Origin: Synechococcales cyanobacterium GL140_1_metabat_312 | GTDB lineage: Bacteria > Cyanobacteriota > Cyanobacteriia > Leptolyngbyales > Leptolyngbyaceae | Direction of reading: 5' to 3' | Length of the DNA stretch: 43,965 bases | NCBI GenBank assembly: GCA_025351345.1 | Contig: JANXWB010000072.1 | Span: 1 to 43,965 of the forward strand | Part shown: positions 1 to 43,965 of the stretch, piece by piece | How the letters are laid out: each line of letters starts with the position of its first letter | Numbering within the stretch: position 1 is the stretch's first letter | Translations under genes and position numbers: made by a program | The notes under the pieces: generated by a model | Seen by the model: only the letters and a program-made list of their open reading frames with translations | Database searches by the model: none | Told to the model about the DNA's origin: nothing

Positions 1-660
1 TGGCTCGGCTTCATCGAAAAACGCTTTGCTATTCTAAATGCGTAAAAATGCTGGCACACTCAATTAGATTGCTACTTCACTACTTAAAATTTGAGGATGT
101 CCCAGTCCCACTTCGAGACATACCTTAATTCAGCAACGCCAGATTAACTTAAGGCGACTGGCAGTTTCCCCCATGAACTTACCAATCAGACTACTGTACA
201 TAGCCGTCAAAAGAGGAAGCTGTAATTCACCCGCTAAGGCTGCGGCTGTCATCGTTTTGCTAGCACCAGGCGGACCGACCAATAGAATCTTACGGCGAGG
301 AGACAGATTATATGCCTGAAGGCGACTCCGCTGCTTCTGTTCCATAAGAATACGCTTCAACCGAAACTCAAGTTCAGTCGAAAGAACCATGTCAGATAAT
401 GTTGTATCTGGATAGTGCGCTGACAATAGACTCGCAAGTTCGCCTTTTGGCTGAACCAACGCCACTGGAGTCGTTCTGCGCTCTGCTGCGGAACCACGAG
501 ATTTAGCTTGCTCAATGAGTTCTCGGATTTCCTGAGCAACTTTGCCGTGTCCCTGTCTCGCTTCATGCGCAGCCATCTGAAGAGCAGCAGAATAAAACTG
601 TTGCTCCTCACCTTCTACATAACTCTTCAACAGTGCAATAACTTGACGAGCGGTAGACAT
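1..660 (-). pseudogene. AAA+ ATPase gene interrupted after Walker A (partial at window edge)
   Basis: An open stretch from 660 to 130 encodes 176 residues with an N-terminal helical region and an AAA+ core start: a P-loop reading GPPGASKT (the usual second Gly is Ser) and the GKFMGETASRLK segment. It stops at a TGA (130-132), just before the Walker B motif should appear. About 100 nt further on, in the same frame, the strand encodes SKAFFDEAEP (3-30), which looks like the missing Walker B (hhhhDE), and then the window ends. The gene therefore appears split by a roughly 100-nt stretch carrying three in-frame stops (130-132, 64-66, 34-36). I chose the ATG at 660 because GAGG lies about 12 nt upstream; an ATG at 681 is possible. 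What is visible suggests a cyanobacterial AAA-family ATPase that is now inactive unless the insert is bypassed. Confidence 0.6.
26..135. other. Short non-coding insert inside the AAA+ gene, possibly MITE-like
   Basis: This roughly 100-110-nt AT-rich stretch separates the P-loop half of the AAA+ gene from its Walker B remnant. Its two ends read GCTGAATTAAG and, inverted, GCTATTCTAAATG, which is at best an imperfect terminal inverted repeat. No clear target-site duplication is visible and it encodes no protein. It could be a miniature inverted-repeat element or an insertion-sequence remnant. The exact edges are uncertain by about 10 nt. Confidence 0.3.
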
Positions 661-726
661 AATGACTATCCTCGCTCCCAAAAAGTTTACGTTTGATGTC
701 CATGTGAACTGGATTCATATTCTAGT

Positions 727-1068
727 CTAGCTTCTTGAAGGTAAATTTATTTTATTCAGTAAGATTGATACCCTCAAGATGCCCGATCGATCGTCTTCGG
801 TAACAAAATGCCTAAATCCACACCTCAGTAAAAATTTCACCACATCCGATGTGAGATCACAAGGAATTTCCTGTTCAGGAAGTAGCGACATAATCTCTAA
901 GATTCCGCAGCTATAAATTATTCAATCGCAGGAACGATCGCCCATTTCAAGCACCAGAAACTCGTAATCATCCCCACTGACATTATCAATAGTCACGCGA
1001 CTGCCGGGTGATAGTTGAAGATTGCTACTTGGGGCGACGATCGTTCCGAAAATCTTAGAGTTACTCTG
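727..1068 (-). pseudogene. Possible decayed small gene (single in-frame stop)
   Basis: On the minus strand one frame stays open from about 1068 to 727 except for a single TGA at 922-924. The upstream part (about 45 codons, including SRVTIDNVSGDDYEFLVLEM) has no usable start codon. The downstream part starts with ATG at 891 and runs 54 codons to TAG at 727, reading MSLLPEQEIPCDLTSDVV and then a basic, hydrophobic tail. The two parts are in the same frame, so this may be one small gene broken by a nonsense mutation, or a real 54-residue protein preceded by chance open sequence. I do not recognise the family. It fills most of the 435-bp gap between the AAA+ and TPR genes. Confidence 0.3.
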
Positions 1069-1095
1069 TTTTGGTCAGCACAACTAAAGCATCAA

Positions 1096-2007
1096 CTAGG
1101 GTTTAGCGGGTGCTGGAACATCAGGCTTTACGTCCGTTGGCTTGTTATCACTAGGCTTCTCTGCTGGTTGCACGTCATTTGGCTTAATTCCACCCGCTGT
1201 CGGACTTGGACTCGCGATCGGACCCGCTGCCAAACGACTGATTTGATCCTTAACCTCAGGCGGTGCAACACTCAACGCCTTATCAAATAGCACCTTCGAC
1301 TCATCCTTTTTGCCCTGTTCTTGCAACGTCAGCGCCTTGCCAAGATAACCCTGAAAATCATTCGGTTTCGCCTTAATTGCCGTGTCAAACGCGAGCACCG
1401 CCTCATCAAATCGCTTCTGATTCGCAAACGTCCGCCCCAGCAACACCTCAATAGCCGTCGTATCGATCGCGCCCGGAGTAGCTTGATTCACTTTGGGAGC
1501 ATCCCGTAATGTATCTTGCAGAAGACCGATTGCCGCTTCAGGACGATTTTGTTTAACTAGAAGCTGCGATAATTCACTCAAAATCTTCAAATCAGCAGGC
1601 TTCGACTTCAGCGCCTCTCGATACACCAGAATCGCGCCTTCATCATCTTTCAAATACTGCTTCGTTCGCGCTAATAGTACCGCGTAGTCAGGAACCCCTG
1701 GATTCAGCTTCACCAACTTTTCTAAAGGTTCAACCGTTCCTTTAATATCGTTCAGCCCGCGTTTGGCATCTACAATTCCCCGCAGCGCATTAGGATTTTC
1801 GGGTTCACGCTGAAGGACAGATTCGTAGCCTCGCAACTGATCTTCAAACTGCTTGCGTTGTGCATCAGGTGCGGGAGAATTCACCGAAACAGGCGCATTC
1901 TGAGGCGTATTTAGATAAGGAAGAACCGAAACTCCTAGCAATGCAACCGCAGAAAACGCTAGGACAATTCTGGGGAGCCATCGGTTGCGCTTTGTTTCTT
2001 CTGCCAT
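1096..2007 (-). CDS. Membrane-anchored TPR protein
   Basis: This 303-residue protein has a short basic N-terminus, one hydrophobic segment (about residues 11-30) that should act as a membrane anchor or uncleaved signal, and then repeated helical pairs with TPR-like spacing (for example PENPNALRG, KPADLKILSELSQLL, KPNDFQGYLGKAL). The last 40 or so residues are rich in Pro, Lys and Asp (repeated KPTDVKP-type stretches) and are probably disordered. TPR proteins of this type are common in cyanobacteria and usually act as scaffolds for protein complexes. No catalytic motif is visible and no specific role can be assigned. The upstream ribosome-binding site is weak (AGAG). Confidence 0.85.
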   Translation of the reverse strand: MAEETKRNRWLPRIVLAFSAVALLGVSVLPYLNTPQNAPVSVNSPAPDAQRKQFEDQLRGYESVLQREPENPNALRGIVDAKRGLNDIKGTVEPLEKLVKLNPGVPDYAVLLARTKQYLKDDEGAILVYREALKSKPADLKILSELSQLLVKQNRPEAAIGLLQDTLRDAPKVNQATPGAIDTTAIEVLLGRTFANQKRFDEAVLAFDTAIKAKPNDFQGYLGKALTLQEQGKKDESKVLFDKALSVAPPEVKDQISRLAAGPIASPSPTAGGIKPNDVQPAEKPSDNKPTDVKPDVPAPAKP

Positions 2008-2058
2008 GACAAAATCTCTACGGGGTCAACTGCCCAGCGATTGTACCGCAAACTCTAG

Positions 2059-2090
2059 AATCCGATCGCTGTAGTTCGATCGGATTTTTT
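2059..2090 (+). terminator. Perfect 10-bp hairpin with T-run
   Basis: AATCCGATCG (2059-2068) pairs perfectly with CGATCGGATT (2077-2086) around an 8-nt loop, and a T-run follows on the plus strand. The shape is a Rho-independent terminator, but both flanking genes are on the minus strand, so its T-run faces the wrong way for them. It may stop plus-strand (antisense) transcription or act only as a 3'-end stabilising hairpin for the upstream minus-strand gene. Confidence 0.5.
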
Positions 2091-2123
2091 CACTAAGTAG
2101 CCCTGGAAATAGCTTTGGAGAGT

Positions 2124-2459
2124 TCAAGTTCCAACTGCGCTTTCCATTCCATTCACAACCACAGGCTCAGGAGTGGATTGTAGCTGCGGTTTTGCTTCAA
2201 CTTCCCGTAGTTCAATGTGGTTTAGCAAAGTCGAAACAAATGCAAAGAGCAAAAATGGCAGCGACAGCACCAAAATTAATCCCACAACTCCCAGCGCAAA
2301 CACCGGACGACTGGCCCCCATTAATCCCATGGCCGTGGCTAGGCTAAGAAAAATAACCAGTAACCAAACGATGATTTGACTGTACACATCCCCAAAGGAC
2401 AGCGTGCAGACTAATTTGTAGCGACGTAGGGTATCTAAACTTTTGATAGGGGTATTCAT
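2124..2459 (-). CDS. Small membrane protein of unknown function
   Basis: This 111-residue protein has two strongly hydrophobic segments: one around IIVWLLVIFLSLATAMGL and a second around FALGVVGLILVLSLPFLLF. The N-terminus is short and basic, and the C-terminal tail is polar (LREVEAKPQLQSTPE). I chose the ATG at 2459 because GAGG sits 7 nt upstream. An in-frame ATG at 2507 would add 16 unlikely residues. I do not recognise the family. It probably spans the plasma or thylakoid membrane twice. Confidence 0.65.
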   Translation of the reverse strand: MNTPIKSLDTLRRYKLVCTLSFGDVYSQIIVWLLVIFLSLATAMGLMGASRPVFALGVVGLILVLSLPFLLFAFVSTLLNHIELREVEAKPQLQSTPEPVVVNGMESAVGT

Positions 2460-2632
2460 AAAAACCTCAGTTCGGCTGAACATTCGATTCGACAATTGGT
2501 CAATCATCGATCCGTAATGACTTAGCTTAAAAGATCACTCTACATTTGTGGATTTTCTCAATCTTTATGCAGCATTCTTAATGCTTTGAAACATGCTTAG
2601 ACACGATAGTCATGACTAATACAGCAGATAGA

Positions 2633-3610
2633 TTAGAGATGAAGCCGATCGTTTAAGGCGGTCAACCGATCGCACAGCAGCGCATAAAAGCCATCACTAT
2701 CTACAGCACAAACCACCTCCACATTTGGCGCACGACCTGACACCCCATACCAATCCACAATGGTCCGTCCGATCGTTATCTCGCTTTGAATCTCCACTTC
2801 AACAAAGCACTTTCTCGTCTCAAACAGAGTTGGATTAATCAGATAGGCAATCACACAAGGGTCATGGAGAGGTGCGCCCTCAAAGCCATAATGCTGAATA
2901 TCGTGATGGCCATAGTCCTCTAAAAGCTTTGCAACTAAGGTGCCGATCGGATCTCCAATTTGTCGAATTTTCGCTAATCTGCCGGGTGTTGCGATCGCCT
3001 GATGCGTTACATCTAAACCCATCATCACAACAGGAACTTCCGAAGTCATGACAATCTGCGCGGCATGTGGATCGCAATAGATATTAAATTCTGCTGAAGG
3101 CGTAACATTTCCATAGGTCGTGGCACCGCCCATCATCACTACCTGCGCAATTTTTTCGATAATTTCTGGTGACTTTACTAATGCGATCGCCAAATTTGTT
3201 AATGGTCCCAGCGTCGCAATTGTCATAGGGTTTACAGAAGCCAACAACGTTTCAATCAAAAAATCTACGCCATGCTGAGGCGAGAGTTCGATCGTCGGTT
3301 CTGGTAAATTCACTTGACCCAATCCCGTCGCCCCGTGAACATATTCTGCCGTGATGAGCGATCGTAAGAGGGGACCCATACATCCCGCAAAAACAGGCAC
3401 ATTCCGCACCTGAGCTAATTCACAAATCTTACGAGCATTGGTTTGGGTATGAACTAAAGGCACATTTCCCCCTACAGTCATAATACCCAGCAGATTTAAC
3501 TGAGGCGCTCCAAACGCCAGCAACAGGGCGATCGCATCATCAACACCTGGATCGCAATCGATGAGAAGGTTCATATCAAAACCATTAACAAAACCATTAA
3601 ATTGAGTCAT
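2633..3610 (-). CDS. Inosine/uridine-preferring nucleoside hydrolase
   Basis: Nucleoside hydrolases cleave the N-glycosidic bond of ribonucleosides to give ribose and free base, for salvage. The family signature DCDPGVDDA, whose Asp residues bind Ca2+ and ribose, follows the second possible start (LLIDCDPGVDDAIALLL). The later MMGGA motif (VVMMGGATTYGNV) and AEFNIYCDPHAA are typical of the IunH fold. The length of about 313-325 residues matches the family. Two starts are possible: ATG 3610, or ATG 3574, which begins MNLLIDCD as homologues do. Neither has a good Shine-Dalgarno sequence. The gene diverges from pyrR with 58 bp between them, consistent with a shared control region for nucleobase metabolism. 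Confidence 0.9.
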   Translation of the reverse strand: MTQFNGFVNGFDMNLLIDCDPGVDDAIALLLAFGAPQLNLLGIMTVGGNVPLVHTQTNARKICELAQVRNVPVFAGCMGPLLRSLITAEYVHGATGLGQVNLPEPTIELSPQHGVDFLIETLLASVNPMTIATLGPLTNLAIALVKSPEIIEKIAQVVMMGGATTYGNVTPSAEFNIYCDPHAAQIVMTSEVPVVMMGLDVTHQAIATPGRLAKIRQIGDPIGTLVAKLLEDYGHHDIQHYGFEGAPLHDPCVIAYLINPTLFETRKCFVEVEIQSEITIGRTIVDWYGVSGRAPNVEVVCAVDSDGFYALLCDRLTALNDRLHL

Positions 3611-3668
3611 TTAACTTTAGGATAAGTTCTTCTCGGTTCCACTATCGACAAGTTGGAATTTTTTAATC

Positions 3669-4205
3669 ATGGCATCAGACGCGATCGAAATCCTTACCCC
3701 TGAAGAATCCCGCCGCACCATTACCCGTCTTGCATCTCAAATTGTCGAACGGGCAGGCGATTTATCAACATTGGTCCTGATCGGAATTCACACCCGAGGG
3801 GTTCCGCTAGCCAAGCGATTGGCAGGTCAAATTGAACACCTTGAAGGTCTCTCTATTCCCTTTGGCTCACTGGACATCACCTTTTACCGCGATGATCTCG
3901 ATCGCATTGGTGCTCGCACGCCCGAAAAAACGAATCTACCCTTTGATTTGGCTGGAAAACAAGTTGTATTAGTGGATGATGTTATTTACAAAGGACGGAC
4001 AGTGCGAGCGGCGCTTGATGCCATGAATGACTACGGTAGACCTGGCATTATTAGATTGGCAGTTTTAATCGATCGTGGCCATCGAGAAGTTCCGATTCAG
4101 CCTGATTTTGTTGGGAAAGTCTTACCGACTTCCAAAGAAGAAATTGTTAGGGTTTATCTATCTGAAATGCATGGACGCGATGGCGTGGAAATCCTCAAAG
4201 GCTAG
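3669..4205 (+). CDS. pyrR: PyrR bifunctional regulator / uracil phosphoribosyltransferase
   Basis: PyrR converts uracil and PRPP to UMP, and in many bacteria it binds pyr-operon mRNA to cause attenuation. The 178-residue length is standard. The PRPP-binding loop is clear: [20 protein letters not shown], centred near residue 105. The N-terminal [15 protein letters not shown] and the [13 protein letters not shown]-like segment (here [18 protein letters not shown]) are family hallmarks. It is followed 51 nt later by fni on the same strand. No attenuator-like PyrR-binding stem-loop was recognised nearby, so its regulatory role here is inferred from the family only. Confidence 0.95.
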
Positions 4206-4256
4206 GATTTTTATATTTTCGCGTTAAAAGATGATTTTATTGAGGAGAACCCCCGG

Positions 4257-5375
4257 ATGTCGTTAGAGCTTGGAAAAAGTCTTGGAAAAAGTGGTGATGA
4301 GACCCAAAATCGGAAAGCCGATCATCTCAAGGTGTGCCTAGAAGATGATGTCCAAAGCCTTGTCACCACCGGGCTTGAATCCTATCGATTTAACCATAAT
4401 GCTCTCCCAGACTTGGATTGGAATGATTTATCGATCGCCACTCAATTTCTCAACAAAAAACTCAATGCGCCCTTTCTAATTTCGTCCATGACGGGCGGCA
4501 CAGATCTCGCTAAAACCATCAATTTTCGCCTCGCTGAAATTGCTCAAACTTACGGGCTAGCGATGGGAGTCGGGTCTCAACGGGTGGCGATCGAACGGCC
4601 TGACTTAGCGGATGGGTTTAAACTTCGCAAAATTGCCCCGACGGCGCTACTGTTTGCTAATATCGGGGCTGTTCAGCTTAACTATGGCTACGGGCTAGAT
4701 CAGTGCAAACAAGCGATCGATCTTCTCGAAGCGGATGCCCTGATTCTCCATCTCAATCCCCTCCAAGAAGCCGTCCAAACTCGGGGCGATCGTAACTTTA
4801 AAAACCTATTAGATCAAATTGAAATGCTTTGCGAAGATCTTCATATTCCGGTGATTGCCAAGGAAGTCGGGAATGGGATTTCGGCAAAATTAGCTAAATG
4901 TCTGCTGGACTGCGGGGTGCGGGCGATCGATGTGGCGGGCGCAGGCGGAACCTCTTGGGCCAAGGTGGAAGGCGGACGGGCTGAAGATCCTCGCCAAAAA
5001 CGACTGGCTGAAACCTTCAGTGATTGGGGAATTCCGACCGCCAATAGTCTGTTACAAGTTCGCAGTATCTCCAAAAGTATCCCCTTGATTGCGTCCGGCG
5101 GCATTCGTAATGGACTGGAAGCAGCAAAATGTCTAGCCTTAAGTGCAAATCTGGTCGGCTTAGCGCTGCCATTTTTAAAAGCAGCTCACGAATCAGAAAC
5201 GGCGCTTCAAATCCTCACTGAAATTCTGATCGATGAGGTGAAGACCGTTCTCTTTTGCACCGGAAATCCTGACCTCGAAAGCTTAGTCCGATCGGACTCC
5301 CTAATTCACCCACCTAGTCAACACCGGACCACCATCAATCCGCCACCACTTCAAATGCGTAGTTATAGCCCTTAA
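4257..5375 (+). CDS. fni: Type 2 isopentenyl-diphosphate delta-isomerase (FMN-dependent)
   Basis: Fni interconverts isopentenyl and dimethylallyl diphosphate, using reduced FMN, to feed carotenoid, phytol and quinone synthesis. Recognisable parts are FLISSMTGG near the N-terminus, the [10 protein letters not shown] loop, [20 protein letters not shown] and the phosphate-binding [19 protein letters not shown] near the C-terminus, in a TIM-barrel order. A GAGGAG ribosome-binding site precedes the ATG. At 372 residues it is about 20 longer than typical members. The last residues are Pro/Ser-rich and are encoded in DNA that is also the 3' end of the opposing SH3 gene (41-bp overlap), so the tail probably arose by loss of the original stop codon. 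Confidence 0.95.
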
Positions 5376-6252
5376 AGTTGGACTCCAACATGATTTGATA
5401 GTTGCCAGATTGGGGAAGTTTGCTAGACCAAGACGCAGATTGATCAGAAGACTCCACAAGTACGTTACCGTTGGGCGCAATAACTGTGGGCCGTGGGCCT
5501 TTCTGTGGGTTCAACGTTAGGGTTTGGCCCTTCAACAGGTAAAGCTTATAAATATGGTTTCCACTGCCAATGAATTCGTCGGCGATCGTGGTGTCTTTAC
5601 GATTTTTAGCAAATCTGACCCGTTCTTCTTTTCGATTACACCCACTGAGAGTGATTTTTTTGGCAACCCAGCCCTTCATTGGCGTTGAGATTTTGAACCA
5701 GTCGTCTCGCTGATCGACAATGATGACAAATATCCCATTTTTGAGATTGCCGACGATCGGACTAGCTGCTGTACTCCCGGCTGTGCTGGGCTGCGATCGG
5801 ACATTGGCGGGAGGATTTGGGTCGTTGATTTGAGCCATGGTGGTTTCACAGCGCTCCACAAGTCGCAAGTTTTCGGGTGCTTTAGTTGTAGAACTATTCG
5901 ATGAATCAGTCGCGTTTGAACTCGTGGAAGCATTTGGTATAGAAGCATCAGGGACATTAGACGCTTCGAGGGAAGTGGAGGCTTCGAGATCTGGTGACGG
6001 ACTAGCCGTGGAATTGGATGATGAATCGGTGACGGTTGAACGTTGTGGCGAGAGTTTGGAAGAGGAAGTCTTGGATGCGTTCGCGCTAGCCTCTGTCGCA
6101 GGAATCTGTCCGGTCGTCGCGGCTCTAGAATCGATCGAGGGAGACGGCTGGAGCATAGCGATCGTGGTGCCACCGATCGCCACCAAGGTCATGAAGCTCG
6201 CAACAATAACACCGGGCTTCTTAATAAACGATCGAAGAGATTCAAGTTCCAT
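5335..6252 (-). CDS. Membrane-anchored SH3-domain protein
   Basis: This 305-residue protein has one N-terminal transmembrane segment (about residues 9-30, [14 protein letters not shown]) and a long Ser/Thr/Ala-rich linker of low complexity (about 40-130). A bacterial SH3 (SH3b) domain follows, with [32 protein letters not shown] and KGWVAKKI, and then a beta-rich C-terminal domain of about 90 residues. SH3b domains often bind peptidoglycan or cell-surface ligands, so an exported role is likely. I chose the ATG at 6252 because AGGA lies 7 nt upstream; an upstream in-frame start at 6312 lacks support. Its 3' end overlaps fni. A decayed paralogue lies directly upstream on the same strand. Confidence 0.8.
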
Positions 6253-6379
6253 GATGTCCTGCGTTCCTAGGGAAAACGTTCCTGTAGTACTACACAAGAA
6301 CCTACAGGACAAACCGTGAGAACTACGGAAAAATTAATCTGATTTTTCTACACTCTGATTATTCGTGGATGCTTAATTT

Positions 6380-6783
6380 TTAGGTCAGGATTACAAACTG
6401 TGACCGTGAGGGGTTCATAGTTCCAGCCTCAAATCTGGGTTGAAACCTGGAGCTAAATTTGATTCTCATTGATCACGGTTAGCTCAACGCTATTTTTAAC
6501 TTCCAATAATGTTGTCTGGAGCGACCACAGGGCTAGACCGGATATCTAGAAGTGGATTTGGATCTGTCGCGATCGTATGGCAATACCCTAGCTTCGCTAA
6601 AGCCATAATCGATCGCTGCTCCTCCATTCCCTGGGACCGTGACGGTCTAGGTGCCAAGACGACATAGCCAACCCCCAATACCGTTATCGTTGTTGTCAGC
6701 CAAGCCCCAAATACAATCGGAGATCTTAATTTCCCTAATGACTGCCTCAACGATTCAGCCAAACCGACAACCTTGAATTCCAT
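6380..6783 (-). pseudogene. Decayed paralogue of the neighbouring SH3-domain protein
   Basis: The intact part (6783-6496, 95 residues) has a membrane anchor (about 20-42) and ends inside an SH3 start: CHTIATDPNPLLDIRSSPV, which parallels [21 protein letters not shown] in the gene next door. It stops after DNIIGS at 6496. One frame over, the homology continues without a gap: NSVELTVINENQI-stop-LQVSTQI-stop-GW lines up position by position with [24 protein letters not shown] of the neighbour. The two stops (TAG 6453-6455, TGA 6429-6431) fall where the neighbour has Trp and Lys. One frameshift near 6497 plus two nonsense changes show this is a dead copy. An anchored 95-residue product could still be made from ATG 6783 or GTG 6795. 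Confidence 0.75.
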
Positions 6784-6939
6784 AGCGTCACCCACGAATA
6801 CATATTACCTCTGACCAGTCTGCCCCATCCCTTATCAACGGGTCTCCACAGAAATACCCAAAAAATTAGAGACCGATCGATAAACTTCTTCCCCACTGCC
6901 TAGAAAACCCTGAGATCTGTCCTTAATGTAAAGTTATGT

Positions 6940-7005
6940 AACTGTCTTGACGCTAAAACAGCTTGACAGCTTGACAGTTTCCGATCAGCCAAGCTAGTGT
7001 ATATT
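6940..7005 (+). promoter_or_regulatory. Promoter/operator region with repeated TTGAC boxes
   Basis: CTTGAC occurs three times (6946-6951, 6962-6967, 6970-6975), the last two as a direct repeat CTTGACAG/CTTGACAG. AACTGTC (6940-6946) and GACAGTT (6973-6979) form an inverted repeat. The last box, TTGACA at 6971-6976, is a consensus -35; TAGTGT at 6995-7000 could be its -10 with an 18-nt spacer. The region lies 30-90 bp before the ribbon-helix-helix gene. Such regulators often bind repeated half-sites at their own promoter, so autoregulation is a reasonable inference. Confidence 0.45.
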
Positions 7006-7033
7006 TAACCCGGGTCAATCAAATAAAAGTCGT

Positions 7034-7345
7034 ATGCAAGATAAGCAGAAAGTTACGTTATATCTCCCCTCCGACCTCCATCGCCAACTTAAAATCCGGG
7101 CGGCGGTTGATGCGGAGCCGATGTCTTCTTTAGCAGAGCGGGCGATCGGGTTTTATTTATCCCACGGGGATATAGTAGAACGAGCGGAGAACCATGGTGC
7201 GACCCATCGCATTTATAGCTGTCCTGAGTGCGAAACCCTAGTGGTCGTGCAGGAAGGCGCAATGCTTGCTCTTGGTCAACATGCTGCTACCGTCACAGAC
7301 GATCTAATTGGATTCCCTAGTGAGGAACTCCTAGTGCCCTGCTAG
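7034..7345 (+). CDS. Ribbon-helix-helix regulator-like protein with a CPxC motif
   Basis: This is a 103-residue protein. Residues 5-45 (KVTLYLPSDLHRQLKIRAAV, then SSLAERAIGFYLSH) match the CopG/Arc ribbon-helix-helix pattern: a beta strand followed by two helices, which dimerises and binds DNA. The C-terminal half contains YSCPECETLVV, a Cys pair that could bind metal or sense redox, which is unusual for this fold. The start ATG has only a weak ribosome-binding site. It is 65 bp upstream of the Ycf46-like ATPase gene on the same strand and may control that unit. DNA binding is inferred from the fold and has not been shown. Confidence 0.7.
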   Translation: MQDKQKVTLYLPSDLHRQLKIRAAVDAEPMSSLAERAIGFYLSHGDIVERAENHGATHRIYSCPECETLVVVQEGAMLALGQHAATVTDDLIGFPSEELLVPC

Positions 7346-7410
7346 AACGGCCAATATGATTAGTGTTCTGAGTTGCTGTCAAAGACGTTTTAATTGAGGT
7401 GGATCGCACT

Positions 7411-8925
7411 ATGCAAGAAGAGCTAAGTATCCTAATCCAGGCTCAATATCCTTTAATCTACCTCGTCACATCCGAGGAAGAACGTGCAGAGCAAGCGATC
7501 GCCTCGATCGCCGAACAAAAGCCCGAAAAGAAGCTATTTGTTTGGACTCTGACTGGGGGAATTCTTGAATATGGTGGATCCGGTTCACCCCAGAATTCTA
7601 CGAAGCCGCCTCAACTGGCCCTTGAATTTGCAATTCGTCATCGCGACGCAGCCATCTTTGTTTTCAAAGATCTGCATCCTTGCTTAGAAGGTGCAGGCAA
7701 CGCAGAGGTTATTCGTTGTGTTCGAGATGCGATCGCATCCTTCAAAGGGACCCAGAAAACCATCATTCTCATGTCTCCGTTCCAGCAGATTCCGATCGAA
7801 CTGGAAAAAGAAGTAGCTGTGCTTGACTTCGCCTTGCCCTCCATGAAGGAGCTTGAAAGTGTTCTCAATCGTCAGCTAGCCTCAACTAGGGGAAAAGCCC
7901 TAACGGATGAAACCAGAGAAAAGCTGATCAGGGCGACTCTTGGGTTGACAAAGGATGAGGCTGAAAAGGTTTACCGCAAAGCCCAAGTGACCGCTAACAA
8001 GTTGACTGAAGCCGAAGTTGGGATTGTCCTTTCTGAAAAGAAGCAGCTCATTAAGCGTAATGGAATCTTGGAATACATTGAGGAGGACGAGACTCTGGCC
8101 TCTGTCGGCGGACTCGAAGAACTCAAACATTGGCTGACCCAACGATCGAATGCCTTTACAGAGCGTGCTCGTGACTATGGGTTGCCCCAACCAAAAGGAA
8201 TGCTCATTTTAGGCGTCCCTGGTTGCGGAAAGTCATTGATTGCCAAGACCACGGCACGTCTTTGGGGTTTGCCATTGCTGCGTCTAGACATGGGTCGGGT
8301 TTACGACGGATCCACTGTTGGTAAATCTGAAGCTAATCTACGAGCTGCCTTGAAAACCGCTGAATCAATTTCTCCGGCCATCTTGTTCATCGACGAACTC
8401 GATAAAGCCTTTGGTGGTGCAGGCGGATCGGCAGATTCAGATGGTGGTACCTCAAGCCGAATTTTTGGCTCATTCCTCACTTGGATGCAAGAGAAAACCT
8501 CTCCTGTCTTCGTGATGGCGACCGCCAACCGAGTCGAACGTCTCCCTAGTGAATTTCTTCGCAAAGGGCGGTTTGACGAAATCTTCTTTGTCGATCTGCC
8601 AACCGCAGAGGAACGAGGAGACATATTTAAAATTCACCTCATGAAGCGACGGCGCGAGATCGATAGGTTTGATCTTGCCCAACTTGCCAATGTCTGCGAT
8701 GGCTTTTCAGGCGCAGAAATTGAACAAGCTCTGATCGCTGCCATGTATGAAGCGTTTGCTCAGGAACGGGAGTTCACCCAGTTGGACATTATTGCAGCGT
8801 GCCGCGCTACGATGCCGCTGTCCAAGACCATGACTGAGCAAGTCACTGCTCTCAGAGATTGGGCACGCCAACGTGCTCGACCTGCGGCAGCCTCCGTCGC
8901 TGAATATCAGCGGTTGGAGTTTTAA
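7411..8925 (+). CDS. Ycf46/Slr0374-like AAA+ ATPase
   Basis: This 504-residue protein opens like the cyanobacterial and plastid Ycf46 family (ILIQAQYPLIYLVTSEEERA), with an N-terminal domain of about 240 residues and then one AAA+ module. Walker A is GVPGCGKS at about residue 268 and Walker B is ILFIDELDKAFG with its Asp at about 328. A sensor-1-like ATANRVERL and an Arg-rich GRFDEIFFVDLP segment follow. Family members have been linked to inorganic-carbon limitation and stress responses in cyanobacteria, but the substrate is not settled. I chose ATG 7411 (GAGG 12 nt upstream) over GTG 7399. It lies between the ribbon-helix-helix gene and ycf35, suggesting one transcript. Confidence 0.9.
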   Translation: MQEELSILIQAQYPLIYLVTSEEERAEQAIASIAEQKPEKKLFVWTLTGGILEYGGSGSPQNSTKPPQLALEFAIRHRDAAIFVFKDLHPCLEGAGNAEVIRCVRDAIASFKGTQKTIILMSPFQQIPIELEKEVAVLDFALPSMKELESVLNRQLASTRGKALTDETREKLIRATLGLTKDEAEKVYRKAQVTANKLTEAEVGIVLSEKKQLIKRNGILEYIEEDETLASVGGLEELKHWLTQRSNAFTERARDYGLPQPKGMLILGVPGCGKSLIAKTTARLWGLPLLRLDMGRVYDGSTVGKSEANLRAALKTAESISPAILFIDELDKAFGGAGGSADSDGGTSSRIFGSFLTWMQEKTSPVFVMATANRVERLPSEFLRKGRFDEIFFVDLPTAEERGDIFKIHLMKRRREIDRFDLAQLANVCDGFSGAEIEQALIAAMYEAFAQEREFTQLDIIAACRATMPLSKTMTEQVTALRDWARQRARPAAASVAEYQRLEF

Positions 8926-8930
8926 AAAGC

Positions 8931-8950
8931 TTTCTCTCGAAAGAGAGAGG
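8931..8950 (+). other. GNRA-tetraloop hairpin just after the AAA+ gene
   Basis: TCTCTC (8933-8938), loop GAAA, GAGAGA (8943-8948) form a perfect 6-bp stem capped by a GNRA tetraloop, extendable by two T-G pairs, only 5 nt after the stop codon. There is no T-run, so it is not a standard terminator. It could mark an RNA-processing or mRNA-stability point between the ATPase gene and ycf35. Confidence 0.45.
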
Positions 8951-9078
8951 GGTTAACTTTAAATACGCTGGAGCCTTCTCATCAGGGGACCAGGTTAATA
9001 TTAGAGTTAACGGATTGATACGGATTGCTTCGCACAACTGTTTGTCGTTGTCTGCAAATTTCCACGGAGGAAAATCTC

Positions 9079-9429
9079 ATGTCTCACTTTAGCACTCTGC
9101 GCACTAAGGTTTCGGACGCTGAAATTCTCAAGAACTCTCTACGGGACTTGGGCATTACCACTAAGACTGAGGCGGATGTCCGGGGTTACAACGGTCAGAG
9201 CATACGCGCTGACATTGTGGCAGTTCTCGAAGGCGAGTACGACCTAGGCTGGTCTCGGAATACGGATGGTTCGTTCGATCTCATCGCTGACCTGTGGGGC
9301 GTTGCGAAAAAACACAACCAAACTGAGTTGATCAACTCCATCAATCAAAAGTACGCAGTTAATCGGACCTTGGCAGACGTGAAGCGTCCCGGTTTGAGCA
9401 ATGCCAATGTTAAGTTGGTTCTGCAATAA
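9079..9429 (+). CDS. ycf35: Ycf35 / DUF1257 family protein
   Basis: This 116-residue protein matches the Ycf35 family found in cyanobacteria and red-lineage plastids: it begins SHFSTLRTKVSDAEILKNSL, then LGITTKTEADVRGYNGQ, a YDLGWSRNTDGSFDLIADLWG core and a KYAVNRTLADV ending. The biochemical function is not established. GGAGG lies 8 nt upstream of the ATG, which decides the start against longer in-frame options. It follows the Ycf46-like ATPase by 153 bp and is closed by a strong terminator, so the two are probably co-transcribed and may work together. That last point is inference. Confidence 0.9.
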   Translation: MSHFSTLRTKVSDAEILKNSLRDLGITTKTEADVRGYNGQSIRADIVAVLEGEYDLGWSRNTDGSFDLIADLWGVAKKHNQTELINSINQKYAVNRTLADVKRPGLSNANVKLVLQ

Positions 9430-9455
9430 TCCCATTCTCTGCGCGTTCCCAAGCT

Positions 9456-9494
9456 AAACGGGCGGGTTACTTTCGGGTAGCCTGCCCGTTTTTT
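9456..9494 (+). terminator. Rho-independent terminator after ycf35
   Basis: AAACGGGC (9456-9463) pairs with GCCCGTTT (9484-9491), extended inward by GGG/CCT to give about 11 bp, and a T-run follows. It ends the transcript of the ribbon-helix-helix/AAA+/ycf35 unit. Confidence 0.9.
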
Positions 9495-9543
9495 GAGTAA
9501 AGAGGGGATGATAGGCTGAGAGCGGTATTGAAAGGAGTGCGGG

Positions 9544-10395
9544 ATGGGACGTTGGGAGTTAGAAGTCATACATCAGGTGGGCGATCGGGTTCGGATCTGT
9601 GGGACTGAGGCGAAACGTCTTGCTCGATTAGGATTCCAAGTCTATGAAAAAGCGGTTGATGACTATGTGACGGATGTCGATCGGGCCTTGGATGCCTACC
9701 TCAGCAAAGAATTTACAGCCCTATTTCCCGATGATGGATTGGTGACTGAAGAAAACAGTGCATCATTATTAAATTTTTGGCAGCCGTATCCAAGATTGTG
9801 GTGCATTGATCCACTGGATGGGACTCAAGACTTTATTAATGGAGATCCTGGGTATTCCGTGATGGTGGGGGCTATGGAGCAACACCAACCAATTGCAGGC
9901 TGGATCTATGCGCCAGAATATGAGGCATTATATTACGGTGGGCAAGAATTCGGCCTGTGGCAATCCCAAGGAGGCGAAGCACCGCATATCCTACCTCCGA
10001 ATTATTTGAACTACAATCCGACTTTTATTTTGGGTTATAAAGATTTTCAACGCTTTGGGTTAGCATTTCAATCTGCAATCCCCAGTTTAAAGGTTGAGAA
10101 GCGGGCGGGCAGTTTTGGATTAAAAGTTCTGGAAATCTTAACGGGAAAAGCTGGACTTTATGTCTATCTCAATCAACGGGTCAAAGTCTGGGATACCGCT
10201 GCACCATTGGCAATAGCCCGGACTGCTGGACTGATGTGCTGCGATTTAAATGGTCAAGCTTTGCAGTACACCCGAAACAGTCTTGATGTTGAAAGTCTTG
10301 CTCATCGGCAACCGATCGTGATTGGCTGGCAGCCTCTAGTTGAGACTTGGCTACCGACAATTCAGGAAATAGTCAAGAAAATTACCCAAAAGTGA
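9544..10395 (+). CDS. Inositol monophosphatase-family phosphatase, CysQ-like
   Basis: This 283-residue protein belongs to the Mg2+-dependent, Li+-sensitive sugar/nucleotide phosphatase superfamily. Metal-binding signatures are visible: VTEENSA (Glu, near residue 73), WCIDPLDGTQDFINGDPGYS (the DPxDGT motif, near 95-110) and the C-terminal VWDTAAPLAIARTAG (WDxAA). These cover all three motifs, so it should be active. CysQ-type members hydrolyse 3'-phosphoadenosine 5'-phosphate; others act on inositol phosphates or fructose 1,6-bisphosphate. The sequence alone does not separate these. An AAAGGAG ribosome-binding site lies just before the ATG. A Crp/Fnr regulator gene follows. Confidence 0.88.
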   Translation: MGRWELEVIHQVGDRVRICGTEAKRLARLGFQVYEKAVDDYVTDVDRALDAYLSKEFTALFPDDGLVTEENSASLLNFWQPYPRLWCIDPLDGTQDFINGDPGYSVMVGAMEQHQPIAGWIYAPEYEALYYGGQEFGLWQSQGGEAPHILPPNYLNYNPTFILGYKDFQRFGLAFQSAIPSLKVEKRAGSFGLKVLEILTGKAGLYVYLNQRVKVWDTAAPLAIARTAGLMCCDLNGQALQYTRNSLDVESLAHRQPIVIGWQPLVETWLPTIQEIVKKITQK

Positions 10396-10458
10396 GACTG
10401 TTGACTAGAAGACCGGGCACAATGAAGAGGTCGTACTCTTTTGCGCATCGCGGCATCC

Positions 10459-11154
10459 ATGCAAACCGAAGTTGTCAGTGAATTGTTCCCGCTACTTGCT
10501 GCCGCCAACCCTGAAACCCTAGATTGGTTAATGTCAGTAGCTGTTGAACATGAATATCCCGCCGGGCGCGCCGTCCTCATGGAAGATGCGTGGGGGAACG
10601 CCGTGTATTTTGTCACCTCGGGTTGGGTCAAGGTCCGTCGTCATTCCGGAAATGCAGAAGATGTCGCGACTTTGGCCATCTTAGGAAAAGGTGATTTCTT
10701 TGGTGAAATGGCGGTCCTAGATGAATCGCCCCGATCGACCGATGTGATTGCCTTAACCTCTGTTAAACTTTTGAGCATTGCCGCTGGGCGTTTTGTTCAA
10801 ACGTTATTTAAAGATCCTCAGCTTCACCATCGGATGCTCCAACTCATGGTTCGACGACTCCGCCAGACTAATTTACGCTTTCAATTGCGGGATCAAGTGC
10901 CAGCCATAAAATTGATTCATACCCTAGTCTCTCTGGCGGATGCCTATGGTGAAACAGTGGCTACAGGTGTGGAAATTTTTAGTCTTTCTCCAAAAGACTT
11001 AGCTGACGTTTCTGATATTTCGGCTGATGAGGTTTCTAAAATTTTGTCGAAATTACAGGAAAGAGGCTGGGTTCTAATTAAACCCGATCGTCAGGTGATA
11101 CTGCTTCCCAATCTGCTTCAAATGAATCAACTGCTTAACCGATCGACTAGCTAA
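10459..11154 (+). CDS. Crp/Fnr-family transcription regulator
   Basis: This protein of 231 residues has an N-terminal cyclic-nucleotide-binding-like beta-barrel (about 15-130, with GKGDFFGEMAVLDESPRSTDV, close to the family GE-x6-R signature). A dimerisation helix (MLQLMVRRLRQTNLRFQL) and a C-terminal winged helix-turn-helix (LSPKDLADVSDISADEVSKIL) follow. It is not NtcA, whose sequence differs. The effector is unknown; GEMAVL and PRST keep the residues that contact cAMP phosphate in CRP, so cAMP binding is possible. ATG 10459 is used here, but a TTG at 10441 has a GAAGAGG box 10 nt upstream and would add six residues. Confidence 0.9.
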   Translation: MQTEVVSELFPLLAAANPETLDWLMSVAVEHEYPAGRAVLMEDAWGNAVYFVTSGWVKVRRHSGNAEDVATLAILGKGDFFGEMAVLDESPRSTDVIALTSVKLLSIAAGRFVQTLFKDPQLHHRMLQLMVRRLRQTNLRFQLRDQVPAIKLIHTLVSLADAYGETVATGVEIFSLSPKDLADVSDISADEVSKILSKLQERGWVLIKPDRQVILLPNLLQMNQLLNRSTS

Positions 11155-11211
11155 CTAAAACATTCGTCCGATACTTCAGCACTTACGGCATGATAGAGGA
11201 TATTGTTTCTC

Positions 11212-13032
11212 ATGTTTTCCATGGTTTTAGCTGTCGCATCCCCAACAATTCAGTACCGTGTTTCAATGCCCCAACCGACCAACCATCGCTTTGAAATCGA
11301 AGCTGAGGTCAAGGGTGAGTTGGGGTATTGTTTTGAGCTGAAGATGGCGGTCTGGACTCCAGGCTCGTACTTGGTGCGGGAGTATTCACGGCATATTCAG
11401 GATTTTGCGGTACGAGATGCGAATGGAATGTCTGTCCCTTGGAAAAAAATCGCAAAAAATCACTGGAGACTTGATACTCAAAGTGTTCAGACTCCGATCG
11501 TATTTTCCTACAGTCTCTACGCTAATGAACTGACAGTCCGCACCAACCACCTCGATCGGACCCATGGCTATTTCAACGGAGCCGCGACTTTTCTCTATAT
11601 TCCTGGACACGAACATTTGTCGATCGATGTAACTATTGTGTTGCCTGAAGAAAATGTTTTATCTGGAGAACATTGGACGATCGCCACAACACTTCCAGAA
11701 ATTAGTCCAAATACGTTTCGAGCCAAAGATTTTGATACCTTGGTGGATAGTCCCTTTGAGATTGGATTGCACAGTAGATTTGAGTTTGAGGTGCTGGGGA
11801 AACCCCATGAATGGGTGATTTGGGGAAAAGGAAATGTAGATCCAACTCAGCTTATTCTTGATACCCAAAAAATTATTGAAGCTGAGGCCAAGCTCTTCGG
11901 TGGATTGCCCTACGATCGTTATCTTTTTCTGCTGCATTTGAGTAATGGTTATGGCGGATTGGAGCATCGGGATTCCTGCGCGCTAATTTTTTCTAGAAAT
12001 GGATTCAAAAAACGGGAGAGTTATGAAAATTTTCTGACTCTCGTGGCCCACGAATTTTTCCATCTTTGGAATATCAAACGTATTCGGCCTAAAGCCCTTG
12101 AAACCTTCGATTATGATGGCGAAAACTATACGCAGTCTCTTTGGTTTTCTGAAGGAGCAACTAGCTTTTATGACAGCCTGATTCCACTGCGGGCCGGACT
12201 CTATGATGCGAAGACCTATTTGAAAAATATGAGTAAAAGCATCACTCGCTATCTCACAACGCCGGGACGATCGGTGCAGCCGTTGAGTGAGTCGAGCTTT
12301 GATGCGTGGATTAAGCTCTATCGTCCAGATAGCAATACGCCAAATTCGCAAATGTCTTATTATCTCAAAGGCGAAATGGTGACATTCTTACTGGATTTGG
12401 CTCTGCGACGACGGCATGAAAATACCCGATCGTTTGATGATGTGATGCGAAAACTTTGGACCGAATTTGGTCAAAGCGCGGATGGAGAAATTGGATTCAC
12501 GCCGGGGGATTTAAAACGGACGATCGAATCGGTTGCTGGATTTGATCTCACATCGTTTTTTAGTAAATATGTTGATGGGCTAGTAGACCTTCCATTTCAA
12601 GCGGCCCTAGCTGACTTTGGACTCACTCTCGACTCAAATCTGTCTCAAAAACTTCCACCCATCCATGGCGCACGGATTGCTTTAGAAAATGGTAAGACTC
12701 TCATCAAATATGTGGCTTCAAACTCGCCCGCCGAACAAGCTGGGCTGGATGCTGGAGATGAACTTGTGGCGATCGATGGAGTGCGGATCAATCCTGATTT
12801 ACTGAACGATCGGTTACGAGCATCTCAACCGGGAGACACACTAGAAATTAGTTTCTTCCATCAAGATGAGCTACTTCAAACGGTGCTAACTCTCGGTGAA
12901 CCTGAAGCGACTCAGTACACTATTGTTCCGCTCAAAGATCCGACCGAAGCTCAAAAGAAACGGTTTCACGACTGGCTGGGAATCCCATTAGACGAATTAA
13001 TTCTTTCTAGCTTCACAAGGCTTCAATCTTGA
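11212..13032 (+). CDS. M61-family (glycyl aminopeptidase-like) metallopeptidase with PDZ domain
   Basis: This protein of 606 residues follows M61 architecture: an N-terminal beta domain (about 1-160) and a thermolysin-like zinc domain with HEFFH at about 280-284. The zinc-ligand Glu lies downstream in SEGATSFYDSL. A C-terminal PDZ domain (about 490-570) contains NSPAEQAGLDAGDELVAIDG. WNIKRIRPKAL after HEFFH is typical of the family. No secretion signal is obvious, so it is probably cytoplasmic. ATG 11212 is preceded by AGAGGA at about 12 nt; ATG 11221 is an alternative. It likely trims peptides, with PDZ-mediated substrate selection inferred from the family. Confidence 0.92.
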   Translation: MFSMVLAVASPTIQYRVSMPQPTNHRFEIEAEVKGELGYCFELKMAVWTPGSYLVREYSRHIQDFAVRDANGMSVPWKKIAKNHWRLDTQSVQTPIVFSYSLYANELTVRTNHLDRTHGYFNGAATFLYIPGHEHLSIDVTIVLPEENVLSGEHWTIATTLPEISPNTFRAKDFDTLVDSPFEIGLHSRFEFEVLGKPHEWVIWGKGNVDPTQLILDTQKIIEAEAKLFGGLPYDRYLFLLHLSNGYGGLEHRDSCALIFSRNGFKKRESYENFLTLVAHEFFHLWNIKRIRPKALETFDYDGENYTQSLWFSEGATSFYDSLIPLRAGLYDAKTYLKNMSKSITRYLTTPGRSVQPLSESSFDAWIKLYRPDSNTPNSQMSYYLKGEMVTFLLDLALRRRHENTRSFDDVMRKLWTEFGQSADGEIGFTPGDLKRTIESVAGFDLTSFFSKYVDGLVDLPFQAALADFGLTLDSNLSQKLPPIHGARIALENGKTLIKYVASNSPAEQAGLDAGDELVAIDGVRINPDLLNDRLRASQPGDTLEISFFHQDELLQTVLTLGEPEATQYTIVPLKDPTEAQKKRFHDWLGIPLDELILSSFTRLQS

Positions 13033-13394
13033 CGCTGCCACCCTCAATAGTATCAACTTGCAATCGATAACCGTAAAGTAGAGCCATCCCAAGCAAAGGT
13101 TCCGTTTCTGATTCTGCGATATGAATTTCGCGGTACTGCCCGTCCCAAATCACGTTCGCTGCATACAAATCGAACAGTGTTTCACTACTATGTTTCACTA
13201 CTATCGCCCAAAGTAACAATGTCAGAAGCACTCCAAGGCAAATTCAGCGCGGTGATAATTGCAGATGGCAAGGATAGAAATCCGCTAAATCCAGTATCAA
13301 TCACCGTATCGATCACTTGCTGTTGTTTATTCGCATTGCTGACGACAAGAGGAAGCGTGGCTTCACGACGTAAATTCACAACTCCGTAAATCAT
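13013..13394 (-). pseudogene. Clan AA aspartic protease gene split by a 13-bp tandem duplication
   Basis: The first part (from ATG 13394) reads MIYGVVNLRREATLPLVV and then VIDTVIDTGFSGFLSLP, which carries the retropepsin-type DTGFSG active site, and ends at GDSSET-stop. The second part continues in another frame with SSETLFDLYAANVIWDG and LGMALLYGYRLQVD, the usual C-terminal half with the LLGM-type flap. GTTTCACTACTAT occurs twice in tandem (13179-13191 and 13192-13204). Removing one copy joins the frames exactly at GDSSETLFDLY, giving a normal-length protein of about 120 residues. The ATG overlaps the stop of the upstream 91-residue gene (ATGA). The DTG half alone is unlikely to fold. Confidence 0.88.
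13179..13204 (+). repeat. 13-bp perfect tandem duplication
   Basis: GTTTCACTACTAT is present twice back to back with no difference. Because 13 is not a multiple of three, it shifts the aspartic protease reading frame. The perfect identity indicates a recent slippage event or, less likely, an assembly error. Confidence 0.95.
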
Positions 13395-13666
13395 GGATTC
13401 TGTTTCAGACTCCACGCTCCAAAATGATCGACGGCCCGATGTCCGATCCGAATAACCCAGGGTTGAGCATCGGGATATCGTGCAAACAGACGATTCGTTG
13501 AAGGTATTACATTTTCATCGACCTCAAACGCTCCGGTTTCGATGTCGATCGCCACAATTTTTCCATCATTCCCAGCTTCGACTTGCCGCCGAATGCCAGA
13601 CTCATAGAGTTCTTGCCCACGTCGAGCTAATTCTTCTTTGCTGTAACGTCGTTGACGAACTGCCAT
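13391..13666 (-). CDS. Small partner protein of the aspartic protease gene
   Basis: This 91-residue protein starts MAVRQRRYSKEELARRGQEL. The middle, GKIVAIDIETGAFEVDENV, is a likely beta-hairpin, and it ends with a WVIRIGHRAVDHFGAW segment. I recall this type of short protein as common in cyanobacteria and placed just ahead of small clan AA aspartic protease genes, as here with a 4-bp ATGA overlap that implies translational coupling. A toxin-antitoxin-like or regulator-protease pair is one reading, but the function has not been shown. The basic, helical N-terminus could bind nucleic acid. Confidence 0.75.
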   Translation of the reverse strand: MAVRQRRYSKEELARRGQELYESGIRRQVEAGNDGKIVAIDIETGAFEVDENVIPSTNRLFARYPDAQPWVIRIGHRAVDHFGAWSLKQNP

Positions 13667-13742
13667 TGAGTGTCCTCATTACAAGTTGATTTCTTCATTC
13701 TACTGTGGAGAAGCGATCGGGTCCCACGAAGACAGAACGATG

Positions 13743-14378
13743 TTAAGCCAATCCTGCTCCGATCGGGCATTCCAAAATTCCAACCAACACCTGTAACAAG
13801 TCCGTCAAATCAGTTGGAATTCGGAACAGGTTTAGATCTTGGGTAATGGTTTGGCAAGCTGTATCTAACATCGCAAATTGCCAGATATTTCCTAGAGAGA
13901 CGGCACCATAGAACTTCGGCTGATTGGTCATTCCTGTTTTTTCGATCGCAATTAACGCCACCGCCAACTGTGTAAATCCTCGTTGTAAATCTGCATTTTT
14001 GGCCTCAATCACGACCAGGGCCGAAGCCGTCTGAAGCAAATAATCCAATTCTCCCTTCAATTGATCACTGACATTGACACAGTAGAAAACTTTTGTTTTT
14101 GCCTGAGTGTGATGGATTAGTTCCATCAATACCGGAGCAATCAAAAATTCTCGACGGGCCATTTCGCTGGTCAAACTGACATAGGGCAAGCTATCTTCTA
14201 GGCGCGATCGTAGTTCTTCAATTCCACTTAATACCCGTCCCGCTTGCGGTAAATCCATCGCCGCTGCCTGATACTCGTAACCGAAATAACTCAAAATTTC
14301 ATCGGGTTCAATGTTGAGTTCAAAATAATCCGCAAAGGTATAAGACTGATCTGATGCGATCGCAGGAAGTTTTGCCAT
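13743..14378 (-). CDS. PD-(D/E)XK-like protein, cyanobacterial conserved family
   Basis: This 211-residue protein contains GELDYLL (Asp), then about 12 residues later ALVVIEAKNADLQRGF. That is the D-x(n)-(D/E)-x-K pattern of the restriction-endonuclease-like fold, followed by the Gln-containing helix GFTQLAVALIA. Upstream TSEMARREFLIAPVLMELI is also characteristic of this cyanobacterial family. No restriction or methylase partner is next to it, and the family's substrate is unknown. It may act as a standalone nuclease or a catalytically modified DNA-binding protein. It lies 76 bp upstream of the 91-residue gene on the same strand. Confidence 0.65.
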   Translation of the reverse strand: MAKLPAIASDQSYTFADYFELNIEPDEILSYFGYEYQAAAMDLPQAGRVLSGIEELRSRLEDSLPYVSLTSEMARREFLIAPVLMELIHHTQAKTKVFYCVNVSDQLKGELDYLLQTASALVVIEAKNADLQRGFTQLAVALIAIEKTGMTNQPKFYGAVSLGNIWQFAMLDTACQTITQDLNLFRIPTDLTDLLQVLVGILECPIGAGLA

Positions 14379-14445
14379 GATGACCTCAATCCAAAATAGT
14401 ATAAGATAATCAGGCTAAATTTTGTGCCTTCGCGCCTCCTGTCCC

Positions 14446-15120
14446 ATGCAAGCCCGACGAATTGCCCGTGAACTTGCGCTCCTTAGCCTGAGTCAACTCC
14501 CTTCAAAGCCCGAAAAACTCAACGCACAAGAGCTACAGGACATCGTACTGGCCGCCATTCGGACTCTTGCGTCGGAAGCCCGCGAAACCATCGAAGCTGC
14601 TTCTGCTGAGCTTCAGCGTAGTAATGCTCAGATTCTCGACAGCGAGACCCGTGCCGAAGACGTTGAGCGGGCGAAAGTTGTGCTGAATGACGCGATCAGG
14701 CTCACTCAAAAAGCCATTAACCGTTTGGGGCATTGTTTCGAGATCCCCGAATTTCTCCAACTGGCTAACCAAAGCGAAGTCCGTAGCTACACGCTGGAAA
14801 TCGTGGCACGGTTCGTCAAAGATAATAAAGAGATTGACCAAATTATTAGTAATGCCCTAGTAGATTGGCAACTAAATCGACTGGCTGCGATCGATCGTGA
14901 CATTCTCCGAATCGCTGTTGTCGAAATGGGTCGTCTAGGCACTCCGCCTGAAGTTGCAATTAATGAAGCCGTAGAGCTGGCAAAGCGCTACAGTGAAGAA
15001 GATGGGCATCGGTTTATCAATGCTGTATTGAAACGGACTTTTGATCAACTGGGCTTAAAACGATCGAATCGAGCAGGGAAAGCCGTGAAGGAAGAAGGAG
15101 CAAAAGAGAATGACATTTAA
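14446..15120 (+). CDS. nusB: Transcription antitermination factor NusB
   Basis: NusB, with NusE (S10), binds boxA RNA and supports rRNA transcription. The N-terminal ARRIARELALLSLSQLP and the C-terminal AIDRDILRIAVVEM, GTPPEVAINEAVELAKRYSE and GHRFINAVLKR are the classic NusB signatures. The 224 residues include a cyanobacterial insertion (about 40-100, acidic and helical). I chose ATG 14446 rather than TTG 14422 because homologues begin MQARRIAREL. The 3' end overlaps the start of ftsY by 11 bp, so the two are translationally coupled. Confidence 0.95.
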   Translation: MQARRIARELALLSLSQLPSKPEKLNAQELQDIVLAAIRTLASEARETIEAASAELQRSNAQILDSETRAEDVERAKVVLNDAIRLTQKAINRLGHCFEIPEFLQLANQSEVRSYTLEIVARFVKDNKEIDQIISNALVDWQLNRLAAIDRDILRIAVVEMGRLGTPPEVAINEAVELAKRYSEEDGHRFINAVLKRTFDQLGLKRSNRAGKAVKEEGAKENDI

Positions 15121-16582
15121 TTGGTTCGATCGAGCGGCCCAAGCAGAAGAGCCAACCGTCCCATCTCCTGAAGAAAAAACAACTTCCCCAGCAACTCCCG
15201 CCCCAGAAGAAGCGCTGACATTTGCAAAAGCGGCCTATGAACGGCTAAAGCAAAAGCAACAGGCTACGGCAAAGTTGGCTGAGGAGTCTATTTCAGATGG
15301 AGGGAATATTGAACCTGTCGAGCTTGAATCTCCGATTACCGCGATCGAATCGGCCAGTGAATCAATTAGTGAACCTGTCGCTGATCCAATAACCATAGAT
15401 GAGACTGAAGCCCCCGCGATTCGTCCATTGTGGATGCAGGCTCAAGCCGAAACTGAAGCACGACTAGAAGAATTCCGATCGAATGCGATCGTTACTGAAC
15501 CCGAGCCAGAACTCGCAAAGGTAAAGACTTCGGCAAAAACCGTTGAGTATGTTCTTCCACCAGATCTAATTTTAGATGACGGATTTTCATGGTCGGCTGA
15601 AGTATTGGCTAGTCAAGGTCGTCGAGTCGAAGATATTTCTCTTGAAGAAATTACTTGGCTCAAACGCTTGCGTCAGGGATTGGATAAAACTCGTCGAAAT
15701 CTAGTCAATCAACTCAAAGCGATCGTAGGTCAAGGTCCGCTCAATCAAGATGCGGTCGAAGAAATCGAATCTCTCCTGCTTCAAGCCGATGTCGGAGTCG
15801 CCGCAACCGACAAAATTATCGCGGGACTTCAAACTAAACTCCGTCAAGAAGTACTGCCTCCAGACCAAGCGATCGCCTTCCTGAAGCAACTTCTCCGAGA
15901 CATGTTAGATGCGCCCTACACCACAGGAGTTCACAAACGCAGCTTTTCCCCTGAGAAAGATAAGCTCAATATCTGGATGATGACAGGCGTGAATGGAGCG
16001 GGAAAAACGACAACGATCGGAAAAATAACCCACGTCGCCAGTAAATCGGGGTATAAATGCTTAATTGCTGCCGCTGATACTTTTCGTGCTGCCGCTGTTG
16101 AGCAAGTGAAAGTTTGGGGCGAGCGAAGTGGGGTAGACGTGATTTCAAACCCTGGCCAAAACACCGATCCGGCTGCGGTCGTCTTTGATGCCATTAGCGC
16201 TGCCCAATCAAGGGGAACTGAACTGCTGCTCATTGATACTGCCGGACGACTTCAGAACAAAAAAAATCTGATGGATGAACTGGCTAAAGTTCGACGAATT
16301 ATCGACAAGAAAGTTGGTGATGATGTCCGAATTGAGACGTTGCTAGTTCTAGATTCAACGCTGGGACAAAATGGTCTACAACAGGCAAAAGTTTTTTCTG
16401 AAGCTGCACAAATAAGTGGCGTTGTTTTGACGAAACTCGATGGTACGGCAAAAGGTGGCATAGCCTTGGCTGTCGTTGAGCAGCTAGGTTTGCCCATTCG
16501 GTTTATCGGGGCTGGTGAAGGGATTGAAGATCTTCGTCCATTCTCTGGCTACGAATTTGTCGAGGCATTAATCAGCGGCTAG
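15110..16582 (+). CDS. ftsY: Signal recognition particle receptor FtsY
   Basis: FtsY is the membrane-associated GTPase that receives SRP-ribosome complexes for co-translational membrane insertion, which is important for thylakoid proteins. The N-terminal A domain (about 1-180) is acidic and Pro/Glu-rich. The NG domain has G1 [25 protein letters not shown]3 [17 protein letters not shown]4 [10 protein letters not shown] and the closing [12 protein letters not shown]. The 490 residues match cyanobacterial FtsY. It is coupled to nusB upstream. Confidence 0.97.
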
Positions 16583-16723
16583 AGCGATCGTCTTTGGTAT
16601 ATCTTTGACCATCTGTTTGACCTGGGCTAAGCAGTTTGTGACAGTTAGTAAGGCGATGCCAGAGATCCAAAGCATCTTGTTAGGATAAAGAAGTCTATTT
16701 AATTTAGGATGTATTCGCGTTCC

Positions 16724-17068
16724 ATGGCCCAACTTAATTTTAATCTTCCAACCGGATCTATCCGGGTCGAACTCACTCCTGAAACGGCAAAAGATATTCA
16801 AAGCGCGCTCGATCGTTTAATGCAATCGTTAAAAATCGTCGCAACTCAAACCGCTCCAGCAACTCGCCCGACTCCACAACGAGCTTTTGAATATACTCAC
16901 AACAACGGTATCTTTCTAGAAATTTTCTGCAATCCAAATCTTTATCCCAGTCCCTTCGCGGCCAAAGTTCTATTAACGATTCGTGATGCTCAACTTCGCC
17001 TCACCGTGGAAACAGAACTCAACCAAATGATCGAAGATGTCAATCAATTTCTAGACGCACAGAATTAA
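16724..17068 (+). CDS. Conserved hypothetical protein
   Basis: This soluble 114-residue protein begins MAQLNFNLPTGSIRVELTPE, followed by an amphipathic helix (KDIQSALDRLMQSLKIV). A Pro/Thr linker, a beta-rich middle (FEYTHNNGIFLEIFCNP) and a C-terminal helix (TELNQMIEDVNQFLDAQ) follow. I believe it belongs to a cyanobacterial family without known function. ATG 16709 would add five residues, and its AGG box is too close to be a ribosome-binding site. The downstream 118-residue gene on the same strand may share a transcript. Confidence 0.65.
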   Translation: MAQLNFNLPTGSIRVELTPETAKDIQSALDRLMQSLKIVATQTAPATRPTPQRAFEYTHNNGIFLEIFCNPNLYPSPFAAKVLLTIRDAQLRLTVETELNQMIEDVNQFLDAQN

Positions 17069-17132
17069 CTTCTAGACTTATGTTTCATAGATCTCACATA
17101 AGTTATCCCGTAATTCTAATTACGGCCTATCC

Positions 17133-17489
17133 ATGAACACTGACACTCTATTACAACTGTTCCAGCAAGGATTCCGAGCGGCGATCGGCACCACCCTTGC
17201 CGACACTCTAAAAAATCCCGAATCCTTCCCACAAACCTGGACTCGTCTAACCGAAAATCCCACTGAATTTGCTCAAGAACTCGTAGACAAGGGCGCGGTC
17301 ACCGAACAAGAAGCCCGCCAGGTTGTCGATAGTCTTTGGTCCCAAAACAATTCACCCTCCAGCATGACCATCACCACTACCGCAACCACCGTCACGCCTG
17401 ACGTCCAAGCTGAACTCAAAGACTTAATGATTGAACTCACGGCTATCCGATCGGAAATTGCTCAACTTCGATCGGATAGCAATTCCTAA
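17133..17489 (+). CDS. Small helical protein, phasin-like in layout
   Basis: This 118-residue protein has an N-terminal LLQLFQQGFRAAIGTTLADTL helix, a region typical of small cyanobacterial proteins with LVDKGAVTEQEARQVVDSL, a Thr-rich linker (MTITTTATTVTP) and a C-terminal coiled coil (LKDLMIELTAIRSEIAQLRSD). The layout resembles poly(hydroxyalkanoate) granule-associated (phasin-type) proteins, but that is only an impression. The last codons form a strong hairpin in the RNA. Confidence 0.6.
   Translation: MNTDTLLQLFQQGFRAAIGTTLADTLKNPESFPQTWTRLTENPTEFAQELVDKGAVTEQEARQVVDSLWSQNNSPSSMTITTTATTVTPDVQAELKDLMIELTAIRSEIAQLRSDSNS
17442..17480 (+). other. 12-bp perfect stem overlapping the end of the gene
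   Basis: GCTATCCGATCG (17442-17453) and CGATCGGATAGC (17469-17480) are perfect inverses around a 15-nt loop and lie within the last coding codons. A palindromic CGATCG core is inside each arm. No T-run follows, so this is a 3'-end stabilising hairpin or processing site rather than a standard terminator. Confidence 0.6.
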
Positions 17490-17507
17490 GTCAAGAAACC
17501 TGAGATC

Positions 17508-17915
17508 TTAGTACGAAACAGTCCGCTGCCAAATGCGTTCTAGGCTTTCGACAAATGCACGTTGCCGCATAATTTCACGGTGAAGATGTAATGTTCGCAA
17601 GCTAATCCCGATTAGAATAGCCCCCGGCAATCCCAAGTAAATCAGTTTGATCATCATGGTATTCGCTCCATCAAGAGCTTGAAGTGTATGTGTGGGAGTC
17701 GTCGATCGTTCCGGAATACTGGGCATAGGCATAGTTGTCGAGATTGTCTGTGTCGGGACATACTGTGTTGAGGATGTCGTTAGCACGGGACAATGAACCG
17801 ATGCTCTAGGTTCGATTTTCGGTAAAGAAGAAGGATTAAGAGGTTGGGCGATCGCTGGGACTATGCCAAATAAGAGCGCACAGACCACCCCAAATCGGCC
17901 TAAAACGCTATTCAT
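17508..17915 (-). CDS. Exported/membrane protein of unknown function
   Basis: This 135-residue protein has an N-terminal signal peptide (VVCALLFGIVPAIAQ, likely cut after AIAQ), a Ser/Thr/Pro-rich stretch (about 40-85), one transmembrane segment (IYLGLPGAILIGISL) and a basic cytoplasmic tail (HLHREIMRQRAFVESLERIW). I chose ATG 17915 because GGAGGG lies about 6 nt upstream. A longer in-frame option (17990) adds no signal. The family is not recognised. Confidence 0.65.
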   Translation of the reverse strand: MNSVLGRFGVVCALLFGIVPAIAQPLNPSSLPKIEPRASVHCPVLTTSSTQYVPTQTISTTMPMPSIPERSTTPTHTLQALDGANTMMIKLIYLGLPGAILIGISLRTLHLHREIMRQRAFVESLERIWQRTVSY

Positions 17916-18128
17916 AAATTCCCTCCAAAATGTGTGAAGTGAAGGTAGGACTCCCCAGATACTTGCTTCTGCAAATGCATCTATAACCACTCCCTGATAG
18001 TAAAAGATTCATCCCGAGTCTTGGTGGGGACTTAATAATTGTTCGCTATCGCAACAGGATTTAAACGATCGCAACTGTCGTCTTATCGGTATGCTGTAAG
18101 ACTTCTTTAACCACTAAGGATCTTCCGA

Positions 18129-18851
18129 ATGTTGAATGCGCTCGAATCGAATTTTAGCAATGCTAGTAGCAATCCCAGCGACCTGCGCGCTCAGATCGAT
18201 TCCATCAACCGATCGTCCCATGATGCTGTTGCAATCCAAGTCCTAGCGCCACTCAGTACGAGTTATCTACCTTGGAGTACGTCAGCGCTACGCCCCAGTG
18301 GTCTGGTCAAAATTTTGAATGAAATTGTGATCAATCGTCGCGATAATATTCTGGAATGTGGCGGCGGTATCAGCACCCTTTACATTGCACGCTTACTCAA
18401 ACAACAAGGCCACGGCCATCTATATACTCTAGAAGATAATCTTGGTTGGATAGAAGTCCTGCAAAATCTATTAAAAGACCAAGGACTTGACAGCTATGTA
18501 ACCCTAATTCCAGCGCCTCTTGTTCCCTGCAATTTAGCGCTAGATGATAACCAATGGTATGACTTAACCGCAGCAAAGACCATTCTTAAGGAATCTACAA
18601 TAGATTTTCTAATTGTCGATGGTCCGCCTGCCTACGATGAAAAACGTCGTCGTTCTCGCTATCCCGCCCTTTCTGCATTAAAGAACATTTTAGCTTCCAA
18701 TTTTGCCATCGTTCTCGATGATATTAATCGATCGGGTGAAGCTGAAATTATTAAAAAATGGTCTGCTGAATTTGGTCTTGAGTTTGAACAATATTTTTAC
18801 GATGGCGATGTTGCGATCGCTCGATCTCAAGGTGGATATCACGTCGGCTAG
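18129..18851 (+). CDS. Class I SAM-dependent methyltransferase
   Basis: This is a 240-residue protein. Motif I is ILECGGGISTLYIARLL (about 74-90), which binds S-adenosylmethionine. LYTLEDNLGWIEVLQ (motif II, acidic end of strand 2) and IDFLIVDGPPAYDEKRR (motif IV region) follow. The VDGPP pattern fits the Methyltransf_24 group, which includes sugar O-methyltransferases and small-molecule enzymes. The substrate cannot be read from the sequence. It is a single gene flanked by minus-strand genes. Confidence 0.8.
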   Translation: MLNALESNFSNASSNPSDLRAQIDSINRSSHDAVAIQVLAPLSTSYLPWSTSALRPSGLVKILNEIVINRRDNILECGGGISTLYIARLLKQQGHGHLYTLEDNLGWIEVLQNLLKDQGLDSYVTLIPAPLVPCNLALDDNQWYDLTAAKTILKESTIDFLIVDGPPAYDEKRRRSRYPALSALKNILASNFAIVLDDINRSGEAEIIKKWSAEFGLEFEQYFYDGDVAIARSQGGYHVG

Positions 18852-18876
18852 CTAGAAATTTTTTGAGGGCAATAGT

Positions 18877-20310
18877 TTATTTAGATGGAGATGGGGGTCT
18901 TAGTCGCCCCCGCAATTCTTCTTTGATTCTAGCCAAAATAGATTCTTCATCCAGCGAATCTAAAATGCGCGATACCACTGCTTTCGGTCCTGCATCGCCC
19001 CACGTTGCCCCATTTGCAAAATACGCTTTTGCCACTTGACCAATGCCATAGGTGGAAACTCCTGCAACCCCAGCTTGAGTAATAGCAACCGACAAATAAG
19101 GGGCTAAGGATAGTCCACCCGTAACAGGGGCACTCGCTCCTAGTAAGCTTTTTAAGGTTCCAAGTCCTAGTGTTGCCAAAAGTTCACTGGCCGTAATGCC
19201 TCCCATCGCGATCGCAATATTTTTCAGCAAGTTTACCGCCCCTTTTTCGGTCATCGCAATGCCATAGAGTTTTGATAACGTCAAAATCACTGCGACATCA
19301 ACTGCCGCACTACTAATCACATCCAGCACCGTGATCGGATTCAGGGCCACAGCTAATGACTTCGTTATCACGCCATTCCAAATCACCCGATCGGCCCCTC
19401 GATCGCGAATTTTAAGTTTCCGCTGCACAATCTGTTCATTCACTTCATTGGCATAGAGCATCGAATTCAGCGCAACTAAGGCTTTTCCCTCACGATCTAG
19501 AACTTCTAAAATCTTCAGCTTCACCGCATCAATCTGGGGGAGTCCTGGCTCCATGACAATCTTCAAACGCCCATCGCTTTGGCGGGTGGCTACGGGAACT
19601 AAGGGAGACGCAGAAGCCATGACAATCTCATCGGGTGAGAGTAAGGTTTTAACCCGATCGTCCCGAATTTTTTCATAAATACTCTGACGATCGGTATCGG
19701 GATATTGATCAATTTTATTAAAAACCAAAATCATCGGCTTACCGACCTCTCGCAGTGCCGACAAGGCCCGATGCTCGACCTGAGTCATATCGCCCGACAC
19801 CACAAATAATAAAAGATCCGATCGAGCCGCAATCAACTGGGCCAGCGCCGCCCGATCGTCGCCTTCCACTTCATCAATTCCGGGCGTATCGATAAGCTGA
19901 ACATGAGCATTTGAATTTAGGGTGATAAGGCGATCCCAATCCGCTAACTGTTCGCTTTGGGTAACTCCATGAATCGCTCCCGTCTGAAAGGCATCCCGCC
20001 CTAGCAACGCATTTAACAATGAAGACTTTCCGCGACCCACCATCCCAAATGCCGCGATATGAATCACTGATTGATCCAACTTGTCGAGCATGGAGGTCAA
20101 TCCTGCGATCGAATGCTCCAACCCACTGCGCTCTAACTCCGTCAAATCGACTCGCTGCACAAGCTCTTGAAGTGCAACTTTTGCTTGTCGATAATTAAGC
20201 TCAGCCTCAATATCGGAGAACTCTACAAGCGCAGAATCCTGAGTGAAGGGCCGATCGTCCTCACCCAATTCTTGACTATCATTATTTGATGGCGGAGTTG
20301 GAGAAATCAT
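18877..20310 (-). CDS. Dynamin-like/Era-type GTPase with DUF697 domain
   Basis: This 477-residue protein has a G domain (about 80-230) with G1 GMVGRGKSSLLNALLG (about residue 89), G3 DTPGIDEVEGDDRA and G4 NKIDQYP. The C-terminal half, with several hydrophobic segments (AVALNPITVLDVISSAAVDVAVI, LLKNIAIAMGGITASELLATLG, TQAGVAGVSTYGIGQVAKAYF), matches the DUF697 type of membrane-associated GTPase found widely in cyanobacteria. A role in membrane remodelling or stress is inferred from the family. ATG 20310 is used; GTG 20331 is the alternative. Confidence 0.88.
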   Translation of the reverse strand: MISPTPPSNNDSQELGEDDRPFTQDSALVEFSDIEAELNYRQAKVALQELVQRVDLTELERSGLEHSIAGLTSMLDKLDQSVIHIAAFGMVGRGKSSLLNALLGRDAFQTGAIHGVTQSEQLADWDRLITLNSNAHVQLIDTPGIDEVEGDDRAALAQLIAARSDLLLFVVSGDMTQVEHRALSALREVGKPMILVFNKIDQYPDTDRQSIYEKIRDDRVKTLLSPDEIVMASASPLVPVATRQSDGRLKIVMEPGLPQIDAVKLKILEVLDREGKALVALNSMLYANEVNEQIVQRKLKIRDRGADRVIWNGVITKSLAVALNPITVLDVISSAAVDVAVILTLSKLYGIAMTEKGAVNLLKNIAIAMGGITASELLATLGLGTLKSLLGASAPVTGGLSLAPYLSVAITQAGVAGVSTYGIGQVAKAYFANGATWGDAGPKAVVSRILDSLDEESILARIKEELRGRLRPPSPSK

Positions 20311-20387
20311 AGAACTAGTATAACGAACCACGACAATTCCAGGCTATGGCTGTCATAAACGATGGCCGTACAGACTAGGCCGAACCA

Positions 20388-21689
20388 CTAGACTAAAGAA
20401 TTCACCAAGGCTAAGTTCATTTTGCCAAAATTAGTACTGAGGGCAATATTGAGATGTTCCATCGCCATCACTAGCCATTGCACCGAGCCTTGAGTGTGGC
20501 ATTCATAATGATTAAACAAAATCGAAAGGCGCTTTTCTAGGTAAGGCTTCACCTTGCGACAAATCAGGACTAGCTTGAGCAGTAAGCTAGTGGTTGGGAT
20601 CGGGCCAAGATTGGAGAGCAAGTCAACAAAAATAAAATGTTTCGGTTGAGTCTGGCTTTGGACAATTAAGAAGTTCAAAAGCTGACTACAGGTCCGCAGC
20701 AGCAAAAATTCATTAAATTCTGACCCGTCATTGTCAGGCAAAATTTCCCGCAGCGTCTGATGCAACTGATTATTAAATTGACAGCGACCATACTCGGGTT
20801 CCACAGAATCAATCAAGTATTCATACAAATCACCCTTGAATCCCTTAAAGGTCTGCTGCTGATATTGACTATGGATCATAAAGCGCTCAGCTAAGTCTCG
20901 GTGGGTGCAACCGTTGCTTATCTTGCCTGTAAATTGCTTTAGAGCTTCATTGAGATCTGAATCAGGTAATAGCGTCGGGTTGGCAACAGGGTATAGGGCC
21001 CGATCGCTCCGTTGGTGGGTGACTGATGAGCGACGGACTTGATAGGTTACAAACTTAGAAAGGTCTACTTCATAGTCGTGCTGCATTTTTTCTTGCAGCG
21101 ATCGGATAGATTTTTGATCCTCTGGAGTGCTGCCATCGCTGACGAGACAGTGAGGATATAGATAAGGATAGCGACGAATTAAAGTCCGTAGAGGCTGCTG
21201 ATTTTCCAGCACTGTCGAATTTTGCTCTAAAACACAAGACAAGCGTCGTAAGGATTGAAACTGATCGGTATCTCGAAACTGCTGGGTCAAATCGCGTAAT
21301 CGTCGATTCGCCTTACTGCGGCTAAAGTCGATAGGCTTGATAGGCGTAGATTCCAGAAGGGAAATAAGTTGTGGCACCGCTGATTGAGAATGGGGACGGC
21401 CTTGCCAGCGGTTAGTGAGGATGTGGACGCAGCGGTTAAGGATGAATTGAAAGTCTTGAAATGCAGAATCTGAAAGTACCAAACGATCGAGACTCAGCAG
21501 AACCTCACGATCGTCATAACTAGAGCCTTCAATCAATAATGCCCGAACCCGATCAAGGATTTTATCTGGGTTTTCAGACTGGATTACTTGTAATAAATGA
21601 TCGTAAATTCTCTGCTCTTCAGAACCTACTAGACGTGTGTAATGCGAAGTAGGGGGCTGATTTGTGTATGGCTTACCTTGACTATCCAT
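20388..21689 (-). CDS. Unknown conserved cyanobacterial protein
   Basis: This is a soluble 433-residue protein with no transmembrane segment. The N-terminal region (YTRLVGSEEQRIYDHLLQVI, then PDKILDRVRALLIEG, VLSDSAFQDFQFILNRCVHIL) is mostly helical. A long middle contains LIRRYPYLYPHCLVSDG, and the C-terminus ends ALSTNFGKMNLALVNSLV. I recognise this as a type of helical protein seen in cyanobacterial genomes, without known function. No catalytic motif is visible. ATG 21689 or ATG 21701 may be the start; neither has a strong ribosome-binding site. It lies 77 bp upstream of the GTPase gene on the same strand, so the two may be co-transcribed. Confidence 0.7.
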   Translation of the reverse strand: MDSQGKPYTNQPPTSHYTRLVGSEEQRIYDHLLQVIQSENPDKILDRVRALLIEGSSYDDREVLLSLDRLVLSDSAFQDFQFILNRCVHILTNRWQGRPHSQSAVPQLISLLESTPIKPIDFSRSKANRRLRDLTQQFRDTDQFQSLRRLSCVLEQNSTVLENQQPLRTLIRRYPYLYPHCLVSDGSTPEDQKSIRSLQEKMQHDYEVDLSKFVTYQVRRSSVTHQRSDRALYPVANPTLLPDSDLNEALKQFTGKISNGCTHRDLAERFMIHSQYQQQTFKGFKGDLYEYLIDSVEPEYGRCQFNNQLHQTLREILPDNDGSEFNEFLLLRTCSQLLNFLIVQSQTQPKHFIFVDLLSNLGPIPTTSLLLKLVLICRKVKPYLEKRLSILFNHYECHTQGSVQWLVMAMEHLNIALSTNFGKMNLALVNSLV

Positions 21690-21701
21690 GTGGCATCTCA
21701 T

Positions 21702-22041
21702 AATTTCTGGTGAAAAATCCCCGACTCAATCTGATGCGTCATAACAATCCTGCGAAAAATGTACGGTGCCCCTACTAATTTTCTCATACTTCATTCAATC
21801 TAAACATGTCCGTATAATCTCAGAGAGCATCTCCTCTAAAAGATACTCCATAATGAAAGAAAAACCAAGGGATTCGCCTTTTCCATGATGAGTGGATTTA
21901 TTCAGCGACTCATATTGGCTATTACGCTGGACTTTAGCAAATTATGCAAAATTGGAAGGCTGACTAGAACACTATTTTTCAGTGTGATTTTTACTACTTG
22001 AAAATTCACCTGAGTTCCGGAAAGAAACGAATTTTGTAAGA
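21702..22041. other. 340-bp spacer, no gene seen
   Basis: This AT-rich spacer lies between relA/spoT and the unknown 433-residue protein, both on the minus strand. It contains one short hairpin, ACACT/AGTGT (21969-21973 and 21981-21985), with ATTTTT after it on the plus strand, and no convincing open frame. The promoter of the 433-residue gene must lie here, but I could not pick one out with confidence. Confidence 0.5.
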
Positions 22042-24300
22042 TCATTCAGCCATTTCTAGGACTTCAATTTGCGCGATTCGGCGGAGATTTAACACATCGC
22101 TCATTTTACGAATCTGGGTAAAGGTTCGTTCTAATTGAGTATGATCACAGATGTCAAGACCAAGATCGATGACTGCTGTTTGGTCAGGATAAGTCTTGAC
22201 TTGAGCATTTCTAACGTTGATATTGTCGTCCGTAAGACGGGATAGTAAGTCTTTCAACACACCCACTCGATCGATCACCTCAACTTGAACTTCCACTGGA
22301 TAGGTTGTGGGCCGATCCCGATCGGCTATTGGATTCCAACTTACGGGAACAAGCCGCGCACATTCAACCTTATCGAGATTCGGGCAACCATGACGATGGA
22401 CGGTGATGCCATTGCCTCGGGTAACAACGCCTGTAATTGATTCTCCCGGTAAGGGATTACAGCATTTGGCCGTATGATGTAGCATTCCTTCAATTCCCGC
22501 AATAGGTGACTTGGGCGAGGCGACGACAGGAGCGCTGCGGGGGGTAAAGGTAATGGGGGCGGGTTCTAGGATGGCGGGCTGAGCTGACTTAACGGTATCC
22601 CGAATTCGGTTGATAGTGTGGTTGACAGTCATTTCGCCGTAACCGATCGCCGCCAGTAAATCATCGACCGTATGATAATTGCTGCGTTCAGCGACAGTTT
22701 GCATGGGCGGGGACTTGAGCATGGCTTCAAAACCCGGTTTCCCCATCGCTTTTTCCAACATTTCACGACCACGGGCTAAATTCTCGTCTCGATGCGATCG
22801 TTTATACCATTGCCGAATTTTGTTACGGGCACCGGGAGTGACCACAAAGTTGATCCAGTCGAGATTGGGATGAGAATTTTTCTGTGTGAGAATTTTAACG
22901 ATGTCACCACTTTTTAAGGCGGTATCCAGCGTCACCATACGACCATTCACATGAGCGCCTGCACAATGGTTGCCGACTTCGCTATGAATCCGGTACGCAA
23001 AGTCAACTGGGGTTGCCCCGATAGAGAGTGGTACGACTTCACCTTGGGGAGTAAAGGCAAAGATTTCGTTCTCAAACAGATCATTCTTAATGGTGTCGAG
23101 ATATTCCTGTGCGTCTTTGAAATCGGTTTGCCAATCGACTAATTGACGAAGCCAAGTGAATTTCTCTTCATTGCTAGAGGCTGGAACTGGATTAGATCCG
23201 CCAGATTCTTTGTACATCCAGTGGGCGGCGATCCCATAATCAGCGATGTGGTGCATTTCTAAGGTGCGAATCTGCACTTCTAGAGGCTGACCACCTAACC
23301 CAATAACTCCGGTATGCAGGGATTGATAGCGATTGGCTTTTGGTAAGCCAATATAGTCCTTAAAGCGCCCTGGAATGGGGCGGAACATATCGTGGACAAC
23401 GGCTAACGATCGGTAACAATCGTCTTTAGATTCGACGATGATCCGAATGGCGGAGATGTCGTAAATCTGTTCATATTCTTTGTGTTGCTCGTACATCTTT
23501 TGATGGATGCCATACAGATGCTTGGGCCGACCATTGATTTCGATCGCCTTGATGCCTAATTCTTCTAAACGAGGTTTTAAGAGTTCGGTCACTTCCGTAA
23601 GCTGAGATTCCCGATCGCCGCGTCGTTCGGCTACCCGAGTTTTGATTTCGCTGTAAGACTCAGCCTCTAAGTATTTAAAGGCCAAATCTTCTAGTTCCCA
23701 TTTCATGCTACCAATGCCGAGACGATTGGCAAGTGGTGCAAAAATCTCGCGAGTTTCACGGGAAATACGCTTTTGTTTTTCGGGAGCCAGATGTTCTAGG
23801 GTTCGCATGTTGTGAAGCCGATCGGCTAGCTTCACAACAATTACCCGAATATCCTTAGCCATTGCCAAAAACATACGCCGAAAATTTTCCGCCTGCTGCT
23901 CAGTTTTACTGGAAAATTCAAATTTGGACAATTTAGTGACTCCTTCCACTAACGTCCGCACTTCTGTCCCAAAACGCTCTTCAATTTCATCAAGAGTCAC
24001 GGGCGTGTCCTCCACCACGTCATGCAAGAATCCCGCCGCGATCACCGCACTACTTCCACCCAGATCTCTCAGAATCCCGGCAACGGCGACTGGATGAGCA
24101 ATGTAGGGTTCTCCGGACGCACGAACCTGTCCTTCATGAAGGCTGCTAGCAAAGTCAAAGGCTCGACAGATTAGGCTGCTGACTTTAGACGGATCTTCCT
24201 TAGCATCAACATAGGCCGAAGAGCTGTCAATCATGCAGCTTCCAAGCCAATCAGGTAGATCAAGCGTTGGAGTTGGGAGCGAACGGATGGGGAGATTCAT
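22042..24300 (-). CDS. Bifunctional (p)ppGpp synthetase/hydrolase (RelA/SpoT, Rsh)
   Basis: The protein makes and degrades the alarmone (p)ppGpp from ATP and GTP/GDP. Residues 45-150 are the HD hydrolase (LHEGQVRASGEPYIAHP, then FLHDVVEDT with HD at 93-94). The synthetase follows, with YEQIYDISAIRIIV and the PKANRYQSLHTGVIG motif. The TGS domain begins at FAFTPQGEVVPL, and the C-terminal ACT domain is VEVQVEVIDRVGVLKDLLSRL. Hydrolase and synthetase motifs both look intact, so this is a bifunctional Rsh of normal length (752 residues). It is the stringent-response enzyme and also controls growth in darkness in cyanobacteria. Confidence 0.96.
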   Translation of the reverse strand: MNLPIRSLPTPTLDLPDWLGSCMIDSSSAYVDAKEDPSKVSSLICRAFDFASSLHEGQVRASGEPYIAHPVAVAGILRDLGGSSAVIAAGFLHDVVEDTPVTLDEIEERFGTEVRTLVEGVTKLSKFEFSSKTEQQAENFRRMFLAMAKDIRVIVVKLADRLHNMRTLEHLAPEKQKRISRETREIFAPLANRLGIGSMKWELEDLAFKYLEAESYSEIKTRVAERRGDRESQLTEVTELLKPRLEELGIKAIEINGRPKHLYGIHQKMYEQHKEYEQIYDISAIRIIVESKDDCYRSLAVVHDMFRPIPGRFKDYIGLPKANRYQSLHTGVIGLGGQPLEVQIRTLEMHHIADYGIAAHWMYKESGGSNPVPASSNEEKFTWLRQLVDWQTDFKDAQEYLDTIKNDLFENEIFAFTPQGEVVPLSIGATPVDFAYRIHSEVGNHCAGAHVNGRMVTLDTALKSGDIVKILTQKNSHPNLDWINFVVTPGARNKIRQWYKRSHRDENLARGREMLEKAMGKPGFEAMLKSPPMQTVAERSNYHTVDDLLAAIGYGEMTVNHTINRIRDTVKSAQPAILEPAPITFTPRSAPVVASPKSPIAGIEGMLHHTAKCCNPLPGESITGVVTRGNGITVHRHGCPNLDKVECARLVPVSWNPIADRDRPTTYPVEVQVEVIDRVGVLKDLLSRLTDDNINVRNAQVKTYPDQTAVIDLGLDICDHTQLERTFTQIRKMSDVLNLRRIAQIEVLEMAE

Positions 24301-24454
24301 AAGTCATTTCACGCGGCGAGATGGAGGATAGCAAAGCCCTGTCTCAAAATCACTTGACTGGCTTAAAATAACTATTTAAACTCGAATGTGAGTTCACACA
24401 CCATAAAGAAATTAAGCAAATATATCAAGATAGTGTTTTCTGTCGTAAGGAACC

Positions 24455-24937
24455 ATGAAGAGTGTTGATCCAATCGACTGCGATCCCGATGCAATTCTGG
24501 ACTGTCTCCATCTCCATCGAAAGGCTCTAGACCTAGTAACTGAGACGGGTTTAGCGCTGAAAATGTTGCCTGAAAATCCGATCGCCTGTTCCGACGGAGA
24601 TCCCATAAGTCTGCGCTGGATACTCCTAAAAACAATGGTTGAAGATCGAATTATTCCTTCACTAATGCAACTGCTTAATGCGTTTGAGACCACCGAATGT
24701 ATTCAAAATAACAATATTCGTGGGCTGCAAAACCAACTGCGATCGCTCACCCCTGAAATAACTCGTCTGACAAAGTTGCTTCAACTAGACCGACAATTCT
24801 GGCAAGCGGCTCGTCAATCCGATCGAATTTTGCAACGTCAACAGCAATTCACGCAGCACCTAGGGCAGTTCGCACAGCTCTTAGAAGTAATCGTTCATCA
24901 CTTAAAAGATGTCTATCTGCTAAATTCTGTCGATTGA
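24455..24937 (+). CDS. Unknown helical protein
   Basis: This 160-residue protein is largely helical. The N-terminus has DPIDCDPDAILDCLHLHRKA, the middle LRWILLKTMVEDRIIP, and a coiled-coil-like C-terminal half follows (LQNQLRSLTPEITRLTKLLQ and LQRQQQFTQHLGQFAQLL). No motif is recognised. It starts 155 bp from relA/spoT in divergent orientation. A role in a complex, rather than as an enzyme, is suggested by the coiled coil only. Confidence 0.6.
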   Translation: MKSVDPIDCDPDAILDCLHLHRKALDLVTETGLALKMLPENPIACSDGDPISLRWILLKTMVEDRIIPSLMQLLNAFETTECIQNNNIRGLQNQLRSLTPEITRLTKLLQLDRQFWQAARQSDRILQRQQQFTQHLGQFAQLLEVIVHHLKDVYLLNSVD

Positions 24938-25069
24938 TTATAATTTCTAAGTTAGCCGATCGGTTTTACAAGTATTCTGTCTAGTCAAATAACAATCTGA
25001 ACCCAACCACAATCCGATTCAGATTGTTCAACTTAACTTTTGAAGTTATCTCACGAACCCTCTTACAAG

Positions 25070-26056
25070 CTATTTTCCACCCGCAGCCCCATTAGCGGCC
25101 ACTACTGGACTATATAAGCCTTGAATCCACTGCCACTGTTGAATTAAACCCTCATGGAGCGATACTTGGGGGTTAAAGCCTAAGACAGCCTTAGCTTTGC
25201 TGACATCGGCAGACGTATGACGTGCATCGCCCCGTGCTTGATCAATGTAGTTACGGACGATCGGCTGGCCCATAATAGTTCCCATCATATCCAGTACATC
25301 TTCCAACACGACCCGACTGCCGCCGCCGATGTTAAAGATTTGACCATTGGCCGCGTCACAGTTTGCAGCCGCTAAGTTTGCAGCAACGACATCGCTAACA
25401 AAGGTAAAGTCACGAGTCTGACGACCATCCCCAAAGACATCGATCGCCTGACCTTCGATCGCTGCCTTATAGAACTTATGGAATCCCATATCTGGTCGCT
25501 GACGTGGACCATAAACTGTGAAGTATCGCAATGCGCAAAAGGGTACGCCAAAATTATCGTGATAGAGATTGCCCATTCGTTCAGCGGCCAGTTTCGTGAT
25601 GCCATAGGGTGAAACGGGAAGTGGGGGAATAGTTTCTGAGGTTGGCAACGTTTCGGCATTCCCATAAATGGAAGAGGTGGAGGCATAGACAAGGCGCTTG
25701 AGATTTTTAGCGTCTTTTGCCGCTTCTAGAATTACCTGGGTGGCATTGATATTACGCTCAGTATAAGCTCGGAAACTCGTTCCCCAGCTTGCTCGAACTC
25801 CAGCTTGCGCGGCTTGGTGATAGATTACATCGACATCTTCAAGTAATAGATTCCAGTCTAAGAATTGAATATCACCATCAATTAATTTGAAATTTGGATG
25901 GTTGATAAGGCTTGAAATATTACCTCGTTTTAGCTCAGGGTTGTAATAGTCATTAAAGTGATCAATCCCGATCACCTGATGGCCTGCATTAAGTAAGGTT
26001 TCCGCTATGTGGGAACCAATGAAACCAGCTGCACCTGTAACAACGCTAATGCCCAT
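25070..26056 (-). CDS. NAD-dependent epimerase, UDP-sugar 4-epimerase type
   Basis: This protein of 328 residues belongs to the extended short-chain dehydrogenase family. The NAD motif is VTGAAGFIGSHIAETLL (residues 5-21), the acidic end is GIDHFNDYYNP, and YGITKLA holds the catalytic Tyr-x3-Lys. SSIYGNAE gives the Ser, and YFTVYGPRQRPDM is typical of UDP-glucuronate or UDP-glucose 4-epimerases. It likely makes an activated sugar for cell-surface polysaccharide. I chose ATG 26056 because GCGGGA lies 8 nt upstream and homologues begin there. A clear promoter lies at 26125-26152. Confidence 0.9.
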   Translation of the reverse strand: MGISVVTGAAGFIGSHIAETLLNAGHQVIGIDHFNDYYNPELKRGNISSLINHPNFKLIDGDIQFLDWNLLLEDVDVIYHQAAQAGVRASWGTSFRAYTERNINATQVILEAAKDAKNLKRLVYASTSSIYGNAETLPTSETIPPLPVSPYGITKLAAERMGNLYHDNFGVPFCALRYFTVYGPRQRPDMGFHKFYKAAIEGQAIDVFGDGRQTRDFTFVSDVVAANLAAANCDAANGQIFNIGGGSRVVLEDVLDMMGTIMGQPIVRNYIDQARGDARHTSADVSKAKAVLGFNPQVSLHEGLIQQWQWIQGLYSPVVAANGAAGGK

Positions 26057-26124
26057 AAAATTTCCCGCTTGAAATGAGGTTATGATATCGCCAAAGCATT
26101 CACCCATTTCAAGTCGGATTTCCC

Positions 26125-26156
26125 ATGATATTTACGGATCTTGATCTGTCAAGATC
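26125..26156 (-). promoter_or_regulatory. Promoter with palindrome over the -35
   Basis: On the minus strand, TTGACA (26152-26147) and TATCAT (26130-26125) are spaced 16 nt apart, a good sigma-70-type promoter about 70 bp before the epimerase ATG. The -35 sits inside a perfect palindrome: GATCTTGA (26137-26144), 4-nt centre, TCAAGATC (26149-26156). A protein bound there would block polymerase, so repression is likely; the regulator is unknown. Confidence 0.65.
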
Positions 26157-26235
26157 TGGGAATATTCAGTATTTAAACTCACTCGATCGGGATCAAATCT
26201 CCGGTAGTGCAAGATGATGTTTTTTTGTCAGTTTT

Positions 26236-28026
26236 CTAACGTGAACGTAACCAAGCCTCAATGCCATCCGCTAAGGTATCCGCCAGTTTATTTTGCTGAA
26301 CTGGATTTGTAATCCAAGCGTATTCTTCGGGATTAATCATATAACCCAACTCAATCAAGATCGACGGTGCAACGGTGGGGCGTGCTAAGGCGAGATTGTT
26401 CCAAAACACATTGTCAGATTTTCGATCGAGCTTTTGAGTCACATAGTCATGTAGAAACTGTGCAAGAGATTGAGATTGAGGGTGATACCAAAATGCAGAC
26501 AGACCTTGGGTTTTCTCCGCATCTCCCCCATCAGGTAGCGCATTGTAATGAAGGCTCAAGGCGATTGTGGGTTCGACTTTTGTAATTAGCTGTGCCCGTT
26601 CATTGGGTCCAATATCATCGTCCCCTTCGCGGGTCATAATCACGGTCGCGCCCCGTTTTGTTAGCCGATCGCGCAATAATTTTGAGACGACGATCGTTAC
26701 ATCTTTTTCAGGAATGCCACCATTGCCTACAGATCCCAAATCCTCAGAACTGCCATGACCGGGATCCAACAGGATTTTGATGCCTTTTAGGTTATTAGTA
26801 AGAACAGGCGGATTTCTAAGCGAAAGGACCAACAAATTTCCCTCATATCTCGTCTTGTATCCCCAAGCCTGATTGGTTTTCAAATGCAGCGTGTACTGTA
26901 TCTGAGTTGGGGTTATTTGTTGCCAAGTGACATGGGAAATTGTGGGATTATTCACCAACCGTTGGATTCCTGCTTGGGAAATGGTGTGATGTAGGGTGAG
27001 CTGAACAGTACGATCGGTCTGATTCACCGTAATAGGCACAGGAGTTTGCAGCGGAATCCGTAGTTCTGTCCAGTCACTGACCAATCGCGAAGTAACACCG
27101 CTCACGAGAGATTCCACAGGAACACCGCTGCGGCTCACCACTTTGGTTTCTGTTTCTTTAATCCATGCCCCGTAACTTAGGCGCTGCCAAATGCCATCCT
27201 TCCCTGTCACTCGATCGCGCACGCCCTTTGGCAATGGGGTCAGTCGTGCAAATTCACTATTACTGCCTGTTCTGGCCACTCCCGGACTTGCCGTTACTTC
27301 GACTGTTGTCAATCGAGCGGGATCTAAAACATCTATTGTTCCTTTTGCGGTTTCTCGAATCGATCGACCATCGGGTAATTTCAACTCATAAATTGGCTTG
27401 CCCAAAGTACGGCCCAGCGTATCGCCCCCAGTACTCACATTACCCGTAGCACCGATTTGGCCAAATGGTTGAGATAACGCCATGCAGCCTTGATACGTTC
27501 CGGTCACTGCTTGCGCCTCAAGCTTCCCGGTGAGAACGCTAAGGTTGTCGGCCAATATCGTTGTGCTAGCATCTGGGACTAGCGGTAGAGATTGTTGTCC
27601 TAGCAGCGCAGTGACGATCGAATTGGGCGGTGCGATGGCGCTTAAACAAATTAATTCTCCTGGCAAACGGGCGATCGGAACATTCGGATATAGCGAGTCT
27701 TTAGCAAACCCATCGATCGGAAGTTCAGGCTGGGCTAACGTGCGCACGACAGCTATTGTCTTCGATTGCCCAGAATATTCAACAATAAATTTATTTTCAC
27801 CCACCGACAATGGAAAACTCGGCGAAAAATTTCCCGTTGCACTGCGTCGAATCTGCTGACCGTTTACTAAAACCGAACCCGTCGCCGGAGCCGAACCAAC
27901 TAAAAAGATTTGAGAGGCTGTAGTGCTGTAGCCGACCGGAGGATAAACCACTAACAACGTCGAAGAGGGCGATCGCGGTTGGGGTGCTACGGGCGGGACG
28001 GGGAGATTCTGGGCAAGGATGAACAT
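26236..28026 (-). CDS. N-acetylmuramoyl-L-alanine amidase (Amidase_3)
   Basis: This 596-residue protein is a peptidoglycan hydrolase that cuts the bond between muramic acid and L-Ala. The C-terminal zinc domain (about 415-596) has LLDPGHGS, GIPEKD, SLHYNALP and ILIELGYMINPEEY, holding the His-Glu-His ligands and catalytic Glu. The N-terminal half has beta-rich domains (LVVYPPVGYSTTASQIF and then an SH3b-like segment) likely to bind the cell wall. The start ATG 28026 gives only MFILAQNLP, and a stop 33 nt upstream in frame removes any signal peptide, so the export signal seems lost or the start lies elsewhere. Confidence 0.9.
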   Translation of the reverse strand: MFILAQNLPVPPVAPQPRSPSSTLLVVYPPVGYSTTASQIFLVGSAPATGSVLVNGQQIRRSATGNFSPSFPLSVGENKFIVEYSGQSKTIAVVRTLAQPELPIDGFAKDSLYPNVPIARLPGELICLSAIAPPNSIVTALLGQQSLPLVPDASTTILADNLSVLTGKLEAQAVTGTYQGCMALSQPFGQIGATGNVSTGGDTLGRTLGKPIYELKLPDGRSIRETAKGTIDVLDPARLTTVEVTASPGVARTGSNSEFARLTPLPKGVRDRVTGKDGIWQRLSYGAWIKETETKVVSRSGVPVESLVSGVTSRLVSDWTELRIPLQTPVPITVNQTDRTVQLTLHHTISQAGIQRLVNNPTISHVTWQQITPTQIQYTLHLKTNQAWGYKTRYEGNLLVLSLRNPPVLTNNLKGIKILLDPGHGSSEDLGSVGNGGIPEKDVTIVVSKLLRDRLTKRGATVIMTREGDDDIGPNERAQLITKVEPTIALSLHYNALPDGGDAEKTQGLSAFWYHPQSQSLAQFLHDYVTQKLDRKSDNVFWNNLALARPTVAPSILIELGYMINPEEYAWITNPVQQNKLADTLADGIEAWLRSR

Positions 28027-28098
28027 TCCGGTAATTGGGAGATTAATCCATAAATTTCAATCATGTTACTTTGAATCTACACGGTTTTAACTCCATGA

Positions 28099-29844
<1,746 letters not shown>

Positions 29845-29884
29845 TCCAAGATTTACACTAACGATCCTTAATCCCAACAAATTC

Positions 29885-29925
29885 CTGAAGGCAAAAAGAA
29901 TTTTTATTGTTCTTTTCGTCTTCAG
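29885..29925. other. Imperfect hairpin after pyrG
   Basis: CTGAAG (29885-29890) pairs with CTTCAG (29920-29925), and inside it AAAAGAA (29894-29900) pairs with TTCTTTT (29910-29916). There is no long T-run after it. It may be a weak terminator or a processing stem between pyrG and the next gene. Confidence 0.4.
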
Positions 29926-29970
29926 ACTAGCCGGGTTATAAACTATGAAAACATCGTCACACTGACTATC

Positions 29971-30402
29971 ATGAAGATCAATCGCGAGATTCCTTGGGGT
30001 TCACTACTTCTACTGTTGAGCGGATACACCGTATTTGGCCATTTTTTAGCGGACATGAATAGTCCCCGCTTTGCCCTAACGCTCGGTGCCTTGACTGCTT
30101 TTGTGGCTGCACTGCTTTTTCTGCATCCGCTAACTGGATTAGGTAAACTCATGCAGAGACGTTTTAAATCCGACCTATTAGGGATTTTAGGTTTACTTTT
30201 CTTGGCCGGATTTATTTCAATCTTGCTCAACTGGCTCAAATGGTTTATGCCTTTTTTTATGATCTTATCCTGTGAAGCTCTAGCCCGAATTGATCTGAAA
30301 TCAGCTCGTGTTGGGGAATTGGAAACCTGCTTTTGGTTGACGTTTTCAGCTTGGTTAGGATTAGGCTTGGGCTGGATTATTGGAGTTTGGGAATTTTACT
30401 AG
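29971..30402 (+). CDS. Four-pass membrane protein, unknown
   Basis: This is a 143-residue hydrophobic protein with about four transmembrane segments (SLLLLLSGYTVFGHFLA, LGALTAFVAALLFLHPL, LLGILGLLFLAGFISILLNW, TFSAWLGLGLGWIIGVW). Basic residues occur in the loops (LMQRRFKSD). The family is not recognised. The stop TAG shares the palindrome CTAG (30399-30402) with the stop of znuB on the opposite strand, so the two genes end on top of each other. Confidence 0.65.
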   Translation: MKINREIPWGSLLLLLSGYTVFGHFLADMNSPRFALTLGALTAFVAALLFLHPLTGLGKLMQRRFKSDLLGILGLLFLAGFISILLNWLKWFMPFFMILSCEALARIDLKSARVGELETCFWLTFSAWLGLGLGWIIGVWEFY

Positions 30403-31250
30403 TGGGAATGCTTTGTTCCTTTGAAAAAAGTTGACCGAGTAGTAAACAAAAACGTCAACATAAATAAACTCGATGACACTAAAACGATCGCAGGCCCAGA
30501 CGGTAAATTTAAATAATAACTAAGATAAATTCCCATCAGACTCGACACAATTCCAATCCCACTGCCCAAAAACATCATATGATGCAATTCCTGAGTGACT
30601 AAATAGGCAGTTAATGCGGGACCAATTAGCAATGCAATTACCAATAATACGCCCACCACTTGCATACTTGTAATAATAGTCAATGTAATTCCTGCCATCA
30701 GTCCCAAGTGCAACCACTTAATCGGAAGACCAACAGCCTCTGCACCTGTCGCATCAAAAGTGTAATACAAAAGCTCTTTGTAAAATAGGTAAACTGCCCC
30801 CAAAATTACTATTGCAATAGCAGCCGTGGCATAAATATCATTCAACGTAACGGTCAGAATATCGCCAAACAAAAAGCGATCGAGATCTAACTTATTTTTT
30901 AATAACGTAATCAACGTAACGCCGATCGCAAAAAAAGTCGAAAATGTTAATGCCATTGCTGAATCAACTTTAACGCGGGACTGCGATCGTACCCAAGTTA
31001 CAAAAAATGATCCAAACATCGAAGAAACAAATGCTCCAATGGACCGATCGACCCCAAAAAATGCAGCAATTGACAATCCCGGCAACACACAATGCGCCAT
31101 CACATCGCCCATCAACGCCATCCGCTGTACGATTAAATAGGTGCCTACAACAGGACACAAAACCCCAATCATTATACTCACCCCGATCGCATTACGAATG
31201 AATTCAGATTGCAACGGTTCTATTAACATTGATATAAAAGCTAACCACAT
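30399..31250 (-). CDS. znuB: Zinc ABC transporter permease
   Basis: This 283-residue inner-membrane protein of the ABC-3 family (ZnuB/MntB) forms the channel for metal entry. It has about eight hydrophobic segments, including VSIMIGVLCPVVGTYLIVQRMALMGD at the start and AVGLPIKWLHLGLMAGITL. The MGDVMAHCVLPGLSIA segment is a family hallmark. ATG 31250 is used, with GGAG about 9 nt upstream. It follows znuC closely (19-bp gap), so the two share one transcript. Zinc rather than manganese is inferred from the Zur box upstream of znuC. Confidence 0.88.
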   Translation of the reverse strand: MWLAFISMLIEPLQSEFIRNAIGVSIMIGVLCPVVGTYLIVQRMALMGDVMAHCVLPGLSIAAFFGVDRSIGAFVSSMFGSFFVTWVRSQSRVKVDSAMALTFSTFFAIGVTLITLLKNKLDLDRFLFGDILTVTLNDIYATAAIAIVILGAVYLFYKELLYYTFDATGAEAVGLPIKWLHLGLMAGITLTIITSMQVVGVLLVIALLIGPALTAYLVTQELHHMMFLGSGIGIVSSLMGIYLSYYLNLPSGPAIVLVSSSLFMLTFLFTTRSTFFKGTKHSH

Positions 31251-31269
31251 ATTCAATCACTCCAAATCC

Positions 31270-32031
31270 TTAACAGAACAAATCATCATCCTTCCCATCG
31301 CCATGAAACGCATGGGTCCAAACTCGACCATAGGCAAGCTGAAGATTTTCGCGGGTCATCACCTCACGGGGCGTTCCCGATGCAATTAATTCACGATTCA
31401 ACAACAACAATCGATCGAGACTCGTCAAGCCTTCTGCTAAATGACTGCCCCATTCATGACTACTAATAATCAAAATTTTGCCCTCATTGCGCAACTCGGC
31501 AAACACCCGAAACAAAATATCTTCCGTCGTCGCATCAACCCCCGTAAACGGTTCATCAAATAGCAAAATCTCCGCATCCTGAGCCAACGCTCGCGCCAGA
31601 AAAACCCGTTGTTGTTGCCCACCTGACAAATTTCCAATGCGCCGATCGCGTAAATCCCAAATATTCACCCGCTTCATTGCCCGCTGAATCGCAGTATTAG
31701 TGGCCACGCTTGATCGGCGAAACCAACCCAACTGACGCGTCACCGCCAACGAAACCACCGTCTGCACCGTTGCCGGATAATCCCAGTCAATCTGCGATCG
31801 TTGCGGCACATAAGCAACTTTTTCAAGCTGTTGATGTAGCGGACAGGTGCAATAGCGAACTTGACCTCCACTAACGGGCACCAATCCCAGCAACGCCTTG
31901 ATCATTGTGCTTTTTCCAGCCCCATTCGGCCCCATGACTCCTACCATTTCTCCTGGAAAAATCTTGAAACTAACCGGGTCTAGTCCCTGACCAGATCCAT
32001 AGTTGACAGAAACTTCTTGAACTTCTAGCAT
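31270..32031 (-). CDS. znuC: Zinc ABC transporter ATPase
   Basis: This 253-residue ATPase powers the transporter. Walker A is GPNGAGKSTMIKALLGL (about 34-50), the Q-loop region is VAYVPQRSQIDW, the signature is LSGGQQQRVFLARAL, Walker B is ILLFDEPFTG and the switch His lies in ISSHEWG. It is first in the minus-strand znuCB unit and starts 12 bp from the Zur box. Confidence 0.92.
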   Translation of the reverse strand: MLEVQEVSVNYGSGQGLDPVSFKIFPGEMVGVMGPNGAGKSTMIKALLGLVPVSGGQVRYCTCPLHQQLEKVAYVPQRSQIDWDYPATVQTVVSLAVTRQLGWFRRSSVATNTAIQRAMKRVNIWDLRDRRIGNLSGGQQQRVFLARALAQDAEILLFDEPFTGVDATTEDILFRVFAELRNEGKILIISSHEWGSHLAEGLTSLDRLLLLNRELIASGTPREVMTRENLQLAYGRVWTHAFHGDGKDDDLFC

Positions 32032-32042
32032 GAGAAATTATA

Positions 32043-32057
32043 TGATAACGATTATCA
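32043..32057. promoter_or_regulatory. Zur box between znuC and znuA
   Basis: TGATAACGATTATCA is a 15-bp palindrome that matches the 7-1-7 cyanobacterial Zur/Fur-type site TGATAATNATTATCA with one mismatch. It lies between the divergent znuC and znuA starts (12 bp from znuC, 78 bp from znuA). When zinc is ample, Zur would bind and repress both sides. The site supports the zinc assignment of this transporter. Confidence 0.85.
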
Positions 32058-32135
32058 TTTTAATCGAATTCGACGACAGTGATCGCACTAAGTCGGACTT
32101 TAATTTCGCACGATTAATTATTGGCAGAGAGTTTT

Positions 32136-33140
32136 ATGAATTTCAAATATCTGAGCTTAGGTTTGTTGCTATTAGGGTTGGCAGGATGTGGCGCGACTCC
32201 CACAAATTCAGGCAATGCAGAAAAGTCGGGCAATGCGGAGACCTCAAAATCAGCAGCCAATAAACCCGTCGTGGTTGCCAGCTACAGTGTTTTATGTGAT
32301 CTCACCCAGCAAATTGCTCAAGAAACCGTTGACCTCAAGTGCCTTATGCCCGCTGGTCAAGATCCTCATACCTATCAACCGACAACAGACGATCGCAAAG
32401 CCATCGATACCAGCGCTCTTGTCCTCTATGGTGGTTATGAATTTGAAGCGCAAGTGATCAAGCTCGTTAAAGCATCCGGCAACCTAGACACTAAAGTTGC
32501 CGTCCATGAAATCGCGGTTCCTAAACCTTTAATGGGTGAACATGACCATGCTCCAGGTGAGGCGAAATCTGCAAAATCTGCTGAAAAAGAAGTCGATCCT
32601 CACGTTTGGCACAATGCAAAAAATGGAATTGCGATCGTGCAAGTGATTCAAGACAAACTTACAAAACTTGCTCCACAGAATTCTGCCCTGTATGCCAAAA
32701 ATGCAACGGCTCTGCGCGATCGGCTCACCAAACTAGATGCTTGGATTCAGACCTCAATTTCAACCATTCCTATGGCATCTAAAAAGCTTGTCACCACTCA
32801 CGATGCACTTTCTTACTATGGAGACGCTTACGCATTGCCGATTGAAGGGGCATTACAAGGCATTAGCACCGACGAAAAACCAACCGCCTCCCGAGTTAAA
32901 GCATTAGTCGATGAAATCAAGACTTCAAAAGTTCCAACTATTTTTGCTGAAGTTACGGTCAATCCTAAACTCATTGAAACTGTTGCAAAAGAAGCAAGTG
33001 TCAAACTCGCCAGCAAATCCCTATTCGCTGATGGGCTAGGAGAAGCAGGTTCGGGTGCAGAAAGTTATGAAAAAATGCTAGTCAGCAATACCACCACCAT
33101 TGTCGAAGGTCTCGGCGGAACACTTACTCCTGCACCTTAG
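32136..33140 (+). CDS. znuA: Zinc ABC transporter substrate-binding lipoprotein
   Basis: This 334-residue periplasmic protein captures the metal. The signal ends in a lipobox (LLLLGLAGC, Cys lipidated). Candidate ligands are HTYQPT, the short His-rich loop EHDHAPGE, HVWH and the downstream TTHDALSYYG. It belongs to the TroA fold. The His loop is shorter than in many ZnuA proteins, so Mn binding cannot be fully excluded. I chose ATG 32136 because GAGAG lies 7 nt upstream. Confidence 0.9.
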   Translation: MNFKYLSLGLLLLGLAGCGATPTNSGNAEKSGNAETSKSAANKPVVVASYSVLCDLTQQIAQETVDLKCLMPAGQDPHTYQPTTDDRKAIDTSALVLYGGYEFEAQVIKLVKASGNLDTKVAVHEIAVPKPLMGEHDHAPGEAKSAKSAEKEVDPHVWHNAKNGIAIVQVIQDKLTKLAPQNSALYAKNATALRDRLTKLDAWIQTSISTIPMASKKLVTTHDALSYYGDAYALPIEGALQGISTDEKPTASRVKALVDEIKTSKVPTIFAEVTVNPKLIETVAKEASVKLASKSLFADGLGEAGSGAESYEKMLVSNTTTIVEGLGGTLTPAP

Positions 33141-33172
33141 CCATACCTCGATAGTCCTACATTGATAAAATG

Positions 33173-33201
33173 TTGACAGATAGGGGCTTTTCTACAATAA
33201 T
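33173..33201 (+). promoter_or_regulatory. Promoter for rplU-rpmA
   Basis: TTGACA (33173-33178), a 17-nt spacer and AATAAT (33196-33201) form a good sigma-70-type promoter, about 100 bp before rplU. The long leader may carry control by ribosomal proteins, although no known structure was identified. Confidence 0.6.
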
Positions 33202-33302
33202 TTTAAGTTGGCAATTTACACCGCTCGGATCAGGTTTTTTAAAGCAAAGCGTCCTAAACAACATGGTTGCTACCTGTACGGCATTTATCGGAACTAATCA
33301 AA

Positions 33303-33650
33303 ATGGCATACGCAATTATCGAGACGGGTGGAAAACAGATGCGGGTTGAGCCAGGTCGTTTTTACGACGTTGAGCGCTTGATCGGCGATCCTGAAACCCC
33401 TGTCACCATTGATAAAGTCTTTTTCTTCAGCGAAAATGATGATGTAACGATCGGCCAACCACTGATTGTTGGCGCAACGGTTCAGGGCAAAATCCTGAAA
33501 CAATACCGGGCCAAAAAAGTCATCGTCTACAAGATGCAGCCGAAGAAAAAGACCCGTAAAAAGCGTGGTCACCGTCAAGAACAAACTCGTTTCTTGGTTG
33601 AGTCCATCACGATCGGCGATCAGACCTTCACGGCACCCGCCAGCGCATAG
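33303..33650 (+). CDS. rplU: 50S ribosomal protein L21
   Basis: L21 binds 23S rRNA in the large subunit. The start AYAIIETGGKQMRVEPGRFYDVERL and the basic KMQPKKKTRKKRGHRQEQTR segment are diagnostic. Its length of 115 residues is normal for cyanobacteria. I chose ATG 33303 because homologues begin MAYAIIETGGKQ. It is followed 47 bp later by rpmA, the usual order. Confidence 0.97.
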   Translation: MAYAIIETGGKQMRVEPGRFYDVERLIGDPETPVTIDKVFFFSENDDVTIGQPLIVGATVQGKILKQYRAKKVIVYKMQPKKKTRKKRGHRQEQTRFLVESITIGDQTFTAPASA

Positions 33651-33697
33651 TTCATCCTAGAATTCACCCTAGAAACAGTTGTTGAGAGGAATTTTCC

Positions 33698-33979
33698 ATG
33701 GCTTCTAAAAAAGGTACAGGTAGTACTAGGAACGGGCGTGATTCAAACTCCAAGCGCCTAGGTGTCAAAAAGTATGGCGGTCAAGTTGTCAAAGCAGGCA
33801 ACATTTTGATCCGTCAACGTGGCACTAAAGTCCATCCTGGCAATAATGTCGGTCGTGGCAGTGATGACACCTTATTTGCATTGATTCCAGGAGTCGTAAC
33901 CTTTGAACGTTATGGCAAGAATCGCAAGAAAATTAGCGTATATCCGGCTGTAGCTGAAACTGTCGTCGCGGCGGCTTAG
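33698..33979 (+). CDS. rpmA: 50S ribosomal protein L27
   Basis: L27 sits near the peptidyl-transferase centre. The N-terminus [20 protein letters not shown] is diagnostic, followed by [20 protein letters not shown] and [18 protein letters not shown]. Its 93 residues are slightly longer than E. coli L27. A GAGAGGA ribosome-binding site lies just upstream. Confidence 0.97.
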
Positions 33980-33991
33980 TTTTAAGCAGAT

Positions 33992-34028
33992 TCCTCCTCG
34001 GCGAATTTGTTGAGGAGGATTGTTTTGG
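33992..34028 (+). terminator. Terminator after rpmA
   Basis: TCCTCCTC (33992-33999) pairs with GAGGAGGA (34012-34019) around a 12-nt loop, followed by TTGTTTT. It ends the rplU-rpmA transcript before the tRNA gene. Confidence 0.75.
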
Positions 34029-34107
34029 ATTAATTATTGACTTTAGTCAAATTAGTTGAAAAGCTATCCAAAATTCATTTTGTTTGTTACTATTGGTAGA
34101 GATTCAT

Positions 34108-34189
34108 GCGGATATGGCGGAATTGGCAGACGCGCTAGGTTTAGGTTCTAGTTTCTTCGGAAGTGAAGGTTCAAGTCCTTTTATCCGCA
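34108..34189 (+). tRNA. tRNA-Leu (anticodon UAG)
   Basis: Acceptor arms GCGGATA (34108-34114) and TATCCGC (34182-34188) pair fully. The anticodon stem CTAGG/TCTAG holds a 7-nt loop with TAG at 34142-34144. A variable arm typical of class II tRNA-Leu and a T-loop GGTTCAAGTCC are present. The CCA end is not encoded. It reads CUA-type Leu codons. Confidence 0.96.
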
Positions 34190-34280
34190 TCATTCCATCA
34201 AAGAGATTCTTAATTTAGGTTAGGAATCCTTTTTAGTTTTAACGAGTTATAGTTGAATTAGCCATCTCGCTTTAATTTCC

Positions 34281-34844
34281 ATGGCCTCCAAAGCAGATTT
34301 TCAAACTCAACTTAAAGACCTATACAAAATCAATAAAAATATCAGCGACCCACTCACTCGCGATCAATGCGAAGCGATGCTCCTGTTATTGGCTGAAAAT
34401 CCAAGTGCGGTGAAAATTGTTGAAGCTTTTGCTGATAAAAACAGTGATCTCCAGAAAAATAATGCGGCATTGGGCACACGACGATCGTGGGCAGAACGAC
34501 GGTTTGAGACATTACAATTAGAATTCAATGCCTTAAAAGACCGTAAAAGCAGCACTAACTCAATCAATCCTCAGCTTGAAGCCGACCTTAAAGCCTTGAG
34601 TGTAGAAATGGATAAAATTGGGACGCAAAATAAAGCCTTAGATGAAAAAGTTAAGAAATTGAGTGCTTTGACAGATAGATTGACCGATGCAAATGACCAG
34701 TTGAAAAAAGAGAATAAGGCACTTAAAAATATAGTTGACGCCATTCGTTTACGGCTCGCCAAGGATGTGAAACAACTGATGAACTACGACGATAGCGAAA
34801 TTCGTAAAGCGCTTGTAAAAGTTTTTAAGTCTACTTTGGGTTAA
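34281..34844 (+). CDS. Coiled-coil protein, first gene of the tRNA-adjacent cassette
   Basis: This 187-residue protein has an N-terminal helical part (QLKDLYKINKNISDPLTRDQ, LLLLAENPSAVKIVEAFADK) and a long coiled coil (about 95-150: LEADLKALSVEMDKIGTQNK, LTDRLTDANDQLKKENKALK). It ends with a basic helical tail (MNYDDSEIRKALVKVFKSTLG). No enzyme motif is seen. It begins 91 bp after the tRNA gene and its stop is only 3 bp before the next start, so the cassette is co-translated. Coiled coils of this sort suggest it is a partner or sensor that oligomerises. The role is unknown. Confidence 0.75.
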   Translation: MASKADFQTQLKDLYKINKNISDPLTRDQCEAMLLLLAENPSAVKIVEAFADKNSDLQKNNAALGTRRSWAERRFETLQLEFNALKDRKSSTNSINPQLEADLKALSVEMDKIGTQNKALDEKVKKLSALTDRLTDANDQLKKENKALKNIVDAIRLRLAKDVKQLMNYDDSEIRKALVKVFKSTLG

Positions 34845-34847
34845 GTC

Positions 34848-35252
34848 ATGAGTCAGAAAAAAATAAATCAAAAAAATAAATCAAAATCACTTCCCAGAAC
34901 CCATCAAAAATTCACCTACACCCAATTACAAGCCTTTAATAAACAATGCCGATCGCAACTTCGGCCCGACGATCGGCAATGGCTCAAAGAAAATGGGTAT
35001 AAGAATGTCGGTTGGGATGGTGCGATCGCACTTTATGAAAAAATAATTGATTACAAGGCAAAATATGATTTAGAAGAGGAAAGTTTAGAAGATTTATTTC
35101 TGGAAGCCGATCGGATTGGGAACAAATACCAAACTTCAGAGGAAATCGAAGCATTTCAAGCCGCTCTTGCCTTTGAAGTGAATGCCATAGGCGATTTGAT
35201 TGATCAACAATTCCCTGATACTACAACTGAATTTATTGATTATGGAACCTAA
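34848..35252 (+). CDS. Unknown acidic protein, second gene of the cassette
   Basis: This 134-residue protein has a very basic N-terminal 20 residues and a core with FTYTQLQAFNKQCRSQL, DDRQWLKENGYKNVGWDG and ALYEKIIDYKAKYDL. The strongly acidic second half carries SLEDLFLEADRIGNKYQTSE (about 79-98). That segment resembles the N-terminus of the HNH protein next door (TLKELFQLADTLGNRRY), giving a shared L-[ED]-[DE/EL]-LF-x2-AD-x2-GN pattern. The 3' end overlaps the next gene by 11 bp. The family is not recognised. It may bind the nuclease or act as its inhibitor. Confidence 0.7.
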   Translation: MSQKKINQKNKSKSLPRTHQKFTYTQLQAFNKQCRSQLRPDDRQWLKENGYKNVGWDGAIALYEKIIDYKAKYDLEEESLEDLFLEADRIGNKYQTSEEIEAFQAALAFEVNAIGDLIDQQFPDTTTEFIDYGT

Positions 35253-35724
35253 CCCCAACGACGAAAAAACCTTAAAGGAACTGTTTCAACTGGCCGATAC
35301 ACTCGGGAATCGCCGATACAACAGACTGACATCGCAAGATTTTGACGATTATCGTAAATTTGACTATTGGCGATATGTTAACGGTCAGGGAGAATGCGGC
35401 ACAACCTTGGAAAGTAAGGCATGGGTCAACGATCATTCTGACCGCCACTGCCCCCTCTGTGAACAATTGTTCTCCCAGCACGGCGGTAAAAGTATTGATC
35501 ATAAACTTCCTCGATCGCAATATCCATGGCTTTCTATGGAATTCGAGAATCTATGGGTAATTTGTCGCGATTGCAATATTGAAAAAGCTGAAATGCACTG
35601 GTATCGCTACGAACAACATGTCTTATTAACCTATCCCGATCGCTATGAAAATGCCCGCCATGCCCGTCCGATCGCCTTGCTCAGATCACTCGCTAACGCC
35701 CTTATTAATAAATCCGAGACCTAG
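35242..35724 (+). CDS. HNH endonuclease, third gene of the cassette
   Basis: This 160-residue protein contains an HNH (beta-beta-alpha-metal) nuclease core: Cys pair CPLC (70-73), DH (86-87, SIDHKLPRSQ), Asn 103 (FENLWV), Cys pair CRDC (108-111) and N112/K115. The residues needed for metal binding and catalysis are present, so it should be an active nuclease on DNA. The first 40 residues hold the shared ELF-x2-AD-x2-GN motif. ATG 35242 overlaps the previous stop by 11 bp; a longer in-frame start at 35200 adds an unconvincing hydrophobic stretch. HNH proteins occur in defence, homing and phage packaging systems; the role here is open. Confidence 0.85.
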   Translation: MEPNPNDEKTLKELFQLADTLGNRRYNRLTSQDFDDYRKFDYWRYVNGQGECGTTLESKAWVNDHSDRHCPLCEQLFSQHGGKSIDHKLPRSQYPWLSMEFENLWVICRDCNIEKAEMHWYRYEQHVLLTYPDRYENARHARPIALLRSLANALINKSET

Positions 35725-35864
35725 CGTAATGTCCCAAGACCTCTTGGCTTCAGCGCACTAAATGTGATGCCCCTTCAATTATGAGTAAATAATGCCTACA
35801 GAATGTCCTTCTGTATCTGTACCATTAGGATAGTTAACTTTGAATCCTCTCTTAGGGTGATGTT

Positions 35865-36104
35865 ATGCCTCCTCGTTGGTCTCGTGTTCCAACCCGCAAC
35901 GATCCAGATTTTCGTAGGTTAGACGATCGGATGAGCTTTGCGACCCATGTGGCGGCGTTCACAGCGTTTAATTCCGGCATCTGGTTTTTCAAACTCCTGA
36001 AGCATTCAGATTCAACCTGGCCGCTTTGGGTAACGGGTCTTTGGGCGGCTGGATTTTTAGGCCATGGGATTTATGTATTTGTCATTGCAAAATATGAGGA
36101 TTAA
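35865..36104 (+). CDS. 2TM-domain small membrane protein
   Basis: This 79-residue protein has an N-terminal polar part (RVPTRNDPDFRRLDDRMSF) and two hydrophobic segments (HVAAFTAFNSGIWFFKLL and WPLWVTGLWAAGFLGHGIYVFVI), which fits the 2TM domain family found in cyanobacteria. The function is unknown. It is followed 18 bp later by the DUF3181 gene, and the two may be co-transcribed. Confidence 0.75.
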   Translation: MPPRWSRVPTRNDPDFRRLDDRMSFATHVAAFTAFNSGIWFFKLLKHSDSTWPLWVTGLWAAGFLGHGIYVFVIAKYED

Positions 36105-36122
36105 ACCAGTGGAGAAACCTAA

Positions 36123-36422
36123 ATGATTAACTCACCTCAAATCGACCAACTCGCGGCAGACATCGGCGATCGGGTCTATATTGATATCGCGAAATGGCAC
36201 CTCTATCTAAAAGATGCCAAGCTTCACACGGATTTAGCGGCGTCATTTTTGCCCATGTGTGAATCAGGTAAAATTGACGAAGCTGCGGTAATGGGGATTC
36301 TAAATACCGTTAAGCTCAAGCTAGGCGGCGGTAAGCAAGAACTACCGTTGTCGGATCTGATCCCGGTGACGGGCATTACGGATCTGATTCGGATATTGGA
36401 AGACTTTTCCCGATCGCTCTAA
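36123..36422 (+). CDS. DUF3181 family protein
   Basis: This 99-residue protein matches the cyanobacterial/plant DUF3181 type: IDQLAADIGDRVYIDIAKWHLYLKDAKLH and a C-terminal LSDLIPVTGITDLIRILEDF. Its conservation in phototrophs suggests a plastid-type role. The function is not known. Confidence 0.8.
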   Translation: MINSPQIDQLAADIGDRVYIDIAKWHLYLKDAKLHTDLAASFLPMCESGKIDEAAVMGILNTVKLKLGGGKQELPLSDLIPVTGITDLIRILEDFSRSL

Positions 36423-36462
36423 CTCCCGATCGCCTTGTCGTTGAACCTAAATAAGCCACAAC

Positions 36463-36504
36463 CTCATAAGCTGGAAAACCTCGCCAATTAAGAGGGCTTA
36501 TGAG
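36463..36504. other. Nested stem-loop before prfB
   Basis: CTCATAAGC (36463-36471) pairs perfectly with GCTTATGAG (36496-36504). Inside it, CCTC (36479-36482) pairs with GAGG (36492-36495) around a 9-nt loop. It lies between the DUF3181 stop and the prfB start and lacks a T-run. It could be a terminator variant, an mRNA-processing site or a leader structure for prfB. Confidence 0.55.
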
Positions 36505-36581
36505 AGGCTTAACAAACACCGAGAATGCACGGCTTCATCCATGGGGTAAAATCAATATTCAATTCACTAATATTTTTCTCC

Positions 36582-37695
36582 ATGGATACCGTCGAACTCA
36601 AACGTAACCTTGATCTACTCACCGATCGCCTGGGTAAAACTCAGGAGTATCTTTGACGTTCCTGCACTCACAGCCAAAATCCAGGATCTCGAACAAATTG
36701 CCGCTCAACCTGAATTTTGGGACACTCAAACCACCGCTCAAGCCACTCTTCAAGAACTGAACGAATATAAATCTCATTTGGAAGGCTATGATCGCTGGCG
36801 CAACACTCTCAACGATGGGTTTGCAATTCTTGAACTTGTTGAATTAGAAATAGATGAAGGATTACTAACGGAAGCGGATGAAATTGCCCGATCGTTAAAG
36901 CATGACCTCGATCAATGGGAACTTCAACAAATGCTCTCCGGTCCCTACGATGCCAAGGGCGCACGACTTACAATAAACGCGGGCGCGGGCGGAACAGATG
37001 CACAAGACTGGGCCGAAATGTTGCTCAGAATGTATATGCGTTGGTCTGAAAAACATGGCTACAAAGTCAGCACATTAGAAATGTCCGAAGGCGAAGAAGC
37101 CGGAATCAAATCCGTCACCATTGAAATTGATGGACGCTATGCCTATGGTTATCTCAAAGTCGAAAAGGGCACCCATCGCCTAGTCCGTATTTCGCCATTC
37201 AATGCCAACGACAAACGACAAACCAGCTTTGCCGGGATTGAAGTAATGCCGCTGATTGACTATGAGGTACAGTTGGATATTCCTGAAAAAGATCTAGAAA
37301 TTACAACCTCTCGGGCGGGCGGAAAAGGCGGACAGAATGTAAACAAAGTTGAAACGGCTGTTCGGATTACTCATTTACCGACGCGAATTGCGGTGCGCTG
37401 TACTGAAGAGCGAAGTCAGTTGCAAAATAAAGAAAAAGCATTGGCAATTCTAAAATCTAAACTTCTAGTGATTGCTCAAGAACAAAAGGCAAAAGAAATC
37501 GCTGAAATTCGCGGTGATATTGTCGAAGCGGCTTGGGGAATGCAAATCCGTAACTATGTGTTTAATCCCTACCAAATGGTGAAAGATTTGCGCACTAGTT
37601 ACGAAACAACTGCCATTCAAGATGTTATGGATGGCGAATTGGATCCCTTCATCGAAGCCTGTCTTCGTCAAGAGAACCAACTCGTCGAAAGCTAA
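36582..37695 (+). CDS. prfB: Peptide chain release factor 2, programmed +1 frameshift
   Basis: RF2 reads UGA and UAA stop codons. Zero frame starts at ATG 36582 ([20 protein letters not shown]), runs 24 codons and meets TGA at 36654-36656. The ribosome slips +1 on CTTTGA, continuing as [17 protein letters not shown] to 37695, for about 370 residues in total. SPF ([12 protein letters not shown]) is the RF2 anticodon-like tripeptide, and GGQ lies in [17 protein letters not shown]. Both are intact. RF2 itself sets the slip rate, so the gene is self-regulated. Confidence 0.97.
36643..36657 (+). promoter_or_regulatory. prfB frameshift site
   Basis: An internal Shine-Dalgarno-like AGGAG (36643-36647) lies 3 nt before the slippery CTT (36651-36653) and TGA C (36654-36657). 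This is the conserved arrangement for +1 shift in prfB. A low RF2 level leaves the UGA unread longer and raises the shift, which restores RF2. Confidence 0.96.
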
Positions 37696-37714
37696 ATCTG
37701 CAATTTCTAATTTC

Positions 37715-38119
37715 CTATTTCTTTTCTTCAACCTTCGGCGCATCAAGATCATTCAAGGTTTCTAGCAAAATGCGCCGAGCTTCTAAACTCCAACCCCACT
37801 TTTGCAGCGCGATCGCCAATGTTCCGCCAATCATCGTCGCCATAAAAGCAAGAGATTCTCCCGACGAAATTCCTAACAGTAATCCTAGTCCCGCAATTCC
37901 CCAAAATGGAAGCGCAACAGATTGGCGTTGAGTCATCACCGCTTTTGTAAACACATTCTTAGGCATCTCAGTTTCAAGCTGCTCTCTGGCTTCTTGACGC
38001 TGCTTAACAGACGTTGAAATTCCCAATTTTCGGCGCAATTTCTCAATCTTACGGGCATCTGTGCTGTATTGCGTCAGTTCATCTTCCGCCATCAGAACCA
38101 TGCGCTCATACTCACTCAT
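37715..38119 (-). CDS. Membrane protein with cytoplasmic coiled region
   Basis: This 134-residue protein has a helical, charged N-terminal half (ELTQYSTDARKIEKLRRKLG, KQRQEAREQLETEMPKNVFT) and two hydrophobic segments (ALPFWGIAGLGLLLGI, AFMATMIGGTLAIAL). The polar C-terminus ends in KVEEKK. The type is common in cyanobacteria, without known function. It is convergent with prfB. Confidence 0.65.
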   Translation of the reverse strand: MSEYERMVLMAEDELTQYSTDARKIEKLRRKLGISTSVKQRQEAREQLETEMPKNVFTKAVMTQRQSVALPFWGIAGLGLLLGISSGESLAFMATMIGGTLAIALQKWGWSLEARRILLETLNDLDAPKVEEKK

Positions 38120-38823
38120 ACCCGATCGCTCCTTAGAATTCGTTACATTTCTTAGGCTTAATTGTACGGCGTTCCTGGTCGTGATATCAACTTTTCTGAC
38201 ACTAAAAATTTGCTACTAAAAAATAGCAAAACCGCGATCGCCCACAAAACAAAAACCGCAGCTTTTTTTCATTTAGATTACAACCTAGGTCAATAGCTTC
38301 ACCACTCGATCGTCTCCAACATACAACAGAGACATCAAACTACACAGGTGTGAATCTTTAGTACAAGAGTACGAGTTAATGGTTTAAATCTAGGATACGG
38401 AGAATGCTACTGTAGTCGCGAATCTTGGAATTCAATATGAATCGCAATGTGCAACAGACTTAAGTCATATTGAATATTCATCCTAATTCAAGCTACTGAT
38501 TCTGGGTATTACTTTAGGGTTAAACCAATTATTCCTTATGGGTGAATATTTTATTTACGATTGTTTGTTATCATCTTCGAGCTGCCATCCAAACAGCACT
38601 ATCTTAACTTCTCATAGAGTTCGTAGGAGTAAGTTTAAGGTCAAATAGCAAACTAGTAAGCAGATATAAAATGTCGAAAATCACTGCTGGCAGCCCGTAG
38701 TGGTGTATTAACTGCACTAGTAAAAACCTTAGATTTTAAGACCTTGTCCCCTGAGTCAACATCCATAAAATGTTGCCAAATTTTTCATATCCATTTCATT
38801 CTACCTACTAGGAGGATTAAATC
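38120..38823. other. 700-bp spacer with inverted repeats
   Basis: There is no convincing open frame. Two hairpins stand out. TTTGCTA (38209-38215) with TAGCAAA (38224-38230) is followed on the minus strand by a T-run, a terminator-like shape. ATTCAATATGA (38430-38440) with TCATATTGAAT (38465-38475) is an 11-bp perfect inverted repeat with a 24-nt loop. A non-coding RNA or long leader for the next gene is possible. Confidence 0.5.
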
Positions 38824-39474
38824 ATGGCTTATACTGACAGACCGATTTCTACCTTGAGTGACCGCCCCGCAACCGTAATATCGTCGGATTATCACGATCG
38901 TGTACGTTGGGGTCCCATCTTAGCTGGATTAGCAATCGCCTTGAGTACGCAATTAGTATTGAGCGCGATCGGTGCAGCGATCGGTTCTAATAACATTGCA
39001 GGCTCAGACGCTCCTCGTTCTGATGCGGGTAATGTAGGTACAGCCGTTGGAGTTTGGTCCATTATCAGCTTGTTGATTTCACTCTTCGTCGGTGGGTGGA
39101 TGACATCCCGCACCTGTGGTCCAATGAATCGGAATACGGCCTTATTGAACGGGGCCATTCTTTGGGCAGCGACGTTAGCCGTTAGCGCTTGGTTACTATC
39201 GAGCGGTGTATCTGGGGCCTTTGGTGTCGTGGCATCTAATGCAGGAGCCACTATTAACCAAGCCCAACAAAATGGAGTTAATATTCCCGCCAATACGCCG
39301 ACGGTTACCGCGCAACAAACCCGCGATATTGCTAGTAATATATCCAAAGCCGGTTGGTCTTTTGCATTAGGTTCTTTACTTGGGTTAGCTGCGGCATTAA
39401 CGGGTTCAGCATCTGGCTCTCGCACCCCTCGATCGACTGGAGGGCAGGATTCTAGAGTGTATTCTAACGAGTAG
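38824..39474 (+). CDS. Stress-type membrane protein, unknown
   Basis: This 216-residue protein has about four transmembrane segments (PILAGLAIALSTQLVLSAIG, WSIISLLISLFVGGWMTS, ALLNGAILWAATLAVSAWLL, WSFALGSLLGLAAALTGSA) and a soluble Gln/Asn-rich loop between the third and fourth. The N-terminus is polar with Thr/Ser/Pro. GGAGG lies 7 nt upstream of the ATG. It resembles cyanobacterial membrane proteins found near stress genes. The function is unknown. Confidence 0.75.
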   Translation: MAYTDRPISTLSDRPATVISSDYHDRVRWGPILAGLAIALSTQLVLSAIGAAIGSNNIAGSDAPRSDAGNVGTAVGVWSIISLLISLFVGGWMTSRTCGPMNRNTALLNGAILWAATLAVSAWLLSSGVSGAFGVVASNAGATINQAQQNGVNIPANTPTVTAQQTRDIASNISKAGWSFALGSLLGLAAALTGSASGSRTPRSTGGQDSRVYSNE

Positions 39475-39903
39475 ATACCCTTGTCTAGCAAAGATAATTG
39501 GATTAAATAAGGCGGATTGGCCAACTGGTTTTGATCATCGTTGCTCTAAATTCAATCTGAGACGGACTAAGTTTTGCTCTTACAACTAGCAGGTAGGGGC
39601 AAAGCTTTAGTTCATGGTTATTCAGAAAATTGCTCTTCTTTATGAGTTTAATTGAATTCTGCATGTGCATCGCAGTCATCTCTTTAATAGTTGAAAAATA
39701 GTTGAAAGTTTTGAGTTTGCTTTTCGTATTCCAAAACCTCCTAAGTTCCATCCTTCTAACGTGCTTGCCAAAAATCCAATCTAAAAATCTGGTTAAGACT
39801 GAAGTATACGATCGCTGCTTTATTTGTATGGCAGCTTTTTATATGACATCTTTTTCGATTGCCCTCAATTTTCTCACAGACCATTACTTTAGGAGTTTCA
39901 ACG
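39475..39903. other. 430-bp spacer, no gene seen
   Basis: This stretch is AT-rich with no open frame that I trust. A minus-strand frame (39751-39503) has no family signs. It should hold the promoter of the catalase gene, but no clear element could be chosen. Confidence 0.45.
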
Positions 39904-41433
39904 ATGACTGATACTATAAAAAATCAATTGACTACTGCCGATGGAGTTCCCGTTGCCGACAATCAAAACTCCCTGACGGCGGGTGCTAGAGGTCCGGTAG
40001 TCATGTCAGACTTCGTACTCCAAGAAAAATTGGGTCACTTTAATCGTGAACGCATTCCGGAGCGAGTTGTTCATGCTAAAGGTGCAGGGGCTTTTGGGAT
40101 CTTTACGGTGACGAATGATATTACCAAATATACGAAAGCACAGCTATTCTCCGAAGTAGGCAAACAAACACCAATCCTAGCGAGGTTCTCGACCGTTGGT
40201 GGTGAAAAAGGATCGGCAGATGCTGAACGCGATCCTAGAGGTTTTTCCCTTAAATTTTATACAGAAGAGGGAAACTGGGATATGGTCGGGAACAACACCC
40301 CTGTCTTTTTCGTGAGGGATGCCATAAAATTTCCTGATTTTATTCATACTCAAAAGCGTTGTCCCGCTAATAATCTCAAAGGTGCTATGCCGAGATGGGA
40401 TTACTGGTCTCTCAGTCCGGAAGCCCTTCATCAGGTACTGATTCTCTACTCCGATCGTGGTATTCCTAAAAGCCACCGTCACATGAACGGCTACGGCAGT
40501 CACACCTATAGTCTAATTAACCAAGAAAATGAACGGATTTGGGTCAAGTTCCACTTCAAAACTCAGCAGGGTATTGAGAACCTCACGGAGAAGGAAGCAG
40601 GCTTAATTAAAGGTCAAGATGGAGATCACTCGACTCGGGACTTATGTGAATCGATCGAAAAGGGCGACTATCCCCGCTGGACATTCTCCATTCAGGTCAT
40701 GACTGAAGCGCAGGCTGCCAAACATCCGGATAATCCTTTTGACCTCACTAAGGTGTGGAAGCATGGGGACTATCCTCTAATTGAAGTGGGGACCATTGAA
40801 TTAAACCGCAACCCACAGAACTACTTTGCTCAGATCGAACAGGCGGCGTTTTCCCCTAGTGCAATTGTCCCAGGCATTAGCTTTTCGCCAGATAAGGTCC
40901 TGATTGCTCGTGTCATGACCTATGCGGATGCCCATCGCTATCGACTGGGTGTAAATTACCAACAGCTTCCAGTGAATGCTCCCAAATGTCCCTTTATGAA
41001 CTACGAGCGAGATGGTTCGATGGCGAGTGGTGATAATGGCGGGAGCGGACCAAACTACGAACCCAATAGCGACACCTCTGCACCCAAGCAAAACCTGGAA
41101 TATGCTGAACCAGCCCTAGAAACTGGCGTAGGTGCGATCGATCGCTACGATCATCGAGAAGGCAATGATGACTTTTCTCAAGCGGGTGATCTCTATCGAT
41201 TGATGGAACCGGATGCCAAAGCACGTTTAGTAGAGAACCTGACAACCAGCGCCACAGGTCTGATTCACGTCAATCAAGATATCCAGATGCGGCAACTCTG
41301 TCAGTTTTTCCGAGCAGATCCTGACCTTGGGCAAAAAGTGGCGGCGGCACTAGGGATTAAAATTGATCCAGCGATGCTTAAAGCGCCTATCGAAAACGCC
41401 ATGACCCAATCCATGAACGCTGCGAAGATGTAG
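39904..41433 (+). CDS. katA: Monofunctional heme catalase
   Basis: Catalase splits hydrogen peroxide to water and oxygen. At 509 residues it is the small-subunit type. RVVHAKGAGAFG holds the catalytic His (57), VGNNTPVFFVRDA the Asn (131) and RVMTYADAHRYRLGVNYQQLP the heme-ligand Tyr region. All key residues are present. I chose ATG 39904 because AGGAG lies about 9 nt upstream. Cyanobacteria more often use KatG or manganese catalase, so this copy may have been acquired by transfer. An YdeP-type gene follows 49 bp downstream. Confidence 0.96.
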   Translation: MTDTIKNQLTTADGVPVADNQNSLTAGARGPVVMSDFVLQEKLGHFNRERIPERVVHAKGAGAFGIFTVTNDITKYTKAQLFSEVGKQTPILARFSTVGGEKGSADAERDPRGFSLKFYTEEGNWDMVGNNTPVFFVRDAIKFPDFIHTQKRCPANNLKGAMPRWDYWSLSPEALHQVLILYSDRGIPKSHRHMNGYGSHTYSLINQENERIWVKFHFKTQQGIENLTEKEAGLIKGQDGDHSTRDLCESIEKGDYPRWTFSIQVMTEAQAAKHPDNPFDLTKVWKHGDYPLIEVGTIELNRNPQNYFAQIEQAAFSPSAIVPGISFSPDKVLIARVMTYADAHRYRLGVNYQQLPVNAPKCPFMNYERDGSMASGDNGGSGPNYEPNSDTSAPKQNLEYAEPALETGVGAIDRYDHREGNDDFSQAGDLYRLMEPDAKARLVENLTTSATGLIHVNQDIQMRQLCQFFRADPDLGQKVAAALGIKIDPAMLKAPIENAMTQSMNAAKM

Positions 41434-41482
41434 TCATTGATTGAACAGTCTAGTTTTTATCAATTCAATTGGAGGCTGTACC

Positions 41483-43771
41483 ATGAGTGACCACCCGAAA
41501 TACTCCGATCGCCCCATTCCCCCGTTTCACGAAACCAACGATGAAACACCTACGATCGGGGGTGGTCCCCCAGTAATTCAGTATTGGGCGGAACATACGG
41601 TTTCCTCCGAAGGTCCAGCGCTATGGAAAATTTTAAATCACCATAGTGCTTGCCTTTCTTGCTCTTGGGGTACGGGTGGACAAAAGGGTGGATTTACCAA
41701 TGAAGTCGGAGAAGTTCTACAGCGCTGTATGAAAAGCGTAGAAGCAATTTCCGCAGAATTACAGCCTGCTGTTGAACCTGATTTTTTTGAGCGATTTACG
41801 ATTCAAGGGCTGCAAAAACTTAATTCGATGGAGGCCGATCGGCTTGGACGATTGAGCTACCCCGTCTTACTGCGGGAGGGCAGTTTCTATTATGAGCGGA
41901 TTTCTTGGGTAGAAGCCTTAGAGATTGCCGTTGAAGCATTTCAAAAGGCACCGGAGCGCGTTGCATCCTATAGTTCCGGGCGATCGTCTAATGAAGCTGC
42001 CTATCTACTACAACTGATGATCCGGGCCTTAGGTTCCAACAACTTAGCCGACTGCTCTGATATGTGCCATGCGCCCTCGACCACAGCCCTAAAGACAGTA
42101 TTGGGCACCCGAACATCAATTGTGAGTCTAGAGGACTTAAAGGAAACAGACTGCGTTGTTTTGATTGGCTCCAACTGTCCCTACAATCAACCGCGTTTGA
42201 TGAATGAACTGATCAAATTGCGGGAAAAAGGCAAAAAAGTCATCGTCATTAATCCAATTATGGAAGTTGGGTTAGTTAAATTTGGATCCCCTTCCTTCCC
42301 GGTCAAATCGCTGTTCACGGGTTCGGACATTTCTAATTTTTATCTTCAGCCCATTCCTGGTAGTGATGTAGCACTATTCATTGGCATTCAAAAAGTATTG
42401 ATTGAACATAATTTAGTTCAATTGCAATATTTACAGGCCCATACAGAAGACTGGGAAGCGGTAATAGAGCAGGCCAAAACGACGTCTTGGGAGACTATTA
42501 CCGAGACCTGCGGTGTTTCTCAGGCTGAGATTAAGGCGGTGGCCTTTGAGATTGGCGCTGCTCCAAAGGTTGTATTCGCTTGGGCCATGGGGATTACTCA
42601 GCAAGGAAATGGTGTCGATAATGTCTACAGCATCTGCAACACGGCCCTAATGACGGGTAATGTTGGCAAGCCTGGGGCGGGAGTAATGCCGATTCGGGGC
42701 CACTCGAATGTGCAAGGATTTGGCTCCATGGGTGTCACTGTACATTTAAAGCAGGAAATTCAGCAGGCGTTAGAAATATTACTGAAGCGTCCGCTTAGTC
42801 GGGTGCAGGGATATGATACGCGATCGTTGATTGAAGCCGCAGATGAAGGAAAAGTTGATTCTCTACTGTGTTTGGGAGGCAATCTATACGCGGCAAATCC
42901 AGATTCAACCCAGGCCAAACGTGCGCTGAATCAGATCGAGACGATTATCTACATGGCCACTAAACCTAATCTCGGACATTTCCACGGTTTAGCTAAGAAG
43001 AACACCCTAATCTTGCCCGTCCTAAATCGATTTGAAAATCCTCACCGAACAACTGTTGAGTCGGGAAATAACTTTGTCCGGATGAATGATGTTGGTCATA
43101 CTCACCTGAAGAAGGCCGATTTGATGTCGGAGGTGAGCTTCTTGGCTGAATTAGCCTACCGACTTCATGGTAACGATCCGATAAATTGGCGTAGTCTGCA
43201 AGATGTCCACTATGTCCGACAGTTGATCGCTCAAACGATTCCGGGCTATGAAAAGATCGCAACGATCGACGAAACGGGCAAAGAATTCACGATTGGCGGA
43301 CGTATCATTAACCAGCCTCAATTCCCGACTCCTTCTGGCAAGGCGCTGATGATGATCACACCGATTCCTGATCTGACGTTGCCACTGCCCGAAACCTTCG
43401 GAATTCCGGACGGGACCGATACTATTGTGTTGGCGCTGATGACAGGAAGAAGCTATTCCCAGCACAATACTGTGGTTTATGAACCCGGCGATAAATATCG
43501 AGGCATTCCCCACCGTAACTGTATTTTACTCAATCAGCTAGATGCTATGAAAATTGGGGTGGCGGAGCATGATTTGGTAACGGTGCAGGGAGATGCAGGA
43601 GAAATGGAATATGTTGAGGCTATCTATGGAGCGGTCCGATCGGGTGCGGCTTTGATGTTTTATCCAGAAGTGAATGCTATTTTTAAGGCCAGAATCGATC
43701 GTCGATCGGGCACGCCTGCCTACAAACGAGTCCCGGTTTGTATTTATCGCCAACTATCAGCGGAAAAGTGA
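41483..43771 (+). CDS. FdhF/YdeP-type molybdopterin oxidoreductase
   Basis: This 762-residue protein belongs to the molybdopterin-guanine-dinucleotide family. It has a CLSC pair at residues 57/60 and SDMCHAPSTTALKTVLG, whose Cys 195 sits at the Mo-ligand (Cys/SeCys) position. DCVVLIGSNCPYNQPRLMNEL, MTGNVGKPGAGVMPIRGHSNVQG and a C-terminal SYSQHNTVVYEPGDKY region follow. It lacks the usual four-Cys Fe-S motif, as in YdeP-like proteins. YdeP is linked to acid resistance in E. coli; its reaction is not defined. ATG 41483 has GGAGG 7 nt upstream. The gene is 49 bp after katA and is likely co-transcribed. Confidence 0.88.
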   Translation: MSDHPKYSDRPIPPFHETNDETPTIGGGPPVIQYWAEHTVSSEGPALWKILNHHSACLSCSWGTGGQKGGFTNEVGEVLQRCMKSVEAISAELQPAVEPDFFERFTIQGLQKLNSMEADRLGRLSYPVLLREGSFYYERISWVEALEIAVEAFQKAPERVASYSSGRSSNEAAYLLQLMIRALGSNNLADCSDMCHAPSTTALKTVLGTRTSIVSLEDLKETDCVVLIGSNCPYNQPRLMNELIKLREKGKKVIVINPIMEVGLVKFGSPSFPVKSLFTGSDISNFYLQPIPGSDVALFIGIQKVLIEHNLVQLQYLQAHTEDWEAVIEQAKTTSWETITETCGVSQAEIKAVAFEIGAAPKVVFAWAMGITQQGNGVDNVYSICNTALMTGNVGKPGAGVMPIRGHSNVQGFGSMGVTVHLKQEIQQALEILLKRPLSRVQGYDTRSLIEAADEGKVDSLLCLGGNLYAANPDSTQAKRALNQIETIIYMATKPNLGHFHGLAKKNTLILPVLNRFENPHRTTVESGNNFVRMNDVGHTHLKKADLMSEVSFLAELAYRLHGNDPINWRSLQDVHYVRQLIAQTIPGYEKIATIDETGKEFTIGGRIINQPQFPTPSGKALMMITPIPDLTLPLPETFGIPDGTDTIVLALMTGRSYSQHNTVVYEPGDKYRGIPHRNCILLNQLDAMKIGVAEHDLVTVQGDAGEMEYVEAIYGAVRSGAALMFYPEVNAIFKARIDRRSGTPAYKRVPVCIYRQLSAEK

Positions 43772-43868
43772 GTTAGCAGTTGCTCTATTAAAGTCGGCCT
43801 ATTAAAGACCTTGTTTAAAATGAAATATAGCCATTCCCAATCTAGTTAGGCACTAATCAGGACGTCAA

Positions 43869-43964
43869 TCAGCCCTCATTTAGTAAGGTTTGCCAGTTTT
43901 CTTCTGTACAGTAACAACAATGCGTAAACCAACCGAGTAGGTCCTTTTCAGTCACGCTTAGAAA
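43869..43964 (-). CDS. 3' end of a gene that runs off the window
   Basis: An open frame on the minus strand enters at the right edge and ends in TGA at 43869-43871. It reads FLSVTEKDLLGWFTHCCYCT and then EENWQTLLNEG. The composition looks coding, with a Cys cluster (HCCYC). No start is inside the window and the family is not recognised. The 97 bp between it and the YdeP-type gene hold nothing else. Confidence 0.4.
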   Translation of the reverse strand, partial: FLSVTEKDLLGWFTHCCYCTEENWQTLLNEG

Positions 43965-43965
43965 T

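Follow-up and report, generated by a model that had tools for sequence, protein, structure and literature searches.

The window, i.e., the entire stretch of 43,965 nucleotides that was analysed (contig JANXWB010000072.1 of Synechococcales cyanobacterium GL140_1_metabat_312), carries three tightly packed genes, here called P1, P2, and HNH, behind a tRNA-Leu(UAG) gene (Table 1). A first-pass annotation, made from the sequence alone, had described this packing as a 3-bp gap followed by an 11-bp overlap, and both were found, the gap at 34845-34847 and the overlap at 35242-35252; the tRNA start was moved from 34108 to 34107. The HNH reading frame ends at 35724 and codes for 160 amino acids from the ATG at 35242, or for 174 from an upstream TTG at 35200. 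No integrase is encoded within the three-gene unit (open reading frames, Pfam, NCBIfam). The tRNA adjoins the cassette and is probably not part of the system. On the 5' side, the tRNA and cassette are bordered by rpmA (L27 by Pfam), upstream of which lies a gene that we take to be rplU; a 2TM-domain gene and a DUF3181 gene (both Pfam) follow on the 3' side, with a release-factor gene, presumably prfB, downstream. Genes resembling those for a zinc-uptake ABC transporter (permease, ATPase, and binding protein) were seen by eye upstream of rplU, at 30399-33140.

Table 1. Positions of the tRNA gene, the three cassette genes, and their segments in the window.
Feature	Position	Strand	Basis or remark
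tRNA-Leu(UAG)	34107..34191	+	ARAGORN; 3' end unrepeated in window
P1, coiled-coil protein, 187 aa, gene 1 of cassette (type I, N-terminal module A)	34281..34844	+	
P1 N-terminal module A (INKNIS type)	34281..34505	+	Alignment of relatives
P1 C-terminal conserved region	34659..34841	+	Alignment; retained with module A or B
P2, middle protein, 134 aa, gene 2	34848..35252	+	Open reading frame; no family
P2 segment, residues 74-104, contains LEDLFLEADRIGNKY	35067..35159	+	Matches HNH N terminus
HNH nuclease (predicted), 160 aa from ATG, gene 3	35242..35724	+	Open reading frame; Pfam HNH
HNH N-terminal segment, residues 5-38, common to P2; docking element proposed	35254..35355	+	
HNH catalytic and zinc core: CxxC, DH, N, CxxCN..K	35449..35586	+	Pfam HNH, residues 70-115

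The third protein clears the gathering cut-off of Pfam HNH (PF01844; 23.4 bits versus 21.4). All 20 aligned relatives, the window protein among them, share the residues C70, C73, D86, H87, N103, C108, C111, N112, and K115, which agrees with the earlier description of an HNH enzyme with complete catalytic residues. Pfam and NCBIfam revealed no further recognition domain in the 160-residue protein. P1, annotated as a coiled-coil protein, matched generic coiled-coil models only, all of them below cut-offs (Pfam, NCBIfam); its PADLOC matches were limited to coiled-coil parts of LmuB, DruC, and JetC (E 4.5e-4 at best). P2, listed before as a protein of no recognised kind, remained so, with no Pfam or NCBIfam match at E ≤ 1 and no family match in PADLOC. 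No ATPase domain was found in P1 or P2 with Pfam, NCBIfam, or PADLOC.

AlphaFold models were obtained for HNH (mean pLDDT 75, pTM 0.70) and for P2 (pLDDT 76, pTM 0.43), the latter being almost wholly helical. The best structural alignment of the HNH model was with the HNH domain of Nme1Cas9 (Z 5.8, rmsd 3.6, 88 residues), followed at Z of about 4 by further HNH nucleases, PtuB and McrA among them; Cap5 and PtuB were among the Foldseek matches. These values are middling and point to the common nuclease core only. The P2 model gave no useful structural match (best Z 3.7, at a model pTM of 0.43), and its search argues neither for a new fold nor for a known one. Among PDB sequences, none matched HNH at E 0.01, and P2 returned two chance-level rows.

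The cassette was compared with known systems using, among other libraries, the 2023 version of PADLOC-DB. Septu (PtuAB) and retron-Septu (PtuA and PtuB with retron Ec78/Eco7) likewise place an HNH effector beside partner genes. However, Septu has a PtuA-type ATPase, whereas the cassette is without one, P1 being a coiled coil, P2 belonging to no family, and the flanks holding rpmA and the 2TM and DUF3181 genes; PtuB1 models match only the HNH core (best 1e-10, residues 65-136), and the structural likeness to PtuB chains stays at the Z value given above. The same genome has, on contig C57 (L299:1998-4213), a separate, Septu-like ATPase gene (AAA_21/AAA_15) beside a gene for a 280-residue HNH protein. 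The best PADLOC match of the HNH core is to the candidate system PDC-M01B (6e-13, residues 64-139), but the models of that system are longer, the match is limited to the core, and P1 and P2 are not covered. The likeness to the HNH domains of Cas9, CBASS Cap5, and McrA is weak and concerns the common nuclease core, and the cassette HNH shows none of the added recognition domains. The catalytic core is also that of HNH homing endonucleases and phage HNH proteins (PHROGs HNH families); unlike these, the cassette HNH is the third gene of a fixed operon, and two pattern scans of the viral_contigs collection for type I HNH brought up no relative. Apart from its HNH core, the cassette could be placed in no family of the libraries Pfam, NCBIfam, PADLOC-DB 2023, and PHROGs, and for these the earlier statement that it matched no known system stands. 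The portions of the literature covered by our search, PMC6293099 included, held no description of the cassette, which is not proof that it is unpublished.

Linkage of the three genes was followed in 97 genomes, that of the window included, at an HNH threshold of E ≤ 1e-3. HNH matches were observed in 27 of these genomes and were strong in 20 (E 8e-61 or better, the next match being at 1e-7); P2 was matched in 21 and P1 in 22 of the 97. Of the 20 strongly matched genomes, 19 have P1-P2-HNH in a row and on one strand. G024 is the exception, with HNH, a truncated P2, and no P1; G025 has a 64-codon P1 stub and no HNH match. The second survey, a pattern scan of one genome per species in 84,980 species, started from two peptide patterns and therefore misses relatives without them; its loci overlap with genomes of the 97-genome set. 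It yielded 87 HNH relatives, and all of the best 80 of the 87, which were retained, carry cyanobacterial names. Complete, ordered P1-P2-HNH cassettes of the window's type (type I; types II-IV are described below) were found at 74 of these best 80 of 87 loci. Three others (L130, L188, and L190) are cut by contig ends, and three (L135, L171, and L179) have lost P1 and, partly or wholly, P2; the HNH of L171 also lacks a zinc cysteine, and those of L135 and L179 look intact. In the sets examined, the genes therefore do not occur separately without linkage, since every cassette short of a partner was either a remnant or cut by a contig end.

Mantel correlations of pairwise distances over 73 rows were 0.42 between the P1 C terminus and P2, 0.41 between the P1 C terminus and HNH, and 0.74 between P2 and HNH (0/1000 permutations each). 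Pairwise dN/dS between the window genome and two congeners was 0.063-0.203 for P1, 0.145-0.205 for P2, and 0.088-0.091 for HNH; all three genes are under purifying selection within the genus, as judged from three genomes. With within-genus dN/dS of 0.06-0.21 and conservation as a unit, the trio is more than a chance neighbourhood. We conclude that the three genes form one evolutionary unit.

This unit is patchily distributed, moves horizontally, is found on mobile elements, and is not core; its neighbours vary between genera, so that a fixed synteny in all cyanobacteria does not apply. One genus, in which eight genomes were inspected at the thiG site, illustrates the pattern. The cassette is present there in G034 and G038 and as a remnant in G024, and the site without the cassette is seen in the congeners G009, G036, and G041, where 93-97 bp separate thiG from the small gene that elsewhere comes after the cassette. 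G031 and G040 hold a different cassette copy at another place, and the expected neighbours were not found within about 5 kb behind their thiG. The junctions compared at this one site showed neither a target-site duplication nor a terminal repeat. Within the genus of the window, the upstream genes and the tRNA are retained in G003, which gave no HNH match and whose downstream genes are different. A quick tree of P2 and HNH from 73 rows (L165 and L173 having been dropped beforehand) requires five changes for Nostocales, and an AU test of 24 rows rejected a single Nostocales clade (p = 0.003), the group being taxonomic but the tree having been seen when the test was chosen. Acaryochloris sp. 'Moss Beach' carries one type I copy on its plasmid pMB01, where transposase genes and a gene for conjugation lie no more than 10 kb away.

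The suggestion that the tRNA end served as a landing site did not survive. A tRNA gene lies within 1 kb of 6 of the 74 complete type I loci, i.e., L112 and L113 (own genus), L117 (Val), L134 (Arg), L176 (Pro), and L187 (Phe), a count somewhat above a background of about two that was guessed by hand and not computed. The link to tRNA-Leu was seen only in the window's own genus, and no tRNA was found in 13 type II and III loci of about 3.2 kb each. The window contains no second copy of the 21-base tRNA 3' end at up to three mismatches, and a repeat search of 33980-35900 detected no flanking direct repeat. We rejected a tRNA-integrated island on these grounds, together with the missing integrase, and conclude that the tRNA is incidental to the cassette.

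Signs of movement between lineages, presence or absence at a defined site, the HNH domain itself, and the lack of an integrase among the three genes would all suit a selfish element, in which HNH, as a homing or nicking endonuclease, would propagate the operon that encodes it and P1 and P2 would be accessory. Against this homing option, which we hold to be quite improbable, stand the neighbours that differ by genus, the intergenic position with no conserved insertion site across lineages, and the junctions of the one compared site, at which neither duplication nor terminal repeat was seen; a fixed three-gene set whose modules are exchanged is, moreover, unexpected for a homing gene.

Exchange of modules is seen at the N terminus of P1. 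Among 75 rows (74 loci and the window), assigned by motif, 46 have module A, 27 have module B (WTKADAxRALE...RQRLQAAQK), and two, L165 and L173, could not be assigned; module B thus replaces A in 27 of 73 typable rows. At least seven module changes occur on the tree of P2 and HNH, these lying on weak branches, and strongly supported branches force one. Module B is homologous in types I and IV (HHalign 99.7, E 4.7e-26, 86 columns).

A second feature of the cassette is a segment common to the middle protein and the nuclease. The type I match is between residues 74-104 of P2 and 5-38 of HNH (HHalign 93.8, E 1.7e-7); the segment outscores 1000 of 1000 shuffles (permutation 0/1000) and ranks first among 14,520 window pairs, scoring 47 against 18.5 for the next unrelated pair. 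Type II proteins P2 and HNH have a common C-terminal tail instead (…ALxRYxxL; 10 cassettes, 0/2000 shuffles), in a test where L210 alone stood for the near-identical L210-L213 and, for L206 and L210, the tail of HNH was trimmed at the motif before scoring. A similar ending was seen by eye in both type III proteins, and the C terminus of the type IV middle protein is weakly like the HNH N terminus (E 5e-4, probability 31; permutation 14/1000, 7 cassettes). These common segments were picked after having been noticed. As read from the sequences, they probably represent a docking element, acting on P1 or between the two proteins themselves.

Types II-IV were sought in cyanobacterial genomes and in plasmid, phage, and viral collections, so that nothing follows as to their absence from other phyla. 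The P2 profile matched 22 of 386 cyanobacterial genomes, and a mixed P2 profile matched the identical 22. Eleven had strong, almost full-length type I P2 matches; weak matches, chiefly to the N-terminal part, came from the remaining eleven and, in addition, from one of the genomes with a strong match. Thirteen of the 15 weak-match loci are three-gene cassettes of the same order with divergent partners, classed as type II (L206-L215 and L217) or type III (L203 and L204). The remaining two, L205 and L216 (G231), have a P2-like reading frame without recognised P1 or HNH partners and are either decayed copies or another use of the domain. Two types coexist in G165 (I and II) and in G225 (II and III). 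Types I-III have in common the N-terminal part of P2 (Y...N...L...GYxN..W), and a joint alignment of 17 of their P2 proteins contains seven invariant columns. The HNH cores of types I and II are related (HHalign 97.4, E 9.8e-12), and those of type III are without the zinc cysteines, L204 also being without the aspartate of the DH pair. No profile homology was detectable between type I and type II P1 (probability 3.4), and what unites the family is therefore P2, HNH, module B, and gene order.

Type IV was recognised through weak HNH matches of the 97-genome search (L296, L297, L298, and L301). Its plan consists of a first protein with module B, a different middle protein (TRKQLxGxG...), and HNH as the third. 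The middle protein matched 9 of 386 genomes, which added L305, L307, and L308 (L306 being L301). Variants were also seen: the first protein of L303 is a coiled coil with a zinc-ribbon-like end below the Pfam cut-off, in L309 a type IV-like middle protein is combined with an HNH resembling type I (37% over 76 residues, E 1e-15, in a single comparison), and the HNH gene comes first in L310 and L311. L312 and L313 gave weak middle-protein matches (E 4e-4 and 1e-3), with no recognised cassette. We conclude that the window cassette is a type I member of a modular, three-gene HNH cassette family of cyanobacteria.

Several loci showed additional features. L295:1775-3025 (G018) looks like a further variant, with a short P1-like reading frame, a P2-like protein, and an HNH reaching the contig end. 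A pair directly behind the type IV-like cassette of L309 (L309:83-871) resembles, by motif, an MNT nucleotidyltransferase with its partner. Inspection by eye showed a fragment like a DNA methyltransferase and a recombinase-like reading frame near the HNH-first cassettes (L310:2951-3289 and L311:2-1039), and placed the type IV cassette of L308:337-3109 amid a repressor-like gene and other phage-like reading frames. Other weak HNH matches, in G000:C57, G002, G008, and G095, were set aside by eye as the Septu-like pair, other HNH genes, and a repeat array; at the last (L302, G095), where the HNH match is weak, a repeated peptide-like translation suggests an array of the CRISPR kind.

Plasmid records carry one type I, four type II, and one type IV copy, all six being cyanobacterial; type I HNH also matched four non-cyanobacterial plasmid records, weakly and in the core only. 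On pEu2, HsdS, HsdR, and a SprT-family gene precede the type II cassette, and the L303 variant adjoins HsdM (Pfam), which places these two copies one gene away from, or directly beside, genes of type I restriction. A VapC gene lies 0.5 kb from the type II copy on the conjugative plasmid pREC4, and a BrnT gene 2.2 kb from that on pGM3709_01. These annotated toxin genes, with plasmid carriage, small size, and overlapping genes, would agree with a toxin-antitoxin or addiction unit, another of the first-pass options, in which HNH is the toxin and P1/P2 the antitoxin. HNH reading frames with intact cores persist where P1 has been lost (L135, L179, and G024/L077); HNH alone is therefore probably not lethal, and a simple toxin-antitoxin unit is disfavoured. 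Given also that the unit has three genes and that congeners lack it at the same site, we consider this explanation very unlikely.

To sample chromosomal neighbourhoods, 34 genes bordering 16 chromosomal type I cassettes or the one in the window were picked by hand. At E ≤ 1e-10 they gave matches to five PADLOC models, with one protein for each, and the Pfam families (25 of 49 listed) include ThiG, ribosomal L27, metabolic and transport proteins, and one ResIII. Since the 34 genes are mostly ordinary and had no control set, defence-island enrichment is not claimed. One flanking gene, not named in the output, matched PADLOC PDC-S28 very strongly; it is probably that of the Hsp90-like protein beside a type I cassette at L064:10957-13095.

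Such ordinary surroundings would suit an accessory of host DNA metabolism (repair, recombination, competence, or replication) that is ancient in cyanobacteria and has frequently been lost, with HNH processing a DNA structure that P1 and P2 bring to it. Purifying selection, a single type I P2 match in each of the 11 type I genomes, and presence or absence at one site within a genus also fit this. Its difficulties are the plasmid copies, the swapped N-terminal modules, the conflict with taxonomy in the AU test, the two types found together in G165 and in G225, and the two cases of nearby restriction genes; a host accessory is, in our estimate, distinctly unlikely.

Viral carriage of the whole cassette was not supported. 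Pattern scans of viral_contigs (type I HNH twice, type II P2, and type II HNH) found no relative; GenBank phages gave no match to type I P2, type II P1, or type IV P1, and three weak records, matching the HNH core, for type I HNH. The C-terminal domain of type II P2 was, in turn, found in nine GenBank records representing six distinct Nodularia phages, with 40% identity over 62 residues (E 2e-9). In the one phage record inspected, the domain is part of gp012, a protein of 469 amino acids (L276:4173-5582) encoded between the large terminase and portal genes, in which no N-terminal P2 part, no HNH core, and no PHROGs match were seen. A profile of the phage domain, run against the 386 genomes, clearly matched only the type II P2 proteins of 11 genomes, with two further matches at E 3e-4 and 4e-4. 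The gp012 domain may be a decoy; a host partner in common with the cassette protein is another possibility.

Defence, the remaining option of the first-pass annotation, is our best reading: the sequences suggest, with a probability that we put a little above even, that the cassette is a three-component nuclease-effector system directed against phages, plasmids, or other foreign DNA. Linkage, patchiness, the rejection of a single Nostocales clade, plasmid carriage, divergent cassettes built on the same plan, the sharing of module B, the segment common to middle protein and HNH, restriction genes near two copies, and the likeness of the HNH core to PDC-M01B and PtuB1 models and of its predicted structure to nuclease HNH domains argue for it. 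The location of chromosomal type I copies mostly amid ordinary genes argues against it, as do the dissimilar P1 proteins of types I and II, the gene order of L310 and L311, and the HNH residues lost in L204. P1 would oligomerise through its coiled coil and recognise the trigger by its exchangeable N-terminal module, A or B. P2 would serve as an adaptor, with its N-terminal part as the constant element of types I-III, and HNH would be the effector that nicks or cuts DNA when recruited or licensed. P2 and HNH would dock, onto P1 or each other, by the same type-specific segment, and because of this the nuclease activity is proposed to depend on the assembled complex. We infer complex formation, the direction of signalling, DNA cleavage, and the role in defence; sensing and docking, too, are what we infer, since P1 and P2 are without known domains.

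A broader form of the defence reading, which we regard as unlikely, would see in types I-IV a combinatorial immune family, known up to now from cyanobacteria alone, with swappable sensor modules and adaptor, an HNH effector, a type-matched docking code, and a phage decoy. The matching docking code would keep parallel cassettes in one cell apart, and the Nodularia phage protein with its adaptor docking domain would be a decoy that jams the system.

If the defence reading is true, many cyanobacterial lineages possess a small nuclease system that is missing, except for its HNH core, from the family libraries searched. With three genes and about 1.5 kb, it could easily be transferred to laboratory strains for tests. 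Swapping the N-terminal module would reveal which part determines specificity, and the segment common to adaptor and nuclease offers a direct, mutable prediction of how the nuclease is restrained. The domain in Nodularia phages would, in addition, make phage counter-defence testable.
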